DNA from: Halorhodospira halochloris
GTDB lineage: Bacteria; Pseudomonadota; Gammaproteobacteria; Nitrococcales; Halorhodospiraceae
Assembly: GCF_002356555.2 (NCBI RefSeq)
Contig: NZ_AP017372.2
Location: 1,838,501 to 1,902,500 of the forward strand
DNA: 64,000 nucleotides
Reading direction: 5' to 3'
Shown: piece by piece, positions 1-64,000 of the stretch
How the letters are laid out: each line of letters begins with the position of its first letter
How positions within the stretch are numbered: the first letter of the stretch is position 1
The notes under the pieces: model-generated
What the model saw: the letters and a program-made list of their open reading frames with translations, nothing else
Told to the model about the DNA's origin: nothing
Database searches by the model: none
Translations under genes and position numbers: made by a program

Positions 1-1162
1 CGTTAACATCACTTGGTGCCCCATCCCACTGTTGTGAGGGATCAAGATCGACCAATGCTATATCAGCCTGCCAGAGCAGCTGCTCGCCCCAATTTAACTC
101 GCCACTAGCTAGTAGGCTGCCGGCCAACAGCCCCCCCTCCAGGCGCTTGACCTCAGCTCTCTGGCGCTGAAGATCGGCGCTAAACTCGGCATCCCAGTCG
201 CCAGCCGGCACATTCTCACCCGCGAGGTGGGCACTAAGTTGACCTTCAATATCGTCAAGATCGCCCCTAACGAGCAGATCAACGTCGCGTGCAGCCAGCA
301 AATGATTACTATCCGGCGGCCATCCTCCAGACAGACCGCTACCCTGCAAGTTGAAAGGCATGTCAGGGTCAAGCGGTCGAATATCCAACTCCAGATCCCC
401 AGTCACGGGGCCGGCAAGCCGGTGGCTTGTAGTCAAGGCTGTAACACTGCCTCCTAACCTCGAGCTCAGCCGTACTCTTTCCGGCAAACCGGGTATCGCT
501 GCTGATGCGTTGACAAACATGCTCACCGGATAGGCATCAGCAGTATTCACCTCGCCATGTATCTCTACCCGAGCATCGTCGCGCTCAACCATCAAGCGCT
601 TAACATGCCAGGCACTACCCGAGGCTCTCAGGCTCAACTCGGCACGCCTTATCCAGTGCGGGTCATCTTCACCTAACTGCAAACGAACCCGGTCCACTAC
701 GACAGAACCGATATTCAGATCGACCGGCAACTCAATATGCGGCAGCACAATAGGACCGGTGTCATCATCAATGACCTCTACGGGATCAATGACCTCTACG
801 GGGCTCTCTTCGGCCAGATCGCCCTCAGCAACCCTGATATCGACCCCACGCAACTCTAATAGCTCAACTTCGACCTTGCGGCTAAGCAAGGCCATGGCAT
901 CCCAGCGCAAATCGAGCTCATCAAGCTCTACCGCTACTAGTTTATCCTGCTGCCATACTACATTGCGGGCCTCCACTCCTTCGAGCAGGTTACCCGAAGT
1001 CACCTGTAGCTTTAGTCGCGGTTCCTGACTCTGGGCTAAATAGGCGGCGAACTGCGCTCCAGGGGTGGTAGTTACCAGCCACACCGCGAAGAATGCCAGC
1101 ACCATCAAAAGTGCAAAGAAGCCACCACCTAAATACATCAACCAGCGTAACCAGCGCGCCAT
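1..1162 (-). CDS. tamB: TamB translocation and assembly module subunit (5' part, runs off window)
   Basis: About 387 codons are open from the start codon at 1162 to the window edge, so the C-terminal DUF490 part is missing. The protein starts MARWLRWLMYLGGG and has one N-terminal membrane anchor (about residues 4-30). A long, beta-rich, repetitive sequence with many acidic residues follows, as in AsmA/TamB-like lipid-transfer proteins that bridge inner membrane and outer membrane. The start overlaps the tamA stop by one base (TGATG), so the two are translationally coupled. The family role is beta-barrel insertion or phospholipid transport together with TamA. Identity rests on the anchor, the composition and the position after tamA. 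Confidence 0.82.
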   Translation of the reverse strand, partial: MARWLRWLMYLGGGFFALLMVLAFFAVWLVTTTPGAQFAAYLAQSQEPRLKLQVTSGNLLEGVEARNVVWQQDKLVAVELDELDLRWDAMALLSRKVEVELLELRGVDIRVAEGDLAEESPVEVIDPVEVIDDDTGPIVLPHIELPVDLNIGSVVVDRVRLQLGEDDPHWIRRAELSLRASGSAWHVKRLMVERDDARVEIHGEVNTADAYPVSMFVNASAAIPGLPERVRLSSRLGGSVTALTTSHRLAGPVTGDLELDIRPLDPDMPFNLQGSGLSGGWPPDSNHLLAARDVDLLVRGDLDDIEGQLSAHLAGENVPAGDWDAEFSADLQRQRAEVKRLEGGLLAGSLLASGELNWGEQLLWQADIALVDLDPSQQWDGAPSDVN

Positions 1163-3057
1163 CACAGATCCGACCCCATTGAGAAGTGGAGCCTCCAGGA
1201 ATCAATTTGTTCATGGTCATCTTCAACCGGCACGGCTGCATCCAGGCGAACCGGGCCAATCGGCGAAGACCAGCGTATCCCGGCTCCTACACCAACCTTT
1301 AGCTCATCACTTAAATCGCCGAAACTCTCCAAGGCGTTACCTGAGTCAACAAACAATGCCGGTCGCCAATTCGGGGTTATCTGATAGCCATACTCCAAAC
1401 CCGCTAAAGCTAAGTAGCTACCACCTATTACGGTCCCATCTCGCTCCGGGCCAAGGGTTTGAAACTTATAGCCACGAATGCTCTGATCGCCGCCAGCATA
1501 AAAACGTAAGGAAGGCGGGACACGGTCAAAATCGCCACTCGACATGGCACCGATATCGGCCCGCACCAGAAACCGGTTGCGTTCTCCCAAAGTGCGCAGC
1601 CAGCGCGTTCCTGCGCGTAGTCTATATATCTCAACGTCTGAACCAAGCCACGTCTCGGTTGCCTCGAGCGAGAGCATCTGGCGATCTCCCCAGGTTGGGT
1701 CAAGCCCCCCTCGACTCCGGGTCCTGCTCCAACTCGCCCCTGGCAGCAACAGCTTAGTTGTCTCCCGCTCTTCATCTATACGGAACCTCTCCCAATCCGC
1801 ACGCACAGAGAGCACCTGCTGCCAACCAGAAAGGAGACGGTGGCGATGTCGAACAGAACCCGAGACTTGCTCGGAATCGATATCTGCCACATCCTGCATT
1901 TTTGCACCTATCTGGTACTCTAAAGAGGTGCGCAGCGGATCACGCAGCGGTATCCGGTATCTACCGGTAACGCTTTGGCGCTTTTCAGCAATTTCCGTAT
2001 CAGCCGCCATCGAGTGTCCCCAAGGGTTAACCCATGGCCGCTCCCAGCCGAGCCGGACCCTTGCCCCAAGATCGGTGGTATAGCCAACGCCAGTGGTTAT
2101 TTCATGGCGGGCGCGCGGCTTCAGAGCGACATTTATTGGTGCCACGCCGCTGCCCGGCTCATGCTCCGGGCTTACCCTAACCTCGCGGAAATACCCGCTA
2201 TCACGCAAGGCGCGATTGAGTTGCCCTACTTGCTGAGCTGTATACGGCTCACCTGCCTCGAAGCCGACCATACGCTGCAAAAACTCATCAGCGAGAGGTG
2301 ACTCGGCGAAAACTACCTCACCGAAGCTATAACGCTGACCGCTGTAGTATTGTAATACTATATCAGCGGCGTAATCCTCGGGATAAACCTCAATCCGCCG
2401 AACTAAATAGCGGCCGTCGAAATACCCCCTCTCCAGGGCCAGACTCTGGATCAGACGACGTGCACTCTCATAACGGCCATGGTTAAGAACATCCCCTTCG
2501 CGTAGCGGCATCCGCGATTCAATCCCGGCAAATGCCAAGTCTTCGGCCGCCTCACCGACCACCTGAACATTTAGATCGCGGATCCTGACCGGCTCGCCGG
2601 GATCTATAACCACCATTAGACGCCACTCATCCGCCCCTGACCGCGCCCGCACATCTATGTCAGCGTCGTAATAGCCTACTGCCTCAAGGGCCTCGCGGAT
2701 CCGCTCAGGGGCCCGGCGACGAAACGAAGAGAGCATAGCTGGCTCAGTCGAGACAGGCTTACCCAGGCGGCCACGAACCTGATCTTCCAGCTCGCCCTCA
2801 ATCCCGGCAATATCAATAGTAACCTCAAGCTCTTCGGCCTGAGCCGGTACGGCAGTCACAAAAATTGCGCTGACCAATAGCAAGCCCCATAATCCCCCCC
2901 TTGAATGATTGCCCGCCTCTCGCCAAGGGCTGCACCACAACCTCAGGAGAACGCCGAAACCGCGCAACTCGCGCCGGAGATTGCTGGCCGGGACTTCCCA
3001 AAGCGAGTTCACAAAATCTCCCAAACTTCTGACCAACTTGTAATTAATTGCCGGCAT
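1162..3057 (-). CDS. tamA: TamA, Omp85-family outer-membrane assembly protein
   Basis: This is a 631-residue Omp85 protein. A signal peptide core lies at about residues 55-73 with an AQA cleavage site near residue 74. Three POTRA-like domains cover roughly residues 76-310, and the rest is a 16-strand barrel carrying the diagnostic RGY motif at residues 528-530. It works with TamB in outer-membrane protein or lipid assembly. The N-region before the signal sequence is unusually long (about 50 residues). The true start may be downstream, for example a TTG at residue 40, but no ribosome binding site clearly decides this. It lies divergent to the nitrilase fusion gene across 65 bp. Confidence 0.9.
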   Translation of the reverse strand: MPAINYKLVRSLGDFVNSLWEVPASNLRRELRGFGVLLRLWCSPWREAGNHSRGGLWGLLLVSAIFVTAVPAQAEELEVTIDIAGIEGELEDQVRGRLGKPVSTEPAMLSSFRRRAPERIREALEAVGYYDADIDVRARSGADEWRLMVVIDPGEPVRIRDLNVQVVGEAAEDLAFAGIESRMPLREGDVLNHGRYESARRLIQSLALERGYFDGRYLVRRIEVYPEDYAADIVLQYYSGQRYSFGEVVFAESPLADEFLQRMVGFEAGEPYTAQQVGQLNRALRDSGYFREVRVSPEHEPGSGVAPINVALKPRARHEITTGVGYTTDLGARVRLGWERPWVNPWGHSMAADTEIAEKRQSVTGRYRIPLRDPLRTSLEYQIGAKMQDVADIDSEQVSGSVRHRHRLLSGWQQVLSVRADWERFRIDEERETTKLLLPGASWSRTRSRGGLDPTWGDRQMLSLEATETWLGSDVEIYRLRAGTRWLRTLGERNRFLVRADIGAMSSGDFDRVPPSLRFYAGGDQSIRGYKFQTLGPERDGTVIGGSYLALAGLEYGYQITPNWRPALFVDSGNALESFGDLSDELKVGVGAGIRWSSPIGPVRLDAAVPVEDDHEQIDSWRLHFSMGSDL

Positions 3058-3122
3058 GAATTACTTTAGGGTGTTTGTACCGCGATCATGGTACTAAATT
3101 TGAGTAGAGGATTGAGGTTGTA

Positions 3123-4685
3123 ATGAGCGACGACTATACCGACTCTGAACGGATAGAGCATGATGAACACCACTTACGCCTACGCAACATGGTGCTGGAA
3201 GATTACGACGATGTTGCGGCAATCATGGATCAAGTCTATCCGGACATGGACGGCGCCTGGTCACGTGAGCAGTTCGCCGCTCAAATCAACCGTTTCCCCG
3301 AGGGCCAGATCTGCATCGAGGACAACGGCAGAGTCGTCGCCGGCGTCATAACCCTGATAGTCGACTACGGCCGCTTTGGCGATAAGCACACCTACGAGGA
3401 GATCACCGGTGGTGGATTCCTCACCACCCACGACCCGAACGGCGATGTCCTCTACGGTGTAGACATCTTCGTCGATCCTAACTACCGCGCTATGCGCCTA
3501 GGTCGGCGCCTCTACGATGCCCGCAAGGAGCTCTGCCGGAGTCTCAATCTGCGTGGTATTGTAGCCGGTGGCCGCATCCCCGGCTACGCCAAATACGCCG
3601 ATCAAATATCGCCCGAGGAGTATATCGAGCTGGTTAAAAGGCGCGAGGTCCACGACCCGATACTCTCCTTTCAGCTCGCCAACGACTTTCACGTGCGGCG
3701 TATCATAACCGACTATCTGCCCTCGGATCGTGACTCCCACGCCTACGCCACCCTCGTGCAGTGGAACAACATATTCTACGAGCCCAAAGAGCAGCCACTG
3801 ATTTCTCGGCGCAAGGCGGTGGTGCGGGTCGGCACTGTACAGTGGCAGATGCGGCCGATGAGTTCGGTTGATGAGCTAATCGATCAGGCCGAGTTCTTTG
3901 TCGATGCCCTTGCCGGCTACAACGCCGACTTCGCCCTCTTCCCTGAGTTTTTCAATGGTCCCCTGCTCTCGCTGTTTAACCAGGAGTACCCTGCCGAGGC
4001 GATTCGCGGCATGGCGCAGTACACCGAGGAGATAGTCGATGAGATGACCCGTCTAGCGGTGGCCTATAACATAAACATTATAGCTGGCTCTATGCCGGTC
4101 TATCAGGATCAGGGGCTGTATAACGTCTCCTATCTATGCCGGCGCGATGGGACTACCGATAAGCAGTATAAGCTGCACATTACTCCTGATGAACGAGCCT
4201 ATTGGGGCGTACGCGGCGGCAATGAGTTGAATGTATTCGAAACCGACATCGGCAAGATCGGCATCTTGGTCTGCTATGACGCTGAATTCCCCGAACTGCC
4301 CCGTATCCTCAACCAGAAAGGGGCAAGGATACTCTTTGTGCCCTACTGGGTGGATACCCAGACCGGTTATTTGCGCGTACGTCGCTGCGCCCAAGCGCGT
4401 GCTATTGAAAACGAATGCTACGTCGCCATAACCGGATCGGTGGGCAACTTGCCTAAGGTCGAGAACATCGACATCCAATACTCCCAATCGGCGGTCTTCT
4501 CGCCGGCGGACTTCGCCTTTCCGCACGATGCTATAGTCGCTGAGACAACCCCAAACACCGAAATGACGCTGATAGTCGATCTCGATTTGGACAAGCTCAC
4601 CGAGATCCGTAATGAAGGATCAGTTCGCAACTACAAAGACCGGCGTCTCGACCTCTATCGCATTCAGTGGCTGGGCAGAGACTAG
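3123..4685 (+). CDS. Bifunctional GNAT acetyltransferase / carbon-nitrogen hydrolase
   Basis: The 520 residues hold two domains. An N-terminal GNAT acetyltransferase fold (about 15-215) has the acetyl-CoA loop region around VDPNYRAMRLGRRLYD. A C-terminal nitrilase-superfamily domain (about 232-510) keeps the full catalytic triad: Glu275 in FPEFF, Lys350 in YKLHITPDE and Cys384 in VCYDAEFPE. Such fusions are known, but their substrates are not; an amide or nitrile of a small nitrogen compound is the usual guess. A GAGG-type site lies just before the ATG. sufT follows on the same strand after 80 bp. Confidence 0.88.
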   Translation: MSDDYTDSERIEHDEHHLRLRNMVLEDYDDVAAIMDQVYPDMDGAWSREQFAAQINRFPEGQICIEDNGRVVAGVITLIVDYGRFGDKHTYEEITGGGFLTTHDPNGDVLYGVDIFVDPNYRAMRLGRRLYDARKELCRSLNLRGIVAGGRIPGYAKYADQISPEEYIELVKRREVHDPILSFQLANDFHVRRIITDYLPSDRDSHAYATLVQWNNIFYEPKEQPLISRRKAVVRVGTVQWQMRPMSSVDELIDQAEFFVDALAGYNADFALFPEFFNGPLLSLFNQEYPAEAIRGMAQYTEEIVDEMTRLAVAYNINIIAGSMPVYQDQGLYNVSYLCRRDGTTDKQYKLHITPDERAYWGVRGGNELNVFETDIGKIGILVCYDAEFPELPRILNQKGARILFVPYWVDTQTGYLRVRRCAQARAIENECYVAITGSVGNLPKVENIDIQYSQSAVFSPADFAFPHDAIVAETTPNTEMTLIVDLDLDKLTEIRNEGSVRNYKDRRLDLYRIQWLGRD

Positions 4686-4765
4686 ATCTGGAAAGCTCTG
4701 CGGTAGCAGAGGTATAGGTTAGACATCACGTAGGCTGGCTTTACAATAAGAAGGGCACCATTGCT

Positions 4766-5317
4766 ATGTACGTACCCAGAGGCGAACCGATCGTATTTCA
4801 ACGTGACTGTGAGGCGGTTGTGATACCGGCAGGCGACACGGGAACGATACCTGAAGGCGCGGAAGGGGTACTTACCCAAGCCCTGGGCGGAAGCTACACG
4901 GTCTTTTTGCAAGGCTATCTATTCCGTATTGACGGCAACAATGCCGATGCCATCGGCAAGGAGCCGCCACAGCCACCGCAACTGCCCGAAGATGCAACTG
5001 ACGAAGACGTTGAAGGCCTGATCTGGGAGCAGATGGCCACCTGTTACGACCCTGAAATCCCGGTCAACGTAGTCGATCTTGGGCTCATATACCGTTGTGA
5101 CATCGCCAAAGACGAAAACGGCTACCGTAACGTCGACATTGATATGACCCTGACCGCCCCTGGCTGCGGCATGGGGGACATCCTTGCTCATGACATCAAG
5201 GTCAAGGTCGAGATGGTCCCCACAGTGGCCACAGCCCAGGTGAATCTGGTCTTTACGCCACCTTGGACACAGGACCGGATGTCGGAAGCAGCCAAACTAC
5301 AAGTAGGTCTGCTGTGA
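4766..5317 (+). CDS. sufT: SufT-type Fe-S cluster assembly protein (MIP18/DUF59 family)
   Basis: The 183-residue protein has an N-terminal beta-rich extension typical of SufT (about 1-75). A MIP18/DUF59 domain follows (about 85-175) with DPEIPVNVVDLGLIY and the conserved TAPGCGMGD cysteine loop. SufT helps mature Fe-S proteins, especially when iron-sulfur demand is high. Here it stands apart from the other suf genes, in tandem with the nitrilase fusion and convergent with the aminotransferase, whose end is only 30 bp away. Confidence 0.88.
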   Translation: MYVPRGEPIVFQRDCEAVVIPAGDTGTIPEGAEGVLTQALGGSYTVFLQGYLFRIDGNNADAIGKEPPQPPQLPEDATDEDVEGLIWEQMATCYDPEIPVNVVDLGLIYRCDIAKDENGYRNVDIDMTLTAPGCGMGDILAHDIKVKVEMVPTVATAQVNLVFTPPWTQDRMSEAAKLQVGLL

Positions 5318-5347
5318 TTAGATACTCCCTTAACCGACCTGTGGCCA

Positions 5348-6550
5348 TCAAAATTCCTGCTTTTCCATCCACGGGATTATCCGCTCGAAGGCCCGCTCAA
5401 TGTCTTCCATCGATGCCGAGTAGCTAATCCGCAGAGAGTTAGGACAGCTCTCGCCGAAGGCATCGCCGGGGACCACACAAACCCCGGTCTCTTTAAGCAT
5501 CCGGGTAGCTACGCTGGTACCGTCGGTATTAGATGGCAGAGATGGGAAGATATAAAAGGCCCCCTGCGGTCGATAGCTGGTCAAATGGGGAGTCTTGCTG
5601 ACCAATTCGACAATCCTATCGCGCCGGTTACGGTAGGCCTGAAGCATCTCATCGACGCACTGCGAACCGCCCCGCAGTGCCGCAACTCCGGCCCACTGAG
5701 CAGGCGTATTGGCAACCGTAGTGGTGAAGATGTGAAAGCGCTGTAACTTCTTGATCGCCCCCTGACTGGAGATCAACCAACCTACTCGTAGACCAGCCAT
5801 ACTGAAGGTCTTAGACAGGCTCGACACCGCCATGACATGATCTAGATCGGAGGTGCAGCGCAGAACGCTGGGGTACTCCATCTCATCGAGCAAGAGGTGA
5901 TCATAAACCTCATCGCTGAAGACATAGACGCCCCGATAGGCCGCTTCCTGGACAATCGCCTCAACAGTCTCTCTGGGGTAGACAGTACCTGTGGGATTGC
6001 TCGGCGAATTGAGGATAATCCCGAAGGTACGCATGCCGATATTATCAATCACCTCCTGGGGATCGATCTGGTGGCCGTGCTCGGCACGAGTTGGAATGGT
6101 TTTGACCTCGGCACCATTCATCCGTATCAGCGGCGCGTATAGAGGAAAGGTGGGGTCGGGGACCAGGAATTGCCGCCCCGGCGCAGCAGTAGCAGCTATG
6201 GCCAAGTACATCGCCTCAGTTGCGCCGGTAGTTATAAGCACATTTTCCGGGGTTAACGGGCGGTCATATAACTCGCCGTAATACTCGGCGACCGCCTCAA
6301 GCAGCTGCGGCAGCCCAGCATCCATGGTATATCCGGTCTTGCCCTCGCGCAGGGCCTGGATATGGGCCTCCAAGATATGCTCAGGCACTGGAAAATCAGG
6401 CTGACCGATAGACAGATGAATGACATCTTCCATCTCCGCAGCCATGTTGACCATCCGCCTTATGCCCGGAATGGGGAGCGCCCTTACTGAAGGACTCCAA
6501 ACCGGCTCGCGCATATCGTCTGTATCAAAGTCGTCTATCTGTGCTGCCAC
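5348..6550 (-). CDS. Class I/II PLP-dependent aminotransferase
   Basis: This 400-residue fold-type I aminotransferase begins with GTG (position 6550), well served by a GAGGAGA site. Visible family marks are the substrate-side IGQPDFPVP, the NSPSNPTG stretch, SDEVYDHL, and the Schiff-base lysine Lys247 in SSLSKTFSMAGLRVGW. It is closest in style to aspartate/aromatic aminotransferases; the amino donor cannot be read from the sequence. Palindromic element A lies directly upstream and the gene is divergent from the hydroxyacid dehydrogenase operon. Confidence 0.85.
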   Translation of the reverse strand: MAAQIDDFDTDDMREPVWSPSVRALPIPGIRRMVNMAAEMEDVIHLSIGQPDFPVPEHILEAHIQALREGKTGYTMDAGLPQLLEAVAEYYGELYDRPLTPENVLITTGATEAMYLAIAATAAPGRQFLVPDPTFPLYAPLIRMNGAEVKTIPTRAEHGHQIDPQEVIDNIGMRTFGIILNSPSNPTGTVYPRETVEAIVQEAAYRGVYVFSDEVYDHLLLDEMEYPSVLRCTSDLDHVMAVSSLSKTFSMAGLRVGWLISSQGAIKKLQRFHIFTTTVANTPAQWAGVAALRGGSQCVDEMLQAYRNRRDRIVELVSKTPHLTSYRPQGAFYIFPSLPSNTDGTSVATRMLKETGVCVVPGDAFGESCPNSLRISYSASMEDIERAFERIIPWMEKQEF

Positions 6551-6597
6551 GGCTATCTCTCCTCTGCCTTTCTATGCCCATGCACCCGTTAAAGGGC

Positions 6598-6750
6598 GTC
6601 TCGAAAAACTTACCCGGAGCCGGAGCCATCGTCTGCCCCGGTTTGGAGGACGCCGTGAATCCATCCCTGGAGGCTCCATGGCGCCATCCCTGGCGCTATG
6701 AACTCCAAACCGGGGCAGACGATGGCTCCGGGCAAGTTTTTCGAGGCGAC
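6598..6750. repeat. Palindromic intergenic element A
   Basis: This is an inverted repeat of about 46 bp arms around the conserved core (GTGAATCCATCC, GGAGGCTCCATGGCGCC). The arms pair nearly perfectly; the left arm has an extra 6 bp (GGAGCC duplicated). It sits in the 346-bp divergent gap between the aminotransferase and the hydroxyacid dehydrogenase. The rest of that gap (6751-6896) shows no gene. The core is in the 'forward' orientation. Confidence 0.9.
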
Positions 6751-6896
6751 CTAAAGGACCCTTGGCCGCGAGGAGCCTTAGGCGCCTCCTGACTCCCCAG
6801 TCACTACCCCGTTGGCGAGGCCATCACAAACCTTGTATATTGCCGCTAGTATAGATACGGTGCCAAGGATATAAAAACTACTGGAGAACAGACTCA

Positions 6897-7886
6897 ATGG
6901 CCAGCAGCGAGCTTCCTGTAATCGCCCTGCTAACCGCCCCGGAAGAAGCGCCTCCCCCAGGCCTAGAGCGCCTTGACGGGCGGGCGATAATAAATCATGC
7001 CACTAGCCGCGAAGGCCTTATAGCTGCAATATCCGATGCGGATATACTCCTAGTGACCGATTTCCGCACCCGCATCGTCGCCGAGGCCTGGCCTTACGCC
7101 AAGCGCCTGCAGTGGGTGCATGCTACCAGCGCGGGGGTCGACGCCCTACTCTTTCCCGAACTTATCGAATCGCCAATACCGGTCACCAACGCCCGGGGTA
7201 TATTTGATCGGGCCATAGCCGAGACCGTTTTGGGCATGGTCCTGATGTTCGCCAAGGATTTTCGTACCACTATTGCCCTGCAGCAGCGCCATGAGTGGCG
7301 CCATCGCGAAACCCAGCGCATCCAAGATAAACATGTTTTAGTATTCGGTGCCGGCTCGATTGGCCGCCAGATAGCCCGCATGCTCACTGCCGCCGGCATG
7401 CATGTCGAGGGCATAGCCAGTCGCGAGCGGAGTGAAGATCAGGATTTCGCCGCCATCCACGGTCCCGAGGCTTTTTACGAGCAGCTCGGCCAAGCCGACT
7501 ACGTGGTCATTGCCGCCCCGCTAACTGAATCAACCCGCGGACTATTCGACGTCAAGGCCTTCAAGTCCATGGCCAATAACGCCAAGCTAATCAACATCGG
7601 CCGCGGCCCTATAGTAGTAACTCAGGATCTGATCATTGCCCTGCGCAACGGCGACATCGCCGCCGCTGCACTAGACGTCTTCGAAGAGGAGCCGCTGCCC
7701 TCAGACCACCCCCTTTGGGAGATGAGCAATGTATTCATATCTCACCACATGGCCGGCGACTTCATTGGCTGGCGTTCGGCCCTTATTCACCAGTTCGCGG
7801 ACAATTTCGAGCGTTGGCAGGCCGGCTCTGCGCTACGTAATATAGTAGATAAGAAACGGGGATATGTACCACCGGAGGGTTCCTGA
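6897..7886 (+). CDS. D-2-hydroxyacid dehydrogenase (NAD-dependent family)
   Basis: The 329-residue protein has the D-2-hydroxyacid dehydrogenase fold. The NAD-binding GAGSIGRQIAR motif lies near residue 150. The catalytic trio is Arg236 (NIGRGP), Glu265 (DVFEEEPLP) and a histidine at 283/284 (SHHMAGD). It would interconvert a 2-oxoacid and a D-2-hydroxyacid in the cytoplasm; the substrate is unknown. GGAG precedes the ATG. Its stop codon overlaps the amidase start, making it the first gene of a three-gene catabolic operon. Confidence 0.87.
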   Translation: MASSELPVIALLTAPEEAPPPGLERLDGRAIINHATSREGLIAAISDADILLVTDFRTRIVAEAWPYAKRLQWVHATSAGVDALLFPELIESPIPVTNARGIFDRAIAETVLGMVLMFAKDFRTTIALQQRHEWRHRETQRIQDKHVLVFGAGSIGRQIARMLTAAGMHVEGIASRERSEDQDFAAIHGPEAFYEQLGQADYVVIAAPLTESTRGLFDVKAFKSMANNAKLINIGRGPIVVTQDLIIALRNGDIAAAALDVFEEEPLPSDHPLWEMSNVFISHHMAGDFIGWRSALIHQFADNFERWQAGSALRNIVDKKRGYVPPEGS

Positions 7887-9292
7887 TGAGTCATTGCGCT
7901 AACACCGAAATCGCCGATCTAACAGCGCTAGAGATGTTGCGCCGCTTTCGCTCCGGCACCCTTTCTCCTGTCGAGGCCGCCGAAGCCACCCTAGAGCGAA
8001 TCCATCGGCACAACAACCAGGTCAACGCCTATTGCCTAGTAGATGAGGAGACTACCCTGAGGGCCGCCCGGCTTAGCGAGCAGCGCTACCGCCATCTACA
8101 GCCCCAGGGGCTCATTGATGGCGTTCCAGTCGCCATTAAAGATGTCTTCCTTACCCGCGGCTGGCCCAATCTCAAGGGATCCAAGACGGTCGACCCAAAC
8201 GGACCGTGGGAGCACGATGCACCAGCAGTAGCCGCATTGCGCCGCCACGGGTTGGTCCCTGCTGGCAAAACCACCACCCCCGAACTCGGCTGGAAGGGGG
8301 TAACTGACTGCCCCTGCTACGGCGTAACCGGCAATCCCCATGACCCGACCAAGACTGCCGGAGGCTCCAGTGGCGGCAGTGCCGCAGCAGTTGTGCTGGG
8401 CATGGGGCCGCTTTCGCTGGGCACCGACGCCGGCGGCTCTATCCGCATCCCTGCCGGTTTTTCCGGCCTGGTCGGCCACAAGCCAACCCAAGGGCGCGTG
8501 CCAATTTGGCCGGCTAGCCCATTCGGCCAGCTTGCTCATCCGGGGCCGATGACCTGGACAGTTGAGGATGCTGCCCTGCTAATGGACGTGATCGCAGAAT
8601 CTGACCCACGCGATCCGACCTTACCACCAGACAACTGCAGCTACCTGCAGGCAATTGAGGGTGGCGTCCGCGGCCTGCGCATCGCCTTCAGCCCCAACCT
8701 CGGTTATGTCGACGTCGACCCCGAGATTGCCCGGGCCGTGGCCGCTGCCGCACAGACCATGGAGGCCCTAGGGGCCCAGGTCGACGAAATCGACCCCGGG
8801 TTCAGCGACCCCCGCCAGGCCTTCGACCTACTCTTCTTCGGCGGCGCTGCCAACGCCCTGCGCTCTATTCCCGAAGAGAAGCATAATGTCATGGACCCAG
8901 CATTGGTTGAGGCGGTCAACAGTGTTAAAGACGCCACAATGCTCGATTATATGCAGGCCATGAACGAGCGCGCTGCGCTAACAGAGCAGATGAGCCTGTT
9001 TCACCAGAGATACGACCTGTTGCTCACGCCGACTCTGCCAATCCCAGCTTTCAGTGCCGGCCTGGAAGTGCCCGAAGGCTGGCACGACCACCGCTGGCCG
9101 AGCTGGACTCCATTTACCTATCCGTTCAACATGACCGGTCAGCCAGCCTGCTCGGTACCCTGTGGGTTTACTAGTGATGGGCTACCCATTGGCGTTCAGA
9201 TGGTCGGCCCACGCCACGCCGACGGTCTGGTACTGCGCGCCGCCCACACCTACCAGCAGGCTGAGCCACTAACGGATCGGAGGCCGACTTGA
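7886..9292 (+). CDS. Amidase signature family amidase
   Basis: The 468-residue protein carries the whole amidase-signature catalytic triad: Lys85 (VAIKDVF), the cis-serine Ser161 (GGSSGGSAA) and the nucleophile Ser185 (GTDAGGSIRIPAG). It hydrolyses an amide bond to a carboxylate and ammonia. It overlaps the neighbours on both sides by one base, so the operon is translationally coupled. It could also be a GatA-like protein, but no gatB or gatC is nearby, so a catabolic amidase is more likely. Confidence 0.88.
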   Translation: MSHCANTEIADLTALEMLRRFRSGTLSPVEAAEATLERIHRHNNQVNAYCLVDEETTLRAARLSEQRYRHLQPQGLIDGVPVAIKDVFLTRGWPNLKGSKTVDPNGPWEHDAPAVAALRRHGLVPAGKTTTPELGWKGVTDCPCYGVTGNPHDPTKTAGGSSGGSAAAVVLGMGPLSLGTDAGGSIRIPAGFSGLVGHKPTQGRVPIWPASPFGQLAHPGPMTWTVEDAALLMDVIAESDPRDPTLPPDNCSYLQAIEGGVRGLRIAFSPNLGYVDVDPEIARAVAAAAQTMEALGAQVDEIDPGFSDPRQAFDLLFFGGAANALRSIPEEKHNVMDPALVEAVNSVKDATMLDYMQAMNERAALTEQMSLFHQRYDLLLTPTLPIPAFSAGLEVPEGWHDHRWPSWTPFTYPFNMTGQPACSVPCGFTSDGLPIGVQMVGPRHADGLVLRAAHTYQQAEPLTDRRPT

Positions 9293-10746
9293 TGCTAGAA
9301 TCTAACCTCTTAAGTGAAATAAATGGCTACATAGATGGCAGCTGGTGCAGCGCCGATGATGCCACCTCATTTAGTGTCACCAACCCGGCGACCGGCGAAT
9401 TACTCGCTGAGGTCCCGGCAATGGGGCCGGCAGAGTGCTCCAGTGCTGCCGCCGCCGCTGAACGCGCCCTTGCCAACACCCCCTCACTGGAGACCCGGCG
9501 CGAGTGGCTGGAGGCCATTGACGCAGCACTTCGCCAACACCAAGAGGAACTAGGCCGCATCCTCACCCTCGAACACGGCAAGCCGCACGCCGAAGGCCAA
9601 GGCGAGGTCCTCTATGCTGCCGGTTTCTTTGCCTATGCGGCACGCAACATTGATGCGCTCGCCCCGCGCACCCTAGATGAGCAGCCACGCAACTGCACCT
9701 GGACCGTTTATAACCGTCCTGCCGGGGCCGTGGCACTCATAACGCCGTGGAATTTCCCTATTGGCATGATCGCCAAAAAGCTATCCGCCTCTCTCGCAGC
9801 GGGCGCCCCGGCGGTGATCAAGCCTTCAGCTAAAACGCCGTTGACCATGGTTGCGCTGTTCAACATCTTGGATCGCGAACTCAACCTTCCCCCGGGGATG
9901 GTCAATCTGGTAACCGGCGCGGCCGGCCCAATCGGCGATGCACTACTCAGCGATCCGCGCATTCAGGTGATAAGTTTTACCGGCTCAACCGGGGTAGGCC
10001 AAGAACTGATCCGCGGCAGTGCCGAAGGGGTCAAGCGCCTCGCCTTGGAGCTCGGGGGCAACGCGCCGTTCATCGTCTTCGCCGATGCCGATCTGGAGCA
10101 TGCCGCCGATCAACTCATCGCCAACAAGTTCCGCGGCGGCGGTCAAACCTGCGTCTGCGCCAACCGCATCCTGGTTGAGAGCTCGGTAATGGACTCATTT
10201 GCCGCCAAGGTCGCTGAGCGAGCAGCGAAGCTCACGGTGGGCAACGGCATGGAGCCGGGAGTAGATCTTGGCCCATTGATTGACCGCAGCGGCTATGAAA
10301 AGGTTCGCCGGCACTACCTCGACGCCCTCGATAAGGGCGCTACAACTGTTATGGGCAAGGACCCGGGGGCCATGGAGCGAGATTATGGCGCCTATTTTCC
10401 GCCAACAGTGGTCAGTGGGGTGACCCCGCAGATGGCCTGCTGGCGGGAAGAGACGTTCGGCCCGCTAGTGCCCATGGCACCCTTTGAGGGTGAGGCAGAC
10501 GCCCTAGCAAAGGCCAATGACACGGAATTCGGCCTAGCATCGTATCTGTTTACCGGCGACGATGAGCGAGCCGAGCGGTTGATTCCGAACTTGCAGTTTC
10601 CCCATGTGGGCTGGAACACCGGCAGCGGCCCCACTCCGGAGGCGCCTTTCGGCGGCATGAAACATTCCGGCTTCGGCCGTGAGGGGGGCTTAGAGGGGCT
10701 GTTTGAGTTCGTCGAGACACAAACCGTCCCCCGTGGGCCTCTCTGA
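9292..10746 (+). CDS. gabD: NAD(P)-dependent succinate-semialdehyde dehydrogenase family protein
   Basis: This 484-residue aldehyde dehydrogenase starts at the ATG overlapping the amidase stop (TGATG); a TTG lies three bases upstream. The general base Glu253 (LALELGGNAP) and catalytic Cys287 (GQTCVCANR) are at the positions normal for GabD-type enzymes. It oxidises an aldehyde, probably succinate semialdehyde, to the acid. Together with the amidase and hydroxyacid dehydrogenase it suggests stepwise breakdown of an amide-containing compound. The stop codon falls inside the left arm of palindromic element B. Confidence 0.85.
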   Translation: MLESNLLSEINGYIDGSWCSADDATSFSVTNPATGELLAEVPAMGPAECSSAAAAAERALANTPSLETRREWLEAIDAALRQHQEELGRILTLEHGKPHAEGQGEVLYAAGFFAYAARNIDALAPRTLDEQPRNCTWTVYNRPAGAVALITPWNFPIGMIAKKLSASLAAGAPAVIKPSAKTPLTMVALFNILDRELNLPPGMVNLVTGAAGPIGDALLSDPRIQVISFTGSTGVGQELIRGSAEGVKRLALELGGNAPFIVFADADLEHAADQLIANKFRGGGQTCVCANRILVESSVMDSFAAKVAERAAKLTVGNGMEPGVDLGPLIDRSGYEKVRRHYLDALDKGATTVMGKDPGAMERDYGAYFPPTVVSGVTPQMACWREETFGPLVPMAPFEGEADALAKANDTEFGLASYLFTGDDERAERLIPNLQFPHVGWNTGSGPTPEAPFGGMKHSGFGREGGLEGLFEFVETQTVPRGPL

Positions 10747-10898
10747 AAACTTCCCCGCAGTCAAATTTTCCGCAGCCGACAGGTTGTCACTGGTGTGGAG
10801 GACGCCGTTAATCCATCCCTGGAGGCTTCACGGCGCCGTCTTTGGCGCCATGACCTCCACACCAGGACAACCTGTCGGCCGCGGGGAAGTGCCAGAGG
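10738..10898. repeat. Palindromic intergenic element B (diverged)
   Basis: This member has arms of about 45 bp that pair imperfectly. The left arm contains an extra ~15 bp (near 10760-10775), and the core is altered (GCCGTCTTTGGCGCC in place of GCCATCCCTGGCGCC). It separates the convergent gabD and epmA genes, and its left end includes the gabD stop codon. The core is in the forward orientation. Confidence 0.85.
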
Positions 10899-10912
10899 TT
10901 CTGCCGAAACGA

Positions 10913-11959
10913 TTAACCTCTGTATAACTCGCTTCTGACCTCGGCCAGGGAATCGGCACCTAAGAACACTGCTAGCAACCGATCGAAACCTACCGCAACG
11001 CCGGCGCAGTCAGGCAGTCCCCGCTCCAGGGCAGCAAGCAGCGAGTGATCAAGCTCATGCACCGGCAATCCACCCGCCCGGCGCTGCTGTTGCTCCTGTT
11101 TAAATCGCTGTCTTTGAGCGCCGGGGTCGGTCAGTTCGTGATAGCCATTAGCAATCTCCAGGCCGTCCATAAACAGCTCGAAGCGCCGAGCGGTGCGCGG
11201 GTCGGCTTCATCAAGCCGGGCGAGAGCCGCCTGGCTAGCTGGGAAAGCGGTCAAAAAAGTGATCCGAGAATGGCCGAGTTGCATAGCTACGACGTGGGAA
11301 AGGAGCAAATCAAGGAGTTCATCGCGGTCCAAATTGACTTCTGAACCGGCGCTGCTATTGGCAGCGCAGGAATGCAGCTCTATACCGGCCCGCGTAACGG
11401 CCTCTTGCAGCTGCTCCTGGCTAGCTGTGAGCGGATCCACCCAAGCCTGATCCAGGCAGGCTTGGCGGTAGCTCAGATATTCAACTGAACGCTTACCCAG
11501 ACCACAACCCTCAGCTGCGGGGACAGTTGCCTTGCGTTTGCTCAGGCTAATCCGGCAATACTCTATAAGCTCGGCGAGTTCGGCCATTAGATCGTAATGG
11601 CTATAACCGACCCGGTACCACTCAAGCAGGGTAAACTCTACAGAGTGCCAACGCCCCCGCTCGCCGCCACGCCAGGCCGGACCCAGATAATATATATCGC
11701 CACTGCCGGCGCTGAGCAGTCGCTTCATCGCTGACTCGGGTGAAGTCTGCAGATAGAGCTGATTACCATCTCCATCAGCGGCATCCGCGGCCACGCTGGC
11801 CAGGGCCGGATCCATAGCCGCAGGACCAAGACAAGGCGGGTGCACCTCCAATACTCCGCGCTGAGCGAAAAATTCGCGGATAGCCGCTGCCAAATCAGCG
11901 CGCAGCCTGAGCAAATCCGTTAAAGCCGAACCGCCTGTCGACCTACTTGCCCGGTTCAA
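10913..11959 (-). CDS. epmA: EF-P--(R)-beta-lysine ligase EpmA
   Basis: This is a 348-residue truncated class II lysyl-tRNA-synthetase paralogue without an anticodon-binding domain. Motif 2 is visible as [19 protein letters not shown] and motif 3 as [19 protein letters not shown]. EpmA attaches beta-lysine to the conserved lysine of EF-P. The start is a TTG that overlaps the efp stop by four bases, the only good start in reach. The order efp-epmA and the presence of epmB at 15488 give the full modification pathway. Confidence 0.92.
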
Positions 11960-12525
11960 TCCTTAGCTCGGCCAACGTACTCACCACTACGGGTATCGAT
12001 ACGCAGCACCTCACCTTCTTCGATAAACAACGGCACCCGAACCGAAGCACCTGTTTCCAATTTAGCCGGTTTACTGCCACCGCTACTGGTATCACCCCGT
12101 ACACCCGGATCGGTCTCAACTACTTGCAAATCGACAAAGTTGGGTGCCAAAACCTGCAGCGGTTCATCGTTCCAGAGGATAACCACACAGTTATCCTGCT
12201 CCTTGATCCAGTTTTTAGCATCGCCGACAGCACTTTGCGGCGCAGCCTTTTGATCGAAGGTATTAGGATCCATGAAGTACCAGAATTCGCCGTCGTTGTA
12301 GAGATACTGCAATTCAGTCTCCATAACGTCGGCGGCCTCGACACTTTCGCCTGATTTGAATGTTTTTTCTATAACCCGGTTGGTCTTTAGATTGCGCAGC
12401 TTGACCCGATTGAAGGCTTGACCTTTGCCCGGTTTGACGAACTCATTCTCGACGATGGTGTATGGATCACCGTCGAGCATCAATTTCAAACCGCTCTTGA
12501 ATTCATTAGTGCTGTAAGTTGCCAT
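11956..12525 (-). CDS. efp: Elongation factor P
   Basis: The 189-residue protein has the three beta-barrel domains of EF-P. The modified lysine is Lys34 in the loop KPGKGQAF, as expected for beta-lysylation by EpmA/EpmB. EF-P rescues ribosomes stalled at polyproline stretches. A GGTGAG site precedes the ATG (12525). It is transcribed into epmA with a four-base overlap, and its upstream region is filled with palindromic elements. Confidence 0.96.
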
Positions 12526-12614
12526 GCTCTCACCTTAAGTTGTTTTTAGTTGCCGTGATGCTAACCGAAACTTGTCCGCAGCCCAAGTTTAAACACTGCG
12601 CACCGGGAGTGGCC

Positions 12615-12676
12615 GTCCCTAGAAACTCCCCGCAGCCATTGGCCACCCCGGTGTGGAGGACATCGTGAATCCATAT
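12615..12676. repeat. Truncated palindromic element (left arm plus start of core)
   Basis: The stretch carries a typical left arm (AGAAACTCCCCGCAGCCA, then CCCCGGTGTGGAGG) and the first ~14 bases of the core (ACATCGTGAATCCAT). It then stops, and no matching right arm follows. The complete element C begins ten bases later. It appears to be a broken copy in the efp upstream region. Confidence 0.75.
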
Positions 12677-12686
12677 TCCAAAGACC

Positions 12687-12832
12687 GCCTCTAAAACGCC
12701 ACGGAGTCAAGTGGTTGCCCTGGTGTGGAGTTCTTGTCGCCAAGGATGGCACCATGAAGCCTCCAGGGATGGATTCACGGCGTCCTCCACAACCAGAGGA
12801 CAGCCACTTGACTCCGTGGCGTTTTAGAGGCT
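12687..12832. repeat. Palindromic intergenic element C
   Basis: The left arm begins GCCTCTAAAACGCCACGG and the right arm ends CCGTGGCGTTTTAGAGGC; both pair over about 46 bp with a few mismatches. The core is in the reverse orientation relative to elements A and B (GGATGGATTCACGGCGTCC). It lies upstream of efp in the 694-bp gap between efp and the octaheme cytochrome gene. Confidence 0.9.
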
Positions 12833-12925
12833 CCTTACAGAGGCAATTTGACACAAGAGCGAGGGGCTTATAGCCTATCAGAAGAAATGAAACTGTAATC
12901 TCCTTTTGGTAGCGTCATTGCATGA

Positions 12926-12978
12926 CAAGTGGTTGTTGAATTCAAGTGATTGTTGAATTGAGGTGGTTTCCCCACCTC
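12926..12978. repeat. 17-bp tandem repeat followed by a small hairpin
   Basis: Two adjacent 17-bp units (12926-12942 and 12943-12959, CAAGTGRTTGTTGAATT) differ at one base. They run directly into a perfect 7-bp hairpin, GAGGTGG/CCACCTC (12960-12978). They lie between elements C and D; apart from these, 12833-13033 shows no gene. Confidence 0.7.
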
Positions 12979-13033
12979 TCCGCCTTGTTTGTGCAGCGAG
13001 TAGAGAGCACATGAGGTTCCACGCGTCTCCTAA

Positions 13034-13186
13034 GGGTGCCTCTAAAAACTCCGCTGGCACCACTATCCGCCCCGGTGTGGAGGTCTTGGCGCCAGGGATG
13101 GCGCCATGAAGCCTCCAGGGATGGATTCACGGCGTCCTCCACACCGGGGCGGATGGTGGCGCCGGCGAAGTTTTTAGAGGTTCCCC
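13034..13186. repeat. Palindromic intergenic element D
   Basis: Arms of about 50 bp (left GCCTCTAAAAACTCCGC, right GCGAAGTTTTTAGAGG) flank a reverse-oriented core (GGCGCCATGAAGCC). The arm sequence is closely related to those of elements G and I. It ends 33 bp before the octaheme cytochrome start, so it lies within or next to that gene's 5' leader. Confidence 0.9.
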
Positions 13187-13219
13187 TAAGCAAGCCCTAG
13201 TTCATCTGCCAGTATTCCC

Positions 13220-14881
13220 ATGATCAAAACTTACAGAACCATAACCGCGGGCCTATTTTTAGTCGTGAACTGCCTGGCTGCGGCCAACGCCGATCACACC
13301 CCGCTCGACACAGAGGCAATGCTCGACCCAGCTCCAGCAGAGATGGGATCGACTGCCGATCACAGCAAGTTTGAGCAACTCGAGGGGCCGTTTGAAGACG
13401 CGACTGAAGTAACCGCGGCCTGCCTTGAGTGCCATACCGAGGCCGCTAAGCAGGTTCACTCTAGTATCCACTGGCACTATGAATTCCAACAGCCGGAAAC
13501 CGAGCAAGACTTAGGCAAGAAGAACGTCATCAATAACCTCTGCTTTGGCATTGCAGGCAACTATCAGCGCTGTAGTAGTTGCCACGTCGGCTACGGCTGG
13601 GAGGATCATGAATTCGATTTCACTGCCGAAGAGCAGGTTGACTGTCTAGTCTGTCATGACACCACCGGCAGCTATGTAAAATTCCCTACCTCAGCCGGTC
13701 ACCCACCCTACGAGGATCGCGAGTTCCACGGCGAGACGATAGCCGCCCCCGATCTAGCTGAAGTAGCTCAGAACGTCGGCCCTAGTAGTCGCGAAACTTG
13801 CGGAACTTGCCACTTCGAGGGCGGTGGCGGCGACGCGGTTAAGCATGGAGATCTGGATAGTTCACTGATCGATCCACCCTACGAACTTGATGTGCATATG
13901 TCGCCGGAGGGAGCCGATTTTACCTGCTCCACCTGCCATACCTTCAGTGGCCACATCCAACTCGGCAGCCGCTATAAAATAACAATGCCCGAGGATGAGC
14001 GACCAGTAGCCGCTGATCCACACCAAAAACCGGCCTGCGAGGCATGTCACGGCAGCGAGCCGCACGACAGCGGGATTCACGACAAGCTTAACCAGCATAG
14101 CGAGTTTATCGCCTGCGAGACATGCCATGTCCCCGAAGTGGCGCGCGGCGGTAAGCCGACTCGAACCCTTTGGGACTGGTCAGAATCTGGCCGTATGGAC
14201 GATGACGGTGACCCAGTGGTCGAGACCGAAGATGGTGTGCCGGTCTACGATGGGCGCAAGGGGCGATTCGAATGGCGCGAGGATTACGCCCCCGAATACC
14301 ACTGGTTCGACGGCAATATGCACTATACGTTGCTCGATGACGAGATCGATCCCACAGAGACGGTAACGATCAATAGGCCTATGGGTGATCACGATACCCC
14401 GGGGGCAAAAATTTGGCCTTTTACATCCATGAAGGGGCGCCAACCCTACGATAAAGAGCATAAGACCCTCCTCACCGCCCACCTCTTCGGTGATGAGCCG
14501 AGTGCCTATTGGCAAAGCTACGACTGGTCAGAGGCGCTAGCAGCAGGCATGGAAGAGGCGCAGAAGATAGGCCAAACAGAGAAGGATTTCAGCGGTGAAT
14601 ACGGCTTTGTAGACAGCATTATGCATTGGCCAGTCGCCCACATGATCGCCCCGGCTGAGGATAGCCTCAGCTGTCAGTCATGCCACGAACCGGACGGCCG
14701 CATGGCGGGCCTAGAGGGACTCTATGTCCCGGGGCAGGATAGCCACCCGCGGATAGAGCGTATCGGCTGGTGGGCAATCGGTCTTACCCTACTCGCAGTA
14801 CTCGGTCATGGCTCGGCCCGCTATCTGCTCTACCGCCACAAACGTAGCAAACAGGAGAACTCTCAGGAGGAGGCCGCGTGA
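13220..14881 (+). CDS. Octaheme c-type cytochrome, tetrathionate reductase (OTR) family
   Basis: The 553-residue protein has a signal peptide (1-24) and exactly eight CxxCH haem sites, at residues 67, 117, 141, 193, 235, 272, 298 and 484. One C-terminal membrane helix (about 514-534) is followed by a basic tail. Spacing and length fit the octaheme tetrathionate reductase family, periplasmic enzymes that in Shewanella reduce tetrathionate, nitrite and hydroxylamine. The physiological substrate here is unknown. The downstream cytochrome b overlaps by four bases and is the probable quinol-side electron partner. Confidence 0.9.
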   Translation: MIKTYRTITAGLFLVVNCLAAANADHTPLDTEAMLDPAPAEMGSTADHSKFEQLEGPFEDATEVTAACLECHTEAAKQVHSSIHWHYEFQQPETEQDLGKKNVINNLCFGIAGNYQRCSSCHVGYGWEDHEFDFTAEEQVDCLVCHDTTGSYVKFPTSAGHPPYEDREFHGETIAAPDLAEVAQNVGPSSRETCGTCHFEGGGGDAVKHGDLDSSLIDPPYELDVHMSPEGADFTCSTCHTFSGHIQLGSRYKITMPEDERPVAADPHQKPACEACHGSEPHDSGIHDKLNQHSEFIACETCHVPEVARGGKPTRTLWDWSESGRMDDDGDPVVETEDGVPVYDGRKGRFEWREDYAPEYHWFDGNMHYTLLDDEIDPTETVTINRPMGDHDTPGAKIWPFTSMKGRQPYDKEHKTLLTAHLFGDEPSAYWQSYDWSEALAAGMEEAQKIGQTEKDFSGEYGFVDSIMHWPVAHMIAPAEDSLSCQSCHEPDGRMAGLEGLYVPGQDSHPRIERIGWWAIGLTLLAVLGHGSARYLLYRHKRSKQENSQEEAA

Positions 14882-15519
14882 GCAATAACGACCCTAGCAC
14901 TAGGCCCAAGCGTATCTTCTCGCCATTCGAGATCTTCTGGCATTGGGCGCAGACGCTCCTGATTTTCGGCCTGCTGTTTACCGGGCTGGAAATGAGCGGC
15001 CTCTTCACCCTTACCGGCTTCGAGAGCGCCTTTGCCACCCACATTACTTTAGCCTGGATGCTCATCGGATTGTGGATCTTGGCTATCTTCTGGCATGTCA
15101 CAACCGGTGAGTGGCGCAACTACATGCCCACCGGCCAAGGCCTAATGTCGATGCTGGCCTACTACGCCTACGGTATATTTTCTGGCGAATCAAAGCCCTA
15201 TGCTAAAACAGCGGCGTCCAAGCACAACCCGCTGCAGCGCCTAGCCTACTTTTTCTTCAAGGCCGCAATCGCACCAGCGCTGTGGATCTCCGGGCTGCTC
15301 TTGCTCTTCTACAATCTCTGGCGCGAGACGTTGCTCGGTGAGCTGCTACCGCTCGCCGCCCCGGCAGCAGTGCACGTTGGCGCTGCCTTAGCACTAATGG
15401 TCTTTCTAATAGTCCATATCTATCTCGCCTCGACCACCGGCAATCCGTGGTACGCTCACTTGCGTGCCATGGTGACCGGATACTCGAATGAGCACAGCAC
15501 AGACAGCGCCGAAAAATGA
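14878..15519 (+). CDS. Cytochrome b561/b6-type membrane subunit
   Basis: The 213-residue protein has four membrane helices. Candidate haem-ligating histidines are in FWHWAQ, THITLAW, FWHVTTG and IVHIYLA, as in FdnI/thiosulfate-reductase cytochrome b subunits. It starts with GTG overlapping the octaheme cytochrome stop (GTGA). It would take electrons from quinol and pass them to the octaheme protein, or the reverse. Its 3' end overlaps epmB by 32 bp. Confidence 0.85.
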   Translation: MSNNDPSTRPKRIFSPFEIFWHWAQTLLIFGLLFTGLEMSGLFTLTGFESAFATHITLAWMLIGLWILAIFWHVTTGEWRNYMPTGQGLMSMLAYYAYGIFSGESKPYAKTAASKHNPLQRLAYFFFKAAIAPALWISGLLLLFYNLWRETLLGELLPLAAPAAVHVGAALALMVFLIVHIYLASTTGNPWYAHLRAMVTGYSNEHSTDSAEK

Positions 15520-16501
15520 CGAACAGGCGTGGCGCGATGAGCTGCGCCACGCTATACGCAGTCCGCGCCAGCTAATCGAGCGCTTGGGGTTAAGCGAGGT
15601 TAATCTTGACGGCGCTGAGACTGCCCATGGCGACTTTCCCCTGTTGGTGCCCCATAGCTACATAGAGCGCATCGAGCCGGGGCGAATTGATGACCCGCTG
15701 CTACGACAGGTCATGCCGACGGCTCTTGAAACCACTCCTCAGCCAGCCGGTTTCAGCACTGACCCACTTGCCGAGCAATCGCCTGACAGTGACTCGGCGA
15801 TACTGCAAAAATACGCCAACCGTGCCCTGTTAGTAACCACCGGGGCTTGCGCCATCCATTGCCGCTATTGCTTCCGCCGCTCTTACCCTTACTCGCAGCA
15901 AAATTCATGGCGTGCGGCCCTAAGATACTGGCATAGAGAAGGCGCCCCGGAGGAAGTAATCCTCAGCGGCGGTGACCCGCTGATGCTTGGTGATCAGGCG
16001 CTGTGCGAGCTTATTGATGGCCTAGAGCAGATCGCGGGATTAAGGCGCCTGCGCATCCATACCCGGATGCCAATAGCCTTACCAGCGCGAATAACAACCG
16101 CACTTGTCGAGCGTTTTAGTGCAAGCCCGCTACAAATCGTGTGGGTCGTCCACGCCAACCACCCGCAGGAGATAAACGACGCTGTCTGCGCCAGCCTCGC
16201 CAGGCTAAGGCACGGCAATATGACGCTGCTAAACCAGAGCGTACTCTTACGCGGGGTCAATGATGACCCAAAGCCCCTAGCCCAGCTCTCCGAGCAACTC
16301 TTCAGCGCCGGAGCCCTGCCCTACTACCTCCATCAGCTCGATCGTATCAGCGGTGCAGCACACTTTGCCGTATCACCGACGACGGCGAGTTCGATAATCG
16401 CCGAACTCGCCGCTAGCCTACCCGGTTACCTTCTCCCCCGCCTAGTACGTGAAGATCCAGGCGCCGCTTCTAAAACTACGCTCGCGCCACCGCCGCGCTG
16501 A
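15488..16501 (+). CDS. epmB: EF-P beta-lysylation protein EpmB (lysine 2,3-aminomutase)
   Basis: This is a 337-residue radical SAM enzyme. The cluster motif CAIHCRYCFRR (CxxxCxxC) lies near residue 118, and SGGDPLM and LLNQSVLLRGVND are conserved. It converts lysine to (R)-beta-lysine, which EpmA then loads on EF-P Lys34. The C-terminus has PYYLHQLDRISGAAHF as in the EpmB/KamA family. The start lies inside the cytochrome b gene, so epmB is probably co-transcribed with the cytochrome genes. Confidence 0.93.
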   Translation: MSTAQTAPKNDEQAWRDELRHAIRSPRQLIERLGLSEVNLDGAETAHGDFPLLVPHSYIERIEPGRIDDPLLRQVMPTALETTPQPAGFSTDPLAEQSPDSDSAILQKYANRALLVTTGACAIHCRYCFRRSYPYSQQNSWRAALRYWHREGAPEEVILSGGDPLMLGDQALCELIDGLEQIAGLRRLRIHTRMPIALPARITTALVERFSASPLQIVWVVHANHPQEINDAVCASLARLRHGNMTLLNQSVLLRGVNDDPKPLAQLSEQLFSAGALPYYLHQLDRISGAAHFAVSPTTASSIIAELAASLPGYLLPRLVREDPGAASKTTLAPPPR

Positions 16502-16533
16502 TCACCCCACACCGCCCTTAGCGGAAACTCTAT

Positions 16534-16678
16534 GACGCCTCGAAAACTCCCCGAAGCACTTGCTGCCCCGCTGTGGAGGACGCCGTGAATCCATCCCTGG
16601 AGGCTTCATGGCGCCATCCTTGGCGCCAAGACCTCCACAGCGGGGGAGCAATTGCTTCGGGGGAGTTTTCGAGGCGAC
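16534..16678. repeat. Palindromic intergenic element E
   Basis: Arms of about 45 bp (left GCCTCGAAAACTCCCCGAAG, right CTTCGGGGGAGTTTTCGAGG) flank a forward core (GTGAATCCATCC, GGCGCCATCCTTGGCGCC). It sits between the convergent epmB and htpX genes. Confidence 0.9.
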
Positions 16679-16710
16679 TGCAGGTTTGTCACCAGAAGTG
16701 GAACCAAGGC

Positions 16711-16757
16711 CTCACCCAAGGCAACCACTTGGCTCGGGCGCCGTTTTAAGAGGACCC
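16711..16757. repeat. Decayed right-arm fragment of a palindromic element
   Basis: A stretch reading CAACCACTTGGCTCGGG then GCCGTTTTAAGAGGACC resembles the right arm of element C (CCACTTGACTCCGTGGCG, TTTTAGAGG). It has no core and no complementary left arm. Its end runs into the 3' end of htpX. Confidence 0.5.
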
Positions 16758-17633
16758 CTTAAGGGCAGCGATCCTTTCCTCGAGAGGCGGATGCGACATC
16801 ATCAGCCGCTTGATTCCGCTACCCATCTTGCCGTTGATACCGAACGCCTCCATCTCATCCGGCATATTCTGCGGTTTGACCGACTGTTTCAGCCTCTCCA
16901 GTGCAGCGACCATCTTATCGCTGCCGGCAAGCTTGGCTGCTCCAGCGTCGGCCCGGAACTCCCGTTTGCGCGAGAAGTACATGGTGATCATTGAGGCGAG
17001 GATGCCGAGAACCATTTGCGCAAAGATCATAGTGATCCAAAACCCAGGCCCATGGCCGCTTTGATTCTTGAACACTACTCGGTCAACGAATCGACCAGCG
17101 ATATGGGAGAGGAAGATGACGAAGGTGTTCACCACCCCCTGAATCAGGGTAAGGGTAACCATATCGCCGTTGGCAACGTGGCTAACCTCATGCGCTATGA
17201 CCGCCTCGGCCTCGTCCTTGCTCATGTTCTGCAACAGCCCAGTGCTAACCGCCACTAAGGCGCTATTGCGCCTTGCGCCGGTTGCAAAGGCGTTAATCTC
17301 CGGGGCGTTATAGATCGCCACATCCGGCATGCCGATGCCTTCGCGTTGCGCGAAACGGCGCACGGTTTCGACCACCCAACGCTCGGTCTCCCCCCGCGGG
17401 TTCTCCAAGACCTGCGCCCCCATCATGCGGATCGCCATACTCTTTGACATGGCCAGGGAGATAAAAGAACCAGCGAAACCGATCCCTGCCGCCATGATCA
17501 ACAGATGGACGATTTCAGCATTGATGCCCTGCTGTTGCAGGTACTGCTCAACCCCGAGCAGGTTGAGGATTATCGACAACACAAGCACAACCGCAATATT
17601 GGTCGCGAGCAATAGGGCTATTCTGGTCAACAT
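16746..17633 (-). CDS. htpX: Protease HtpX (membrane M48 metallopeptidase)
   Basis: The 295-residue protein has two N-terminal membrane helices, a cytoplasmic zinc site HEVSH near residue 140, further hydrophobic segments and the C-terminal [13 protein letters not shown] typical of HtpX. It degrades misfolded membrane proteins in envelope stress and works alongside FtsH. The length matches the family (about 290). It is followed by repeat material and convergent with epmB. Confidence 0.95.
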
Positions 17634-17669
17634 GACAACACGGTTCCTCTAAGCTAAACCCATGACAAG

Positions 17670-17702
17670 GAAGAAAAAGGGGGCGGTTTTATTTAGACCG
17701 CC
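17670..17702 (-). terminator. Rho-independent terminator of parC
   Basis: Read on the minus strand, a GGCGGT/ACCGCC stem (17697-17702 with 17682-17687) is followed by a T-rich tract (TTTTTCTT, 17671-17678). The parC stop codon lies in the loop. This is the clearest intrinsic terminator in the window. Confidence 0.7.
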
Positions 17703-19942
17703 TCTAGCCGCTCAACTCGGCGCAACCCCCGCGGCAACAGAGCCCCACGCTTGCCGCGTTCGGCGCGGAACGGCTCCAGCTGCGCAGTGCTGAATATCTT
17801 TTCGCTCTTACCGGCCACTACTTTCAGTTTCGACTCCGGCGGCAGCACGCTGATCGCTAATACTATCTCCTGGCGCTCTTTGACCTTCTGTGGGGGTATC
17901 CCTAGCAGCTTATTACCCTTGCCGCGGGCCATCTCCGGCAGTTCGGCCAATGGGAACAACAAGAGGTTGCCGTTACTGCTGACTACCGCGACTTCGGCAT
18001 CCTCACTCGCCAACGGCACCCTCACCGGAGCCAAAACATGAGCGCCATGAGGCAGAGTCAGAACAGCCTTGCCAGCACGGTTACGGGAGAAGAGCTCACC
18101 TAGGCTGACGATAAACCCGTAACCGGCATCCGAGGCGAGCAGAAAACGGCTTTGTGCCTCACCGGCGAGCACTGCCTGGAACTTCGCCCCTTCCGGCGGA
18201 CTGAGACGTTTGGTTAGCGGCTCACCCTGACTACGCGCCGAGGGTAAGGTATGGGCCGGCAGGGCGTAGGCACGGCCGGTCGAATCGAGGAAGACTGCGG
18301 GCTGGTTGGAACGCCCCTGGGCATGGTCCAAGTAGCCGTCTCCCGACTTGTAAGACAAGGCCTCCGGATCAACCTCGTGCCCTTTAGCAGCCCGCACCCA
18401 GCCCTTCTGGGATAACACTACTGTCACCGGCTCGGCCGGCATCAACTCGGTCTCGTCCATGGCCCGCGGCTGTTCGCGCTCAACTAAAGGTGAGCGGCGC
18501 TCATCGCCATGGGTAGCGGCATCCTCCTCCAGTTCTGTCTTGACCTGCTTACGCAGTTCCTGCTCAGATCCCAGGATCTGCTCAAGCTGCTTGCGCTCCT
18601 GCTCAAGCTCATCCTGTTCACCGCGGATCTTCATCTCCTCAAGCTTGGCAAGGTGGCGCAAGCGCAACTCGAGGATTGCCTCAGCCTGGCTTTCAGTAAG
18701 CCCAAAACGCTCCATCAACACTGGTTTGGGCTCATCTTCAGCACGGATAATGGCTATGACTTCATCAATATTGAGATAAGCGGTGAGCAACCCCGCAAGG
18801 ATATGCAGCCGCTTCTCGACCTTATCGAGCCGCCAGCGCAACCGTCGCCGGACGGTCTCGGTGCGAAACTCGAGCCACTCGGCGAGCAGATCGCGCAGCG
18901 AGAAGACCCGCGGGCGGCCATCCAGGCCGATGACGTTCAAATGGACCCGATAACTGCGCTCCAGGTCGGTAGTGGCGAATAGGTGCTCCATGACCCGCTG
19001 CGCATCGACCTTGCGCGAGCGCAGCTGAATGACGAAGCGCACCGGTGCATCATGGTCCGACTCATCACGCAGATCCTCGACCATGGGCAGCTTCCGCGCT
19101 GTAATCTGGGCAGCAATCTGCTCCATGATCTTGGCCCCAGCGGCCTGATAAGGCAGCGCATGGATGACGATTTGGGCTTGTTCACGCTCATATTCCCAGC
19201 GCGCCCTAGCGCGCACACTACCGTTGCCGCGCCGATAGATCGCCTTCAGCTCGGCAGGTGAGGTAACCACCTCGGCGGCAGTCGGAAAATCGGGCCCCGG
19301 CAGATGCTCACAGAGCTGATCGCTATCCGCCTCAGGGTTATCTAACAGATGGGTACAGGCAGCAACCGCCTCGCGCAGATTGTGCGGCGGGATATCGGTT
19401 GCCATGCCGACTGCTATGCCCGAGCCACCGTTGAGCAAGACATTAGGTAGCCGTGCCGGCAGCCTTTCCGGTTCTTGCAAGGCACCATCAAAGTTGGGTA
19501 CCCACTCTACCGTACCCTGACCCAGTTCACTTAGCAGCACCCGTGAATATGCGGTCAACCGCGACTCGGTGTAACGCATAGCGGCGAACGATTTGGGATC
19601 GTCCGGGGAACCCCAGTTGCCCTGGCCATCGACCAGCGGATAGCGATAGGTGAACGGCTGCGCCATGTGCACCATGGCCTCATAGCAGGCAGCGTCACCG
19701 TGAGGGTGGTACTTACCCAGAACATCGCCTACCGTACGCGCCGACTTCTTATACTTGGCCGCCGCCGACAAGCCGAGTTCGGACATGGCATAGACTATCC
19801 GCCGCTGAACCGGCTTGAGTCCATCGGATATGTGCGGCAAGGCGCGATCGAGAATGACGTACATCGAGTAGTCGAGATAAGCGCGCTCGGCGAACTGGCG
19901 CAGCGGCTGAGTCTCGAATTCTGAGCTGGCGCTTGCGGTCAT
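17693..19942 (-). CDS. parC: DNA topoisomerase IV subunit A
   Basis: The 749-residue type IIA topoisomerase subunit has the active tyrosine in [14 protein letters not shown] and ParC-specific sequence ([28 protein letters not shown]). Its length matches ParC (about 750), not GyrA, and the C-terminal beta-propeller is short. It decatenates chromosomes with ParE. In the quinolone-contact region the sequence reads [12 protein letters not shown], with alanine where E. coli ParC has Ser80. It lies 48 bp downstream of parE. Confidence 0.95.
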
Positions 19943-19990
19943 TATTTACCTACCCTATCCGTGCAATTGCCCTATTAAGCTTAAGGCTAT

Positions 19991-21940
19991 TCAAACGATA
20001 ACCTCTGCTAGGTCCCCCTTACTCTCCAGCCACTCGCGGCGCTGCGCAGCGGCTCCCCGACCGAGGAGCATACCGAGCAACCGCTCAGTTTCGGTAGGAT
20101 CATCAACCGTCAACTGCACTAGGCGACGAGTATCAGGATCCATGGTCGTCTCGCGCAGTTGCATGGGGTTCATCTCACCCAGGCCCTTAAAGCGGGTCTC
20201 CTGCACCTTACCCTTGATATTGTCGGCGGCAATCCTGTCCAGCACCCCTTTGCGTTCATCTTCGTCCAGGGCGTAGTAAGTCTGCTTGCCAACGTCAATG
20301 CGATAAAGTGGCGGCATAGCGACAAAGACGTGACCTTGCTCTACCAAAGCCGGAAAGTGGCGCTGAAATAGCGCGCAGAGCAAGGTCGCGATATGGGCTC
20401 CGTCAGGATCAGCATCGGCAAGGACACAGATCTTATTATAGCGTAGCTCGGCGAGGTCCGAGCTGCCTGGATCCACCCCTATCGCCACGGCTATATCGTG
20501 CACCTCCTGTGAGCCCATCACCTCTTCCGGCGCCACTTCCCAGGTATTGAGGATCTTACCCCGCAACGGCATTACCGCCTGATATTCACGATTTCGCGCC
20601 TGTTTAGCCGAGCCGCCGGCAGAGTCGCCCTCGACCAGGAATAGCTCGCTCAAAACCGGATCCTGGCCGGTACAATCGGCAAGCTTACCGGGTAGCGCCG
20701 GGCCATTGCCCACCCTTTTACGAGTAACCTTCTTAGCGGCACGCTGGCGGCGCTGAGCTGCGCGGACAATAAGATCGACAATTGCCTCAGCGGTCTGGGT
20801 ATGCTCATTCAGCCATAGGCTAAATGCGTCCTTGACTGCACCGGAGACAAACGCTGCACAGCTGCGCGAAGAGAGCCGTTCCTTAGTCTGGCCGGCGAAC
20901 TGCGGCTCATGCATCTTGACCGAAAGGACATAGGCAACATGCTCCCAGACATCCTCAGGGGCTATCTTTACCCCTCGCGGCAATAGATTACGCAGTTCGC
21001 AAAAATCACGCACCGCCTCGGTCAAACCGGTACGCAGACCATTGACGTGAGTCCCCCCCAACGGGGTAGGAATCAGATTAACATAGCTCTCCGCTGGCCC
21101 GCTGCCCTCCGGCAACCAGACCAGGGCACACTCCATCTCCTCCTCTTGGGAACTGAGCCGAGCTGTGAAAGGCGTCTCCGGAAGATAATCAAGATCGCTG
21201 ACGGCCCCGGAGAGATAGTCACTCAAACCATCCTCATAGTACCAGCTCAGCTGCTCAAAGCGCTCCTCTTGAGCCTCACTTCCTGGATCAGTAGCAGAAT
21301 CGGCACGCCCCCCCTGGGCGATCCTCAACCGAGTAGTCAAACCTGGACAAAGGACCGCCTTGGCACGGAGTAGATGCTCAAGGCGAGCGCGTGAGAAGCG
21401 CGGCGTATCAAAGTAGCTCGCCTCAGGCCAAAAGCGCAGTGTAGTTCCGGTCTGCTTTGATTTGCCTACACGCTGCAGCTCTTCAATCTTCTCACCCTTG
21501 GCAAAGACAATGCTGTGCTCAGCACCGTCACGATGGATGCGCACCTCCAGCCGGGTCGACAGGGCGTTAACCACCGAAACCCCGACCCCATGCAGACCGC
21601 CGGAGTAGCGATAACTCTTACTCGAAAACTTGCCGCCGGCGTGAAGCCGACCTAGGATTACCTCGACCGCCGGCAACCCCTCCTCCGGATGGGTATCGAC
21701 CGGCATGCCTCGGCCGTTATCACTGACTTCCAAGGAGCCGTCCTCATGGACGGTAACCTCAATGCGGCTAGCATGGCCAGCGATGGCCTCGTCAACGCTA
21801 TTATCTATTACCTCATGGGCAAGGTGATCCGGGCGTGTCGTATCGGTGTACATCCCCGGGCGCCGGCGTACCGGCTCAAGACCGGTAAGCACCTCAATAT
21901 CAGCGGCACTGTAGGTAGTGGTAGTCTTTGGCTTACTCAT
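19991..21940 (-). CDS. parE: DNA topoisomerase IV subunit B
   Basis: The 649-residue GHKL ATPase has the ATP-binding EVIDNSVDEAIAGHA and GLHGVGVSVVNALS motifs. The TOPRIM residues are EGDSAGGSAK and DADPDGAHI, and PLRGKILNTWEV is conserved. Length and the lack of the GyrB insert identify ParE. It forms the decatenating topoisomerase IV with ParC immediately downstream. The 211-bp gap to xseB on the other side holds the divergent promoters but no recognisable gene. Confidence 0.95.
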   Translation of the reverse strand: MSKPKTTTTYSAADIEVLTGLEPVRRRPGMYTDTTRPDHLAHEVIDNSVDEAIAGHASRIEVTVHEDGSLEVSDNGRGMPVDTHPEEGLPAVEVILGRLHAGGKFSSKSYRYSGGLHGVGVSVVNALSTRLEVRIHRDGAEHSIVFAKGEKIEELQRVGKSKQTGTTLRFWPEASYFDTPRFSRARLEHLLRAKAVLCPGLTTRLRIAQGGRADSATDPGSEAQEERFEQLSWYYEDGLSDYLSGAVSDLDYLPETPFTARLSSQEEEMECALVWLPEGSGPAESYVNLIPTPLGGTHVNGLRTGLTEAVRDFCELRNLLPRGVKIAPEDVWEHVAYVLSVKMHEPQFAGQTKERLSSRSCAAFVSGAVKDAFSLWLNEHTQTAEAIVDLIVRAAQRRQRAAKKVTRKRVGNGPALPGKLADCTGQDPVLSELFLVEGDSAGGSAKQARNREYQAVMPLRGKILNTWEVAPEEVMGSQEVHDIAVAIGVDPGSSDLAELRYNKICVLADADPDGAHIATLLCALFQRHFPALVEQGHVFVAMPPLYRIDVGKQTYYALDEDERKGVLDRIAADNIKGKVQETRFKGLGEMNPMQLRETTMDPDTRRLVQLTVDDPTETERLLGMLLGRGAAAQRREWLESKGDLAEVIV

Positions 21941-22151
21941 ATCCCCCTCTTACCACCATAGTTTTGGCTCCCATAATTGCTCTCCACGCGGTTTAGCCAG
22001 ACAGCGCGAAATCATACTACTAGCAGCCCTATATTGGCACACCATCAACGCTAATACTTGCCAAAAAAGTTAAAGAGCGATAGTTTTGGGCAACCTGGGA
22101 TCAGCTCCATAATCCCTTCATGAACCACGCACACCTGCGATCGAACGACAA

Positions 22152-22454
22152 ATGAATCAACATCCGGACAGCGAACCGAGCAATCAGTCGAGCGAACAAG
22201 CAAAACCAGCCGCCGAACAGGATCCTCAGGATCTTACCGAGTTCGAGAAATCCATGGCTGAGCTGGAGCAGCTTGTCGAGCGCATGGAGCGTGGCGAGTT
22301 AAAGCTTGAGGAGGCCTTGCGCGATTTCGAGCGCGGCATCCAACTGACCCGCCACTGCCAAAAAGCCCTCAGCGCAGCTGAGCAGAAGGTAGAGATACTA
22401 CTGGAGAACAGTGAGGACGCCGATGTCGGCCAGTTTCGACCCAACGACGATTAA
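22152..22454 (+). CDS. xseB: Exodeoxyribonuclease VII small subunit
   Basis: This 100-residue protein has a long acidic N-terminus before the conserved [26 protein letters not shown] core. It pairs with XseA (not in the window) to degrade single-stranded DNA. ispA begins inside its last 32 bases, the classic xseB-ispA arrangement. The ~20-residue acidic N-terminal extension fits a salt-adapted proteome. Confidence 0.93.
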
Positions 22455-23349
22455 AGCCCTGGAAGAGGCCCTGCCAGGTCTGCGCGAGCGCGCTGAAAAC
22501 GCCTTGAACAACAACCTGCCGGCAGCCACTGCCCACCCAGCGCGGCTGCATGAGGCGATGCGCTACGCTGTGCTTGGCGGTGGCAAGCGCATGCGTCCGA
22601 TCCTCGTCTATGCCACTGGCCAGGCCCTCGGCTATAGCGGTACTGCCCTCGATGCGCCGGCGGCGGCAGTAGAGATGATACACGCCTACTCGTTGGTTCA
22701 CGACGACCTGCCGGCGATGGATGATGATGATTGGCGCCGTGGTCAGCCTACCTGCCACCGAGCCTACGACGAACCAACCGCCATCCTGGTGGGTGACTCC
22801 TTGCACAGCCAGGCCTTTGCAACCCTTTGCCAGGCCAACGCAGAGGATCAGCCGACGCCGCAGACCCGGGTTAACATGGTCGCCGCCCTGGCCTGGGCCA
22901 TAGGCTCGCGTGGCATGGCTGGTGGTCAGGCGATCGACCTTAGTGCTGTCGGGCGCAGCTTGGATATTGCCGAGCTCGAGGATATGCATATCCACAAAAC
23001 TGGGGCTCTGATCCGAGCCAGTGTCAAACTTGGTGTATTAGCCAGCGGCTACTCTAGCGACAGCGAAGCGGCACAAAACCTCGACCGTTACGCTAAGTGC
23101 GTCGGCCTGGCATTTCAGATCCACGACGATGTGCTCGATGTCGCGGGTGATGTCAACACTATCGGCAAATCGAGTGGCGCCGACGCCGCCCGGGATAAAC
23201 CTACCTATCCCGCCCTGCTCGGGCTGCGCGAATCGCGTGAGTTGGCTGAACGGCTGGCAAGCGATGCCATAACCGCTCTCGATGACCTAGGCGAAGGCGC
23301 CGACATCCTGCGTGGCCTGGCCGCTTACTGCATCCAACGTCAAGCGTAA
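22423..23349 (+). CDS. ispA: Geranyl/farnesyl diphosphate synthase
   Basis: The 308-residue trans-prenyltransferase has the first Asp-rich motif [10 protein letters not shown] and the second DDVLD, plus the GGKRMRP pyrophosphate site. It makes C15 (or C10) diphosphate for quinones, undecaprenol and possibly carotenoids. The ATG at 22423 has a GAGG site six bases upstream; an in-frame GTG at 22411 is an alternative. In many relatives dxs follows, but here folE2 is next. Confidence 0.93.
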
Positions 23350-23515
23350 GCAGATTTGTGATCATTGGTTGTTCCGCTTAAGCTCGCGGTCGTGACCCCA
23401 CCAAAAGCAGACTATAACCATTTAAAGTTTTGCGGTAGCATATAACTACTGCGAGACGGCTTAAGACTACCTTACAGTTTTAAGCTGGTAAGCCTCTTCT
23501 ACTCAGGGTAATTAC

Positions 23516-24316
23516 ATGGAAGACGTACAGGGCCGCGCCGACTACCGGCGTATAGACATTAACAAGGTCGGTATAAAAGATATTCGCCACCCGGTAAGGG
23601 TGCGTGATCGTACCGGTTACGAGCAGCACACCGTAGCCACATTCAACATGTACGTGAACCTGCCTCAGCACTTTAAGGGCACGCACATGTCGCGCTTCGT
23701 CTCTATCCTCTCTAGCCACGACCGCGAGATCACGGTTGAGTCGTTCCATGAGATGCTCGCCGAGATGACTGAGCGCCTTGAGGCAGGCTCCGGGCACATA
23801 GAGATGACCTTCCCCTACTTTATCAATAAGCGCGCCCCCATCTCCGGGGTGCAGAGCCTGATGGATTACGAGGTCACCTTCATCGGCGAGATGCATCCCG
23901 ACCGTCACGAGACCTGGGTCAGAGTAGCTGTTCCCCTTACCTCGCTGTGCCCTTGCTCGAAACAGATTGCCGAGCGCGGGGCCCATAACCAGCGCTCACT
24001 GGTCATCATTACTGCGCTGATGAACGGCTTTGTCTGGCTCGAAGAGCTTATCGAGATCGCCGAAGAGGAAGGCTCGTGCGACTTGTACGGTCTGCTTAAA
24101 CGCCCGGATGAGAAGTATGTAACCGAGCGCGCTTACGATAACCCTAAATTTGTCGAGGACGTAGTTCGGGATATTGCCGCCCGGCTGAATGAGGACGATA
24201 GGATCTCCGCCTACCAAGTCACCTCGGAGAACTACGAGTCTATCCACAACCATTCGGCCTTTGCCCTCATTGAGCAGGATAAGCGCGGCTACGACTCACC
24301 GTTCCCCTGCGTTTAG
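23516..24316 (+). CDS. folE2: GTP cyclohydrolase FolE2 (type IB)
   Basis: The 266-residue FolE2 has the conserved [17 protein letters not shown] stretch with the metal-binding cysteine, and [29 protein letters not shown]. It makes dihydroneopterin triphosphate for folate (and possibly preQ0) without needing zinc specifically, so many bacteria use it under zinc limitation. No Zur box was recognised upstream. It lies 166 bp after ispA. Confidence 0.93.
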
Positions 24317-24347
24317 GCCTAATAAGACGGGCCCTGCCGGTTCCCCT

Positions 24348-24376
24348 TTGCAAATACGGATTATCTTAGCTATGAT
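24348..24376 (+). promoter_or_regulatory. Sigma-70 promoter of the efflux operon
   Basis: A TTGCAA (24348-24353) and a TATGAT (24371-24376) are separated by 17 bp. They sit 55 bp before the tetR start codon and directly upstream of an inverted repeat. Confidence 0.6.
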
Positions 24377-24384
24377 GGCTGACC

Positions 24385-24412
24385 GTGCGGTTGGTCGGCG
24401 CGATGACCGCAC
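24385..24412. promoter_or_regulatory. Candidate TetR operator
   Basis: The outer seven bases GTGCGGT (24385-24391) and ACCGCAC (24406-24412) form an inverted repeat of 28 bp total. It lies where the transcription start of the predicted promoter should be. Its place and size suit autoregulation by the TetR protein encoded next; this is inferred from position only. Confidence 0.45.
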
Positions 24413-24430
24413 CCGTGAGGGGAGAGCACA

Positions 24431-25054
24431 ATGAAGTCACAACAGCCCGGTCGAACCGAGGCCGCAGAACGCATTATTGACGCCGCTAAACGCATGTTTG
24501 CTGAGACTGGGTACGACGCGGTATCGATTCGCGATATAGCCGCCGCTGCCGGGGTCAGCAAGGCCAATGTCTTTCATCACTTTGCTTCCAAGGAAGAGCT
24601 TTACCAGGAGGCCCTGCACCGCTCTTGCGCCAAGGCCAAAGCGGTGCTCTGCGAAATGGCTCAAACTAACCATGAACCCGGCGAACAACTGCGCAGCTTT
24701 TTCTACAGCGATTTGAGCCGCTCGCTAGCCGATCCCGATGGCTCCCGGTTGCTGCTCGCCGAAGGCTTCGATTGCTCAGAGGAACAAGCCAAGTACTTGG
24801 TGAGTCAAGTATTTGGCCACGACTTTGAACGCCTTACTGAGATTATTGCCAACGACCAAACAAAGGGCAACTGGCGCAGCGAAATCGACCCTGCAGCCAT
24901 CGCCACCTTAATGATCGCCGCCAACACCTTTTTTATCGCCTATCGCCAGATTTTGCGCCAGCTTCCCGGTGTCGACTTCGCCGACGATCCGGAACGCTAC
25001 GCCGACTCGATAGTCGAACTACTCCTTAACGGCATCCGCAAGGAGGAGCAGTAA
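24431..25054 (+). CDS. TetR/AcrR-family transcriptional regulator
   Basis: The 207-residue protein has an N-terminal TetR helix-turn-helix (about 12-58: RIIDAAKRMFAETGYDAVSIRDIA, AGVSKANVFHHF). A divergent ligand domain follows. AGGGGAG precedes the ATG. Its stop abuts the adaptor gene, so it is the first gene of the RND efflux operon and probably represses it. The inducer is unknown. Confidence 0.88.
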   Translation: MKSQQPGRTEAAERIIDAAKRMFAETGYDAVSIRDIAAAAGVSKANVFHHFASKEELYQEALHRSCAKAKAVLCEMAQTNHEPGEQLRSFFYSDLSRSLADPDGSRLLLAEGFDCSEEQAKYLVSQVFGHDFERLTEIIANDQTKGNWRSEIDPAAIATLMIAANTFFIAYRQILRQLPGVDFADDPERYADSIVELLLNGIRKEEQ

Positions 25055-26206
25055 TTGACTTACTTGCAACCTGACCTCAAGCCCGCACCCCGGCACAACC
25101 CACTGCAACGACTCATTCTACTGCTTGCTTTGTGCCTGACGCTCATCTGGCTAAGCGGCTGCGGTGATGACGACGCCGAAGAAAACGACCAGGAGCGGCC
25201 GAGCATAGCGGTCACCTGGACTGCAGCCAGCGAACAGCAAGTACGCGAGACGCGCAATGCCGTCGGTAGTATCGAAGCCCTATCAGCGCCCTTTATCGCC
25301 GCCGAAATCAGCGGCATCATCACCACCTTAAAGGTCGACGAGGGTGATGAGATAGAACAAGGCGATCTGCTCGCCGAGATCGAGGCCGACGATTACCGCG
25401 ATGAGCGAGACAGCGCCGCCGCCGATGTCGCCCGCTTGACCGCTCAGGTCGGCGTGCAAGAGCGCAACGTCCGACGCGCCCAGGAACTCTACGCCGATGA
25501 CCACATATCGGCAGATGAGCTCGATAACGCCGAGGCCGACCTGGAAAGCCGCGAACAGGAGCTCACCGCGGCACTAGCCAACCTACGCCGCGCTGAGCGC
25601 AACTTAGAGCGCACCCGTATCCGCTCGGGCATTGATGGCGCGGTAAGTGAGCGACACGTAAGCGCGGGTGATTACACTGTCGCCGGCGATCCGCTGTTTG
25701 ACTTGACCGACACTCACAACCTCAAGGCCCGGATTCCGGTCTCGGAGCGCCTAGCTCAGCATATTGATAGCCAGACGCAGCTGCAGCTGCGCAACCGCTC
25801 CGGCTCTCCCAGTGAGTACTCGGCAACGGTGACCAACATGCGTCCCAATATAAGCCCGCGCACCCGCTCACTGCACCTGCTCGCCGCTATCGACAACCCC
25901 GGCGATTGGCGCCCCGGCGCTAGCATCGACGCCGAAGTGGTGCTCGATGTGCGCGAGCAGATCGTCCTCCCCACGCAGAGCGTGGTCCGCCGCCCCGCCG
26001 GCGAAGTGGTCTTTATCCTCGACGACGATGAGCAGACGGTAACCGAGCGCAGCGTCGAAACCGGCACCCGCATGGGCGATCGCATCGAGATCAGCTCAGG
26101 GGTGGAGAGCGGTGAGCGAGTAGTAGTCGACGGCGCCGGCTTCCTTACCGATGGTGCTGAGGTGCGCGCCGAGGAGCGCGAAGACAGCGAATCCGCAACG
26201 GAGTAA
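25055..26206 (+). CDS. RND efflux periplasmic adaptor (lipoprotein)
   Basis: This 383-residue membrane-fusion protein has a lipobox (LSGC near residue 37), so it is anchored in the inner membrane. Lipoyl/barrel halves surround an alpha-hairpin (about 115-185). The start is TTG, with a strong AAGGAGG eight bases upstream that decides it. The mature N-terminus and C-terminus are very acidic. It links the 1032-residue pump to the outer-membrane channel; the three genes follow with gaps of at most six bases. Confidence 0.88.
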   Translation: MTYLQPDLKPAPRHNPLQRLILLLALCLTLIWLSGCGDDDAEENDQERPSIAVTWTAASEQQVRETRNAVGSIEALSAPFIAAEISGIITTLKVDEGDEIEQGDLLAEIEADDYRDERDSAAADVARLTAQVGVQERNVRRAQELYADDHISADELDNAEADLESREQELTAALANLRRAERNLERTRIRSGIDGAVSERHVSAGDYTVAGDPLFDLTDTHNLKARIPVSERLAQHIDSQTQLQLRNRSGSPSEYSATVTNMRPNISPRTRSLHLLAAIDNPGDWRPGASIDAEVVLDVREQIVLPTQSVVRRPAGEVVFILDDDEQTVTERSVETGTRMGDRIEISSGVESGERVVVDGAGFLTDGAEVRAEEREDSESATE

Positions 26207-26212
26207 CCAGCT

Positions 26213-29200
26213 ATGACGCTCTCAGAGCTGTCGATTCGGCGCCACGTCCTGGCGGTAATGATCAGCGCCTTGATTATGCTCTTTGGCGCTATCGCCTATC
26301 AGGAGGTGGGTACCGATCGCATCCCTGACATTGATTTTCCGATTGTCAGTGTCACCGTCTATCAAGATGGAGCCGAACCTGAACTGATAGATTCGGCGAT
26401 AACCGAAGAGGTGGAGCGGGCGGTGAATACCGTACCCGGGATCGATGATGTGCAGTCAGTCTCTCTGCCGAGCACCTCTGTGGTTACCGTCTCGTTCGAT
26501 CTCGATGTCGACGTCGATGTCGCCTTCAACGAGGTCAACGCCAAGGTCTCGGAGATCGTCCAAGACCTCCCCCAGGATGCTGAGGCACCAGTAGTCGATA
26601 AGGTTGAGCTCGACGCCCAACCGGTAATGTGGCTCTCCTTGCAAGGGGATCGGAAGATTCAGGATCTCGATCGCTATGCGCGCAATGAGATTCGCCCACG
26701 TCTAGAAGGGATCAGCGGTGTCGGTGAGATCCGCGTCGGTGGCGGTCGCGAGCGGACCATGCGCATCGAGGTCTGCCCCGAGCGTATGGCTGCCCACAAT
26801 CTCGACGTGCGCAGCCTGCTCAACGCCTTGGAGCAGGAACACGCCCAGATGCCGGGCGGCTTTATGGTCGGTGGCGAGACCGAGGACATGCTTAAGCTCG
26901 ATATCGAGTATCACGACGCCGAGGAACTCGAGCAGATGATCGTCGCTAGCGACGGCGACGAACAGGTCCGTCTTAAACATGTCGCCGACGTTATAGACGG
27001 GCTTGCCGATAAGCGGCAGCTCGCCCGTGCTAACGCTGAACCGACTATCGGCCTCGGCGTAGTCAAGATCTCCGGCGCCAACACTGTAGCCATCATAGAG
27101 GAGGTAAAGGAGCGGCTCGATGACGAGATCCGCCCCCAACTCCCCCCCGGCATGGAGTTAAGCATCTCGACCGACGAGTCGGAGTTCATTCTTGAGCAGA
27201 TCGATTCACTGTTTTTAACTATCGCCCTCGGTATCCTCTTTGCCGGGCTGGTGATGTGGGTCTTTTTGCGCAACCTGCGCTCAACCGGGATTATCGCCTT
27301 AGCCATCCCGGTCTCACTGATGGCCGCCATCGGGGTGATCTACTTCTTCGGCTACACGCTGAACTCGATCACCATGCTCGCCATGCTGCTGCTCATCGGT
27401 GTTGTCGTCGACGACGCCATAGTGGTGTTGGAGAACATCTATCGCCACCGTAAGCAGTATGGCAAGGGCCGCATCGCAGCGGCTATATCGGGATCGAATG
27501 AGGTCTTTTTTGCGGTTATCGCCTCGTCGCTGAGTCTAATCTCGATATTCGGTTCGGTGCTGTTCATGGAGGCAATAATCGGTCGCTTCTTTGAGTCGTT
27601 TGCGGTCGTGGTCGCCTTCGGCGTACTGGCATCGAGCCTGGTAGCGCTAACCCTGATTCCCATGCTCGCCTCGCGGTTTCTCCACGTACCGGAGCGCGAG
27701 CCGCTTATATACGCCTATATGGAGCGCGGATTCGGTCTTATCGAGAGCGCCTACCGGTGGCTGTTGCGCGGTATCCTGCGCTTTCGCTGGACCACCCTAG
27801 GGATTGCCCTCGCCTTTGCCGTCGGCGTCGCAACCTTGATCGCACCTCAGGTCGGCGGCGAATTCGCCCCGGAGGAGGATACTAGCGAGTTTATGGTCAC
27901 CTTCCAGGTGCCGCTCGGTTCTAGCATCCACTACACCGATGCGCGGATGAGTGAGGTGGAGCAGGTCTTGCTAGATCAGCCTGAAGTGGAACGAATATTC
28001 GCGGCCATTGGTCTGGGTGATCGCGGTCAGGTAAATCGCGGCATGGCATTTGTGCGCCTGACCGAGCGCAATGAAAGGGAGGCCTCACAGCGGGAGATAA
28101 TGGACCGCGTCCAGCCCAAACTAGGTCAAATCTCCGGCATCCGCGCCTTTGCCTCCGAGGTGCCGCTGGTACCCGGCTCGCGCGGCGAGCCCCTGCAGTT
28201 CGTGGTAACCGGGCCGAGTTTCCATGAGCTAGGCGAACACGCCGAACAGATCCAGCAGCACCTAGAAGAGATCGACGGCATGGGCTCGCTCGATCTTGAT
28301 CTCGATCTCGAACTGCCGCAGCTAGAGATCAAGGTTGACCGTGAGCGGGCCAATGCCGCCGGGCTCAACGCCCTGCAAGTCTCTCAGGCTATCAACATCC
28401 TGGCCGGTGGCGCCGATGTAGCACGCTTCGACGAGGGCCCCGAGGGCGAAGATGGGCGGCGCTACGATGTCCGCATGAAGGCCCAAGAAGGGCTAGTTGA
28501 TGACATCGACAGTCTGCTGCGTATCCAGCTTCTCTCTGAAGAGGGCGAAATGGTCCCGCTTGAGTCCGTCACCGAGATCAATCCGACCGTCGGCCCGGCC
28601 GCAGTTACCCGCCATAACCTGGCCTACTCGGCAGATTTTTATGGCGACCCTGATATGCCTCTTGCCGACGCTATAGATAAGGTCAACCAAGCCGGTGAGG
28701 AGATCCTGCCGCTAGGTTACGACATCGAGTTTGTCGGCCAAGCCGAGGAGATGCAGCGAGCGGCATCAGCCATGATCTTTGTGCTGGCCCTCGCGGCGAC
28801 CCTGGTCTACATCGTCCTCTCGAGCCAGTTCAACTCATTCATCCAGCCTTTGATCATTATGGCTGCTCAGCCTCTCGCCCTAGTCGGCGGCATATTGGGG
28901 CTATACGTTGGCGGATTCACCCTTAACATATATTCTATGATTGGCATGGTGCTGCTTATGGGGCTGGTGACCAAAAACGGTATCCTGCTCGTCGATCTGA
29001 CCAACCAGTACCGCGAAAAACGCGGGCTGTCGATCAATGAGGCGCTCGCCGATGCCTGCCCGATCAGGCTTCGACCAGTGTTGATGACGTCATTGACCCT
29101 GATCCTCGCCCTGATCCCGGCGGTTGTCGGCATCGGCGCCGGCGCTGAGAGTAACGCCCCCATGGCAGCGGCGATAATTGGCGGTATGATAACCGCTATG

Positions 29201-29311
29201 CTGCTGACCCTAGCGGTGATTCCGGCGGCTTACTCGCTAGCCGAAGGATTCCTTGAGCGGCGTGGCTGGGGCCGGGGAAACCTGGCCGATGATGAGGAGA
29301 GCGCTGCATGA
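26213..29311 (+). CDS. RND efflux permease (AcrB/HAE1 family)
   Basis: The 1032-residue inner-membrane proton-driven pump has twelve membrane helices and two large periplasmic loops. The proton-relay pair Asp-Asp is in TM4 (GVVVDDAIVVLENIYRH). It exports hydrophobic or amphiphilic compounds, but the substrate cannot be read. Periplasmic loops carry many acidic residues. It lies between the adaptor and the TolC-like gene, whose start overlaps its stop by four bases. Confidence 0.92.
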   Translation: MTLSELSIRRHVLAVMISALIMLFGAIAYQEVGTDRIPDIDFPIVSVTVYQDGAEPELIDSAITEEVERAVNTVPGIDDVQSVSLPSTSVVTVSFDLDVDVDVAFNEVNAKVSEIVQDLPQDAEAPVVDKVELDAQPVMWLSLQGDRKIQDLDRYARNEIRPRLEGISGVGEIRVGGGRERTMRIEVCPERMAAHNLDVRSLLNALEQEHAQMPGGFMVGGETEDMLKLDIEYHDAEELEQMIVASDGDEQVRLKHVADVIDGLADKRQLARANAEPTIGLGVVKISGANTVAIIEEVKERLDDEIRPQLPPGMELSISTDESEFILEQIDSLFLTIALGILFAGLVMWVFLRNLRSTGIIALAIPVSLMAAIGVIYFFGYTLNSITMLAMLLLIGVVVDDAIVVLENIYRHRKQYGKGRIAAAISGSNEVFFAVIASSLSLISIFGSVLFMEAIIGRFFESFAVVVAFGVLASSLVALTLIPMLASRFLHVPEREPLIYAYMERGFGLIESAYRWLLRGILRFRWTTLGIALAFAVGVATLIAPQVGGEFAPEEDTSEFMVTFQVPLGSSIHYTDARMSEVEQVLLDQPEVERIFAAIGLGDRGQVNRGMAFVRLTERNEREASQREIMDRVQPKLGQISGIRAFASEVPLVPGSRGEPLQFVVTGPSFHELGEHAEQIQQHLEEIDGMGSLDLDLDLELPQLEIKVDRERANAAGLNALQVSQAINILAGGADVARFDEGPEGEDGRRYDVRMKAQEGLVDDIDSLLRIQLLSEEGEMVPLESVTEINPTVGPAAVTRHNLAYSADFYGDPDMPLADAIDKVNQAGEEILPLGYDIEFVGQAEEMQRAASAMIFVLALAATLVYIVLSSQFNSFIQPLIIMAAQPLALVGGILGLYVGGFTLNIYSMIGMVLLMGLVTKNGILLVDLTNQYREKRGLSINEALADACPIRLRPVLMTSLTLILALIPAVVGIGAGAESNAPMAAAIIGGMITAMLLTLAVIPAAYSLAEGFLERRGWGRGNLADDEESAA

Positions 29312-30834
29312 TAGGCATCGCGATAAGACAAAGGAAGGAACTGATGACACTAGGCGCCGCCCAACCCTTACCTCGGCCTCTGGTCCTAGGCATGGCGAGC
29401 TGTTTGTTCTGCACCCTGCTCGCCGTGCCGCTGCTCGGCGCTGCCGATGAGCAGCCCGAGGCAACCGAGCAGCCTCCGGCAGATGAGCAAGAGGCCGATG
29501 CCGATGAGCCAGAGCTGGCCCCGGCAGAGATTGAAGAGCAGGATCCGGATCAGGATCTGCTCGCCATCTATGAACTAGCCCGTGCCGCCGATAAGCGCCT
29601 CTCGGCAGCTGAGCACCGCCGCCGGGGCGCCGATGAGGACATCACCCAGGCGCGCTCACAGTTCTTACCGCAAATCACCGCCAGTGCCGGCTATGAGGAT
29701 GAGGAGCAATCTTTCGACCTAGATATCGACGATCGTGAGACCAGCGGTTGGGACGCCACCTTGGCGTTGACCCAGCCGATCTTCCGGCGCGGCAATTTCA
29801 TCGATATGGAGCGCGCCCGCAGCGGGGTCGATATCGCCGATCTACAGGTAATGCTCAACGAGCAGCAGCTAGTCATGGAGGTCACCGAGGCCTACTTCGA
29901 TGTCCTCCTCGCCCAGGATGAACTGGCCCTAGTCGAGGCCGAACTGGCCGCGGTAGAGAGTCAACTACGCCGCGCCGAGCGCGCCCTGGAGGTAGGCACC
30001 GGCACTCAGACCGACGTTGATGAGGCGCGGGCCGCCCACGATCGGGTCCGAGCACAGCGGGTGGCAGTTACCAACCAGTTGGAGATCGCTCGCGAGTCGC
30101 TGCGCCGCCTGATTGGTGAATACCCCGGTTCGTTAGCCGGGCTAAGCGAGGATTTCGCGCCGCAACCGGTTGAGCCTACCGATACTGACCACTGGGTCGA
30201 ATTGGCGCAGCGCCATAACCTTGAGGTGCGCCTAGCTGAGCTGGAGGAACAGCTTGCTCGGCACGACGTCGACGCCGGCCGGGCAGATCGCTGGCCGGAG
30301 GTCGATCTGGAGGCCCGCTTTACCCGTTTTGATGGTGAACGCCCTCTTGATCAAGGAGGAGGAAATCAATCTCAAGAAGCACTAGACGGCACCATCGACA
30401 CCCGCTCGATCCGCCTCCAGCTCAACGTCCCGCTCTACACTGGCGGAGCCATCTCTAGCCAGGTCCGTGCCGCTGAAGCCGAGCGCACCGCCAAGAGCGA
30501 TGAGCTGATAGATCAGCGCCGAACGAGCGCCCTCGATGCCCGTTCTGCCTACCTCGGCCTGACCTCTGAGCTGGAACGTGTCCGTGCCCTTGAGCAGGCC
30601 CTGGTCTCGGCGCACAGCAATGAGGCCTCGGTACGCCGCGGTCAGCAGGTCGGCACCCGCACTACCACCGATGTGCTTGACGCCCAGAGCCGGCGCTTCG
30701 AGACTAAGCGCGATCTGCAACAAGCCCGCTACGACTATCTGGTAAACTTCGTGCAATTACACGCTGCTGCAGGTCTAGCGGTTGATGAGCAGGTAGTCCG
30801 CGAGATAAATGACTACCTGATTAGGCCTGATTAG
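29308..30834 (+). CDS. TolC-family outer-membrane efflux channel
   Basis: The 508-residue protein has a signal sequence (hydrophobic around residues 24-45), a highly acidic stretch (about 46-85) and two OEP repeats of coiled-coil and beta-strands (about 90-500). It would form the exit duct of this tripartite pump. Two starts are possible: the ATG overlapping the permease stop (29308), or an ATG at 29344 preceded by AAGGAAGG. Both leave an intact signal peptide. Confidence 0.88.
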   Translation: MIGIAIRQRKELMTLGAAQPLPRPLVLGMASCLFCTLLAVPLLGAADEQPEATEQPPADEQEADADEPELAPAEIEEQDPDQDLLAIYELARAADKRLSAAEHRRRGADEDITQARSQFLPQITASAGYEDEEQSFDLDIDDRETSGWDATLALTQPIFRRGNFIDMERARSGVDIADLQVMLNEQQLVMEVTEAYFDVLLAQDELALVEAELAAVESQLRRAERALEVGTGTQTDVDEARAAHDRVRAQRVAVTNQLEIARESLRRLIGEYPGSLAGLSEDFAPQPVEPTDTDHWVELAQRHNLEVRLAELEEQLARHDVDAGRADRWPEVDLEARFTRFDGERPLDQGGGNQSQEALDGTIDTRSIRLQLNVPLYTGGAISSQVRAAEAERTAKSDELIDQRRTSALDARSAYLGLTSELERVRALEQALVSAHSNEASVRRGQQVGTRTTTDVLDAQSRRFETKRDLQQARYDYLVNFVQLHAAAGLAVDEQVVREINDYLIRPD

Positions 30835-30933
30835 CGGATCTGCGGTGTTCGCCACATGGGTTGCGGGGCCTAACAAATATCTTAAGGGCGCCCAACCGGT
30901 GAGCGGTAAGCATAGGAGTCGGCCCAAGCAATC

Positions 30934-31377
30934 ATGAGCAATACTGCCACAACCACCGAGGAGCACGCCCTGCAAGCGCTGCGTGATAGCGGTCTGCGTC
31001 TGACCCAGCCGCGCCGTTGCATAATCCGCGCCCTATCGAGGGCCAGCGAGCCACTCAGCCCCCGCGAGGTCTACCAACAGCTCGGCGAGGCCTCCTGCGA
31101 TCAGGTCACCATATACCGCTGTTTGGGCGACCTGGAGCAGCAGGGGCTGGTCCATCGCCACGAGTTCGGCGACGGCAGCACCCGCTATCAACTCATTGCC
31201 CCTGATGGGGGGCATAGCCACTATGTGGTCTGCCGGATCTGTCAGCATCGCCAACCGCTAGATATCTGTCCTGCCCCGCAGCTCGAGGCCAGTGCCGCAG
31301 CACATGGCTTTACCGGCATCAGCCACACCCTCGAGCTGTTCGGGGTCTGTCCGCAGTGTCAGCAGGGCAGCGGCTAA
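30934..31377 (+). CDS. Fur-family transcriptional repressor (Zur-like)
   Basis: The 147-residue protein has a winged helix (about 20-80, DQVTIYRCLGDLEQQGLVHR). The metal site includes GGHSHYVVC, CRIC and CPQC, the two-CxxC structural zinc site. It precedes a cation diffusion facilitator gene by 30 bp, which favours a zinc-sensing Zur-like role over Fur; the metal is inferred. No operator was recognised. Confidence 0.85.
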   Translation: MSNTATTTEEHALQALRDSGLRLTQPRRCIIRALSRASEPLSPREVYQQLGEASCDQVTIYRCLGDLEQQGLVHRHEFGDGSTRYQLIAPDGGHSHYVVCRICQHRQPLDICPAPQLEASAAAHGFTGISHTLELFGVCPQCQQGSG

Positions 31378-31407
31378 ACCTGAGCGGCATACCCGGGGAG
31401 CAGTCAG

Positions 31408-32586
31408 GTGAGCAGTAGCCAAGACCAGCCCGAACAAGCCACTGCCCAGCGCAGCCCGGCCCGGGCCAAGCGCAAGGTCACCTTGATAGGTGCGGCAACC
31501 AACCTGCTCCTCGGCGCCGGCAAGATAGTCGCCGGCTACATTGGGCAGTCGCAAGCCCTGATAGTCGACGGCATCCACTCGCTCAGCGACCTGCTCTCTG
31601 ACGCCATGGTGCTGCTCGCCGCCAGTTACGGCAGCCAGGAGGCGGATAGCGACCACCCCTACGGCCACGCACGGATAGAGACTGCTGCTACGGCAGGTGT
31701 TGGGGCAATACTCCTGCTGGTCGCGGCTGGATTTATCTACGACGCCATCAACCGCCTGCTCATCGACCCAACGGCACTGCTGATCCCCGGCTGGTTAGCA
31801 CTAGTTGTGGCCGTTGGTTCTCTGGTTGTGAAAGAGGCGCTTTATCACTACACCCAGGCGGTCGGCAAGCGCGTACGCTCCGATCTGATTTGTGCTAACG
31901 CCTGGCACCACCGCTCCGATGCGCTCTCTTCGCTGGTCGTAGTCGGCGGTATCATCGGGGTGTTCATCGGCTTCCCCTGGCTAGACGCCGTGGCCGCCAT
32001 CGTTGTCGCCCTGATGCTAGCCCATATCGGTCTGCAGTTTGCCTGGCAATCGATGCGCGAACTGGTTGACACCGGTCTCGACAATGACGAGGTAGAGTAT
32101 ATAGAACTGCTAGTTGCGCGCATCGACGGGGTCCGTGCAGTCCATGGCCTACGCACCCGTTATATGGGCCAAGACGCCCTGGTCGACCTGCACGTCTTAG
32201 TCGACCCACGGCTGAGCGTCTCCGAGGGCCACCGCATCAGTGAAGCAGTAAGACACCGCCTTGTCCGCGATGTCTCCTCGGTCAGTGAGGTCCTAGTTCA
32301 TGTCGACCATGAAGACCCATCCTGGGACGATGAGACAGCCGCTTTACCGTTGCGCCGCCGAGTAGAACGGGATCTTTATGAGCAGTGGCAAGATATGGCT
32401 GCTGCCGACATGGTTGAACGCATCGATCTGCACTACATGGAAGGCAAACTCGAGGTGGAGATTCACCTGCCCTGGGACGCCGAGACCGATGGCCGGGCGC
32501 TGACCGAGTACTTCGAAGACTTGGCTACGGCAGCAGAACAAATCGACTATGTCAGCGCTTGTCGGGTTCATCTGCTCGGTCGCTAG
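31408..32586 (+). CDS. Cation diffusion facilitator (CDF) metal exporter
   Basis: The 392-residue protein has six membrane helices. Metal-binding HSLSDLLSDAM lies in TM2 and NAWHHRSDALSS in TM5. A cytoplasmic dimerisation domain follows, with a second C-terminal extension. It likely exports Zn2+ or a similar ion by proton antiport. The start is GTG. It follows the Fur-family regulator, which would control it. Palindromic element F lies just downstream. Confidence 0.88.
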   Translation: MSSSQDQPEQATAQRSPARAKRKVTLIGAATNLLLGAGKIVAGYIGQSQALIVDGIHSLSDLLSDAMVLLAASYGSQEADSDHPYGHARIETAATAGVGAILLLVAAGFIYDAINRLLIDPTALLIPGWLALVVAVGSLVVKEALYHYTQAVGKRVRSDLICANAWHHRSDALSSLVVVGGIIGVFIGFPWLDAVAAIVVALMLAHIGLQFAWQSMRELVDTGLDNDEVEYIELLVARIDGVRAVHGLRTRYMGQDALVDLHVLVDPRLSVSEGHRISEAVRHRLVRDVSSVSEVLVHVDHEDPSWDDETAALPLRRRVERDLYEQWQDMAAADMVERIDLHYMEGKLEVEIHLPWDAETDGRALTEYFEDLATAAEQIDYVSACRVHLLGR

Positions 32587-32639
32587 CAGCTAACCCTGGC
32601 TATCACTTGTGCAATGCTCACCTTTAGGAAACTGGAGAC

Positions 32640-32777
32640 TCTAAGACTCCCCCGGAGCCACTTGGCTGTCTCGGTGTGGAGGTCTTGGCGCCAAGGATGG
32701 CGCCATGAAGCCTCCAGGGATGGATTCACGGCGTCCTCCACACCGAGACAGCCAAGTGGCTCCGGGGGAGTCTTAGA
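32640..32777. repeat. Palindromic intergenic element F
   Basis: Perfect or near-perfect arms of about 42 bp (left TCTAAGACTCCCCCGGAG, right CTCCGGGGGAGTCTTAGA) flank a reverse-oriented core. It separates the convergent CDF and srkA genes. Confidence 0.92.
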
Positions 32778-32797
32778 CCCCCACCACTTCCTAAAGC

Positions 32798-33805
32798 TTA
32801 ATAACGCGCTTCAAGTGCCGGCTCTTGCAATGCCGCCAACTGTTCACGCAGCGATAGCAGATGCTCTTCCCAATACCTACTCTCGGCGAACCACGGAAAC
32901 GCCCGCGGGAATGCCGGATCGTCCCAGCGCTCGGCGAGCCAGGCGGCGTGACGCATAATCCGCAAAGTGCGCAACGGTTCAACCAGATGGAGCTGTCGCG
33001 GATCGAAGTCGGCAAACAGACGATACCCCTCCAATACTTTATCTAGGTAAAGTTGGCGCTCATCATGTTCACCGGGTAAAAGCATCCACAAGTCTTGGAT
33101 AGCCGGGCCACTCCGCGCATCATCAAGATCAACCAGGTGGAAACCGTCCGGAGTCTGCAATACATTACCCGGATGGAAGTCGCCGTGTAGGCGAATCGAT
33201 TGCACTTCACCGGCGCGCTGCACACATTGCTCAAGTGCTTGCAGAAGATCTCTGCTCAAACTGGTATAGGCATCATGTAGATGCGCTGGCAGCCACTCGC
33301 CTGATAAAACCGAATCTCGCGCCTGTGCTGCACCTTTGAGAATATCCAAATGCGGCCGGTAGCTGAACCGGGCTTGACATTGTCCGACCACGTGGATGCG
33401 CGCTATATAAGTACCCAACTGCCGCAACACCTGAAGGTCATCCACCTCAAGCATACGTCCGCCACGCATAGGATAGAGGGCCAGGCGAAAGCCGCTACAA
33501 TGAAACAGGGTTTGACCATCTATCTCCATGGGGGATATTATCGGCACATCTGCGGCGTGCAGCTCGGCGGCAAAATCGTGCTCTTCTTGGATCTGCTCAT
33601 CACTCCAGCGCGCCGGACGATAAAACTTAGCTACCACGGCCCCGCCCTGCTCCAGGCCGACCATATAGACCCGGTTTTCGTAGCTGTTCAAGGCGAGCAG
33701 GCGGCCATCACTGTAGTGGCCGGAAGACTTTTCAACGGCGTCAAGCACACTCGCCGGATCTAAGCTCTCAAATGGATGGGCCCGGTCCAAATAACCTCCT
33801 AGCAT
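32798..33805 (-). CDS. srkA: Stress response kinase SrkA (YihE/RdoA family)
   Basis: The 335-residue aminoglycoside-phosphotransferase-fold kinase has LNSYENRVYMVGLE at the nucleotide loop and VAKFYRPARWSDEQIQEEH. The catalytic loop is LHGDFHPGNVL and the metal aspartate is in LVDLDDA. It matches E. coli SrkA (328 residues), which protects against stress-induced death. The start is uncertain: an ATG at 33805, or a TTG five codons on that follows AGGAGG. It stands alone. Confidence 0.9.
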   Translation of the reverse strand: MLGGYLDRAHPFESLDPASVLDAVEKSSGHYSDGRLLALNSYENRVYMVGLEQGGAVVAKFYRPARWSDEQIQEEHDFAAELHAADVPIISPMEIDGQTLFHCSGFRLALYPMRGGRMLEVDDLQVLRQLGTYIARIHVVGQCQARFSYRPHLDILKGAAQARDSVLSGEWLPAHLHDAYTSLSRDLLQALEQCVQRAGEVQSIRLHGDFHPGNVLQTPDGFHLVDLDDARSGPAIQDLWMLLPGEHDERQLYLDKVLEGYRLFADFDPRQLHLVEPLRTLRIMRHAAWLAERWDDPAFPRAFPWFAESRYWEEHLLSLREQLAALQEPALEARY

Positions 33806-33868
33806 TTTCCACCGTCATACCAGTATCCTATCACTGATCAGCGCAAGCCAATATCAAGGTAGTCGAAC

Positions 33869-34156
33869 ATGCACATCCAAACCCCGCAACGCGGCCCTAT
33901 TGCCCGAGTTATGGCCATAATAGGCGGCATAGCTGTCTTGGCCCTCGCTGCAACTCTTGGCATTGTGGTTCTAGCGGTGCTGCTCGGCCTGGCATTAATC
34001 GGGGCCGTGATAATCGCCGTACGCACTTGGTGGCTGCGCCATCAAATGCGTCGTCATGGCCACAGGGACAAAGGGGCTTACCGAAATAGCGGCATAACCA
34101 TAATCGAAGGCGAGTACACTAAGGAATCTCGCCGAGAACCACCTGATTCGCGTTAG
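33869..34156 (+). CDS. Small membrane protein of unknown function
   Basis: The 95-residue protein has two closely spaced hydrophobic helices (about 13-50), then a basic segment (VRTWWLRHQMRRHGHRDK) and a soluble tail. No family was recognised. It sits 63 bp upstream of the M23 peptidase and on the same strand, so it may belong to the cell-envelope cluster. Length, a clear ATG and codon usage like its neighbours suggest a real gene. Confidence 0.65.
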   Translation: MHIQTPQRGPIARVMAIIGGIAVLALAATLGIVVLAVLLGLALIGAVIIAVRTWWLRHQMRRHGHRDKGAYRNSGITIIEGEYTKESRREPPDSR

Positions 34157-34219
34157 CTAAACCAACAGCCTTATAGCTTAGTAACCGGCATGCGATTTAT
34201 TACTTAAACGGTAACCGTC

Positions 34220-35149
34220 TTGAAAGATAGGTTTACAGTAACCATAAGCGATTTCCGCGGCGCCAAGCACTATTCGCTACACCAGATAGTGAAGCGTTTC
34301 GCCTTAGCCGTCCTTTTCCTAGTACTGACGATAGTCCTTGGCGGCGCCGGCGCCATATACGGGCTAAACATGCAAATCGAAGAGCTCAATACCATACGCG
34401 CCGACAAGGCCCACCTGGCAAAACAGATCGAGCAACGCAACAACGAATTGCGCAACATCCTGAGCCAACGCGAGCAAGAGATAAACCGCATGGACTTGGA
34501 ATTGAGTCACATCGAATCGTTGGTTGGACTCGAACCAAGTCCAGAGACTGACCGCCATGAAAGGCTCGATACAGCCAGTCAGACCGCTCTGGAAAAGGCC
34601 CTGATGCTACGCACCATTCCCAACGGCTGGCCGCTCAAAGAGGAAACCCGCATAACTAGCGGCTACGGCTGGAGAAACCATCCGGTCACTGGGGAGCGTA
34701 GCTTTCATGCTGCAGTCGATATGCGTGCCCCTGTTGGTCGTAAAGTTACAGCCACGGCCGATGGGGTAGTTAATTATGCTGCCAAGCATAGGGGCAGCGG
34801 ACTGGGCAACCTAGTCATCCTCGATCACGATTTCGGCTTTCGCACCCACTACGCTCATCTGAGTGAGTTCAAGGTTGAGCAAGGAGAGTTTGTCGAAAAG
34901 GGTGAGGTAATCGCCTTAAGCGGCGCGACTGGGAACGTTAACGGACCTCATTTACACTACGAGATTTGGCATTTACAGCGCAAATTGAATCCTGAACCAT
35001 TTTTAGACTGGAGCCTAAGTAACTATGATGAGCTCTTTGAGAAAGAGGGCCGCGTAAAATGGGAATCATTGGCAAAGGGGATAAGTCAAAGGGCGCAAGT
35101 CCTGGAACGACAGTTATCAGCAATGGGACACGACTCGTCGGAGAACTGA
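34220..35149 (+). CDS. M23-family metallopeptidase with membrane anchor
   Basis: The 309-residue protein has one N-terminal membrane helix (about 28-50), a coiled coil (about 52-95) and a C-terminal LytM/M23 domain (about 140-270). The zinc ligands lie in RSFHAAVDMRAP and in HLHYE. It cuts peptidoglycan crosslinks from the periplasmic side. The start is a TTG; the next ATG falls after the membrane helix. Bactofilins are often encoded beside such peptidases, and here the bactofilin start lies 91 bp before this gene's stop. Confidence 0.88.
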   Translation: MKDRFTVTISDFRGAKHYSLHQIVKRFALAVLFLVLTIVLGGAGAIYGLNMQIEELNTIRADKAHLAKQIEQRNNELRNILSQREQEINRMDLELSHIESLVGLEPSPETDRHERLDTASQTALEKALMLRTIPNGWPLKEETRITSGYGWRNHPVTGERSFHAAVDMRAPVGRKVTATADGVVNYAAKHRGSGLGNLVILDHDFGFRTHYAHLSEFKVEQGEFVEKGEVIALSGATGNVNGPHLHYEIWHLQRKLNPEPFLDWSLSNYDELFEKEGRVKWESLAKGISQRAQVLERQLSAMGHDSSEN

Positions 35150-35700
35150 CCCTTGAATCAAACCTCCATGTGGATGGCCAAATCAAGGGGACAATAATCT
35201 CCGATCACGATGTGTCCATTGGCAGATCGGGGCGTTTCGAGGGCAACCTCAAGGCTGAGAGGCTATTGGTCAGTGGCTTCGTTGAGGGGGTAATAGACTG
35301 CGCCGTTATGGAAATAGTCGCTGAAGGACGCGTCTTTGGCGAACTGCATAGTGACGACTTCGTTATTGAACCGGGCGGACACTTCCTCGGCGAGAGCCAC
35401 CCTAGGCGTGAAGTGCCCCTGGCGGAGTTAAGCTACGAGCGTAACCACGAGCCCCAATTATCCAGCCCAGAACAGCATTCCGATCAGCAAGATAGCCTTC
35501 AAGGTCGAGATCCTGCAGATCATCAGCAGGCCTCCCCTGGCTTCGAGAGCGCAGGTCGAGCAAGCGGCGTTGGCAGTAGTGGAAAAGCAGACGCCGAAGA
35601 TGGCAGCTCTACGAGTCATGATGGCGGTGAGGAGAGCAGCGCTGATGATGCCCAGACAGTGCACCGAGAGCCACGACGCACAACATGGGGGCGCAGATAA
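35059..35700 (+). CDS. Bactofilin (polymer-forming cytoskeletal protein)
   Basis: The 213-residue protein has a short N-terminal tail and a bactofilin beta-helix (about 22-130; VISNGTRLVGELTL, LHVDGQIKGTI, GRFEGNLKAERLLVSGFVEG). A long low-complexity tail, acidic and rich in Ser, Gln and Asp, follows. Bactofilins form stable filaments that guide peptidoglycan enzymes. The first 91 bp overlap the M23 gene in another frame. The overlap is credible because the N-terminus up to the beta-helix matches the family and a later start would cut it. Confidence 0.87.
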   Translation: MGIIGKGDKSKGASPGTTVISNGTRLVGELTLESNLHVDGQIKGTIISDHDVSIGRSGRFEGNLKAERLLVSGFVEGVIDCAVMEIVAEGRVFGELHSDDFVIEPGGHFLGESHPRREVPLAELSYERNHEPQLSSPEQHSDQQDSLQGRDPADHQQASPGFESAGRASGVGSSGKADAEDGSSTSHDGGEESSADDAQTVHREPRRTTWGRR

Positions 35701-35862
35701 TGGATAGATGCCAGTAAATCACAGTTTTTTCACTATTAACCCTTGCGCTATAACCATAAATTAAGGTAAACAGGTGGGAAGTGGGAATTTGGCAGATCAC
35801 ATCTGGAAATTTCAGTACCTAAACGGCTAACCAGCACTGAACATAGTATAAGGAGGCAGATC

Positions 35863-37014
35863 GTGGAACGTTGTATTGGCCTCGACATGGGTTACGGTTT
35901 TATTAAGATCGACGACGGTCGTGAGGGACATATATTCCCCAGCGTCGTTGGCGAGGGCGACTCGGGGATGCCGATGTCCCTCGGGATGGCTCAACGCAGC
36001 GGCAGCAATGAGCTGCGCATATCCTACAACGGTCGCAGTTACCTGCTAGGAGATCACGCTATACGCCACTCGCGTCTAGCTCACCGCGGCCTCTCGCCAA
36101 CACGGGCCGAGGGAGACGATCTGAAGATCCTCTTTCTTGGCTCGCTCAGCCTCTATGCTCGCGAGACCATAAATAACTTCTATGTGGTTACCGGTCTGCC
36201 GCCGGGGCGCATGCATATGGCTGACGACTTGGTGCGACAGCTGCGTGGCGACCACGAGATAGTTCGTTATTCCGGCGCTAGCCGCTTTGGAATCAGCATG
36301 CGTATAGAGCGCATAGAAGTGGTCCCGCAGCCGGTAGGCACCTACTGGGCCGAAGTCCTTGACGAGCGCGGTCAGATTCGTCCGGACCACCCTCTTCTTC
36401 AAGGACGGGTTGGGATAATTGATGTCGGCTTCCGTACCAGCGACTTTGCAACCGTTATTGATGGCGACTACTCACCTGGATTCTGCCGAACAGTACCGCT
36501 GGGGATATCCTTCGGTTACGAGGAGATTGCCCATGAACTTGCGACCCAGTATGGCCTGGAGAGAGAACAGTACGCCCTTGATGAGGCCGTGATAAGCGGC
36601 CAGGTTAATGTCTCCGGTCGGCCTGTAGACATTACCGATTTGCGGGATCGTATCTTCGGTGATATCGGGACTAAGCTGTTGGTCGAAGTAAGATCTCTAT
36701 GGCAGATACAGGACTTTGACCACATTATCATCACCGGCGGTGGCGGTAGGGTGCTCGAGCGTTATATGCGCCCGGAACTACCCCAATCCTACTTGGCCAA
36801 CGACTCTTTAACCGCCAATGCGCGCGGCTACTACGCTTGGGCTTACTTCAATTCGCAACAGCAAGCAGTTGAAAGCCAGGGACGCGGAGATGGTCAGCTG
36901 GAGGCTTATGCGAGCAACTCTGACAATCAACGAGATGAGTTGCCAGCTGACGATGAAGAGTCCCAAGCCATGGCCCAGGATCCCTACTCAGGGCGAAGGG
37001 CTACAGGCAGATAG
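35863..37014 (+). CDS. ParM/StbA-like actin ATPase, chromosomal
   Basis: The 383-residue actin-fold protein starts with GTG after a strong AAGGAGG. It shows phosphate-1 (GLDMGYGFIKI), phosphate-2 (GIIDVGFRTSDFA) and adenosine (IIITGGGGRVLE) motifs, as in ParM/Alp7A-type plasmid-segregating actins and their relatives. A disordered acidic tail (about 335-383) follows. No ParR-like adaptor or centromere repeats were seen next to it, so plasmid partition is unlikely here. It lies between bactofilin (162 bp) and phasin. A role in organising cell shape or granules is inferred. Confidence 0.85.
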   Translation: MERCIGLDMGYGFIKIDDGREGHIFPSVVGEGDSGMPMSLGMAQRSGSNELRISYNGRSYLLGDHAIRHSRLAHRGLSPTRAEGDDLKILFLGSLSLYARETINNFYVVTGLPPGRMHMADDLVRQLRGDHEIVRYSGASRFGISMRIERIEVVPQPVGTYWAEVLDERGQIRPDHPLLQGRVGIIDVGFRTSDFATVIDGDYSPGFCRTVPLGISFGYEEIAHELATQYGLEREQYALDEAVISGQVNVSGRPVDITDLRDRIFGDIGTKLLVEVRSLWQIQDFDHIIITGGGGRVLERYMRPELPQSYLANDSLTANARGYYAWAYFNSQQQAVESQGRGDGQLEAYASNSDNQRDELPADDEESQAMAQDPYSGRRATGR

Positions 37015-37043
37015 ACTCGCATGTGATCCGCAATGATCCAGCA

Positions 37044-37083
37044 GCCGCCTGCGTCATAAAGATGGCATTTTGACGCAGGCGGC
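37044..37083. other. Perfect 13-bp inverted repeat after the actin-like gene
   Basis: GCCGCCTGCGTCA (37044-37056) pairs perfectly with TGACGCAGGCGGC (37071-37083) across a 14-nt loop. No T-tract follows on the plus strand. It could be a terminator without a T-run or a regulatory site. Its inner TGCGTCATAA is repeated at 37211 in the phasin upstream region. Confidence 0.65.
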
Positions 37084-37203
37084 CTCACCCGCCTCTGGTC
37101 GTATTTCCTCTCCAACTTTATTACTCGCCGATATAACAATAACTTATCAAAGTTATCCGGGCAGCTATTGGGTTACAGCAAAATCACCAAGAAACATGCT
37201 GGT

Positions 37204-37240
37204 GTTGCATTGCGTCATAAGCAGTGTTACGTTGCACTGC
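37204..37240 (+). promoter_or_regulatory. GTTGCAYTGC direct repeats upstream of the phasin gene
   Basis: GTTGCATTGC (37204-37213) and GTTGCACTGC (37231-37240) recur 27 bp apart, about 50-85 bp upstream of the phasin start. TGC-rich repeats like these are known as binding sites of PhaR, the repressor of phasin genes. Assignment to PhaR is by analogy only; no phaR gene is in the window. Confidence 0.4.
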
Positions 37241-37287
37241 ACAAACAGACAATTCTCTTCACCGCAAGAGCTGAGAGGTAGTAAGTG

Positions 37288-37770
37288 ATGCAAGACCAGA
37301 TCAATAAATCGATGCAACAGATGCAAAAGTTCATGGAACCCACCCGGAAGATGAGCAACTTGATGATCGACCACGCCGAGAAGGTTGCCCATCTCAACTT
37401 GGAAGCGGCTCGCGAGTACTCCAGGCTGGCAATGGAACAGATGCGCAGCGCCATGAACGTGCGCGACCCAGAGAGCATGCAGGAGTATCTGAACAGTCAG
37501 AATAAAGTTATGCAGACCGTCAGCAGCAAGCTCTCAGAGGACGCCACGGCACTGGCCGATATAAGCAAAAACATGGGCGAAGAGGTACAAAAGCTGGCCC
37601 AGGAAAACGTCTCTTTCATTACCGAAAGCGTTGAAAGCGTTGCTGAGCAGCAAAAGCCGGCTCAGACGGAGAAGGCCAAGAGCAGTCGCAGCACCAGCGG
37701 TTCAGCTGCCAGCTCGACGGGCTCCGCTACCAGCGGCTCCAGCAGCAGCGCCACCAAGAAGTCAGCTTAA
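37288..37770 (+). CDS. Phasin family protein (PHA granule-associated)
   Basis: The 160-residue protein has an amphipathic helical core (about 1-110, with MEPTRKMSNLMIDHAEKVAHLNLEAAREY) of the phasin PF09361 type. A Ser/Lys/Ala-rich tail (about 125-160) resembles the basic tails that bind nucleoid DNA in some phasins. It coats polyhydroxyalkanoate granules. The ATG at 37288 is nine bases after GAGAGG; a GTG one codon earlier is an alternative. The polymerase genes are not in the window. Confidence 0.85.
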   Translation: MQDQINKSMQQMQKFMEPTRKMSNLMIDHAEKVAHLNLEAAREYSRLAMEQMRSAMNVRDPESMQEYLNSQNKVMQTVSSKLSEDATALADISKNMGEEVQKLAQENVSFITESVESVAEQQKPAQTEKAKSSRSTSGSAASSTGSATSGSSSSATKKSA

Positions 37771-37819
37771 GGCGAAGGTCTGCACCAGCGACGCCTAAAG
37801 CGTGTCACGGAAACTCCTG

Positions 37820-37860
37820 TTATGAGCCACGCACAATCAACAATTGGGCGTGGCTCATAA
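37820..37860. terminator. Inverted repeat between phasin and purD (probable bidirectional terminator)
   Basis: TTATGAGCCACGC (37820-37832) and GCGTGGCTCATAA (37848-37860) pair perfectly over 13 bp around a 15-nt loop. Their place between convergent genes suggests termination in both directions. There is no strong T-tract, so this rests on the stem and position. Confidence 0.55.
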
Positions 37861-37874
37861 TCGGAGGACATATC

Positions 37875-39167
37875 TCAGGCAGGATTCTCCCTATTCAGCG
37901 CCCGATGGGCGATATCAGTCCGATAAAACGCCCCTTCCCAGCTTATCGCGGCGACCCGCTCATAGGCCCGCTGCCGCGCCTTTGTGACCGTCTCTCCCAA
38001 TGCACAGCAACACAACACCCGACCACCGTTTGTGATAACACGGCCGTCCTCAGCCTCACAGGTACCCCCGTGGAAGACCTTCGTTCCCTCGGGTTCAGCC
38101 CCCTCTAGTCCACTGATTGGATGGCCACGCTCGATAGGACCAGGATAACCAGCCGCTGCCATAACCACTCCTACCGATGGGCGTGGATCCCAATCCAGTT
38201 CTACACCCGCCAACCTGGCGTCAAGGGCGGCATTACAAAGATCATAAAAATCGGTGCGCAGGCGCAATAACAGCGGTTGAGCTTCCGGATCGCCCAAGCG
38301 GCAGTTAAACTCCAAAACCTTGGGCACACCAGAGTCATCAATCATCAGTCCAGCATAAAGAAAGCCCTTATACGGCCTGCCCTCAGCATTCAACCCTCGT
38401 ACAGTGGGTTCGAGTACCTGATTCATGACCTTTTCGTACAGGGCCTGATCCATTAGCGGCGCTGGCGAATAGGCCCCCATACCCCCCGTATTTGGTCCTC
38501 TGTCACCATCATCGCGCGGTTTGTGATCTTGCGAGCTAGCCATTGGCACTATCGCGTCACCATCCACCAAGGCTATAAAACTCAGCTCTTCACCTTGCAG
38601 GCACTCCTCTACTACTACCCGACTCCCGGCAGCACCGAATGCCTCACCGCTAAGCATACGCTCCGCAGCTAGCAGGGCGTCGGCCCGAGTCTGAGCTATT
38701 TCAACGCCCTTACCGGACGCCAGGCCATCGGCTTTAATCACCATGGGCGGTTGAACAGCACGAATGTAGTCACTCGCCGCAGCTAAATCATCAAAAGTTT
38801 CATAAGCAGCGGTGGGTATGCCGTGGCGATGCATAAATGATTTCGCGAAGGCCTTTGACCCTTCTAGCTCGGCCGCTGCCGAGTGCGGGCCTAGACAGCG
38901 CAACCCAGCCTCACTAAAGGCGTCAACCACACCGGCCACCAGAGGGGCCTCAGGCCCGATCAGGGTAAAGGCAACCTGCTGCTGACGTGCCAACTGAACT
39001 AGGGCTGGTATGTCTTCAGCGCCTACGTGGACATTGCGCACCTTCTCTTCATTCGCGGTGCCGGCATTCCCCGGAGCGACTAAAACCTCCTCAACCTGTG
39101 GCGAATTCGCCAAGGCCCATGCCATTGCGTGCTCGCGGCCACCACCGCCAACAACCAGCACCTTCAT
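37875..39167 (-). CDS. purD: Phosphoribosylamine--glycine ligase
   Basis: The 430-residue ATP-grasp enzyme shows VVGGGGREHAMAWALA at the start, KADGLASGKGV and GFLYAGLMI with EFNCRLGDPEAQ. It makes glycinamide ribonucleotide in purine synthesis. It lies 33 bp downstream of purH, in the conserved order fis-purH-purD. Two silent-looking extensions found in some homologues are absent; the length is normal. Confidence 0.96.
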   Translation of the reverse strand: MKVLVVGGGGREHAMAWALANSPQVEEVLVAPGNAGTANEEKVRNVHVGAEDIPALVQLARQQQVAFTLIGPEAPLVAGVVDAFSEAGLRCLGPHSAAAELEGSKAFAKSFMHRHGIPTAAYETFDDLAAASDYIRAVQPPMVIKADGLASGKGVEIAQTRADALLAAERMLSGEAFGAAGSRVVVEECLQGEELSFIALVDGDAIVPMASSQDHKPRDDGDRGPNTGGMGAYSPAPLMDQALYEKVMNQVLEPTVRGLNAEGRPYKGFLYAGLMIDDSGVPKVLEFNCRLGDPEAQPLLLRLRTDFYDLCNAALDARLAGVELDWDPRPSVGVVMAAAGYPGPIERGHPISGLEGAEPEGTKVFHGGTCEAEDGRVITNGGRVLCCCALGETVTKARQRAYERVAAISWEGAFYRTDIAHRALNRENPA

Positions 39168-39199
39168 AGTTACTCCTCCAGCTTCCTGTCGCCGTCCAC

Positions 39200-40792
39200 C
39201 TAGTGGCGAAAATGGCGCATTCCGGTAAAGACCATGGCTATTCCATGCTCGTTGGCCGCATCTATCGACTCCTGATCACGTTGCGAACCGCCCGGCTGCA
39301 CCACAGCAGCAGCACCGGCGGCTGCCGCTTGATCTATACCATCCTGGAAAGGGAAAAAGGCGTCTGAGGCGAGCACAGAGCCATTCAGGTCCAGTCCAGC
39401 CTCGGCCGCCTTCTCTGCAGCAATACGGGCACTAAAGACCCTACTCATCTGTCCTGCACCGATACCTAAGGTACGCTGCTCACCGGCAAACACTATGGCA
39501 TTTGATTTGACGTGGCGCACCACCTCCCAGGCAAAAAGCAGATCCGCCCATTGTGAGCTGGACGGTTGCCGCTCGGTAACCACCTGCAAGTCATCAGGAC
39601 CCACAACAGCGATATCCCTCTCCTGTACTAACAAGCCTCCGCGCACCCGCTTAAAATCGAACTCAGCAGGGGGTTGAGGGGACCATGGACCCGACTCCAG
39701 CACCCGGACATTGGGCTTGGCTGCAAAAGCAGCCGCCGCTGCCGGGCTGATCTGTGGGGCAATCACTACCTCGACAAATTGTCTGCTTATTATGGCCTCA
39801 GCCACATCCTCATCAAGCAGACCATTGAAAGCGATTATGCCGCCAAAAGCCGAGGTAGGATCGACCGCGAAGGCACGCTCATAAGCAAGTCGCAAGTTTT
39901 CGCCACAAGCCACCCCACACGGGTTAGCATGCTTGACGATCACACAGGCCGGCTCCTGAAACGCCTTAACGCACTCGAGTGCAGCATCGGTATCGGCTAT
40001 GTTGTTGTATGAGAGGGCCTTGCCCTGAACGAATCGTGCCGTAGTGACGCTCGCCTCAGTGCTATCATGATCGCGATAAAATGCCGCCGCTTGGTGGGGA
40101 TTCTCGCCGTAGCGCATCTCGGCAAGCTTCTCTCCCTGATAGGTCCACAGCGTGGAAAAGCGCTCGGTCGGCTCACCGCTCTCATCATAGCGGCCCAAGT
40201 AAGCAGCTATAGCCCCATCGTAGCGGGCGGTATGCGCAAATGCCTGGCTTGCCAAGCGGTGCCTGAGCGCGCGCGTGGTACCTCCATAGAGCTCCAACTC
40301 TTCCAGCACTTGCGAGTATGACTCACTCTCAGTAACCACCACAACATCGGCATGATTCTTAGCCGCTGCTCGGATCATTGCCGGACCGCCGACATCGATG
40401 TTCTCTATGGCCTCGTCGAGAGCACAGTCAGGAGAGGCGATAGTCTGCTCAAAGGGGTAGAGGTTGACACAGAGAAGATCTATCGGCCCTATCTCATGTT
40501 CGCTCATAACCGCATCATCTTTGCCGCGGCGCCCCAGCAATCCGCCATGGATAAGCGGGTGCAGGGTCTTGACCCGACCATCCATGATCTCTGGAAACCC
40601 TGTAACAGAAGAGACCTCGGTGACCGGTATGCCCTGCTCGCCAAGCATCCGGGCAGTTCCGCCAGTAGAGAGTATCTCCACACCCTGGCGGTGCAAGGCA
40701 AGGGCGAAATCATCTATACCGCTCTTATCTGATACGCTTATCAAAGCCCTTTTGACGGGCCTTACTCCGTGCTCTGTAGCCATAATCTCCAT
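39200..40792 (-). CDS. purH: Bifunctional AICAR formyltransferase / IMP cyclohydrolase
   Basis: The ~530-residue enzyme has an MGS-like IMP cyclohydrolase domain (about 10-150, VLYP-like [23 protein letters not shown]). The AICAR transformylase domain follows (about 150-530, [13 protein letters not shown] and [14 protein letters not shown]). It carries out the last two steps of IMP synthesis. The ATG chosen overlaps the fis stop (TGATG); a GTG three bases upstream and an ATG nine bases downstream are alternatives. purD follows. Confidence 0.95.
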
Positions 40793-41097
40793 CACTTCTC
40801 ATGGTTATTGATAAGGCCATTTTCACGCAACTTCTTACGTAGAGTTGCCCGATTCAGTCCGAGCAACTGTGCTGCCCGGGTCTGATTGCCACCAGTGTAT
40901 TCAAGCACCGACTGCAGTAACGGCACCTCAACCTCACGCAGTACCAGCCGGTAGAGCCCATTACAATCATGGCCGTCAAGCTCGCGAAAATAGTCTTCCA
41001 AGGCCCTTGTTACAGCAGAACGAATGGTACTATCCGCGACGTGATCAGAGCCCTGATTTGGATCCTTGCCGCAAAGAGATCCTCTATTTTCTCCCAT
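40792..41097 (-). CDS. fis: DNA-binding protein Fis
   Basis: The 101-residue nucleoid protein has an N-terminal activation region and a C-terminal helix-turn-helix ([26 protein letters not shown]). It bends DNA and regulates rRNA and other growth genes. The chosen ATG (41097) follows AGGGGG by eight bases and gives the usual Fis length (98 in E. coli); the longer frame to 41139 has no ribosome site. Its stop overlaps the purH start. The dusB gene that precedes fis in many relatives is absent here. Confidence 0.9.
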
Positions 41098-41169
41098 TGA
41101 ATCAACCCCCTCTTTATCCCCGGGCGGGGAGCATAACAAAAAGACACCTGTCGCGCTGGCAACTTATTC

Positions 41170-42270
41170 TCATCTTTGCGGTGGATGAAACCTTATAGTA
41201 AAGCTCTCAGCGCCACCATCCGGCGCCATAAATTCCAGTCTAACCGGCACTGTTGAGCCAGGCTCAATGCCCTGATCGATACGCACGCGCTGCCTACTGT
41301 CTGCTACATAGTCGCGTGGTGATGCCACTCCCTGGCGAGTAACGTGGCCGTCAAGATCGCGCAGAATCAATTCTAGGTCCGGATACGGCAGACGCCTGCT
41401 GCCGGTATGCACAAGAGTTGCTCCCAATACCAGAGCGTCATCATCATTAGGGTGCTCCTCAAGAGTGCGCTCTTCGACCCGCAGCACCTGATAGCTCTGT
41501 TGCGTCTCCAGCTGACAGTCATAAAGGCCACACACAAAATCCAGCCAGTCATAAAGTGCCGGCACTTCCAGCAACTGATCGCGCATCACGTATGAGCCAT
41601 GCAGCAAACCACCGAGTATAACCGCAGCGACAATCAGCGAACCGCCAACCGACTTAACCCAAGAACTGGCCCCACCGCGCCGACTTGCGAGACCCTTTCC
41701 CGCCTTATCGGGATAACGGCCAGGCTCAATGTGACCGTGGACTTGGGCTATAGCAAGCTCCAGCTCGCTCAAATCATCCAGTTCACCGTCCTCACCAGCA
41801 AGATCCGCACCAACAGAATCTTCTCCACCCCTACCCTCGCCGGTGAGCTGCAGTTGCTGGTCGGCAGCTATCCCCTCTTGACCAGCAGCGTCTTGATCAG
41901 ACTCGTCTTTGGCGCTCTCCCCAGCAAAACCATCACCGCCCTGCTCTCCCGCAGACTGAGAATCGCCTGCCGGAACCTGCTCGGTCGTAGATTCCAGCAC
42001 TCCCTCCGGCAGGCCTTTATCATCTTGCTTGGCTGAGGCGAAAGAGGACTGCGCCGCCGTCTGTTTGCGCTGATCAGATCCACTTTCTCTGCTTTCATCC
42101 AGGCTAAATGCAGGGTTGTCCGAATCAAACTCGGGCAACTCTTCGCTCAGCGTTTGCATAGCGTCAAAGGTCTCGCGACACAGACCACAAACCACTGATC
42201 CGCGCGCCTTGCGCAGTTGCCATGCACGCAACGCAAAGATCGCTCCGCAACCTGGACACTGGGTATACAC
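41170..42270 (-). CDS. Zinc-ribbon, DUF3426 family membrane protein
   Basis: The 366-residue protein has an N-terminal zinc ribbon (CPGCGAIFALRAWQLR and VVCGLCRETFD). A long acidic, Gln/Gly-rich low-complexity linker (about 45-185) leads to one membrane helix (about 205-228). A DUF3426 beta-domain (about 240-360) lies outside. The start is GTG. This gene is a standard neighbour between prmA and fis in gammaproteobacteria; its function is unknown. The expanded acidic linker fits halophilic composition. Confidence 0.82.
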   Translation of the reverse strand: MYTQCPGCGAIFALRAWQLRKARGSVVCGLCRETFDAMQTLSEELPEFDSDNPAFSLDESRESGSDQRKQTAAQSSFASAKQDDKGLPEGVLESTTEQVPAGDSQSAGEQGGDGFAGESAKDESDQDAAGQEGIAADQQLQLTGEGRGGEDSVGADLAGEDGELDDLSELELAIAQVHGHIEPGRYPDKAGKGLASRRGGASSWVKSVGGSLIVAAVILGGLLHGSYVMRDQLLEVPALYDWLDFVCGLYDCQLETQQSYQVLRVEERTLEEHPNDDDALVLGATLVHTGSRRLPYPDLELILRDLDGHVTRQGVASPRDYVADSRQRVRIDQGIEPGSTVPVRLEFMAPDGGAESFTIRFHPPQR

Positions 42271-42361
42271 AGGACTTCTCTATCTAATTTGGATTGCTAC
42301 GGTAAACAAATAATTGAGGCGCCCTACAAGGAGAAAAAACTCTGCCTTCCCTGGCAGTTCT

Positions 42362-43258
42362 CTAAGTCGAGCTCGGAGCCTCCACTCGGGTACCGCTAAG
42401 CAGCACCCAGTCACCTCTGCTGCGCGGCTGATCCCATACCACCTCTTGCCCGAAAGCATCCATGACCTGATGCTGTTGGTGCTCAAGGATCCCGGCAAGA
42501 GCTATACGGCCTCCGGCACGAACCGACGCGAGCAACTGATCAGATAAAGAGATAAGCGTAGATGAAAGGATATTGGCAAGAAGAAAATCAGCGCAATAGG
42601 CAGGCTCGCGACCAGCTTCATAGCAAGGCACAGCTGCGCAGACACCGTTACGCTTAGCATTGGCAATGCTTGCTCGTACCGCCTGCGGGTCGTTATCCAC
42701 CGCTAGGCACTCTCGAGCACCAAGCTTTGCTGCCGCCACCGCTAATACGCCGGACCCAGCACCATAGTCTATGCCGCAGGCACCCGTAAGATCCTCGCCA
42801 TCCAACCACTCAAGACACAGCGCGGTAGTCTCATGCGTGCCGGAACCAAAAGCCAGCCCAGGGTCAAGCCTAATGGCCAAGCCTGTGGCTGGTATGTCCA
42901 CCTCATAACCGCTAGGGACTATCCACAAACGGCTACCGAAGCACATCGGCTGAAAGTGCTCCAGCCACTCCCGCTCCCAGGTCTTGTCCTCAAGGATCTC
43001 CCAGCACCAGTCCTGCAGATTCCTACCCAAACAAGCCTCAACCGCCCGGCGGATCTCGCTTTCACTTTGGTTCTGATCAAACAGAGCGCTTAGCTTGATG
43101 CGCCCCCACAAGGGGTGCTCACCCACTCCCGGCTCCAGCAAAGGGGTCTCATCATCGCCCTTATATGTCAGCGCGCAGCAACCCCGAGCTTGCAGGAGCG
43201 CTTCAACGTACTCCAGCTCCGGTGCCTCTAACTCGAACTCAACCTGCAACTGAGCCAT
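42362..43258 (-). CDS. prmA: Ribosomal protein L11 methyltransferase
   Basis: The 298-residue SAM-dependent methyltransferase has an N-terminal substrate-recognition domain and the catalytic domain with LDPGLAFGSGTHETTALCLEWL. The SAM loop is DYGAGSGVLAVAAAKLG and the substrate motif is LLANILSSTL. It trimethylates L11. It precedes the zinc-ribbon gene by 91 bp and follows a hypothetical gene by six bases. Confidence 0.95.
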   Translation of the reverse strand: MAQLQVEFELEAPELEYVEALLQARGCCALTYKGDDETPLLEPGVGEHPLWGRIKLSALFDQNQSESEIRRAVEACLGRNLQDWCWEILEDKTWEREWLEHFQPMCFGSRLWIVPSGYEVDIPATGLAIRLDPGLAFGSGTHETTALCLEWLDGEDLTGACGIDYGAGSGVLAVAAAKLGARECLAVDNDPQAVRASIANAKRNGVCAAVPCYEAGREPAYCADFLLANILSSTLISLSDQLLASVRAGGRIALAGILEHQQHQVMDAFGQEVVWDQPRSRGDWVLLSGTRVEAPSST

Positions 43259-43264
43259 ACAGGC

Positions 43265-43600
43265 TCAATCTCCAAAATTGGTATCAATGACCATTTCCGC
43301 AGCCTGCTCTCGGGTATAAAAGCAACCATCGCGCTCAAACCCCGATACTACTGTGGTCTTTACTGCTATTACTCGGCCGCTGTCATCGCGCTCCCGGATA
43401 AGTTCTTCCGGCAAGCCATCAAGGCGATGATAAGGCGCTGGACACCCGTCGCGGGAACAGGACGCATAGACATGCCCCGTTTCCGTGTCCATGAACGCAG
43501 GGCGGAAACCGAGTTCACGATTACAATCGCTAACTCCACCGCTACCCTGAAAAGATGTATTCTCTCGCCTCAGACGGTCTACCGTTAGGGCACGAGGCAT
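43265..43600 (-). CDS. Hypothetical protein
   Basis: The 111-residue soluble protein has no family I can name. It contains CSRDGC and other cysteines (four in all), no membrane segment, and a start (ATG 43600) eight bases after GGAGG that decides the start. A GTG nine bases earlier would lie inside that site. It ends six bases before prmA, so co-transcription is likely. A metal-binding role is possible from the cysteines but is only a guess. Confidence 0.7.
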   Translation of the reverse strand: MPRALTVDRLRRENTSFQGSGGVSDCNRELGFRPAFMDTETGHVYASCSRDGCPAPYHRLDGLPEELIRERDDSGRVIAVKTTVVSGFERDGCFYTREQAAEMVIDTNFGD

Positions 43601-43695
43601 TCCCACCACCTCCGATCGTAGCTAAGCCTCAACCCCCCTCTAACCACTATCGGCCCGGTGATCAACACCATTAGCCGTGGCCATGGCGGTCCTCT

Positions 43696-43719
43696 GCCCC
43701 GGCACTTACCAACCGGGGC
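43696..43719. terminator. Possible terminator stem after ppa
   Basis: GCCCCGG (43696-43702) and CCGGGGC (43713-43719) pair perfectly over 7 bp, just past the ppa stop on the minus strand. No clear T-tract follows, so confidence is low. Confidence 0.35.
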
Positions 43720-43736
43720 GACTCAATAACAGACTA

Positions 43737-44273
43737 CTACTGCTGTTGCTGGTTAAAGTTATGCACCGAATGCTCTATCTCCGCACGGGCGGCGTCGGCA
43801 CCCTTCCAGTCGCGCACCTCCACCCACTTGCCAGACTCAAGATCCTTATAGTGCTCAAAAAAATGGCTTATCTCTTTGAGCTGACGAGGGGGCAAATCTT
43901 CCGGGCCCTTCACTTGCGCATAGTCCGGGGTAAGCTTATCCACCGGCACTGCGATTATCTTAGCGTCCTCACCCGACTCATCGGCCATCTCGAGGACGCC
44001 AATAGGACGTACTCGGATCACTGAACCGACAACTAAAGGCAGAGGTGTAATCACCAGCACATCTACCGGATCACCATCATCGGCTAGAGTTTGCGGCACA
44101 AACCCGTAGTTACAGGGGTAGTGCATGGCCGTCGACATGATGCGATCCACTTGCAGGGCGCCACTATCCTTGTCTACCTCATACTTAACTGGACCACCGT
44201 GAAGCGGAATCTCGATTACAACATTGACATCATCAGGAACCGACCTACCTGCAGGCACGGATTGTAAATTCAT
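43737..44273 (-). CDS. ppa: Inorganic pyrophosphatase (family I)
   Basis: The 178-residue soluble pyrophosphatase carries the signature [15 protein letters not shown] and the upstream [12 protein letters not shown]. It hydrolyses pyrophosphate to drive biosynthesis. Length matches the family (about 175). It is divergent from the membrane-protein gene across 261 bp, which hold promoters but no further gene I can support. Confidence 0.95.
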
Positions 44274-44534
44274 GAAATCACTACTCCGTTATATATCTCT
44301 GAAATTACACACTTGCGAAACGGCAATCAGATATACTGTAGCGCCTATGCTGCAGTGCGGCAACAGCTTGCTGGAAAAAACTGCCTGCACTATGGCCAAA
44401 TTCAAGCCAAGTTAGGGACAGTGCCTGCCCCCCCAAACAGTGTGGTATGTCAGCGCATAACAGGGTGCGAGTCAAGATCTGTCATGTCGCATGATTGCTG
44501 TATGATAGTCGCAGCCAACCAGACAGGAGCAGTC

Positions 44535-45032
44535 ATGGGTGAGACGATAAAAAACCTAATCGCAATCTGCCTGCTACAAAAGGGCCCTCAGGACCTGCCC
44601 TACTCGCCGGCCGCACTAGTCTTCTTTATCGCGGCCGGATCCGCCGTTAGCCATATTGCGGCTGCAAATATACCGGGGACTGAGAACTTGACCCTGAAGG
44701 TGCTGATCGCGGCTCTCTTCGGCCTGTTCTTTATCTATGCAACCTTGGCCGTACGCAACTATACCCAACGATTTATGCAAACCGCCACCGCGGTTTTTGG
44801 TGCCGATGCGGTTATTGCTATCCCGGTAGCCATGGTAACCCTCGGCCTGGATGGCAGATCCCCAGAACAGGCACCAACCGCAGCTTTAGTAGTCCTATTG
44901 CTGTGGCTATGGCACATTAGCATCCTCGGCCACATATTGCGCCATGCCCTAGACATTCGCCTACCCCTGGGCATACTCATAGCAATCATCTATAGCTTTC
45001 TCAGCTTTCAGGTCGTACAACTAGCCACATAA
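44535..45032 (+). CDS. Small integral membrane protein, unknown function
   Basis: The 165-residue protein has about four hydrophobic helices (about 28-48, 56-75, 88-108 and 120-160). The ATG at 44535 follows AGGAG by six bases; a longer frame upstream (to 44313) is intergenic and not credible. It stands 17 bp before mpl on the same strand. A comparable small membrane gene precedes mpl in some relatives. Function is unknown. Confidence 0.72.
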   Translation: MGETIKNLIAICLLQKGPQDLPYSPAALVFFIAAGSAVSHIAAANIPGTENLTLKVLIAALFGLFFIYATLAVRNYTQRFMQTATAVFGADAVIAIPVAMVTLGLDGRSPEQAPTAALVVLLLWLWHISILGHILRHALDIRLPLGILIAIIYSFLSFQVVQLAT

Positions 45033-45048
45033 TCGACAAGGGTAGCCC

Positions 45049-46419
45049 ATGAGAGTTCACATTCTCGGCATTTGCGGCACATTTATGGGCGGCGTAGCGC
45101 TTCTTGCCCGCGATCTTGGCTACGCGGTATCAGGCAGCGACGCCGCGGCATGGCCGCCCATGAGCGATATCCTCGTCCAGGCTGACATAACTGTACACTC
45201 CGGCTACAGCATCGAGCACCTCGAGCCACCCCCGGATGCCGCCATCATCGGCAACGCCCTAACCCGGGGCAATCCAGCTATCGAATATATTCTTGATCGG
45301 GGCATTAACTTCTCCTCTGGGCCAGAATGGTTGGCGGCGAACGTCCTCAAAAACAGATGTCCGGTAGCGATCTCAGGCACCCACGGCAAGACCACCACAG
45401 CTGCAATGACTGCCTGGGCGCTGGAGTTGAGCGGCTTTGCACCGGGCTTTTTAATTGGTGGCGCCCCATGCTTTAGCGAGCGTTCTGCCCGCCTCGGCAC
45501 TGGATCACCATTTGTAGTCGAGGCGGACGAATACGATACGGCCTTCTTCGATAAGCGCGCCAAGGTTGTCCACTATCGCCCTCGGGTACTAACCATAAAC
45601 AATCTGGAGTACGACCACGCCGATATCTACCCCAACCTTGAGTCGATAGCCACTCAACTGCACCACGCAGTCCGCACCGTCCCACCCTCGGGCCGGGTAT
45701 TAGTCAACGGTGACGACCCCAATATCGATTTAGTTCTTCGCCAGGGCTGCTGGAGCAACCTGGAAAAGGTCGGCACCGGCGCGGACAACGATTGGCGGAT
45801 ATGCATCCAGGGCGACAAAAAGTCTGCACAGCTCACCTATCAGGGCAGCGATCAAGGCGAGATAAATCTGCCTCAGCCCGGCCTGCATAATATGCGCAAT
45901 GCCGCTATGGCTGTTGCAGCAGCCAATGCCGTCGGGGTCTGCGCCCCCACTGCATTACAAGCTCTAAAGCGCTTCCCCGGGGTTAAGAGAAGGCTTGAGC
46001 TGCGCGGCAGCGCAGCTCAAGTAGATGTGATAGACGACTTCGCCCACCACCCTAGCGCCATTCAAGCAACTCTTGAGGCGCTACGCGAGGCTAACCCACA
46101 GGCACGCATAGTAGCTGTTCTCGAACCACGTTCGCGAACCATGCAGCAAGGGGTACACCGTGACCGTCTAGCAACCTCGCTAGAACAGGCTGATCTAGCC
46201 TTTGTGCTATCTCCCACCGAATTGACTTGGTCGGTTGCTGACGCCCTTGCCCCTCTGGGCGAAAAGGTCACCCTGGCCAGCAGCACCTCGGCACTATGCA
46301 CTCAAGTCCTGGCCCAAGCACGCCCCGGCGACAAGGTGGTGATCATGAGCAATGGCGATTTTGGCGGCATACACGAGCAGATTTTAGGTGGTTTACAAGC
46401 ACAGGATGGTCAAAAGTAA
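45049..46419 (+). CDS. mpl: UDP-N-acetylmuramate--tripeptide ligase (recycling)
   Basis: The 456-residue Mur ligase has ATP-binding SGTHGKTTTAAM, LGTGSPFVVEADEYDTAFFDKRAK and the Mpl-type C-terminal half. It joins L-Ala-gamma-D-Glu-meso-DAP to UDP-MurNAc, recycling peptidoglycan. It is separated from ubiX by palindromic element G. Confidence 0.94.
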   Translation: MRVHILGICGTFMGGVALLARDLGYAVSGSDAAAWPPMSDILVQADITVHSGYSIEHLEPPPDAAIIGNALTRGNPAIEYILDRGINFSSGPEWLAANVLKNRCPVAISGTHGKTTTAAMTAWALELSGFAPGFLIGGAPCFSERSARLGTGSPFVVEADEYDTAFFDKRAKVVHYRPRVLTINNLEYDHADIYPNLESIATQLHHAVRTVPPSGRVLVNGDDPNIDLVLRQGCWSNLEKVGTGADNDWRICIQGDKKSAQLTYQGSDQGEINLPQPGLHNMRNAAMAVAAANAVGVCAPTALQALKRFPGVKRRLELRGSAAQVDVIDDFAHHPSAIQATLEALREANPQARIVAVLEPRSRTMQQGVHRDRLATSLEQADLAFVLSPTELTWSVADALAPLGEKVTLASSTSALCTQVLAQARPGDKVVIMSNGDFGGIHEQILGGLQAQDGQK

Positions 46420-46453
46420 CTACTGGGATGAGAATCGACACATGAGATACTTA

Positions 46454-46607
46454 GGGGAACCTCTAAAAACTTTGCCGGCGCCACCATCCGCCCCGGTGTG
46501 GAGGTCTTGGCGCCAGGGATGGCGCCATGAAGCCTCCAGGGATGGATTTACGGCGTCCTCCACACCGGGGCGGATGGTGGCGCCGGCGGAGTTTTTAGAG
46601 GCTCCCT
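46454..46607. repeat. Palindromic intergenic element G
   Basis: Arms of about 50 bp (left ACCTCTAAAAACTTTGCC, right GCGGAGTTTTTAGAGGCT) pair with only a few mismatches. The core is in the reverse orientation. The arm sequence is nearly that of elements D and I. It lies between the codirectional mpl and ubiX genes and would be transcribed with them. Confidence 0.92.
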
Positions 46608-46641
46608 TAGCCGTAGCACCCAACACCACAGCGGAGGTCGT

Positions 46642-47265
46642 GTGACACGGCCTATCAGAGATGCGGTAACCGTCGCCATCACCGGCGCCTCGGGTATAGC
46701 GTATGGCCTGCGCCTGATCAAATGCCTCAACGCCCAAGAGATTCAGACCCACGTGCTGATATCCAAGGCCGGGCGAGCAGTAGCAGAATTGGAAAATAAC
46801 TTTCGGCTGCCAGAACAAGCTGACAAGATCCACGCCCTCCTTTCCCAGGAGTTATCTCTGCACCCAAAACTTGTGCGTGTTTATGACTCAGAAGACTGGA
46901 ACTCGCCCTTGGCGTCCGGCTCTAGTGCTCCGCAGAGGATGGTAATCTGCCCCTGCTCCATGGGTACTCTGGCCGCGGTCGCCGGCAGCCACTCCAATAA
47001 TCTTATTGAACGTGGCGCCGATGTCGTCCTCAAGGAACGCGGCCAATTGATCGTCGTCCCGCGCGAAGCACCACTAAGCTCAATGCACCTTGAACACATG
47101 CTTAACCTAAGTCGCGCAGGTGCGACCATACTGCCCGCCTCCCCGGCCTTTTACCATCACCCGAGCAATATTACCGAACTGCTCGACTATATCGTCGCCC
47201 GAATTCTCGATCACCTCGGTGTAGAGCATGACCTGAGCGAGCGCTGGGGGTCGACTGGGACCTAG
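46642..47265 (+). CDS. ubiX: Flavin prenyltransferase UbiX
   Basis: The 207-residue flavoprotein starts with GTG after GCGGAGG. It shows ITGASGIAYGLRLIK, CPCSMGTLAAVA and the HHPSNITELLDYI C-terminus. It makes prenyl-FMN for UbiD in ubiquinone synthesis. It follows mpl, as in other gammaproteobacteria. Confidence 0.94.
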   Translation: MTRPIRDAVTVAITGASGIAYGLRLIKCLNAQEIQTHVLISKAGRAVAELENNFRLPEQADKIHALLSQELSLHPKLVRVYDSEDWNSPLASGSSAPQRMVICPCSMGTLAAVAGSHSNNLIERGADVVLKERGQLIVVPREAPLSSMHLEHMLNLSRAGATILPASPAFYHHPSNITELLDYIVARILDHLGVEHDLSERWGSTGT

Positions 47266-47294
47266 CTATGGTATAAATGATGGTTGACTAAAGC

Positions 47295-49274
47295 TCACTG
47301 GAGCGCCTGCAGAGGGACGATCCTAACCGGCTGCCCCGGCTCAAGGATGGGCACATCACCGGCGCGTAACATATCATTAACCGCTGCTTGGCGCTGAACT
47401 AAGCTAAGTTGCTCCGACTTGACATTGGCCACCGGCCAACGGCTATGCACGGTTTCAAGCTCTAAGGTCGTCAGCCATACTTGTTTATCAGTCTCCACCA
47501 TCTCCACCGGCGCCAGCCACAACCGCAATACCAAGCGCTGATCATCACCTATCTGCTGCACCCTGATCAGATCCGGCAGCCGACCGCGGTGCCAACGCGC
47601 TACCGGTAACATCTTCTCCACCTCAGGGTCAGGCTGGAACCACCGTAATACACCGTGCAAACGCCGGTCGGGCTCTACCCAGCCAGCCTGTTCGAGACAC
47701 TCCTTGATCGCTTCGATCTCGGCAAGCCACTGAATATCAACCGGCCTTCTGCCGCCATCCAGCCAGCGCAACTCCCTGCCAAGCGACTCCGCAGGCCCCA
47801 CCTCAAGCCACTCGTCAGTAGTCAATTGCGGCGCCTGGGCCTGGACGACGAATCGCTCGCGTTCATCCGGCAATGCCGTCACCCCCTTAAAGGCAACCGC
47901 AGCCACCAGCACCCCGGCTACTATCGCTGGCAAGGTGCGTTCGGGGAGCCGTCGCTGCGCCGAACTGCGAGCCATAATCACCAATCCGGCCATCACCACC
48001 CCAAGCAGTAGCCCACCCAGAGCATCAACGAACCATAGCCGCCCAACTATGACCCCGCTGAGCGCAGCTAGCAGCGGAATGATGACTCCCACTATCAAGA
48101 CCGGCCACCGCAATGGGCCATAAACAACGGTTGCCAATACCCCAACTGCTAGTACCAGGCTGGTAAAACCGGCAACCTCGGGCGAGGGAAATCCCAGCAG
48201 CGGGGCACCTCGGTACAATGGTATGGTGCTCCAATTACTCAACCCCAGGCCCATTAGAACCGCCACCAGGGCGCTGGCTGATACAATGAGCACCAGCACC
48301 AGCGCCCCTCTCCAGCGGCCGCCGCCAGCCACCCAGAGCACCCCGCCAAGCAACGCAGGCACCCAAACAGTTGGCTCCAGCAGTAACGAGGGCAGAATAA
48401 AGAAGCCTCGCAACTCTACACTCGTGTAGGTGACCAAGGCCCCGAGCAAGGCCTCATCTAACAGGGTCGGCCCGCCCAGCACGGCTTGATAGATAGCCAA
48501 GGCAACCAAGCCTGCCAATGCTGCCCACCACACCCAGCCGGCACTATAGCTAAAGGCCCGCAGGGCATAACGGGGACCGCTCAAGGCTTGAGCCGCCAGG
48601 GGGTGGTAACGCCCCCAGTTGCGCGCCCGCCAAGCTATCAGGGCGCCCGAGCTGCGCAGTCGCGGTGCCAAGACGTTAGCGATTAGCCACCATCCTCCCC
48701 AGGCTATCACCAGCACTAACAGCAGCAGCGCTACAAGGCGCACCGCTACAGATGCTGCAACCGCTAACGAAGCACCGAAGACCATCCCCGGAAGCAGATA
48801 GGCAGGGGCCCAAAATAGGGCTGAAAAAAAGTTTACGATAAAAAATGGCCGCGGCGGCATTCCCATCATTCCCGCGATCGCCGGAATGATCCCGCGTACC
48901 GGACCAACAAAGCGTCCGAATACCAGGCTCTTGCCGCCATGGGCAGCAAAAAACTCATCGCCTTTGGCCAATGCCCGCGGATAACGGCGCAAGGGCCAGT
49001 AAGTACGCAGCCTATCGCCGTAGTGCTTGCCGAGTAAGTAACTTATCGAGTCGCCTATAAAGGCGCCAAAAAAAGCGGCAATCAAGCTCGGCCACAACTC
49101 AACATGACCGGTACCCACCAAAGCTCCGGCGACAAACAAAAGTGTTGCCCCTGGCACTACCAGCCCGGCAACCACCACCCCCTCGCAAAGGGCAACAAAA
49201 AAGATAAACGCCGTTGTCCAACCGGGATTTGCGGATAGCCAGTCGAGTATCCCGTGGGCCCAAGAAAAATCCAT
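47295..49274 (-). CDS. DedA - PAP2-like - LssY_C fusion membrane protein
   Basis: The protein has about 659 residues from the ATG at 49274 (a TTG two codons earlier is possible). It holds an N-terminal DedA domain (about 1-215, with GGKSLVFGRFVGPVRG), a membrane PAP2-like domain (about 245-445) and a C-terminal LssY_C-type domain (about 480-655). DedA proteins affect lipid carriers and membrane stability. In the PAP2 part the catalytic PSGH histidine is replaced (FPSPEVAG) and the SR...H...D site reads GRLWFVDALGG with no histidine, so phosphatase activity is doubtful. Confidence 0.88.
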   Translation of the reverse strand: MDFSWAHGILDWLSANPGWTTAFIFFVALCEGVVVAGLVVPGATLLFVAGALVGTGHVELWPSLIAAFFGAFIGDSISYLLGKHYGDRLRTYWPLRRYPRALAKGDEFFAAHGGKSLVFGRFVGPVRGIIPAIAGMMGMPPRPFFIVNFFSALFWAPAYLLPGMVFGASLAVAASVAVRLVALLLLVLVIAWGGWWLIANVLAPRLRSSGALIAWRARNWGRYHPLAAQALSGPRYALRAFSYSAGWVWWAALAGLVALAIYQAVLGGPTLLDEALLGALVTYTSVELRGFFILPSLLLEPTVWVPALLGGVLWVAGGGRWRGALVLVLIVSASALVAVLMGLGLSNWSTIPLYRGAPLLGFPSPEVAGFTSLVLAVGVLATVVYGPLRWPVLIVGVIIPLLAALSGVIVGRLWFVDALGGLLLGVVMAGLVIMARSSAQRRLPERTLPAIVAGVLVAAVAFKGVTALPDERERFVVQAQAPQLTTDEWLEVGPAESLGRELRWLDGGRRPVDIQWLAEIEAIKECLEQAGWVEPDRRLHGVLRWFQPDPEVEKMLPVARWHRGRLPDLIRVQQIGDDQRLVLRLWLAPVEMVETDKQVWLTTLELETVHSRWPVANVKSEQLSLVQRQAAVNDMLRAGDVPILEPGQPVRIVPLQALQ

Positions 49275-49286
49275 AATCAATCAGCA

Positions 49287-49339
49287 AAGGGGCCAATCCA
49301 CCCCCGGCAAAAGCCTGGCGGAGGAGGAGCCCGCCCCTT
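49287..49339. other. Structured 5' leader of the DedA fusion gene
   Basis: AAGGGGC (49287-49293) pairs with GCCCCTT (49333-49339), and a smaller GGC/GCC hairpin lies inside. It lies between the predicted promoter and the start codon. No named riboswitch matches. Confidence 0.35.
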
Positions 49340-49361
49340 AAGCAAAAACCTAACCAGTTTC

Positions 49362-49389
49362 TCTATAAAAAATATTGATAAAATGTCAT
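49362..49389 (-). promoter_or_regulatory. Candidate promoter of the DedA fusion gene
   Basis: Read on the minus strand: ATGACA (49384-49389), a 16-bp AT-rich spacer, and TATAGA (49362-49367). It lies 88 bp upstream of the start codon and just after the hemL terminator candidate. Confidence 0.45.
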
Positions 49390-49421
49390 AGGGCCTGCTA
49401 AGAGCACTCTCAACAGGCCCT
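49390..49421. terminator. Terminator stem after hemL
   Basis: AGGGCCTG (49390-49397) and CAGGCCCT (49414-49421) form a perfect 8-bp stem 31 bp past the hemL stop. In hemL's direction no T-run follows directly, though AT-rich sequence does. Confidence 0.45.
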
Positions 49422-49451
49422 TTAATTGGCTACCCCACAACTGCCAAGCGA

Positions 49452-50732
49452 TTAAACACGGGCAAAGGCACGCTCCGCCGCATCAAGTGTTTCCTGCACA
49501 GCTGTTTCGTCGTGGGCCAACGAGACAAATCCAGCCTCGAAGGCAGCTGGAGCGAGGTATACACCCTCCTCAAGCATGGCATGGAAGAAGCGATTGAAGG
49601 CTTCAAGATCACAGGCTTTGACTTGCTCAAAGGTAGTAACCGGCGACTCACTGGTGAAGAACAGACCAAACATGCTCCCCGCCTGATTGGTTGTCAAGGG
49701 CACACCAGCTTTGTCCGCGCGCTGCTTGAACCCATCGACAAGCTTAGCCGTAGTGGCCTCCAATCCATCAAAGGCGCCCGGTGCAGTGATCTTCTCCAGC
49801 GTTGCTAAGCCAGCCGCCATAGCGACGGGATTACCAGCCAGGGTGCCGGCTTGATAGACACCGCCAACCGGAGCCAAGCCTTCCATGATATCGCGCCTAC
49901 CGCCGAAGGCACCGACCGGCATGCCGCCGCCAATGACCTTGCCCAGACAAGTCATATCCGGCTTGATACCGAATCGTCCCTGAGCGCAGTTAGGTCCGAC
50001 CCGAAAACCGGTCATGACCTCATCGAATATCAATACTGAGCCTGACTTATCACAGCACTCACGCAGCTTCTCCAGAAAACCGGGAACCGGAGGAACACAG
50101 TTCATATTGCCGGCAACCGGCTCAACAATGACCGCGGCAATTTCGCTGCCATGCTCGTTAAAGCACTTCTCAACCGCCTCGGCATCATTGTATGGCAGCG
50201 TCAGGGTATCCGCGACAACACTCTGCGGCACACCGGGGCTGCCCGGTACACCAAGGGTCAAGGCACCAGAACCGGCCTGGACCAGCAGCGCATCGACGTG
50301 GCCGTGGTAATTGCCCTGGAACTTAACGATCTTATCTCGCCCGGTGTGCGCTCGAGCCAGGCGCAAGGCACTCATTGTCGCTTCGGTGCCGGAATTTACC
50401 AGGCGCACCATATCCAGTGACGGCACAAGCTCACAAAGCTTGCGCGCCATTTCTACTTCCAGCTCTACCGGAGTACCAAACGACAAGCCTTTGGCAACTG
50501 TCTCCTGTACCCGCCGAATAACATCCGGCTCGGCGTGACCGGCAACCAATGGCCCCCAAGAGTTGACATAGTCAACGTAGCGCTTGCCATCGACATCCCA
50601 GATATATGGCCCTTCTCCGCGCTCAAAGGTGATCGGCTCACCACCGACGCCTTTGAATGCCCGAACCGGCGAGTTTACGCCGCCTGGTATCAACTCACGC
50701 GCTTGCTGAAACAATTCGTGGGTACGTTGCAT
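49452..50732 (-). CDS. hemL: Glutamate-1-semialdehyde 2,1-aminomutase
   Basis: The 426-residue PLP enzyme has the lysine motif [28 protein letters not shown] and [12 protein letters not shown]. It makes 5-aminolevulinate from glutamate-1-semialdehyde by the C5 pathway, needed for haem and, if the organism is phototrophic, bacteriochlorophyll. The order rubredoxin-thiE-hemL is conserved. thiE ends 70 bp upstream of this start. Confidence 0.96.
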
Positions 50733-50802
50733 GGGTGGCTAACTCCTTTGTCAAATCAAATTCGGCGTAATTCTAGCACTCTATCAGACTTGTAAAAGCG
50801 CC

Positions 50803-51426
50803 CTATTGGCCCTTGCCACTGCGCCAGCGCAATACAAGTTCAGCGACCGCGGACTCGATGTCATCCGCCGCAAATATTGCGCTAACCAACGCCGCGGCAT
50901 CGGCCCCTGCTGCAGCCACGGAAGCTATGTTATCGCGCCCAATACCGCCTATAGCAACCACAGGTAACTGGGCCGTACTGCGCGCTGTTGCCAGCATCTC
51001 CAGGGAAGCCCTGGCAGCGTGGGGCTTGGTAGGGGATGGAAAGACGCTTCCAACAGCGACATAATCCGCTCCTGCCGCGGCCGCATGGCGGACTCGTTCA
51101 ATCTCGTTATAGCAGGATACGCCTATTACTGCATCCTGCCCTAGCTTGCTGCGGGCCGCAGCCAGGGAACCATCATCCCTGCCCAGATGAACCCCTCCCG
51201 CTCCAACCTGGGCGGCCAACTCTACATCATCATTGACTATAAACAGCGCCCCGGACTGTTCGCATAGCTCAGACAACTGCCCAGCCTCATCCAGTTGCTG
51301 AGCAGTATCGCCGCCCTTATCGCGGTACTGGAGTATACTTACGCCTCCTCGCAGCGCTCTTGCTGAGGCCTGATAGAGGTCACGGCGAGGAGAGGTGACC
51401 GCGTATAGACCGGTTATCTCGACCAT
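50803..51426 (-). CDS. thiE: Thiamine-phosphate synthase
   Basis: The 207-residue TIM-barrel enzyme has LQYRDKGG, VGGVHLGRDD-like GAGGVHLGRDDGS and VAVGSVFPSPTKPHA, the conserved pyrophosphate and thiazole sites. It joins HMP-PP and thiazole-phosphate to thiamine phosphate. It lies five bases after the rubredoxin gene. Confidence 0.94.
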   Translation of the reverse strand: MVEITGLYAVTSPRRDLYQASARALRGGVSILQYRDKGGDTAQQLDEAGQLSELCEQSGALFIVNDDVELAAQVGAGGVHLGRDDGSLAAARSKLGQDAVIGVSCYNEIERVRHAAAAGADYVAVGSVFPSPTKPHAARASLEMLATARSTAQLPVVAIGGIGRDNIASVAAAGADAAALVSAIFAADDIESAVAELVLRWRSGKGQ

Positions 51427-51431
51427 ATTGG

Positions 51432-51602
51432 CTAAACACCCATCTGCTCGAAGGCATCTTTACCGGCCTGACACTCAGGACAGACAAACCCCTCGGGGAT
51501 ATCACCAAAGGCAGTGCCTGGGGCAATGCCTAGGTCACTAGCCCCTTCACTCTCATCGTAAATCCAACCACAGACCGTACATACCCAAACTGAACCTGCC
51601 AC
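51432..51602 (-). CDS. Rubredoxin
   Basis: This 56-residue protein is short and easily missed. It starts with GTG, nine bases after AGGAG. Iron is held by two cysteine pairs, VCTVCGWIYDE near residue 8 and FVCPECQAGKD near residue 41. The classic aromatic and acidic residues (WIYD, GFVCPEC) are present. It is a small electron carrier. Its stop is five bases upstream of the thiE start, so the genes are probably one operon. Confidence 0.93.
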   Translation of the reverse strand: MAGSVWVCTVCGWIYDESEGASDLGIAPGTAFGDIPEGFVCPECQAGKDAFEQMGV

Positions 51603-51635
51603 TATTCTCTTCTCCTGTTGTTTATTCCATTGAGC

Positions 51636-51777
51636 ACCTCTAAAGACTCCTAGATGCCAACTAGCTGCCCCGGTGTAGAGGACGCCGTTAATCCATCCCT
51701 GGAGGCTTCATGGCGCCATCCCTGGCGCCAAGACCTCTACACCGGAGCAGCTAGGTGGCATCTAGGAGTCTTTCAAA
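51636..51777. repeat. Palindromic intergenic element H
   Basis: Arms of about 42 bp (left AAGACTCCTAGATGCCA, right TGGCATCTAGGAGTCTT) flank a forward core (GTTAATCCATCC). A compensated base pair (GTGTAGAGG/CCTCTACAC, where other elements have GTGTGGAGG/CCTCCACAC) shows that both arms changed together. It lies between the MFS gene and the rubredoxin gene. Confidence 0.92.
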
Positions 51778-51839
51778 GCGCCGCATTGGCCAGCAACCAT
51801 CACAAAAGGGGAGCTTCCCAAATAGACCCCAGCGCATGG

Positions 51840-53168
51840 TTACTCTACCAGAGTATGGCGCTGTTCCCGACCCCTCTTTTCATCAACTCTCAGGCCTACT
51901 AAGAAGGCTGCAGCAAACAAGACTGCGCAGATTAAAATCGCCCCCTGCAGGCCAAACAAGGCCTGAAAAGCGCCGACTGCTATGAGCCCGAAGGCCCCTG
52001 CCAATTTTGTCGCCAACCCCCAGAAGCCAAAGAATTCTGCCGCGCGTCCATCAGGTGCGAAGATACCGACCAGGGTACGGCCGGCTGACTGACACGAGCC
52101 GAGGGCTAAGCCAGCGCAACACCCGGCAACCAAAAAGACATACTGCGCCTGCCAATCGACGCCCAGCAGATTATTCAACCAAGCGGTAATGCCAGGGGTT
52201 CCCCAGATGAATATGATAGCCACAATCCATATTAACAGGGTAAACATATAAGTCCGCTTAGCGCCGACGTTATCCTGGATCAAACCAAAAACTATCGCAC
52301 CGAGTGCAGCAGATATCTGCGTGGTAATGAACATAATCATGCGCACATGATCGTCCCAGCCGATAACCTGAGAGCCATAGATGAAGGCATAAGAAATGAC
52401 GATCACCAACCCGGACATCGCCAACAGCAGCGAGACCATAAACACCGCCATCTCACTCAGTTGACCGAGACTACTGAGAGTCTGGCGGACCCGACTGAAG
52501 CCCAAACCAACATAGCCCTGCCCCGCCGGTAGCGGGCGGGGAGAGCCGCGCTCGCGCAACCATAAAAAAGTCGGAATAGCGCACAGCAAAAAGAAGGCCG
52601 CAGCGAACGGCCCGACCCAGCGGATGCGCTCAAAGTTTTCTTCGCTTACCTCACCGAGGACCAACACCGTAAATAGAGTCGCGCATAGGCCGCCGATATA
52701 GCCTAACGACCAACCCATACCGGAAACCCGCCCCATCTCACGCGAATCGGCTATATCTGGGAGGAACCCAGCGATAAACGCCTCGCCCATTGAATAGGCG
52801 TAGTTGGATATGGCGATTAACACAAAGCCGATGATGATATATCCCGGCTCGACCAGGTAGAGGGCAGCCGTGGCAGCGACGGTAGTAACATAGCTGATAA
52901 ACAGAAACCGCTTCTTGGCGGCAGCGTAATCCATCACTGCACCACATACCGGCGCACTGGCAACCACCGCGAGATAACTGATCGCCAGCGCCGAACTCCA
53001 AAGCAAATTGGCGAGCCTATAATCATCACCCATATCACCGACAATCACGGTGGTAAACAAATCACCATAAATCACGGTGATAATCAGCAACGTATAGGCC
53101 TGATTGGCGAAGTCGAACATCGCCCAACCGAAGACCTCGCGCCGACTCGCTTTGCTAGTTGCCCACAC
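51840..53168 (-). CDS. MFS transporter, UMF1/Atg22-like family
   Basis: This 442-residue membrane protein has twelve helices and starts with GTG after AGGAGAG. The N-terminus (REVFGWAMFDFANQAYTLLIITVIY) and the central GFLPDIADSREMGRVSGMGWSLGYIGG are typical of the Atg22/UMF1 transporter family. The substrate is unknown; relatives export amino acids or similar compounds. It is flanked by palindromic elements H and I. Confidence 0.87.
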   Translation of the reverse strand: MWATSKASRREVFGWAMFDFANQAYTLLIITVIYGDLFTTVIVGDMGDDYRLANLLWSSALAISYLAVVASAPVCGAVMDYAAAKKRFLFISYVTTVAATAALYLVEPGYIIIGFVLIAISNYAYSMGEAFIAGFLPDIADSREMGRVSGMGWSLGYIGGLCATLFTVLVLGEVSEENFERIRWVGPFAAAFFLLCAIPTFLWLRERGSPRPLPAGQGYVGLGFSRVRQTLSSLGQLSEMAVFMVSLLLAMSGLVIVISYAFIYGSQVIGWDDHVRMIMFITTQISAALGAIVFGLIQDNVGAKRTYMFTLLIWIVAIIFIWGTPGITAWLNNLLGVDWQAQYVFLVAGCCAGLALGSCQSAGRTLVGIFAPDGRAAEFFGFWGLATKLAGAFGLIAVGAFQALFGLQGAILICAVLFAAAFLVGLRVDEKRGREQRHTLVE

Positions 53169-53199
53169 TTAACTCTCCTGCAAATTGCCGTGGACCTTT

Positions 53200-53351
53200 G
53201 GGGACCTCTAAAACTTCGCCGGCGCCACTCATCCGCCCCGGTGTGGAGGACGCCGTGAATCCATCCCTGGAGGCTTCATGGCGCCATCCCTGGCGCCAAG
53301 ACCTCCACACCGGGGCGGATGAGTGGCGCCGGCGAAGTTTTAGAGGTCCCC
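53200..53351. repeat. Palindromic intergenic element I (perfect arms)
   Basis: This is the best-preserved copy: 50-bp arms (53200-53249 and 53302-53351) pair perfectly around a 52-nt forward core. The core contains TGGCGCCA twice and CCATCCCTGG twice. It lies in the 346-bp divergent gap between the MFS gene and rhlB. Confidence 0.95.
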
Positions 53352-53418
53352 TGAGGGCCACACAACACTCTCGCTTTGGGGCGCATCTTCGCCTAGTCGC
53401 CTAGCCAACTCCCCAGGA

Positions 53419-53456
53419 GTGCCTCTCGAAACTCCCCCGGCCCCGGAGAACCTGCC
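53419..53456. repeat. Arm fragment of a palindromic element
   Basis: The stretch reads GTGCCTCTCGAAACTCCC then CCGGCCCCGGAGAACCTGCC, like a left arm end of this family. No core or partner arm follows. It is probably a remnant 60 bp upstream of rhlB. Confidence 0.5.
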
Positions 53457-53514
53457 AATTTGCTGAAGGCTGATGGCTGGTGTACACCCCCAATCTCGGG
53501 TATCCTAATAGATT

Positions 53515-54789
53515 ATGAGCGAAACCCATTTAACCAAACAGTTAATCACCGAACTACCCATCCACGATGCCGTCCTCGATGGCCTTGAGGAAGCCGGGTT
53601 CACCAATTGCACCCCCATCCAGGCCGAAACTCTCCCACGCACCCTAAACGGAGAAAGCATAGCAGGTGAAGCACAGACCGGCACTGGCAAAACTGCGGCC
53701 TTCGTGGTTGCCACCCTGCATCACCTGATGACCTACCCGGTTGAAGAGGATGCAGTCGGCCCGTGGGCGATAATGCTCGCCCCCACGCGTGAGTTGGCGT
53801 TACAGATCCACCGTGAAGCCGAACTGATAGGCGCTTATACCGGGCTTAAATTTGCGGCTGTCTATGGCGGCACTGGCTACGAATCCCAACGCCGACAACT
53901 GCGTGATGGCGTAGATGTGATAATCGGCACCCCCGGGCGGATCATCGATTTCTATAAACAGAAGATATTCAACCTGCGCAGCATTGAGGTTGTAGTACTG
54001 GATGAGGCCGACAGGATGTTTGATCTTGGTTTTGTGGCCGACATCCGCTATCTACTCAGACGCATGCCATCAGCTGAGCAGCGCCTCAACTTACTCTTCT
54101 CTGCTACCCTCTCCTACCGGGTGATGGAGTTAGCCTGGGAGCATATGGGCGATCCGGCGCGCATAGCTGTGGAGAGTGAGCAACGCACTGCTGATCACAT
54201 CCGGCAGATCCTCTACCATGTCGCCAAGGAGGATAAAACCTCCTTTCTAGTCGGCATGCTGCAGCAAATCGACCCTCGCCGCACTCTAGTATTCGCCAAC
54301 ACCAAGCGCGCCGCGGAGCAGCTTGTCGGCTACCTAAGGGGCAACGGCATTGAAGCGGCGGTCATCTCCGGGGATATTCCGCAAAACAAACGCGAGAAAC
54401 TACTCGAAAAGTTCCGCACCGGGGAACTGCCGGTTTTAGTGGGCACTGATGTGGCGGCTCGGGGACTGCATATTGACGCAGTAAGCCACGTTATCAACTT
54501 CGACCTACCCCAAGACGCCGAAGACTACGTCCACCGTATCGGGAGAACGGCGCGCGCCGGAGAAAGCGGCGATGCTATAACCTTAGCGTGCGATGAGTAT
54601 GTCTTCTCATTGCCAGATATTGAGTCTTACCTTGATTTCAAGATCCCCAGCGCTGCGCCGCCAGCGGAGTACTTTATTGAGCTAGCGCCGCCCAAGCGGC
54701 CGCGCTCCCCGCGCAAAAACACTGCTCGCCGGTCGGCGAGCAACAGCAGACACAACCGGAGCCGGGGCAATCACAGGGCTGCCCGATGA
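53515..54789 (+). CDS. rhlB: ATP-dependent RNA helicase RhlB
   Basis: The 424-residue DEAD-box helicase has the Q-motif TNCTPIQAETLP, Walker A AQTGTGKT, DEAD, SAT and HRIGRTARAG. The C-terminus (FSLPDIESYLDF followed by a basic Arg/Ser-rich tail) is as in RhlB, the helicase of the RNA degradosome. The whole length matches E. coli RhlB (421). It is preceded by the repeat cluster. Confidence 0.92.
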   Translation: MSETHLTKQLITELPIHDAVLDGLEEAGFTNCTPIQAETLPRTLNGESIAGEAQTGTGKTAAFVVATLHHLMTYPVEEDAVGPWAIMLAPTRELALQIHREAELIGAYTGLKFAAVYGGTGYESQRRQLRDGVDVIIGTPGRIIDFYKQKIFNLRSIEVVVLDEADRMFDLGFVADIRYLLRRMPSAEQRLNLLFSATLSYRVMELAWEHMGDPARIAVESEQRTADHIRQILYHVAKEDKTSFLVGMLQQIDPRRTLVFANTKRAAEQLVGYLRGNGIEAAVISGDIPQNKREKLLEKFRTGELPVLVGTDVAARGLHIDAVSHVINFDLPQDAEDYVHRIGRTARAGESGDAITLACDEYVFSLPDIESYLDFKIPSAAPPAEYFIELAPPKRPRSPRKNTARRSASNSRHNRSRGNHRAAR

Positions 54790-54894
54790 TCGCGTTCCTA
54801 CCTTATCTAGGGGCTAGCATTAAAACGCCAATAAATGAGATATTTTATAGTGGAAGAGATTGCGGGTGCCGACCAGCAAAGGTAATACCATAAT

Positions 54895-55329
54895 ATGTAT
54901 GAGTTTATTAACTACTGTGTACGTGATTACATGACGGCTGATCCGAGTACGGTAGCCCCAGCTACCCGGTTACGCGAACTCCAAGCCCTGTTTGATAATC
55001 ACGATTTCAACGGCGTACCGGTAATCGACGAGCAAAGAAATCTGCTCGGAGTGGCGACGAAGCTGGATCTGCTCAAGGCTTTCACCTTCAACTCCCAGTC
55101 TATAGTGCCGCAATATGAATCAATAATGGATCACCGGGTTGAAGAAGTAATGACGCGCGAGCCGATTACCGTAACCCCCAATATGCCCCTAACCAGGGTT
55201 TTGCAAAGGGTTGTAGACATGCGCACCAAAAGTTTTCCGGTGGTAGATGAACAGGGGCGGATTGAAGGCGTGATAGCCCGTGAAGACCTACTCCGCGCGT
55301 TACGTGACGCGACCGCTGGCGGCAAGTAA
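54895..55329 (+). CDS. CBS-domain protein
   Basis: The 144-residue protein consists of two CBS repeats (about 8-65 and 80-140; VRDYMTADPSTVAPATRLREL and VEEVMTREPITVTPNMPL). CBS pairs usually bind adenine nucleotides and act as sensors. It precedes the motA/motB-like genes by 50 bp, so it may sense energy state for them; that is inference. Confidence 0.85.
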   Translation: MYEFINYCVRDYMTADPSTVAPATRLRELQALFDNHDFNGVPVIDEQRNLLGVATKLDLLKAFTFNSQSIVPQYESIMDHRVEEVMTREPITVTPNMPLTRVLQRVVDMRTKSFPVVDEQGRIEGVIAREDLLRALRDATAGGK

Positions 55330-55378
55330 AGTCAAACGGAAAGAGAGGAACAAGCTCTCTGAGCTGCGGAGCTGACCC

Positions 55379-56341
55379 ATGAATCCATCTACTCTGGTCG
55401 GGATTTTAGGCGGCCTGATCCTCCTCGGATCAGTCTTCTTGATTGCAGCCGAAGAAGCTCTAATCTTCCTCAATCTGCCTGGATTAGCCATAGTCATCGG
55501 CGGCACCCTCGCCGCTACCTTCCTCGCCTACCCAATGGACGAGGTGCTGCGGGTATTTCGCTTAATCTGGATCATTCTGCGCAATGAAAGGATCTATACC
55601 CGCGATGACATGGAAGAGTTGATTCGCATCTCGCAGCTGTGGTTCAAAGGGGATACTCGGGCCGTTGAAGACGCCTTAGAGCATGTCGCCAACCCTTTTT
55701 TGCGCACTGGAGTACAACTACTTATAGACCTTACCCCGGAGGAGGATATCCTTGACCTACTGCAGTGGCGAATTAGCCGCCTGCGCGCCAAGGAGCATGC
55801 TGAGGCGCAAATCTTCCGGGTAATGGCTTCGTTTGCGCCCGCCTTTGGCATGATAGGTACCCTGGTGGGCCTAATCAACATGATGTTTATCCTTGAGGAT
55901 GGCGATATAGCTGATATCGGCCAGCAGATGGGCGTCGCCTTGCTGACCACTTTCTACGGTATTTTGTTAGCAAACCTGTTCCTCAAACCCATAGCAGTCA
56001 AACTCGAGCGGCGTACCGAGCAGCGTTTGATTACATTAAATATGATTCTGCAAGGCATATCGCTGATGTGCCAGAAACGCAATCCAACGTTAATGCGCGA
56101 GACTCTAAACTCATTCATCGCCCAATTCAAAGACGAGATCCGCGATCCAGATGTAATTCAACAACTCGAACAGAGTAGCCAAAGCGCTAGCAACGCCTCC
56201 GCTCAGCAAGCCGGCACAACTGCTGGTGGCGGACAACGCGGCACCAGATCTGGCGGCGGAGGCAGCACCGCTACAGGGAGTACGCGGGGAGGCAGAGATC
56301 AGGGTACCGGCAGGGGCGGACCGGCTCCGCAGAACCGTTAA
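55379..56341 (+). CDS. motA: MotA-like flagellar motor stator protein
   Basis: The 320-residue protein has four membrane helices (about 5-25, 33-52, 155-175 and 190-212) and a cytoplasmic loop as in MotA/PomA. The PMDEVLR and FAPAFGMIGTLVGLINMM stretches are conserved. A Gly/Ser/Arg-rich low-complexity tail (about 265-320) is unusual. With the MotB-like gene 15 bp downstream it would form the ion-conducting stator. Confidence 0.83.
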   Translation: MNPSTLVGILGGLILLGSVFLIAAEEALIFLNLPGLAIVIGGTLAATFLAYPMDEVLRVFRLIWIILRNERIYTRDDMEELIRISQLWFKGDTRAVEDALEHVANPFLRTGVQLLIDLTPEEDILDLLQWRISRLRAKEHAEAQIFRVMASFAPAFGMIGTLVGLINMMFILEDGDIADIGQQMGVALLTTFYGILLANLFLKPIAVKLERRTEQRLITLNMILQGISLMCQKRNPTLMRETLNSFIAQFKDEIRDPDVIQQLEQSSQSASNASAQQAGTTAGGGQRGTRSGGGGSTATGSTRGGRDQGTGRGGPAPQNR

Positions 56342-56356
56342 GGTGAGGGGTCGCAG

Positions 56357-57076
56357 ATGAGCGAAGGCGAAAACACCCCGGTCAGAAGGCGTGGCGGATT
56401 CGCCCGCAACATTCAGGCAGAGGGCGAAAAGGAAGAAGACACCAGCTGGCTGCTGGTCTATCTCGACGTCATCACCTTGCTGCTAATAGTTTTTGTCATC
56501 CTCCTGGTTCTGCTCGACCCTGACCCTGACGACGAACCGCGCGGACATGGCGTTTTCGATGGCACTGAACACGTCTTTGAGGGCCGGCCGACGATCATTG
56601 AGGGTCGGCCCGACTCTCCTGATGCGGTAGAGATCCCCATAGAGCTGCAAGAGCGCGGCATAGAGGCAGCCGGTGAAGAAGACACCTTGACCTTCCGCCT
56701 CGATGATGCGGTACTCTTCGAAACCGCCGGAGCCGAGCTACTGCCCGAGGGCCAAGACGCCATTGATGAGCTAGTGCCGATATTTGAAGCTACCGGCGCA
56801 CGCATCTCTATAGAGGGCCACACCGACAACATACCTATATCAACCGCACAATTCCCCTCCAACTGGGAACTCTCATCAGCACGGGCAAGCAGTGTGCTGC
56901 GTTATCTCGCCGATCAAGGGATAGCACAGAATCGGATGCGGGCAATTGGGTACGGCGACATCCGCCCAATCGCTAGCAATGAAACTGCAGAGGGTAGAGC
57001 GCAGAACCGCCGCGTCGAGATAACCCTCCACTTCGATCCGACCCGGGATGATTTCGACGAATTGCCTCTAGACTAA
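56357..57076 (+). CDS. motB: MotB-like flagellar stator protein
   Basis: The 239-residue protein has one membrane helix (about 30-52) with the ion-binding aspartate in LVYLDVITLLL. An acidic linker leads to an OmpA-like peptidoglycan-binding domain (about 115-235, IEGHTDNIPIS, NWELSSARASSVLRYL, QNRRVEI). It anchors the stator to the wall. It is coded right after the MotA-like gene. Confidence 0.85.
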   Translation: MSEGENTPVRRRGGFARNIQAEGEKEEDTSWLLVYLDVITLLLIVFVILLVLLDPDPDDEPRGHGVFDGTEHVFEGRPTIIEGRPDSPDAVEIPIELQERGIEAAGEEDTLTFRLDDAVLFETAGAELLPEGQDAIDELVPIFEATGARISIEGHTDNIPISTAQFPSNWELSSARASSVLRYLADQGIAQNRMRAIGYGDIRPIASNETAEGRAQNRRVEITLHFDPTRDDFDELPLD

Positions 57077-57128
57077 GCGCAAAAATGTTTAGAATAGTGC
57101 CATACCCTCGTGCACCAGAGTGTTCGCT

Positions 57129-57785
57129 ATGTACGCGCAATCAGAATCCAACATGCCGCCAGTAATAGGCTTTCTACTGATAGTTAATCTGTTGATCTTC
57201 GGATTGCAGATGACCATCGGCCACGAGCTGCTACTTACCCTTTTTGCTCTTTGGCCACTGCACGATCAAGCCTTAACCGGTATCCCCGACTTTCAGTTCT
57301 GGCAACTATTTACCTACGCCTTTCTGCACGGCGGCCTACTCCACTTGTTTGTCAACCTCTTCGCCATGTGGATGCTCGGCACCCAACTGGAACGGGTTTG
57401 GGGCTCTCGGACCATGGCGCAATATTTTGCTATATGCGTCATCGGCGCCGGACTAGTGCAGCTTTTTGTTGCCACGCAGGCGGCCGGCGAGGGGAACATT
57501 TACCCCACTGTAGGCGCCTCTGGAGGCGTATTCGGCATTCTACTCGCCTTCGGCATGATGTTCCCCAACCAACGCTTAATCCTGCTCATCCCGCCAATCC
57601 CGATCAAGGCAAAGTACTTTGTGATCGGTTATGGGGCATTCGAGCTGTTCGCTGGGATCTCCGGCACCCAAGCCAACATTGCTCACTTCGCCCATCTTGG
57701 CGGCATGGTTATAGGGTTCTTTACCATCCAGTACTGGCGAGGCAAATTGCCGATTAAACCAAAATATCCGAAATTCTACTGGTAA
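57129..57785 (+). CDS. Rhomboid family intramembrane serine protease
   Basis: The ~218-residue protein has six membrane helices. The catalytic serine is in GASGGVFGILLAFG and the histidine in AHFAHLGGM, with the WR/N oxyanion region in the HGGLLHLFVNLFAMW segment. It cleaves membrane-spanning substrates. An in-frame GTG at 57120 is an alternative start. It stands alone before element J. Confidence 0.9.
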   Translation: MYAQSESNMPPVIGFLLIVNLLIFGLQMTIGHELLLTLFALWPLHDQALTGIPDFQFWQLFTYAFLHGGLLHLFVNLFAMWMLGTQLERVWGSRTMAQYFAICVIGAGLVQLFVATQAAGEGNIYPTVGASGGVFGILLAFGMMFPNQRLILLIPPIPIKAKYFVIGYGAFELFAGISGTQANIAHFAHLGGMVIGFFTIQYWRGKLPIKPKYPKFYW

Positions 57786-57820
57786 AGCGGCACAGGGGCG
57801 GTTAATCTAAGACCGATAGG

Positions 57821-57973
57821 GTATCTCTAAGAACTTCCCCGGAGGAGCCATTATCTGCCCCGGTGTGTAGGTCTTGGCGCCAGGGAATGGCGCCGTGAAG
57901 CCTCCAGGGATGGATTCACGGCGTCCTCCACACCGGGGCAGACACTGGCTCCTCCGGGGAAGATTTTAGAGGC
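57821..57973. repeat. Palindromic intergenic element J
   Basis: Arms of about 46 bp (left AACTTCCCCGGAGGAGCCA, right GGCTCCTCCGGGGAAG) pair with some mismatches around a reverse-oriented core. It lies between the rhomboid gene and pilB, 48 bp before the pilB start. Confidence 0.9.
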
Positions 57974-58021
57974 GTCCGATAGGACCTTTTAGCAAAAACC
58001 TTTGAAACACGAGGAATCATC

Positions 58022-59179
58022 ATGGACGATGACCGCGCAACCGTTCGCTTTGTTGAACGAATGATAGCCGATGCTGTAGCGCGTCGTGCCTCCGATATCC
58101 ACCTGCAACCCGAACATGACCACTGCCGACTAAGGCTACGCATCGATGGCCTCCTCCGCGAGGCGGAACCACCACCGAGCAATCTTAGCGAGCGGATCAT
58201 AGCTCGGCTGAAACTCCTCTCTGGCATGGATGTGGCAGAGCGCCGCCAACCTCAGGACGGCAGACTGCAGGTAGCCCTAGGCAAAGCCAAATACGTCCAG
58301 TTTCGCACCTCAACTTGCCCTGCCAACAATGGTGAGAAACTCGTCCTGCGCCTGATTGAGCAACACGGGCCCCGAGATATCTGCGAACTCGGCCTAGCAC
58401 CTGAGGTACAACGCCGATTTGAGGAGGCCCTCGCCCGACCAGAGGGCCTGATCCTGGTCACCGGACCTACCGGGTCCGGCAAATCCGCCACTCTGCATGC
58501 GGCCTTGCGCCACTTAAACACCCCTGAACGCAACATCTGTACAGTCGAAGACCCGGTCGAGATGAGCACCCCCGGCATTACCCAAGTAGGGGTAAACCGT
58601 CGTGCTGAACTCGGGTTTGCTGAAGCCCTACGCGCGTTTTTGCGCCAAGACCCTGATGTGATCATGATCGGGGAGATTCGCGATGCGGAAACAGCGTCCA
58701 TAGCCGTCAAAGCGGCACAAACCGGCCACTTAGTCCTATCCACTCTGCATACCCGCAGCGCTGTGGGCGCTGTGGAAAGACTCGCCCGCATGGGCATTCC
58801 CTACCACGATCTAGCCTCCAGCCTGAGCCTGATAATCGCGCAGCGCTTGGTAAGATGCCGCTGCCAGCAATGCAATACGGCACTTCCTAGCCAGCAACAA
58901 GATTGTCTAGTTGCTGAGCAGCCGGCGGAGTATAACGCCAAGGCGCATAAGGACTGCTGTCACGATGGGTACAGCGGACGCCGAGCTGTATTTGAAGCAT
59001 TGCCAATGTTTGAACAGATCCGCGATGCTATAAGTGCAGAACAAACCACCCGTGAGTTAGTCACCCACGTGAACCGCCTCGGCATTGAGGATCTTGCTAC
59101 TGCCGGCATGAGACTTGTAAGCGATGGGGTAACCACAGCCAGTGAAATTCGCCGCGCCACCGCGACGACCTGGCTATGA
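58022..59179 (+). CDS. pilB: Type IV pilus/type II secretion assembly ATPase (short PilB/GspE-like)
   Basis: The 385-residue ATPase has Walker A GPTGSGKSAT, an Asp box EDPVEM, the His box TLHTRSAVGAVERL and a C-terminal cysteine cluster (CRCQQC and CC). It lacks the usual ~160-residue N-terminal MshEN domain: it begins directly at the VRFVERMIADAVARRASDIHLQP region. Typical PilB is about 570 residues. It drives pilus assembly with PilC and PilD encoded next. Palindromic element J ends 48 bp upstream. Confidence 0.85.
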   Translation: MDDDRATVRFVERMIADAVARRASDIHLQPEHDHCRLRLRIDGLLREAEPPPSNLSERIIARLKLLSGMDVAERRQPQDGRLQVALGKAKYVQFRTSTCPANNGEKLVLRLIEQHGPRDICELGLAPEVQRRFEEALARPEGLILVTGPTGSGKSATLHAALRHLNTPERNICTVEDPVEMSTPGITQVGVNRRAELGFAEALRAFLRQDPDVIMIGEIRDAETASIAVKAAQTGHLVLSTLHTRSAVGAVERLARMGIPYHDLASSLSLIIAQRLVRCRCQQCNTALPSQQQDCLVAEQPAEYNAKAHKDCCHDGYSGRRAVFEALPMFEQIRDAISAEQTTRELVTHVNRLGIEDLATAGMRLVSDGVTTASEIRRATATTWL

Positions 59180-60375
59180 GCAGCTATAACTGGCGAGGCA
59201 TCGATTGGCGGGGTAAAGAGCTGTCTGGCACTTGCAGCGCCGACTCAGCACAGCTTCTCCACCTAGCACTGCAGCAGCGTGGCATTGAGCCACTCTCAAT
59301 TCACCGCCGCTTGTGGCCGTCACCAACCCGCTACCGTGAGGCACAGAATCCTCGCAAACGCTCCGCAACTTTGCGCCGCATTGCGGCCGTGCTAGAAGCA
59401 GGCACTAGACTCGACCGGGCACTGCGCATAATTGCTGCGCAGGAGCCCAACCCAACCCTGCGTAACGGTCTACGCGACGCCCGTCACGGTGTTGAACACG
59501 GCCACAGCATAACTCTAGCTCTAGGCAACGCCATGCCCGGATTAAGCAGTACTCACCTCGCGATTCTCCAGGCCGGAGAACGCAGCGGCGACATTATCAG
59601 CGCCCTCCAAGGCGTGGCAGATGAACTCGACAGACAAGCAGATCTGGTCGCCCAGTTGCGTCGAGCCGCCACCTACCCAGCCGTAGTAGCCAGCGCCGCA
59701 ACAGCCTTGATAACCATGATGCTGCTTTTTGTGGTGCCACGCTTTGAAGTGGCCTTTGGCCAGGCTAATCAGGACCTGCCCATCCCAACTCGACTGGTAA
59801 TGGGGGCCGCAGATATCTTTGCAGCTAGCTTGCCTGTTCTAATCGCCCTGCTGGGTATCACTCTAGCGGCCGCCTTACTCTATCGACGCCTTTACCCGCA
59901 CAGCAATGCCGCCTATGATCTGCTGGGTCGACTGCCATGGAGTGCAGGGATTGTTAATGATGCCAATATGTCTCGCTGGTACGGCACCTTATCGCGTCTT
60001 TTAGGTGCCGGCATAGCGCTTCTCGAAGCACTTCCGCTTGCCTCCCGCACCTGCAAGTGCACCGCTACTGCCAAATCGCTTGAGCACATAGAGAGGGCCA
60101 TTGGCGGCGGCGAGAGGTTCGCCCCGGCAGTTCAGCTCTACTTGCCGCAGGCACGAAGCAGCGCTCAACTAATCGCGATCGGCGAAGAATCTGGTCGACT
60201 CGGCGAGATGCTCGGCATATGTGCTAACGAACATCAGCAAAGTCTCGAACAAAGAATCCAACGGGGTGCAGCAGTGATCGAACCAGCACTAATTGTATTC
60301 ATGGGCATAGTTACCGCTGGTATAGTTGCTGCCCTGTATCTACCCATTTTCCAGCTTGGTGCTACTATTAACTAG
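59176..60375 (+). CDS. pilC: Type IV pilus inner-membrane platform protein PilC
   Basis: The 399-residue protein has two GspF domains (about 65-185 and 270-390) and three or more membrane helices. It shows the LAILQAGERSGDI repeat and IGEESGRLGEML. It forms the platform for pilus extension. It overlaps pilB by four bases. Confidence 0.9.
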   Translation: MSSYNWRGIDWRGKELSGTCSADSAQLLHLALQQRGIEPLSIHRRLWPSPTRYREAQNPRKRSATLRRIAAVLEAGTRLDRALRIIAAQEPNPTLRNGLRDARHGVEHGHSITLALGNAMPGLSSTHLAILQAGERSGDIISALQGVADELDRQADLVAQLRRAATYPAVVASAATALITMMLLFVVPRFEVAFGQANQDLPIPTRLVMGAADIFAASLPVLIALLGITLAAALLYRRLYPHSNAAYDLLGRLPWSAGIVNDANMSRWYGTLSRLLGAGIALLEALPLASRTCKCTATAKSLEHIERAIGGGERFAPAVQLYLPQARSSAQLIAIGEESGRLGEMLGICANEHQQSLEQRIQRGAAVIEPALIVFMGIVTAGIVAALYLPIFQLGATIN

Positions 60376-60412
60376 CTATCACCTAAAGACACTTCGGCTC
60401 AGCAAAAACCAC

Positions 60413-61312
60413 ATGGATTACTCGCATTTACTCCCCCCTTGGGTTTGGATCGGCTCTGCAGCAATCCTTGGCCTAATAGTTGGCAGTTTTCTAAACGTAG
60501 TAGTCCACCGGCTACCCAAGATTCTATTCCTCCACTGGGATAGTGAGGCCAGGAATATTCTCCGCCTAGACGAATCCGATAGAACCGCCGACGGCAAAAA
60601 CACCGACACGACACCCCAATCATGTGTCTACCATCTACACTGGCCTCCTTCCCACTGCCCGCATTGCTATAAAACCCTTAAGGCAAGGGAGAACATTCCG
60701 CTGCTTAGCTACCTGCTGCAAAAAGGCAAGTGCCGCGGCTGTTCCCAGCCCATATCACTGCGTTATCCAACCCTAGAACTACTAAGTGCCGCCGCTGCCG
60801 CAGCAGTGGTAGCCGTGTGTGGTGCGACAACCGAAGCAGCAGTCATTCTGGCGGTGACCTGGACTTTGCTAGCCGCAGCGGCAATTGACTACCAGCACTA
60901 TCTACTTCCCGACTGTTTAACCATCCCACTGCTCTGGGCTGGTCTGCTCTGGAGTGCAGTCGCGCCCTCTGCAGCAACCGCGCCAAGCCCGGAAGCAGCA
61001 ATACTCGGCGCAGTTATCGGTTACCTCTCTCTGTGGCTGATATATCAAGGTCACCGGCTGCTAACCGGGCGCGAGGGGATGGGCTATGGTGATTTCAAAA
61101 TCACCGCAGCCCTTGGGGCTTGGCTAGGTTGGCAAGCGTTGCCTATGCTAGTCTTGCTTGCCGCCTCAGCCGGATTGGTTTTGGCGCTTGCCCTGGCCCT
61201 GCGTTCTCGGCCTCTGCACAACGCCATGCCGTTCGGGCCGATGCTGGCAGCCGCCGGATGGTATCTGCTGGTGTTTGGCGATCCCATAGGTTTCTGGCCA
61301 CAAATATACTGA
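60413..61312 (+). CDS. pilD: Prepilin peptidase / N-methyltransferase PilD
   Basis: The 299-residue protein has seven or eight membrane helices. The cytoplasmic zinc-binding cysteine pairs are CPHC and CRGC, and the aspartyl protease residues are in YQHYLLPD and GYGDFK. It cuts and methylates type IV prepilins. The chosen ATG (60413) fits the family start; an upstream frame inside pilC is not real. coaE follows within six bases. Confidence 0.9.
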   Translation: MDYSHLLPPWVWIGSAAILGLIVGSFLNVVVHRLPKILFLHWDSEARNILRLDESDRTADGKNTDTTPQSCVYHLHWPPSHCPHCYKTLKARENIPLLSYLLQKGKCRGCSQPISLRYPTLELLSAAAAAAVVAVCGATTEAAVILAVTWTLLAAAAIDYQHYLLPDCLTIPLLWAGLLWSAVAPSAATAPSPEAAILGAVIGYLSLWLIYQGHRLLTGREGMGYGDFKITAALGAWLGWQALPMLVLLAASAGLVLALALALRSRPLHNAMPFGPMLAAAGWYLLVFGDPIGFWPQIY

Positions 61313-61317
61313 AAACC

Positions 61318-61926
61318 ATGAGAAAACCTCTCAAAATCGGACTCACCGGTGGCATAGCTAGCGGTAAAACAACCATTGCTAACCTGTTCGCCTCTAGATG
61401 CGCACCAATTATCGATACCGACATCATCGCCCGCCAGGTCGTGGAACCCGGCACTGAGGGTCTGCAAAGGATTCAAGAGCAGTTCGGCGAGGCCGCTATT
61501 AAAGCCAACGGCGAACTGGACAGGGCTTATTTAGCCAATTTGATCTTCAGCGATGAGCAGTCCCGAAAAAGGCTTGAACAGATACTCCACCCGCTGATAA
61601 TGGAGCAAGTTGCTCTTAGATTGGAGCAAATAACGGCTCCATACGCCATCTTAGTGATACCGCTACTGATTGAAACCGGCATGGAAAAAGATATGGACAG
61701 GGTGCTAGTTATAGATATAAGCGAGCAGGAGCAATTAAAGCGAATAACCTCTCGTGACGCCATTACCACCACTCAGGCACAAAAAAGAATCAAGAGCCAG
61801 GCGAGTCGCTCACAAAGGCAAGCCAAAGCCGATCAAATAATACATAATGAAGGCAGTATGAGCGATTTAGAGCTGGCGGTTATGCGGCTACACTATGAGT
61901 ATACCCTTGCCGCACGTGCCAACTAG
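61318..61926 (+). CDS. coaE: Dephospho-CoA kinase
   Basis: The 202-residue kinase has the P-loop GLTGGIASGKTT and DTDIIARQVVEPG, and later VIPLLIETG. It does the last step of CoA synthesis. The order pilBCD-coaE-zapD is conserved in gammaproteobacteria. Its start lies six bases after the pilD stop. Confidence 0.94.
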   Translation: MRKPLKIGLTGGIASGKTTIANLFASRCAPIIDTDIIARQVVEPGTEGLQRIQEQFGEAAIKANGELDRAYLANLIFSDEQSRKRLEQILHPLIMEQVALRLEQITAPYAILVIPLLIETGMEKDMDRVLVIDISEQEQLKRITSRDAITTTQAQKRIKSQASRSQRQAKADQIIHNEGSMSDLELAVMRLHYEYTLAARAN

Positions 61927-62031
61927 CTGCGGTTGGCCGCCTAGGGGCGCAAACACCATCCCAAGCGGCTACTATGGGGACAACCGCGCGCACAACTGCC
62001 GGGCAGAAAAAACTGTTCACAGAGGAATGCC

Positions 62032-62817
62032 ATGAACGATAATTCAGACAGTTGGGTAACTTATGAGCACCCACTTAACGAGCGCATGCGTACCTTACTG
62101 CGCCTGGAGTTCCTTATCGAGACCGCCGGCACTGCTATGCAAAGGCGCGACAGCATTGACAGCCGCACGGCTGTTGAGGCTTTTATACATACACTGCAAC
62201 TTCTCGATCGCGGCGAGGTACGCTCAGAAGTTATCAAAGAGCTCGACCGGTTAAGCAGCAATCTCAGCCGTTTGAGTAGCACCGGCGGAGCTCCCGAACA
62301 AGGCACTAGCGCAGATGTTGACGAGTGCCGCCGACTGCTGCGCCGCGTAGGCGAACCCGATGCTGCTTTGGGCGGAGTTCTGCGTGAAGATGAACTGCTC
62401 GCACTGATTTCGCAGCGCTTCGGGGTTGGGGCAGGCACCTGCAGCTTTGACTTGCCCAGCTACCACCGCTGGCTCTCTCGCCCCTATGAACAGCGACTTG
62501 CCGACATGCAACGCTGGTACGATAGTTTCGCCGATCTGCGCGCAGCGGTACTGTTCGCCTTACGCGTACAGCGCGAAGCTCAGCCGTTCAGCTCTGAGAT
62601 TGCGGAGAAGGGGGCCTGGCAGAGGCGCACCCCGTATGACGAAGCGCAAATTCAGATGTTGCGCCTGCGCGTCACCTGCAGCGATACGGTAATACCGGAG
62701 ATAAGCGGCAACCGGCATTTGATAACCATCCGCTTCTTGCGTCAACCAGATACTATGACCCGGCCTCAGGCCGTGCATGATAACATCAACTTTCAACTCG
62801 CCCTCTGTTCGCTATAG
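62032..62817 (+). CDS. zapD: Cell division protein ZapD
   Basis: The 261-residue cytosolic protein matches ZapD (YacF): YEHPLNERMRTLLRLEFL near the start and GTCSFDLPSYHRWLSRPYEQR in the middle. It bundles FtsZ filaments. It follows coaE by 105 bp. The yacG gene that often follows is not present. Confidence 0.92.
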   Translation: MNDNSDSWVTYEHPLNERMRTLLRLEFLIETAGTAMQRRDSIDSRTAVEAFIHTLQLLDRGEVRSEVIKELDRLSSNLSRLSSTGGAPEQGTSADVDECRRLLRRVGEPDAALGGVLREDELLALISQRFGVGAGTCSFDLPSYHRWLSRPYEQRLADMQRWYDSFADLRAAVLFALRVQREAQPFSSEIAEKGAWQRRTPYDEAQIQMLRLRVTCSDTVIPEISGNRHLITIRFLRQPDTMTRPQAVHDNINFQLALCSL

Positions 62818-62830
62818 AGGGATTGGTGAG

Positions 62831-63445
62831 TCACGGCAATAGGCCGCGAATCGCTGCAATGCCCTGAGCACCGTGCACCTTGGCGGTATGCAAGTCTGCA
62901 GCAGCAACACCGCCGAGGGCATAGACCGGCAAATCCACCTGAGCTACCGTAGCGGCGAATCCCTGCCAACCGATCGGCTGACGTCCAGGGTGGCTAGGCG
63001 TCGAGTGCACCGGGGAGAGGACTGCAAAATCGACACCTATGTCAGCAGCACGCTGCAACGACTCGACGCCATGACAGGAGGCTCCAACCCAGGCAAAAGG
63101 CCGCAACCGCTGCTCTATGCCCTTTTCAAAGAGCCTACTTTCGCTCAAATGGAGACCATCTGCTGCGATTTGTTCGGCAAGCCACGGTTCGCGATTAACT
63201 AGCATAGGGATGCCGTTCTCCCGGCATAGAGCATATAGCTCGGTGGCAAGCTCCAGGAAAGATTGATCATCCAGGTCGTGTCGGCGCATCTGCAACCAGC
63301 CGACCCCCGGATCAAAGAACGAGCGTCTTATCAGATCCAGCCACGCCTGCCAGTCATCGGGCTGAGTAGGAGTAATTAAATAGAAGTCGGGTAATTGTCG
63401 AGGTTTCCCAGCACTTGCAGGCAATCTAGCTCCGGTACTCGGCAT
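62831..63445 (-). CDS. ThiE/TenI-like protein without the usual MutT (Nudix) domain
   Basis: The 204-residue TIM-barrel is of the thiamine-phosphate-synthase/TenI type: GWLQMRRHDL, MLVNREPWLAEQIAADGLHLSE and PVHSTPSHPGRQPIGW (no classic TxTK). In many gammaproteobacteria this domain is the C-terminus of a fused Nudix (MutT) protein encoded next to argJ. Here it stands alone and its start overlaps the argJ end by 20 bp. Role unknown. Confidence 0.8.
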   Translation of the reverse strand: MPSTGARLPASAGKPRQLPDFYLITPTQPDDWQAWLDLIRRSFFDPGVGWLQMRRHDLDDQSFLELATELYALCRENGIPMLVNREPWLAEQIAADGLHLSESRLFEKGIEQRLRPFAWVGASCHGVESLQRAADIGVDFAVLSPVHSTPSHPGRQPIGWQGFAATVAQVDLPVYALGGVAAADLHTAKVHGAQGIAAIRGLLP

Positions 63446-64000
63446 TTATTCGCACATATTCGGCGGTCAAATCGCAAGTCCAGACAGTTGCGTTAGAGTT
63501 ACCGCGCTGCAAATCAATGGTTACCGCTACTTGAGGGCGCGCCAACTCAGCTGCGGCGGCTGCCTCATCGTAGTTGTTGCTGCGGCCGCCATGTTCAGCG
63601 ATAAGCTGCTCGCCAAAAAAAAGGCGCAGTCGGTTGACATCAAGATCAGCAATGCCTGCCCGCCCCACCGCTGCCAAGACTCGGCCCCAGTTTGGATCAG
63701 CAGCTGCTAGAGCAGTCTTGACCAACGGTGATTCCGCTACCGTAAAGGCAACCTGCTCCGCCTCGGCACTACTTACCGCGGAACGCACCTCGACCTCCAC
63801 CAGGCGCGATGCGCCCTCGCCATCAGCGGCTATAGCCTTCGCCAAATCGATGCAGACAGCATCCAAGGCCGCCTGAAAACGCTCAAAATCGGCACCCTCT
63901 CCTTCGATTTCAGGACCCACACCGGTAGCTGCGAGCAGACAGGCATCATTAGTCGATGTATCCCCATCGACACTAACCCGATTAAAAGAAAGGCCGACCG
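63426..64000 (-). CDS. argJ: ArgJ ornithine acetyltransferase (3' part, 5' end outside window)
   Basis: The reading frame is open to the window edge, giving about 190 C-terminal residues. SVDGDTSTND and ATGVGPEI are ArgJ motifs, followed by PNWGRVLAAVGRAG and the C-terminal AEYRINAEYRS-type end. ArgJ moves an acetyl group from N-acetylornithine to glutamate. The self-cleaving threonine lies outside the window. The stop overlaps the downstream ThiE/TenI-like gene. Confidence 0.93.
   Translation of the reverse strand, partial: VGLSFNRVSVDGDTSTNDACLLAATGVGPEIEGEGADFERFQAALDAVCIDLAKAIAADGEGASRLVEVEVRSAVSSAEAEQVAFTVAESPLVKTALAAADPNWGRVLAAVGRAGIADLDVNRLRLFFGEQLIAEHGGRSNNYDEAAAAAELARPQVAVTIDLQRGNSNATVWTCDLTAEYVRINAEYRS

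Follow-up and report, generated by a model that had tools for sequence, protein, structure and literature searches.

The chromosome of Halorhodospira halochloris raises the question of why the gene for an actin-like protein of the ParM lineage lies directly behind a peptidase-bactofilin pair of a kind that shapes cells. We analyzed a window of 64,000 nucleotides, the whole stretch of DNA considered here, in which a 95-residue membrane protein (TM95), an M23 peptidase, a bactofilin, the actin-like protein (ALP) and a phasin follow each other in this order (Table 1). A preliminary description of the sequence had named these five genes; all open reading frames were found as placed, and four are supported by Pfam. 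The order recurs in all 10 ALP-bearing genomes of the host family (Halorhodospiraceae) and is therefore not due to chance. Peptidase, bactofilin and ALP, below called the trio, are also carried by H. halophila SL1 (G021). We give a probability of about one half to the reading that this chromosomal ParM-lineage actin, which has no recognizable DNA partners, has its role at the cell envelope, a role that in Halorhodospira it would share with LmdC-BacA.

Table 1. Features of the ALP locus in the window of H. halochloris.
Feature	Position	Strand	Support and remarks
TM95, 95-aa membrane protein, flanking gene	33869..34156	+	no Pfam family above cut-off
LmdC-like M23 peptidase	34220..35149	+	PF01551 2.2e-30; predicted hairpin in the cytoplasmic N-terminus, then TM/coiled-coil helix and M23 domain
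N-terminal beta-hairpin of peptidase (residues 6-19)	34235..34276	+	predicted; T(I/V)(T/S)D(F/Y)RG motif
BacA-type bactofilin, N-terminus MGIIGK	35059..35700	+	PF04519 6.4e-22
ALP, chromosomal ParM-lineage actin-like protein	35863..37014	+	PF17989 2.9e-32, PF21522 2.3e-13
ALP C-terminal tail (residues 344-383), probably disordered	36892..37011	+	pLDDT <50, unconserved
Hairpin between ALP and phasin	37044..37083	.	16-nt arms, 94% complementary; no T-run; not scored as terminator
Conserved promoter-like block of phasin	37203..37244	+	aligned in 12/12 family genomes, two of which lack the trio
Phasin, neighbor outside the module	37285..37770	+	PF09361 (Phasin_2) 4.2e-16

Both domains of ALP exceeded their curated cut-offs (ALP_N, PF17989, 112.4 bits vs. 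26.3; MreB-like_C, PF21522, 51.3 bits vs. 27.8). ALP is the sole ALP_N match in the H. halochloris genome, and MreB proper is encoded elsewhere, at 2.64 Mb. Residues D8, G10, K15, D187, G189, T192, and G292-G294, which we take to be the actin-type nucleotide-binding motif positions, were invariant in all 26 sequences. The closest solved folds to the ALP model (pLDDT 79.4) were Dh-cParM1 (Z 34.9) and, second, CorM (Z 32.3); whole-structure matches to MreB, MamK, and Hsp70 scored below these two. Compared with the model for the cyanobacterial actin FcmB (NF052678), ALP reached 42.2 bits at a cut-off of 300. ALP was also strongly conserved: among up to eight compared genes it showed the highest identity to the window's copy in eight of nine relatives and ranked second in the remaining one, 0.3 points behind, identities being those of the best segment, often without the tail. 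Sequence and synteny place ALP in the ParM lineage, as a protein whose nucleotide site is intact, whose gene is fixed in the chromosome and which has no recognizable DNA partners beside it.

In H. halochloris the gene is located on a single contig of 2.83 Mb and hence on no plasmid. In 7 of 23 genomes, the window's included, the contig that carries the ALP relative measures 1.5 to 4 Mb; the other contigs are too short to judge. Plasmid records matching ALP numbered 1,441, all below 60% identity, and the best 12 of them were 26–28% identical (top-ranked 26–27%); phage relatives reached 26–28% in the best 8 of 43 matching records. The actin had been described as lacking a ParR gene or centromere repeats beside it, and neither was recognized in the neighborhood. 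Pfam searches detected no ParR, a protein poorly conserved in sequence, among the neighbors of ALP, and two minus-strand ORFs (83 and 108 aa) that overlap ALP or the ALP-phasin gap matched no Pfam family. No small gene recurred beside ALP across families, and a search for parC iterons around ALP in stretches of six genomes, including the window, yielded only two-copy repeats of 10–14 nt.

These data bear on the hypothesis that ALP is a chromosomal DNA-segregation actin with an unrecognized ParR, perhaps held by the bactofilin in the way BacNOP hold ParABS in Myxococcus. The ParM lineage of ALP fits this hypothesis, as do other chromosomal ParMs, which mostly have nearby ParR candidates and form filaments where tested (consulted sections of PMC12270681), and the bactofilins that scaffold ParABS in Myxococcus (PMC5703909, in part). 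We nevertheless consider it quite unlikely: the bactofilin is the sole gene that recurs beside ALP across families, greB doing so within family f3 only, and no iteron array adjoins ALP in the six genomes. BacNOP-ParABS resembles the present locus in that a bactofilin is tied to a Par-type partition ATPase; however, ParA is a Walker-type ATPase and no actin according to the consulted sections of PMC12270681, and the partners held by BacNOP are chromosome segregation proteins (PMC5703909, same part).

The two genes upstream of ALP point towards the envelope. The preliminary description had called them a shape-type M23-bactofilin pair, and judged by sequence they match a published shape module, LmdC-BacA, in which a bactofilin acts with an M23 endopeptidase in Hyphomonas neptunium and Rhodospirillum rubrum (PMC10945521, for this and the following comparisons as far as the consulted part of that article goes). 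Their action as a morphogenesis pair would follow by analogy with that system. As in LmdC-BacA, the genes overlap: the peptidase gene, which starts with TTG, extends 91 nt into the bactofilin gene, and this overlap is shared by 9 of the 10 trio-bearing family genomes, H. halochloris among them. Spiral-cell bacteria are among the carriers, as among the hosts of LmdC-BacA. The zinc ligands H163, D167, H244, and H246 and the hairpin motif were found in all 19 aligned peptidases (of 24 collected). The peptidase model has strands at residues 6–11 and 14–19, a helix at 20–101, and then the M23 domain, at a low mean pLDDT of 64 with a clear order of elements. It matches the bitopic architecture of LmdC, namely a short cytoplasmic tail, a TM and coiled-coil helix, and an M23 domain with its zinc ligands. 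An N-terminal beta-hairpin in the tail, strongly conserved in sequence but predicted at a pLDDT of 52–58 only, likely corresponds to the element by which LmdC binds its bactofilin. The trio of H. abdelmalekii has an in-frame TGA in the peptidase gene. The bactofilin of the locus is the sole bactofilin match in the H. halochloris genome and clustered with M23-linked bactofilins from related families and not with a group of unlinked paralogues in the one tree used for typing, several inner nodes of which are weakly supported. The survey in PMC10945521 covered 226 species with bactofilin-M23 pairs, and the Halorhodospira pair may already be on that list.

From the phasin, the preliminary description had proposed a system that positions or divides storage granules or couples them to the wall. 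The phasin is indeed the next gene downstream of ALP in 10/10 ALP genomes of the family, at 122–534 nt. Two family members, G026 and G027, however, keep the series kinase, TM protein, phasin, and purD, and lack peptidase, bactofilin, and ALP altogether; although these assemblies are 83% and 77% complete, the locus is contiguous across the junction in each. Both genomes are nested among ALP-bearing lineages, which makes loss of the trio the simpler reading. In addition, a conserved promoter-like block belongs to the phasin itself; between ALP and the phasin, 7 of the 10 trio-bearing family genomes have a terminator-like hairpin with a T-run behind it; and of the 12 ALP genomes elsewhere that could be tested, none has a phasin near ALP. 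We therefore rejected the phasin and its storage granules as part of the system, and regard the idea that ALP and the bactofilin position or divide granules through it as hardly credible. With the phasin looking like a bystander, the unusual part of the locus is the actin joined to a wall-remodeling pair. For the phasin, the ATG of 37288 is a more probable start than the GTG of 37285. TM95 was likewise rejected as a member of the module because G026 and G027 retain it without the trio. A weak TM95-like match was seen 3' of the bactofilin in G053.

Neighbors of ALP were counted across genomes by tblastn and HMM searches. Gene calls by codon-position GC score were still wrong for some genes: they miscalled the bactofilin of L004, purD of L005, and mutM in several f3 loci, and gave no ALP at L058, L068, and L069. 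The names mutM, greB, acsA, and fbp were confirmed by Pfam, while gmk, yncE, an HD-GYP gene, and ABC/gldG/DUF4340 were named by eye. ALP was found in 23 genomes, and a bactofilin lies directly upstream on the same strand in 16 of them, in three settings: M23-bactofilin-ALP-phasin (10 genomes), mutM-bactofilin-ALP (5, with greB next in 3), and acsA-bactofilin-ALP (1). The conservation of the neighborhood, proposed earlier as a check, was thus partial: bactofilin and ALP stay neighbors in three settings and the trio is missing as a whole in two relatives, but the phasin is not conserved beside ALP elsewhere. Unrelated contexts of the actin, named earlier as evidence against the idea, were found in part: the seven remaining ALP genomes have no adjacent bactofilin. 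Among more distant relatives, L067–L069 (31–33% identity) had no bactofilin nearby by HMM, their neighbors being judged by eye from translations, and the other distant matches (L034, L035, L041–L057) had none within their short flanks.

ALP could instead be an independent chromosomal actin with an unrelated job, a chance neighbor of LmdC-BacA whose synteny stems from a small number of ancient rearrangements and from vertical inheritance. Several observations fit this. In f3, ALP and BacA were not associated (5 genomes with both, 3 with ALP only, 2 with BacA only, 4 with neither; Fisher p = 0.59). ALP occurs without BacA or full-length LmdC in 7/23 genomes, and the contexts of G327/G411 and G421/G422 contain neither bactofilin nor LmdC. 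Conversely, BacA-LmdC occurs without ALP in G010 and G016 (f3), G001–G004 (f2), and G052 and G053. ALP may also be transcribed as a unit of its own: 11/23 genomes, the window's not among them, have a TGTGCTAGCAT element with at most 1 mismatch upstream of it, and in 10/23 a terminator-like hairpin follows it. General scans of the window stretch remained at chance level, with 4 promoter-like sites vs. 3.2 in shuffles and 1 terminator-like site (minus strand) vs. 4.2. Against independence stand the two clearly different settings in which ALP adjoins a BacA-type bactofilin, with a third that has a divergent one, and the joint absence of all three trio genes from G026 and G027. Where a bactofilin adjoins ALP, 15 of 16 genomes moreover encode full-length LmdC, vs. 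0 of 7 where none does, kinship uncorrected. On balance we hold an independent actin to be possible and rather unlikely. In f3, although their genes are unlinked, LmdC and BacA-type bactofilin are found together or not at all (7/14 both, 7/14 neither). Some type of bactofilin is present in all 23 ALP genomes, but bactofilins are common without a clade ALP as well, in 20 of 36 such genomes of the order. G420 has next to ALP a bactofilin from outside the BacA clade, and lacks full-length LmdC; in G015 the sole bactofilin match was partial, below the cut-off and on a long branch, and was counted as not BacA-type.

Comparison with known systems indicates that an envelope role would suit such an actin. 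FcmB of filamentous cyanobacteria shows that shape control can be taken up by an actin of the ParM lineage (PMC12645912, consulted in part). Like ALP it is chromosomal, and its role is a non-plasmid one; unlike ALP, which has no recognizable ParR and mostly a bactofilin beside it, FcmB adjoins fcmC, annotated as ParR. CorM comes from Anabaena (PDB 9rmi, entry consulted in part). Dh-cParM1 (PDB 8x1i), the best match to ALP by both sequence and fold, is likewise chromosomal and conserved among relatives but has an adjacent ParR candidate (consulted sections of PMC12270681); the word bactofilin is absent from the main text of that article. The loci differ from published LmdC-BacA (PMC10945521, part consulted) in the ParM-lineage actin gene 3' of the bactofilin and, in f3, in a peptidase gene that lies elsewhere while the bactofilin adjoins the actin. 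In the literature searched we found no description of a gene pair of bactofilin and ParM-type actin.

We propose that a bactofilin polymer at the inner membrane would recruit the peptidase, a bitopic protein, by way of the cytoplasmic hairpin, and that local cleavage of peptidoglycan would then alter envelope curvature. ALP would most likely form a filament that serves the envelope, and might place, dynamically extend, or bound the bactofilin and wall-remodeling zone in spiral, vibrioid, or rod-shaped cells. Its coupling to LmdC-BacA is what we infer from the evidence above. ALP would not strictly depend on this BacA, and in lineages without BacA and LmdC it could have another bactofilin or envelope partner. 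Phasin and TM95 would be mere neighbors. More tentatively, bactofilin scaffold, LmdC-type endopeptidase, and ParM-lineage actin may constitute a wall-remodeling machine of halophilic Gammaproteobacteria, in which a plasmid-segregation actin was drawn into shape control independently, without a recognizable ParR and separately from cyanobacterial FcmB and CorM. If ALP works with LmdC-BacA, morphogenesis has taken over such actins at least twice, and there would be a link between a bactofilin and an actin filament. Ready comparisons are offered by natural genomes, among which every combination occurs (the whole trio, ALP alone, the pair alone, or none).

The window lies on a single contig, a chromosome of 2,834,560 bases, and the five open reading frames claimed for the cluster in the preliminary description were confirmed: a 95-aa membrane protein (TM95), an M23 peptidase, a bactofilin, an ALP_N actin (ALP) and a Phasin_2 protein. 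The peptidase gene shares 91 nt with the bactofilin gene. ALP and the cluster's bactofilin are the only matches of their kind in the genome, and the MreB gene is found at a different locus. Named relatives include Halorhodospira abdelmalekii (actin identity 88%) and H. neutriphila (84%). The order M23-bactofilin-ALP-phasin was recovered in all 10 ALP-bearing genomes of the window's family (f1). The cluster is conserved and real, and its combination of genes is unusual. Locations of the features discussed are collected in the table; the H. abdelmalekii locus L003 also has no match to the cation-efflux gene, unlike the window.

Locations of the phasin upstream block and of genes observed in related genomes
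Feature	Location	Observation
TGTTGC/TGCA block upstream of phasin	window 37203-37244	strongly conserved, all 12 f1 genomes
Fur-type gene upstream of cluster	H. abdelmalekii (G020), L003:2321-2746	opposite strand, unlike window
Second full-length LmdC-like peptidase	G020, L149:3673-4770	unlinked to bactofilin; 55% identical to window's
M23 peptidase, then two tandem bactofilins	G053, L140:5239-6155	weak TM95-like match just 3'
APH-family kinase gene	G327, L065:3669-4625	~4-7 kb from ALP; 48-49% identical to window's
APH-family kinase gene	G411, L066:15926-16900	~4-7 kb from ALP; 48-49% identical to window's

The module is delimited by G026 and G027, the two f1 genomes that lack ALP. Both retain kinase-TM95-phasin-purD-purH, with a short gap of ~0.3 kb in place of the peptidase-bactofilin-ALP trio. 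No ALP, bactofilin or full-length LmdC-type peptidase was detected in the remainder of these assemblies, which are 83% and 77% complete, respectively, and contiguous across the junction. In a purD/purH/kinase tree of 15 genomes (kinase absent for six, purD/purH for one) the two were nested within ALP-bearing lineages, with a support of 0.88 for the node that unites them and the H. halophila group. Because of this placement, loss of the trio block is the simplest reading. TM95 and phasin were retained without the trio and are therefore flanks of the module.

The phasin is a bystander of the trio. Upstream of it a block consisting of TGTTGC, then TGnTAnGnTGCA and GCAC, aligns in 12/12 f1 genomes, both trio-less ones included; it may be an operator of a polyhydroxyalkanoate regulator. 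A terminator-like hairpin follows ALP in 7/10 trio-bearing f1 genomes and in 10/23 ALP genomes overall; the window has a 16-nt hairpin with no T-run, and none was found after ALP in G020 and G023. In family f3, 0/8 ALP genomes had a Phasin_2 match near ALP, the list of matches being complete for these eight, and a local-phasin HMM revealed no phasin within 13-17 kb around ALP in G327, G411, G421 and G422; the G420 contig stops just past ALP. G053 lacks ALP and has a phasin gene at a distance of 1.5 kb from purD. The proposal that actin and phasin position or divide storage granules was not borne out, given the persistence of phasin in trio-less genomes, its own upstream block, the hairpin after ALP in most trio-bearing f1 genomes and its absence near ALP in the 12 testable genomes outside f1.

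LmdC is described as a bitopic M23 endopeptidase whose cytoplasmic tail binds the bactofilin BacA; recruitment requires a beta-hairpin, and together the two proteins modulate the curvature of the spiral cells of Rhodospirillum rubrum (PMC10945521). The structure model of the window's peptidase (mean pLDDT 64) shares LmdC's order of parts, and its zinc ligands are invariant in 19/19 sequences. The pair occurs without ALP in four f2 genomes (G001-G004), G052 and G053. In f3 the full-length peptidase gene is at a locus apart from bactofilin, yet full-length LmdC and a BacA-type bactofilin were both present in 7/14 genomes and both absent in 7/14 (Fisher 6e-4, kinship uncorrected; G015, with a partial, below-cut-off bactofilin, is scored as absent). 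This co-occurrence is the best-supported functional link. There is a strong case, from sequence comparison, that peptidase and bactofilin would form an LmdC-BacA-type shape module. The cell shapes described for Ectothiorhodospiraceae and Halorhodospiraceae are spirals, vibrioids or rods (PMC8877833). The trio's peptidase in H. abdelmalekii carries an in-frame TGA.

ALP matched the ALP_N model at 2.9e-32 and the ParM model NF010498 at 1.8e-21, under that model's curated cut-off, and its nucleotide-binding residues are invariant in 26/26 aligned relatives. Its structure model (mean pLDDT 79, tail disordered from residue 344 on) was closest to Dh-cParM1 (Z 34.9, rmsd 3.6, 336 aligned) and CorM (Z 32.3, rmsd 3.4, 309 aligned), followed by archaeal Ta0583 (31.3) and Alp7A (30.4), with MamK (26.1) and MreB (~24 to 25) lower. 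Close relatives (~58% identity or more) were found in 23 genomes: 10/12 in f1, 8/14 in f3, two in f171, plus another three records. A class-level draw yielded just 2/369 beyond the window's own genome. Plasmid-borne relatives stayed below 60% identity throughout (26-27% in the top rows). ALP is chromosomal in 7/23 genomes, because contigs there are 1.5 to 4 Mb; the other 16 are too short to tell. G017 has a second, distant ALP-type actin (L073, G017:C3), with one in-frame TGA flagged in the match.

As to the claim of a ParM-like actin without ParR or centromere repeats, no iterons were found beside ALP in six genomes, and no small neighbour that might encode ParR recurred across families. We have good grounds to regard ALP as a chromosomal actin of the ParM lineage that has no recognisable DNA partners, within the limit that a ParR is difficult to identify. 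Less probably, ALP may act in DNA segregation with a hidden ParR (PMC12270681; PMC5703909).

In favour of a link of ALP to the pair, 16/23 ALP genomes have a same-strand bactofilin gene that ends 90-205 nt ahead of ALP, in three settings. Since the bactofilin of G420, the third setting, falls outside the BacA clade, the pair is clearly the same in just two settings. Full-length LmdC was present in 15/16 ALP genomes with adjacent bactofilin versus 0/7 without. In f3 bactofilin adjoins ALP even though the peptidase gene is elsewhere. Against a tight link, all four states occur at the f3 mutM locus, which carries both genes in G005, G007, G008, G009 and G011, ALP alone in G006, G017 and G018, bactofilin alone in G010 and G016, and neither in G012-G015; presence of ALP and of BacA showed no association in f3 (p 0.59). 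A bactofilin, whatever its type, occurs in 23/23 ALP genomes, but also in 20/36 genomes of the order that lack clade ALP. The ALP loci of G327 and G411 have neither bactofilin nor LmdC in the vicinity.

Synteny, joint absence and the FcmB precedent lead us to infer that ALP would serve the envelope, in f1 together with LmdC-BacA. Nostoc is reported to need FcmB, an actin of the ParM lineage, for its rod shape (PMC12645912). FcmB retains a ParR-annotated partner; none was recognised for ALP.

Upstream of ALP a TGTGCTAGCAT element with at most one mismatch was found in 11/23 genomes (0/300 shuffles each) and was absent upstream of the window's ALP. It resembles an extended -10 promoter for the actin gene, and its occurrence in 11/23 genomes suggests that ALP can be transcribed alone. 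Several f1 genomes have an exact copy, as do G017 and G018 of f3, despite different upstream genes (L064, L012).
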